DNA from: Nitrospinae bacterium RIFCSPLOWO2_12_FULL_45_22
GTDB taxonomy: Bacteria > 2-12-FULL-45-22
Direction: 5' to 3'
Length of the DNA stretch: 5,719 nt
NCBI GenBank assembly: GCA_001803565.1
Contig: MHDQ01000297.1
Coordinates: forward strand, 1-5,719
The translations under genes were made by a program, and so were the position numbers. Below the pieces are notes generated by a model that did not search any database, was not told the origin of the DNA, and saw only the letters and a list, made by a program, of their open reading frames with translations. Below are positions 1-5,719 of this stretch, one piece after another; position 1 is the first letter of the stretch; each line of letters opens with the position of its first letter.

Positions 1-1080
1 GTGAAATACGGACATGGGGCTCCGTTGCGTAGGATAAAGGTTTTAGAGGCTGATCACCCAATTCCTGATGAGGCGGGACTGCGGGCTACAGAGGAAATAG
101 TAGGTTTATTACAAAAGCTGACAGAGAAAGAGCTGGTTATATTTCTTATCTCGGGTGGAGGGTCGGCCTTACTCTCTCAGCCCTGCCCCGGCATAACTCT
201 GACCGATAAACAGGGACTTACCCAAATATTATTAAGCTGTGGCGCCACGATTGACGAAGTTAATGCCTTGAGAAAACACATTTCTCAGGTAAAGGGAGGG
301 AAGCTGGCACGGATGGCCTACCCAGCAACTATGGTCACATTGGTATTATCAGATGTTATTGGAGATCGTCTTGACGTCATTGCCTCTGGGCCTACCGTAC
401 CCGATAGCAGCACCTTTGCCGATTGCATCAGGATTATAGATAAGTATCATTTAACATCGAAAATACCTTATACTATCATCCAGCACCTGAAAAAAGGGTT
501 GCAGGGAGAGATAGAGGAAACCCCTAAACCGGGAGCCCCGATCTTTAGCTCCAGTCAAACGGTCATTATCGGTAGTAACATTTTAGCTATTAAAGCCGCT
601 AGCTTCCGGGCGAAAGCATTAGGGTATCGGCCCTTGATCCTCTCGTCCGCTATCCCCGGAGAGGCTCGTGAAGTAGCCCTGGTTCATGCAGCCATTGCTA
701 AAGAAGTTCTATATTCAGGCAATCCGGTAAAGAGGCCAGCCTGTCTCATCTCTGGCGGTGAGACCACGGTTACTATCCGGGGCAAGGGCAAAGGGGGAAG
801 AAATCAGGAATTTGTCCTGGCCGCTATCTTAGGGCTAGCCGCTTGCGAGGGGATAACGGTCTTGTCTGGCGGCACTGATGGGACAGATGGCCCCACTGAG
901 GCTGCGGGGGCGATAGCTGATCACCACACCTTAAAGCGAGCACAGGCCCTGGGTTTGATCCCTAACACCTTTTTAGATAATAATGATTCTTATCATTTTT
1001 TTAAAGCACTTGATGACTTACTGATTACCGGGCCTACGGGCACAAATGTTATGGACATCCGCATTATGATAATCGTTTAG
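1..1080 (+). CDS. gckA: Glycerate 2-kinase, MOFRL family (5'-truncated by window edge)
   Basis: Predicted cytoplasmic kinase that phosphorylates D-glycerate with ATP to give 2-phosphoglycerate, feeding glycerate into lower glycolysis. The 359 visible residues cover most of the N-terminal DUF4147 domain and the full C-terminal MOFRL domain. Visible family motifs are SGGGSALL (51-58), the VKGGKLAR stretch (97-104), LSDVIGD (116-122), IASGPTVPD (127-135), SGGETTVT (251-258), GKGGRNQE (263-270), the GTDGTDGPTEAAGA loop (291-304) and the terminal LITGPTGTNVMDIR (341-354). Family members are usually about 420-450 residues, so some 70-90 N-terminal residues lie upstream. The GTG at base 1 is therefore most likely an internal valine (family context is V-K-Y-G-H-G), not the true start. 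Only 14 nt separate its stop from the histidine kinase start, so it is probably the upstream member of the same transcript. Family assignment is strong; the substrate is taken from the family. Confidence 0.93.
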   Translation: MKYGHGAPLRRIKVLEADHPIPDEAGLRATEEIVGLLQKLTEKELVIFLISGGGSALLSQPCPGITLTDKQGLTQILLSCGATIDEVNALRKHISQVKGGKLARMAYPATMVTLVLSDVIGDRLDVIASGPTVPDSSTFADCIRIIDKYHLTSKIPYTIIQHLKKGLQGEIEETPKPGAPIFSSSQTVIIGSNILAIKAASFRAKALGYRPLILSSAIPGEAREVALVHAAIAKEVLYSGNPVKRPACLISGGETTVTIRGKGKGGRNQEFVLAAILGLAACEGITVLSGGTDGTDGPTEAAGAIADHHTLKRAQALGLIPNTFLDNNDSYHFFKALDDLLITGPTGTNVMDIRIMIIV

Positions 1081-1094
1081 GGAAAATTAAGAAG

Positions 1095-2585
1095 ATGATG
1101 AAGACTACTATTAGGCAGAAGATGGCCTTTGGCTATACCGTAATGGTCTTACTGGTGGTAGTAGTTAGTTTGTATGCCATTACCCAGTTAAACCGGCTAA
1201 ATAGATTTATCAATACCGCCCTTACGGTAGACTCTGAGATGCTAAATCTTACCGAAGACCTGATAAACTCCATTTTTATACAGGTCAGCCATGAAAAAAA
1301 ATTTTTGATAACGAAAGATATGGCCTTCCAAAGACTCTTCGAGGAGAAAGAGAAGGAATTCAGTGATAAGTTAAATACTTTAGCTGAGATAGCTGATTCC
1401 CAGGAAAAAAAAGGTTTGCTCGAACAAATACGATCTTTATATGACCAGTATCTCTCTCTGGTAAAGGGTGAATTTAAGGCTGCTACCCTGGAACATAAAA
1501 GTAACGAAGCTAGAAAACAGGCCCTGGTGGATTCCGTCACCGAAAAGATAAAACAACTGACAGAAGTCGCTCAGCTTTCTCTTAATAAGAAGATGGTGGC
1601 TTCCCAAAAAGTAGGGCTAAGGGGGGCTCGTCTGGCGATAATTATTACCGTGTTAGCCGTAATCTTTGGCTCTGCCTTCGCCTTCTTCATCACCCAGGGA
1701 ATCTGCTTGCCTGTCCAACGGTTAAAGGAAGGTACCTACCATATAGCCCAGGGCGATTTTAGTAAAAAGATAGAGCTGAAGAGCCAGGATGAAATAGGCG
1801 AACTGTCCGCAGCATTTAATGCCATGTGTGATCGGCTGAGGGAATTGGATCAACTCAAAGTAGATTTTGTCTCCAATATTACCCATGACTTAAAGACCCC
1901 CCTTTCCTCTATAGCGGAAGCTAATCAGCTTATGCTGGATGGTGTTAGTGGTCCCCTCTCACCTCAGCAGAAACACCTGGTAAACATCATTAAGGAAGAT
2001 ACTGCTCGGCTCACCCGGCTTATTGATAACCTCTTGGACCTGTCTAAAATGGAGGTCGGTATGCTAAAATACGATTTAAAACCAGGGAATATTTCTCCGC
2101 TAGTAAAAGAGAGTATAGAATTTATCAGGTTACTGGCCGAGCGCAAAAAGATTCGGGTAAGCTATTCTGAAGAGGGGATTCTTCCCATGGTTTTATTAGA
2201 TGGAGAGAAGATGGATCAGGTGCTAATAAACTTATTGAGCAATGCTATAAAATTTACCCCTGAAGGAGGTAAGGTAATTATCCAGACCAAGGGAGTGAGG
2301 GAATTCCCGATTAATGGTAAAGGGATAACCCTCTCAGAAGACGAGGCTATCCAGCTTAGTATTACTGATACCGGTATAGGCATTGCCCGAGAGGATATCA
2401 CTCGGGTATTTGATAAATTTTATCAGAGCGGTTCAGGCTCAAATAAGAAAGGGGGCGCGGGCTTGGGGTTAACTATCGCCCGGCATATAATCCAGGCCCA
2501 TGGGGGTCAGATCTGGGCTGAAAGCGAACCGGATAAAGGTAGTGTCTTCTATCTACTATTACCAGCGCTGCAGGAGGATGCCTGA
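1095..2585 (+). CDS. Membrane sensor histidine kinase (HAMP-HisKA-HATPase_c), GlrK/QseE-like by context
   Basis: Predicted inner-membrane sensor of a two-component system that autophosphorylates on histidine and passes the phosphate to the regulator at 3261-4640. In order it has TM1 (about 11-30), an extracytoplasmic all-helical region of about 148 residues (31-178) with a KKFLITKD segment (68-75) typical of four-helix-bundle sensor domains, TM2 (about 179-200), a HAMP linker (about 200-252), and a dimerisation/phosphoacceptor helix with THDLKTPL (263-270, His264). The ATPase core has the N box around LLSNAIKF (380-387, Asn383), G1 box DTGIGI (425-430), F box VFDKFYQ (438-444) and G2 box GAGLGL (454-459). 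All catalytic motifs look intact. ATG codons at 1095 and 1098 are both possible; AGGGA at 1079-1083, overlapping the previous stop, better suits 1095. The stop overlaps the next start by 1 nt (TGATG). The kinase class is secure. The GlrK-like label rests on the neighbours, because the sensor domain itself is not diagnostic. Confidence 0.95.
   Translation: MMKTTIRQKMAFGYTVMVLLVVVVSLYAITQLNRLNRFINTALTVDSEMLNLTEDLINSIFIQVSHEKKFLITKDMAFQRLFEEKEKEFSDKLNTLAEIADSQEKKGLLEQIRSLYDQYLSLVKGEFKAATLEHKSNEARKQALVDSVTEKIKQLTEVAQLSLNKKMVASQKVGLRGARLAIIITVLAVIFGSAFAFFITQGICLPVQRLKEGTYHIAQGDFSKKIELKSQDEIGELSAAFNAMCDRLRELDQLKVDFVSNITHDLKTPLSSIAEANQLMLDGVSGPLSPQQKHLVNIIKEDTARLTRLIDNLLDLSKMEVGMLKYDLKPGNISPLVKESIEFIRLLAERKKIRVSYSEEGILPMVLLDGEKMDQVLINLLSNAIKFTPEGGKVIIQTKGVREFPINGKGITLSEDEAIQLSITDTGIGIAREDITRVFDKFYQSGSGSNKKGGAGLGLTIARHIIQAHGGQIWAESEPDKGSVFYLLLPALQEDA
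2572..2577 (+). promoter_or_regulatory. Shine-Dalgarno AGGAGG for the lipoprotein gene
   Basis: AGGAGG lies inside the last codons of the kinase, 7 nt before the ATG at 2585. Together with the TGATG stop/start overlap it fixes the lipoprotein start and indicates translational coupling to the kinase. Confidence 0.85.
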
Positions 2586-3295
2586 TGAAGCAAAGAAAGG
2601 TAGGTTGGTGTTCGGTTAGGATATCTTTAATCTGGGCCTCTATAATAGGATTAATAGCATGCAGCCAGATTACAACGGGACTTTATAATGGATATCAAGG
2701 GACGGGCAGTGAGGCCAGACATTATACCTTAGTTCAGAAATACTATCGCCAGGGAGATTATCAGCGCTCGTTAGAAGAAAGCCTCACCCTTATATCCCAA
2801 TACCCTAAGAGTAATCTCTATGATAAGGCCCTGTTTTATGCTGCCTTAAATAAATTGCATCTGGGGAGTCCTGATGGCGACTATAGCGAAGCTAGCAGTT
2901 ATTTTAAGCGATTAGCGCAGGAATGCCCCAATAGCCTCTTGCAGGCTGAGAGTAATACCTGGATAGCGGTCCTTGCCGCTCTCTCCCTTAGAGATAACGA
3001 GATAGCTGCCTTGCAGAAGGAACTAGGGGAAAAGAAAAGTCGGCTGGCCCTCTTCCAGGAAGAGAAGGCAGAAACCATGCAGCAGTTGAAGGGAGAGATG
3101 GAGCTTAAGGTAAAGCAGTTGCAGCGGAAGAAGAGCCGCGAAATTGCCCAGTTGCAAAAGGAAATGAATCGGCTCAGGAAAGAGCTAGAGCTCTTAAAGA
3201 AGGTAGATGTTCAATTAGAGCAAAGAAAAAAGGATTTAAGAAAATCGGGAACCGCAGGGCATGACAAAGGAAAAAATCCTGGTAGTAGACGATGA
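2585..3295 (+). CDS. QseG-like lipoprotein with TPR-like region and long coiled coil
   Basis: Predicted envelope lipoprotein of 236 residues. Residues 1-25 form a type II signal peptide: basic start (KQRK), hydrophobic core and lipobox L23-I24-A25-C26, with Cys26 as the lipidated residue. Ser27 at +2 favours outer-membrane sorting by the Lol rule. Residues about 44-130 resemble tetratricopeptide repeats (YYRQGDYQRSLEES, then a second helical hairpin), as in BamD/CpoB-type proteins. Residues about 138-218 are a highly charged heptad-rich coiled coil. The last 16 residues (SGTAGHDK...) are low in structure and mostly encoded in the overlap with the next gene. It sits between a kinase and a sigma-54 activator, exactly where enterobacterial QseG lies. 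QseG is an outer-membrane lipoprotein known to contact kinase QseE in the periplasm and raise its activity. A similar accessory-sensor role is inferred here from position, size and architecture, not from a residue-level match. Confidence 0.85.
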   Translation: MKQRKVGWCSVRISLIWASIIGLIACSQITTGLYNGYQGTGSEARHYTLVQKYYRQGDYQRSLEESLTLISQYPKSNLYDKALFYAALNKLHLGSPDGDYSEASSYFKRLAQECPNSLLQAESNTWIAVLAALSLRDNEIAALQKELGEKKSRLALFQEEKAETMQQLKGEMELKVKQLQRKKSREIAQLQKEMNRLRKELELLKKVDVQLEQRKKDLRKSGTAGHDKGKNPGSRR

Positions 3296-4640
3296 GCCTA
3301 ATATCCTTGATCTGATAAAGATACGGCTGGAGTCTCAAGGGTATGAGGTAATCCCCGCAGACGAGGGGGAGACGGCCCTAGCCCGAGCCCGAGACGTGGT
3401 CTTAGACCTGGCTATTATGGACCTTAAACTAGGTCAAGGAGAAGATGGCCTCGGTATTATGGAAAAGCTGCTCCTCATTAACCCCCATATACCGGTTATT
3501 ATCCTGACCGCTCATGGGAGTATTGCTAATGCCGTTGAGGCCATGAAAAAAGGGGCATATAGCTACCTGACAAAGCCTTATAAACCGGATGAGCTACTCC
3601 TCCATGTGAAAAAGGCCCTGGAAAAACAGCGCTTAACCCGAGAGATAGCTAATCTAAGGACGATATTGGAGGAGCGGTTCCAGATCAAGAATATTATTGG
3701 CCGCAGCCCCAGGATGGAGGAGATCTTTTGTCAGATAGAACGGGCAGCCCGGACCGAGGCCACTATTGCCCTTTATGGCGAGAGCGGTACTGGCAAAGAA
3801 CTTATCGCCAAGACCATCCATTTACAGAGTCCCAGGGCTAAAGGGCCTTTTGTGCCCATCAATTGCGGGGCCTTGCCTGAAAGCCTTTTAGAGAATGAGC
3901 TCTTTGGTCATATAAAGGGGGCTTATACCGATGCCCGAGAATCTAAAGAAGGACTCTTTGCCCAGGCCGATGGTGGTACCATCTTTCTCGATGAGATAGG
4001 CGATACCACCCAGGCCCTCCAGGTAAAGTTATTACGGGTACTGCAAGAAAAGGAGTTTAAACCCTTGGGCGGAGAGCGGATCGTAAAGGTCAATGTGCGG
4101 GTTATCATAGCCTCTCATAAAGACCTTAAGCGGGCGGTAGAAAAAGGGGAGTTCCGGGAAGACCTCTTTTACCGTATCCATGTTGTGCCCATCTACCTGC
4201 CACCATTACGAGAGAGGAGGGAAGACATCCCTCTCCTGGCCGATCATTTCCTTAAAAAGTATGGCCAGGAAATGGCTAAAGAAATCAGGGGTTTTACCCC
4301 CGCCGCTATGCAGAAAATGATGCTTTATCACTGGCCCGGCAATATTCGGGAGTTGGAAAATACTATCGAACGGGCCGTGGTCTTAATTACCCATGATCTT
4401 ATCTCGGTGGAAGACCTTTTCCCTCTGGTAGACTCCCAGGAAAAGGGAACGGACGGCCGCGATAAGGGTAGTCTCCTATCTTACAAAGAGGCCAAAGAAG
4501 AATTTGAAAAACAATACCTGGCCCAAATATTGCGCCAGACCCGAGGGAATGTCAGGCAGGCTGCTAAACTAGCCAACTACCGGGGTGACCTATACCGCTT
4601 AATGAAGAAATACGCCCTGAAGGCCCATGATTTTAAGTAG
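3261..4640 (+). CDS. glrR: Sigma-54-dependent response regulator, GlrR/QseF-like (REC-AAA+-Fis HTH)
   Basis: Predicted cytoplasmic DNA-binding activator of sigma-54 RNA polymerase, partner of the kinase at 1095. The receiver domain (4-120) has acidic pair D10/D11, phosphoacceptor D54, T83 and K105. The AAA+ domain (about 143-375) has Walker A GESGTGKE (173-180), sigma-54-contact loop GAYTDA (220-225) in place of GAFTGA, Walker B TIFLDE (240-245), the REDLFYRI arginine-finger segment (299-306) and WPGNIREL (358-365). The C-terminal Fis-type helix-turn-helix covers about 429-452 (GNVRQAAKLA, then a recognition helix with LYRLMKKY). The KQYL...GNV...AA...LY+L...L.A.DFK pattern at the end closely follows E. 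coli GlrR as I recall it. The ATG at 3261 lies 35 nt inside the lipoprotein gene; CGGGA at 3246-3250 is only a modest ribosome site, but MTKEKILVVDDE is the expected receiver start. Odd point: Asp224 in the GAFTGA loop. Class is certain; GlrR orthology is likely but untested. Confidence 0.93.
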   Translation: MTKEKILVVDDEPNILDLIKIRLESQGYEVIPADEGETALARARDVVLDLAIMDLKLGQGEDGLGIMEKLLLINPHIPVIILTAHGSIANAVEAMKKGAYSYLTKPYKPDELLLHVKKALEKQRLTREIANLRTILEERFQIKNIIGRSPRMEEIFCQIERAARTEATIALYGESGTGKELIAKTIHLQSPRAKGPFVPINCGALPESLLENELFGHIKGAYTDARESKEGLFAQADGGTIFLDEIGDTTQALQVKLLRVLQEKEFKPLGGERIVKVNVRVIIASHKDLKRAVEKGEFREDLFYRIHVVPIYLPPLRERREDIPLLADHFLKKYGQEMAKEIRGFTPAAMQKMMLYHWPGNIRELENTIERAVVLITHDLISVEDLFPLVDSQEKGTDGRDKGSLLSYKEAKEEFEKQYLAQILRQTRGNVRQAAKLANYRGDLYRLMKKYALKAHDFK

Positions 4641-4653
4641 GGAAAAAGCATCC

Positions 4654-4693
4654 TCTGCCTCAAAATAGAGACATCTGCCTCAAAATAGAGACA
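4654..4693 (+). repeat. Two tandem 20-bp repeats, candidate GlrR-type activator sites
   Basis: A 20-base unit starting TCTGCCTCAAAA occurs twice without change or gap (4654-4673, 4674-4693). Each copy is an imperfect palindrome, TGcCTC-N6-GAGaCA, and contains TGCC-N10-GACA (4656-4673 and 4676-4693). That is one base from the TGTC-N10-GACA operator recalled for E. coli GlrR. The repeats begin 14 bp after the regulator stop and centre about 216 and 196 bp upstream of the predicted sigma-54 start site, a normal enhancer distance. The 20-bp period puts the two sites on nearly the same DNA face, which suits cooperative binding. The repeat is seen directly; the activator-site role is inferred. Confidence 0.7.
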
Positions 4694-4854
4694 TCTGGCT
4701 CTGCCTAACTGCTGTCTAGCTTCTGCCATATATGCCGGGTGAGTATGAAGCAGAAATGAGGCAAAGGATACTAGCTTTCCGGTTTAGAATCAGCGGCTAG
4801 AAATATCCCTTCCCTGCCAGTCAGCCTAGGCCTCAGAGCCCTTTCATATCACCT

Positions 4855-4870
4855 TGGCACAACCTTTGCT
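4855..4870 (+). promoter_or_regulatory. Sigma-54 (-24/-12) promoter
   Basis: TGGCACAACCTTTGCT matches the TGGCACG-N4-TTGCW consensus at every position except the weakly constrained G after TGGCAC. The GG at 4856-4857 and GC at 4868-4869 have the required 10-bp spacing. The expected start is about 12 nt past the GC, near A4881. It points at the small exported protein gene at 5044, lies downstream of the sigma-54 activator gene, and has candidate enhancer repeats about 160 bp upstream. Confidence 0.88.
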
Positions 4871-4880
4871 CTTTATAACT

Positions 4881-5043
4881 AGACATAATCGGCCTAATCT
4901 TTAGGAGGCCATCAAACAAATCCGCCCAGGTAGTCGAGGGGATCCTCGACTGGATAAGAATTATGCAGGGCTCTGATGAGGCCTGCACGGGGGATTGGGT
5001 GATGGTTTCCTTGAAATTTAAAGTAGAGAGGAGGTGATATTTA
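4881..5043 (+). other. Structured 5' leader of about 163 nt
   Basis: This is the predicted untranslated region between the sigma-54 start and the ATG at 5044. Hairpin A pairs 4932-4939 with 4944-4951 (AGTCGAGG / CCTCGACT, loop GGAT, perfect 8 bp). Hairpin B pairs TGCAGG (4964-4969) with CCTGCA (4982-4987) and, after one G-G mismatch, CTC with GAG around a TGAT loop. A weaker hairpin, CCTAA-TCT-TTAGG, lies at 4893-4905. No T-run follows any of them, so none looks like a terminator. It may control mRNA stability or translation, or yield a small RNA by processing; it matches no riboswitch class I recognise. Confidence 0.5.
5029..5038 (+). promoter_or_regulatory. Extended Shine-Dalgarno AGGAGGTGAT
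   Basis: Ten consecutive bases complementary to the usual 16S rRNA 3' end; the AGGAGG core ends 9 nt before the ATG at 5044. It sets that ATG, rather than the one at 5056, as the start, and predicts very strong translation, as for an abundant envelope protein. Confidence 0.9.
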
Positions 5044-5364
5044 ATGGTACGAAGAATGTTAGCCGTTATAATCTCCCTGGCAGTGATGGTGGCCTTTACC
5101 ATGCCAGTTTTGGCCCAGGAGGAAGCCCCGACAGCCCAGACTGTGAAGGGTAAGGTGGAGAAGCTGGATAAGGAAGGCAAGAAAGTCACTATTGCTGGGA
5201 CTGAGTACGACCTGAGTGAGGAGGCTGCTGCTGTTGAAGTAGCCGAAGGTGATGAGGTAGAAGCAACCGTAGAAGGTACTACCGTAAAGACCCTCGCTAA
5301 GGCTGCTGCTCCGGCAGAGGCACCAGCTCCCGCTGAGGCTCCCGCTGAGGCCCCGGCTGAGTAA
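5044..5364 (+). CDS. Small exported acidic protein with beta-rich core and Ala-Pro-Glu tail
   Basis: A 106-residue protein I cannot assign to a named gene. Residues 1-24 are a classical type I signal peptide: VRR, hydrophobic core 5-19, and VLA before a predicted cut at Ala24/Gln25. The mature protein should be periplasmic and about 82 residues. Residues 32-85 alternate beta-like segments (QTVKGKVEKLD, KKVTIAGTEYDL, GDEVEATVEGTTVKTL) in the manner of small OB-like or DUF5666/DUF1344-type domains; this is a resemblance only. Residues 86-106 are a low-complexity tail of repeated PAEA units rich in Ala, Pro and Glu, perhaps an extended spacer or cell-wall-associated segment. The mature part is strongly acidic. 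It stands alone between a sigma-54 promoter and a terminator, next to the two-component genes, so it is a likely direct target of that regulator. Coding is well supported by the ribosome site, signal peptide and terminator; function is unknown. Confidence 0.88.
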   Translation: MVRRMLAVIISLAVMVAFTMPVLAQEEAPTAQTVKGKVEKLDKEGKKVTIAGTEYDLSEEAAAVEVAEGDEVEATVEGTTVKTLAKAAAPAEAPAPAEAPAEAPAE

Positions 5365-5415
5365 CCGGTAAAGGAAGGCGAATAAACCGAGGTAATATCT
5401 AGCCTTCGTAAGCAT

Positions 5416-5452
5416 AAGGCCCTGTTTTAAAAGACAGGGCCTTTGTTTTTTT
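5416..5452 (+). terminator. Rho-independent terminator
   Basis: A perfect 10-bp stem pairs AAGGCCCTGT (5416-5425) with ACAGGGCCTT (5434-5443) around an 8-nt loop, followed by TGTTTTTTT (5444-5452). It ends the transcript of the small exported protein 51 nt after its stop. The minus-strand side lacks a T-run, so it should act in one direction only. Confidence 0.93.
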
Positions 5453-5477
5453 AGCCCCAAAATAAACCCTGCTTCTT

Positions 5478-5561
5478 CTATTCTTCACCCCTCAACCCCA
5501 CTAAAACTACACGAATCGGTAAAAGTTTGGCTAAGTATTCAGTAAACCACGAGATTATCAC
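5478..5561 (-). CDS. Possible 27-codon minus-strand small ORF with good ribosome site
   Basis: A GTG start at 5561 is preceded by AGGAGG (5575-5570 on the minus strand) with 8-nt spacing, and the frame ends at TAG (5480-5478). The peptide begins MIISWFTEYLAKLLP and is amphipathic to hydrophobic with a charged end (LRGEE). The ribosome site overlaps the amber stop of the frame above, and the two frames are in the same phase, so this may instead be the tail of one longer gene cut by a nonsense codon. Function unknown; it could be chance. Confidence 0.2.
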   Translation of the reverse strand: MIISWFTEYLAKLLPIRVVLVGLRGEE

Positions 5562-5573
5562 AAGATTTTCCTC

Positions 5574-5719
5574 CTAATCCCTAAACTCTCCTTGCCAAAA
5601 TTTAGTAGCAAACCAACCCTCTTCCTTGTAGCCTTCAAATAATTTAAACTGCCTATCTGCTTCGCTCATGTTAAGTGTTAACAGTTTATTTTTATTGGCT
5701 TTGCATGAGTTGCTAAAGA
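5574..5719 (-). CDS. Possible 3' end of a minus-strand gene (open to window edge)
   Basis: The minus strand is open for 48 codons from the right edge to a TAG at 5576-5574. It includes an ATG at 5669, from which the peptide is 31 residues (MSEADRQFKLFEGY... ending EFRD). The aromatic and charged composition looks protein-like, but I recognise no family. No Shine-Dalgarno precedes that ATG, so if the frame is real it probably continues beyond the window. An open run of this length can arise by chance in AT-rich DNA. Confidence 0.3.
   Translation of the reverse strand, partial: FSNSCKANKNKLLTLNMSEADRQFKLFEGYKEEGWFATKFWQGEFRD
5669..5683. repeat. Perfect 6-3-6 inverted repeat, operator-like
   Basis: TGTTAA-GTG-TTAACA is a perfect dyad in an AT-rich stretch, touching the candidate minus-strand ATG at 5669-5667. 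It has the form of a dimeric repressor site, but no regulator can be named and AT-rich dyads are common. Confidence 0.3.

Follow-up and report, generated by a model that had tools for sequence, protein, structure and literature searches.

Experimental knowledge of GlrR (QseF) comes mainly from enteric bacteria, in which it activates a small RNA and rpoE. A GlrR-like regulator is encoded at a locus of Nitrospinae bacterium RIFCSPLOWO2_12_FULL_45_22 (genome of 3.67 Mb in 321 contigs), for which an earlier note, made from the DNA alone, proposed that the DNA specificity of the regulator had been conserved while its target had changed. The window, i.e., the whole stretch of 5,719 nucleotides analysed here, corresponds to one entire contig, and its features are collected in Table 1; a single genome of our comparison set (G001) belongs to the same order. 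According to our analysis, the locus is probably a GlrK-QseG-GlrR-type three-component envelope-sensing system with a local output of its own.

Table 1. Features of the window, with the basis of each assignment
Feature	Position	Strand	Basis
Glycerate kinase	1–1080		
Sensor histidine kinase (HAMP-HisKA-HATPase), GlrK/QseE position	1095–2585	+	Pfam
TPR/coiled-coil lipoprotein, QseG position	2585–3295	+	Lipobox LIAC, C-terminal motif, weak TPR/YbgF-like matches
GlrR-like sigma-54 activator (receiver, AAA+, Fis-type HTH)	3261–4640	+	Pfam, NCBIfam, homology, tree
Activator site 1 (predicted), TGCCTC-AAAATA-GAGACA	4656–4673	+	15.3 bits, E. coli glmY matrix
Activator site 2 (predicted), same sequence as site 1, 20 bp centre to centre	4676–4693	+	15.3 bits
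Sigma-54 promoter TGGCAC-N5-TTGCT, TGGCACAACCTTTGCT	4855–4870	+	Consensus; predicted +1 about 4881
Untranslated leader, predicted long closing helix with two inner hairpins	4881–5043	+	
Target: signal peptide, small OB-like beta-barrel, Ala/Pro/Glu-rich tail, 106 aa	5044–5364	+	
Intrinsic terminator of the target transcript	5416–5443	+	12-bp stem then TGTTTTTTTA

Gene order and affinities of the regulator

The gene order of GlrK-QseG-GlrR systems (kinase, lipoprotein, regulator) is found in the window, the lipoprotein and regulator genes overlapping by 35 nt. The kinase shares 26% identity with E. coli GlrK over 332 aa (E = 7e-30), while the lipoprotein combines a lipobox with a C-terminal coiled-coil motif ending in I-D/E-x-x-L-x-x-R-K (LKKVDVQLEQRK, for which the E. 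coli QseG counterpart is LTDIERQLSTRK). Because this motif was drawn up in the course of our analysis, the likeness to QseG based on it is suggestive only; moreover, the lipoprotein does not match the Pfam family PF13942 (Lipoprotein_20, YfhG), whereas E. coli QseG does so at 1.5e-80.

The regulator features the receiver, sigma-54 AAA+ and Fis-type HTH domains and is 44% identical to E. coli GlrR across 455 aa, a stretch that takes in both the HTH and the C-terminal DFK. It is the top match to the GlrR model in its own genome, with a full-length alignment (442.8–443.2 bits), but at about 443 bits it lies below the cut-off of the equivalog model NCBIfam NF011695 (763 bits, exceeded in one of 14 control genomes), so that the curated models do not class it as a GlrR equivalog. 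The maximum-likelihood tree places AtoC, ZraR, NtrC and 16 further activators together in a supported clade (97/91). Separate from it are E. coli GlrR, the window regulator, its paralogue on contig C6 and the regulators of similar gene triads from several phyla; within this second set, the window regulator is sister to the Nitrospira triads (87/89) and falls outside the narrow E. coli GlrR clade. The membership in the GlrR family assumed by the earlier note is thus upheld by the tree, which places the regulator on the GlrR side, but not by the equivalog cut-off or the YfhG lipoprotein model. QseE/QseF-like proteins have been reported, based on KEGG, from beta- and deltaproteobacteria and from Nitrospira (PMC8895600).

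Two features of the protein count against a GlrR-type reading. First, its sigma-54 contact loop reads GAYTDA, where GAFTGA is expected; the same variant occurs in Desulfovibrio DVU2275 and is listed in the corresponding study as expected to retain activity (PMC4641369). Second, its HTH is one residue short just ahead of the recognition helix, in comparison with all other GlrR-like proteins aligned; the predicted structure of the HTH is still normal (pLDDT 90) and its profile is matched by NtrC/Fis structures.

The paralogue on C6 (L066), the regulator of which is 56% identical to that of the window, belongs to a second GlrR-like triad. It is followed by a promoter (TGGTATACTTTTTGCT) with different repeats and by an operon including peptidoglycan-binding and OmpA-type lipoproteins, so that each of the two GlrR-like circuits in this genome would be directed at envelope or exported proteins.

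Predicted activator sites and promoter behind the regulator gene

The stop codon of the regulator gene (TAG at 4638–4640) is followed, 13 bases on, by the first of two exactly identical 20-bp units (TCTGCCTCAAAATAGAGACA, at 4654–4673 and 4674–4693) and then by a third, partial unit (TCTGGCTC); the earlier note was right to see the gene end just before the repeats, though it gave a gap of 14 bases. The two full units each contain TGCCTCAAAATAGAGACA, the first tandem copy of which begins 15 bases past the stop. As claimed beforehand, the TGCC-N10-GACA held by each unit is one base off the operator, i.e., it shares seven of the eight fixed bases of the QseF/GlrR consensus published as TGTCN10GACA (PMC8745638) or, alternatively, as TGTN12ACA (PMC6075780). 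The exact TGTC-N10-GACA is absent from the window sites, in which the left half is TGCC, and we counted this against the GlrR reading.

To score the resemblance, a weight matrix was built from the three operators located upstream of E. coli glmY (TGTCTGTAAATCACGACA, TGTCGCTTTCTGGCGACA and TGTCTCTTTTTAGCGACA) and from these alone, which themselves score 19.6–24.0 bits. The window sites reach 15.3 bits each, a value attained by none of 5000 dinucleotide shuffles of 4641–4855, while 19 other regions upstream of −24/−12 elements (18 in the same genome and one in G001) do not exceed 8.9 bits. Moreover, the reverse complement of the window site agrees with the third E. coli glmY site at 14 of 18 positions. 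In sequence, the candidate operator is similar to that of E. coli GlrR, although the two lineages are evolutionarily very distant. Matches to the loose pattern TGYC-N10-GACA number 55 + 54 in the genome, hardly more than the 41 + 42 of a reversed control, and their count, which proves little, was dropped as evidence on its own; a third, weak site at 4746 was rejected, as its matrix score is −1.8.

The −24/−12 element lies 161 bases past the second site, in agreement with the consensus sigma-54 promoter announced about 160 bp past the repeats, and it carries GG-N10-GC within TGGCAC/TTGCW; the predicted start site follows from its GC at 4868–4869, taken as −13/−12. No sigma-70-like promoter was found at 4600–5480. 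Across the genome, the exact pattern TGGCACN5TTGCW occurs 16 times (one time in the control) and the looser TGGYRYN5TTGCW 58 times (eight in the control), several of these promoters being ahead of genes that are credible targets, e.g., for flagellar or exported proteins. Sigma-54 promoters are thus a real class in this genome, and from the 58 promoters (against eight) together with 23 activators we infer that the genome encodes rpoN and has a sigma-54 regulon.

Against the GlrR reading, the tandem arrangement might have arisen recently, by duplication of a single site. A more radical proposal, which we consider very improbable, is that the repeats have nothing to do with activation and stem from chance or mutational tandem duplication, or else form an RNA element of the regulator operon (a weak terminator or a stability element). 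The exact identity of the units is what a recent duplication would leave, a short stem is possible in each of them, and they overlap, on the minus strand, with a weak match resembling a terminator, albeit no more than expected; yet the plus strand is devoid of a T-run, and neither the matrix match, nor the placement upstream of a −24/−12 promoter, nor the parallel case in another genome (G363, see below) fits this proposal.

Among the activator genes of the genome, at least 23 in number, ten of 23 are followed on the same strand, at a distance of no more than 450 bp, by a sigma-54 promoter, for an expectation of 0.08, and the layout observed in the window is in itself ordinary: sigma-54 promoters placed behind the gene of their own regulator are common and already known. 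The ten loci (on contigs C6, C12, C129, C137, C187, C251, C266, C275, C290 and C297, the last being the window) make up a natural set of HTH-operator pairs, several with dyads of their own, e.g., TGTTAC-N6-GTAACA (C187) and TGTTAAC-N6-GTTAACA (C137), and these about ten activator-operator pairs would be useful for understanding how a Fis-type HTH selects its site.

With so many activators encoded, adjacency is no proof, and the promoter might be driven by a different protein, for example the C6 paralogue, the neighbouring regulator acting elsewhere. We deem this improbable, as the adjacency of activators and sigma-54 promoters far exceeds chance in this genome and as the C6 system owns a downstream promoter with different repeats. 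Somewhat less improbable, but still unlikely, is that the promoter is real and driven by the neighbouring activator, whereas the likeness to GlrR sites reflects the generic TGT-N12-ACA geometry of NtrC-type operators instead of a conserved specificity. TGT...ACA dyads of similar size do exist in other local circuits (C187, C137), and the C6 regulator, nearer kin to that of the window than E. coli GlrR is, has different sequences (none of them matches the glmY matrix of E. coli, on which they reach 5.1 bits). However, such dyads score at most 5.1 bits on this matrix, against 15.3 bits for the window sites, and G363 harbours near-identical E. coli-type sites behind a GlrR-like gene of its own.

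Under the preferred reading of a local GlrR-type circuit, the kinase, probably tuned by the lipoprotein, would phosphorylate the regulator, dimers of which would then bind the two tandem TGYCTC-N6-GAGRCA sites behind their own gene and reach the sigma-54 polymerase on the promoter by looping over about 160 bp. A monocistronic transcript would start at the predicted position, carry a structured leader that may mask its ribosome-binding site and encode a small OB-like protein destined for export.

The exported protein and its leader

The presence of a signal peptide in the product of the downstream gene supports the earlier note, to which the adjacent target appeared to be secreted. The predicted core of this protein has five strands (pLDDT about 80), and its top Foldseek matches, CusF and PilY2, are weak (E = 0.015–0.02); it is probably a small OB-like exported protein, as judged from these models. 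Copper binding, which a CusF-like fold would evoke, was rejected, because the Pfam match is sub-threshold and covers 20 residues only and because His, Met and Trp are all absent from the mature protein.

The leader (163 nt) has a minimum free energy of −69.4 kcal/mol (180 nt folded) and a z-score of about −6, the lowest among the 180-nt stretches tested along the window, in a fold predicted from a single sequence. Its 5′ part (4888–4902) is predicted to pair with 5025–5038, thereby covering most of the Shine-Dalgarno sequence. It has no Rfam match at the gathering score, hence no known RNA family, while GlmY has no match at E up to 10 in 4640–5460; searched as DNA in 60 relatives, the leader retrieved the window itself, the other matches being short and due to chance. 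A possible upstream ORF of 24 codons (4963–5037, MQGSDEACTGDWVMVSLKFKVERR) ends within the Shine-Dalgarno sequence of the target, 6 bases before the ATG. We put forward, as a tentative and rather doubtful idea, that GlrR-type regulators have kept a single DNA address across phyla while their outputs were exchanged, and that the relevant product of the window may be RNA: as the folded leader would cover the ribosome-binding site, the circuit might, like that of E. coli, act by means of a structured RNA, the leader either gating translation in cis or yielding a processed small RNA.

A diverged second copy of part of the locus (82–84% DNA identity) is found on another contig of the same genome (G000:C235:4547–4918), in which a deletion at the shared ATGGAGAAGCTG joins the regulator receiver to what is left of the exported protein, its C-terminal part, without sites, promoter, leader or signal peptide; this contig could instead come from a sister strain or be a misassembly. 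Measured against this copy, the exported part has a dN/dS of 0.06 and the receiver one of 0.09, indicating purifying selection on each, from which it follows that the target gene is real and that its adjacency to glrR predates the divergence of the two copies.

Other genomes and known systems

The distribution of the sites was studied by searching 386 genomes for two TGYCNC-N6-GNGRCA sites at most 62 bp apart. Six genomes matched (two in the reversed control), and two of the six, the window genome and G363, have the pair immediately past a GlrR-like gene. G363 belongs to another phylum and its regulator falls in the E. coli GlrR clade; its sites (TGTCGCTTGCCGGCGACA and TGTCGCTTGCTGGCGACA) lie 7 and 63 bp past the stop codon, the second being identical to an E. 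coli glmY site at 17 of 18 positions, and they are followed by a near-consensus −24/−12 element (CGGCACGCCCTTTGCT) at +144 and by a small Fis-type HTH gene at +215. The pair matches in G272, G246 and G128 were set aside, as they have no activator gene within 1.5 kb. Another of the six, G119 (C72:8092–8131, L189/L194), has its TGYC...GRCA pair about 50 bp ahead of a sigma-54 promoter of consensus type and of a gene for an exported protein, and no activator gene is close by.

No activator sites were found near the regulator in most other triads, namely those of Nitrospira, G038, G092, G360, G248, G376, G111 and G386. G386 is the sister of G363, in the same family; its lack of sites and that of the Nitrospira triads indicate that the layout is not general. 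Likewise, the search for an orthologous locus in named genomes yielded mostly Nitrospira and deltaproteobacterial regulators with 36–59% HTH identity, none of them with sites; an alignment of 11 HTH sequences was rejected as a query because it was too diverse. Directly after the G386 triad (C120, L184/L195) comes a gene whose product, an exported protein of 79 aa with an OB-like appearance, is reminiscent of the window target, but BLAST detected no homology between the two. Our literature search found no GlrR-type operator outside enterics.

Altogether, the proposal of a conserved specificity with a changed target gains from the matrix score and from the G363 parallel, and loses from the many triads devoid of sites. 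The window probably holds a genuine GlrR-type circuit, local and dependent on sigma-54, whose regulator would act as GlrR does, and there is good, though indirect, evidence that the GlrR specificity has been kept while the output differs; a conserved operator with changed outputs is likely. If the operator is conserved in both the window and G363, GlrR targets would be predictable by motif across many uncultured bacteria, and the locus would offer a clean case of a regulator whose output was exchanged while its DNA specificity persisted.

Several known systems share part of this arrangement. In Desulfovibrio, sigma-54 activators are often co-localised with their promoters, as in the window, and the DVU0569 promoter is downstream, according to an excerpt of PMC4641369 in which, unlike here, no GlrR-type operator is reported. 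In the E. coli AtoS-AtoC/atoDAEB system, the activator gene is likewise followed by two 20-bp sites and a sigma-54 promoter (PMC3118216), but these sites are inverted and differ in sequence, the target operon serves the catabolism of short-chain fatty acids, and AtoC is on the opposite side of the tree from the window regulator. The G363 locus shares with the window a GlrR-like gene, two sites (TGTCGC-N6-GCGACA in G363), a −24/−12 element and a target, which in G363 lie within 215 bp of the stop; its sites are 56 bp apart instead of 20, its leader spans about 45 nt (163 nt in the window), and, in place of an exported protein, its target gene encodes a small Fis-type HTH protein and is succeeded by a kinase gene. 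Finally, E. coli GlrK-QseG-GlrR (QseE-QseG-QseF) shares with the window the kinase, the lipoprotein and the sigma-54 activator in the same order, a sigma-54 promoter beside the operon, the envelope theme and, in the glmY operator, the same length and dyad with near-identical half-sites. In contrast, the window regulator and lipoprotein are outside the curated family models, the sites and promoter stand behind the operon instead of before it, and the output is an exported-protein gene instead of the GlmY small RNA (with rpoE elsewhere).
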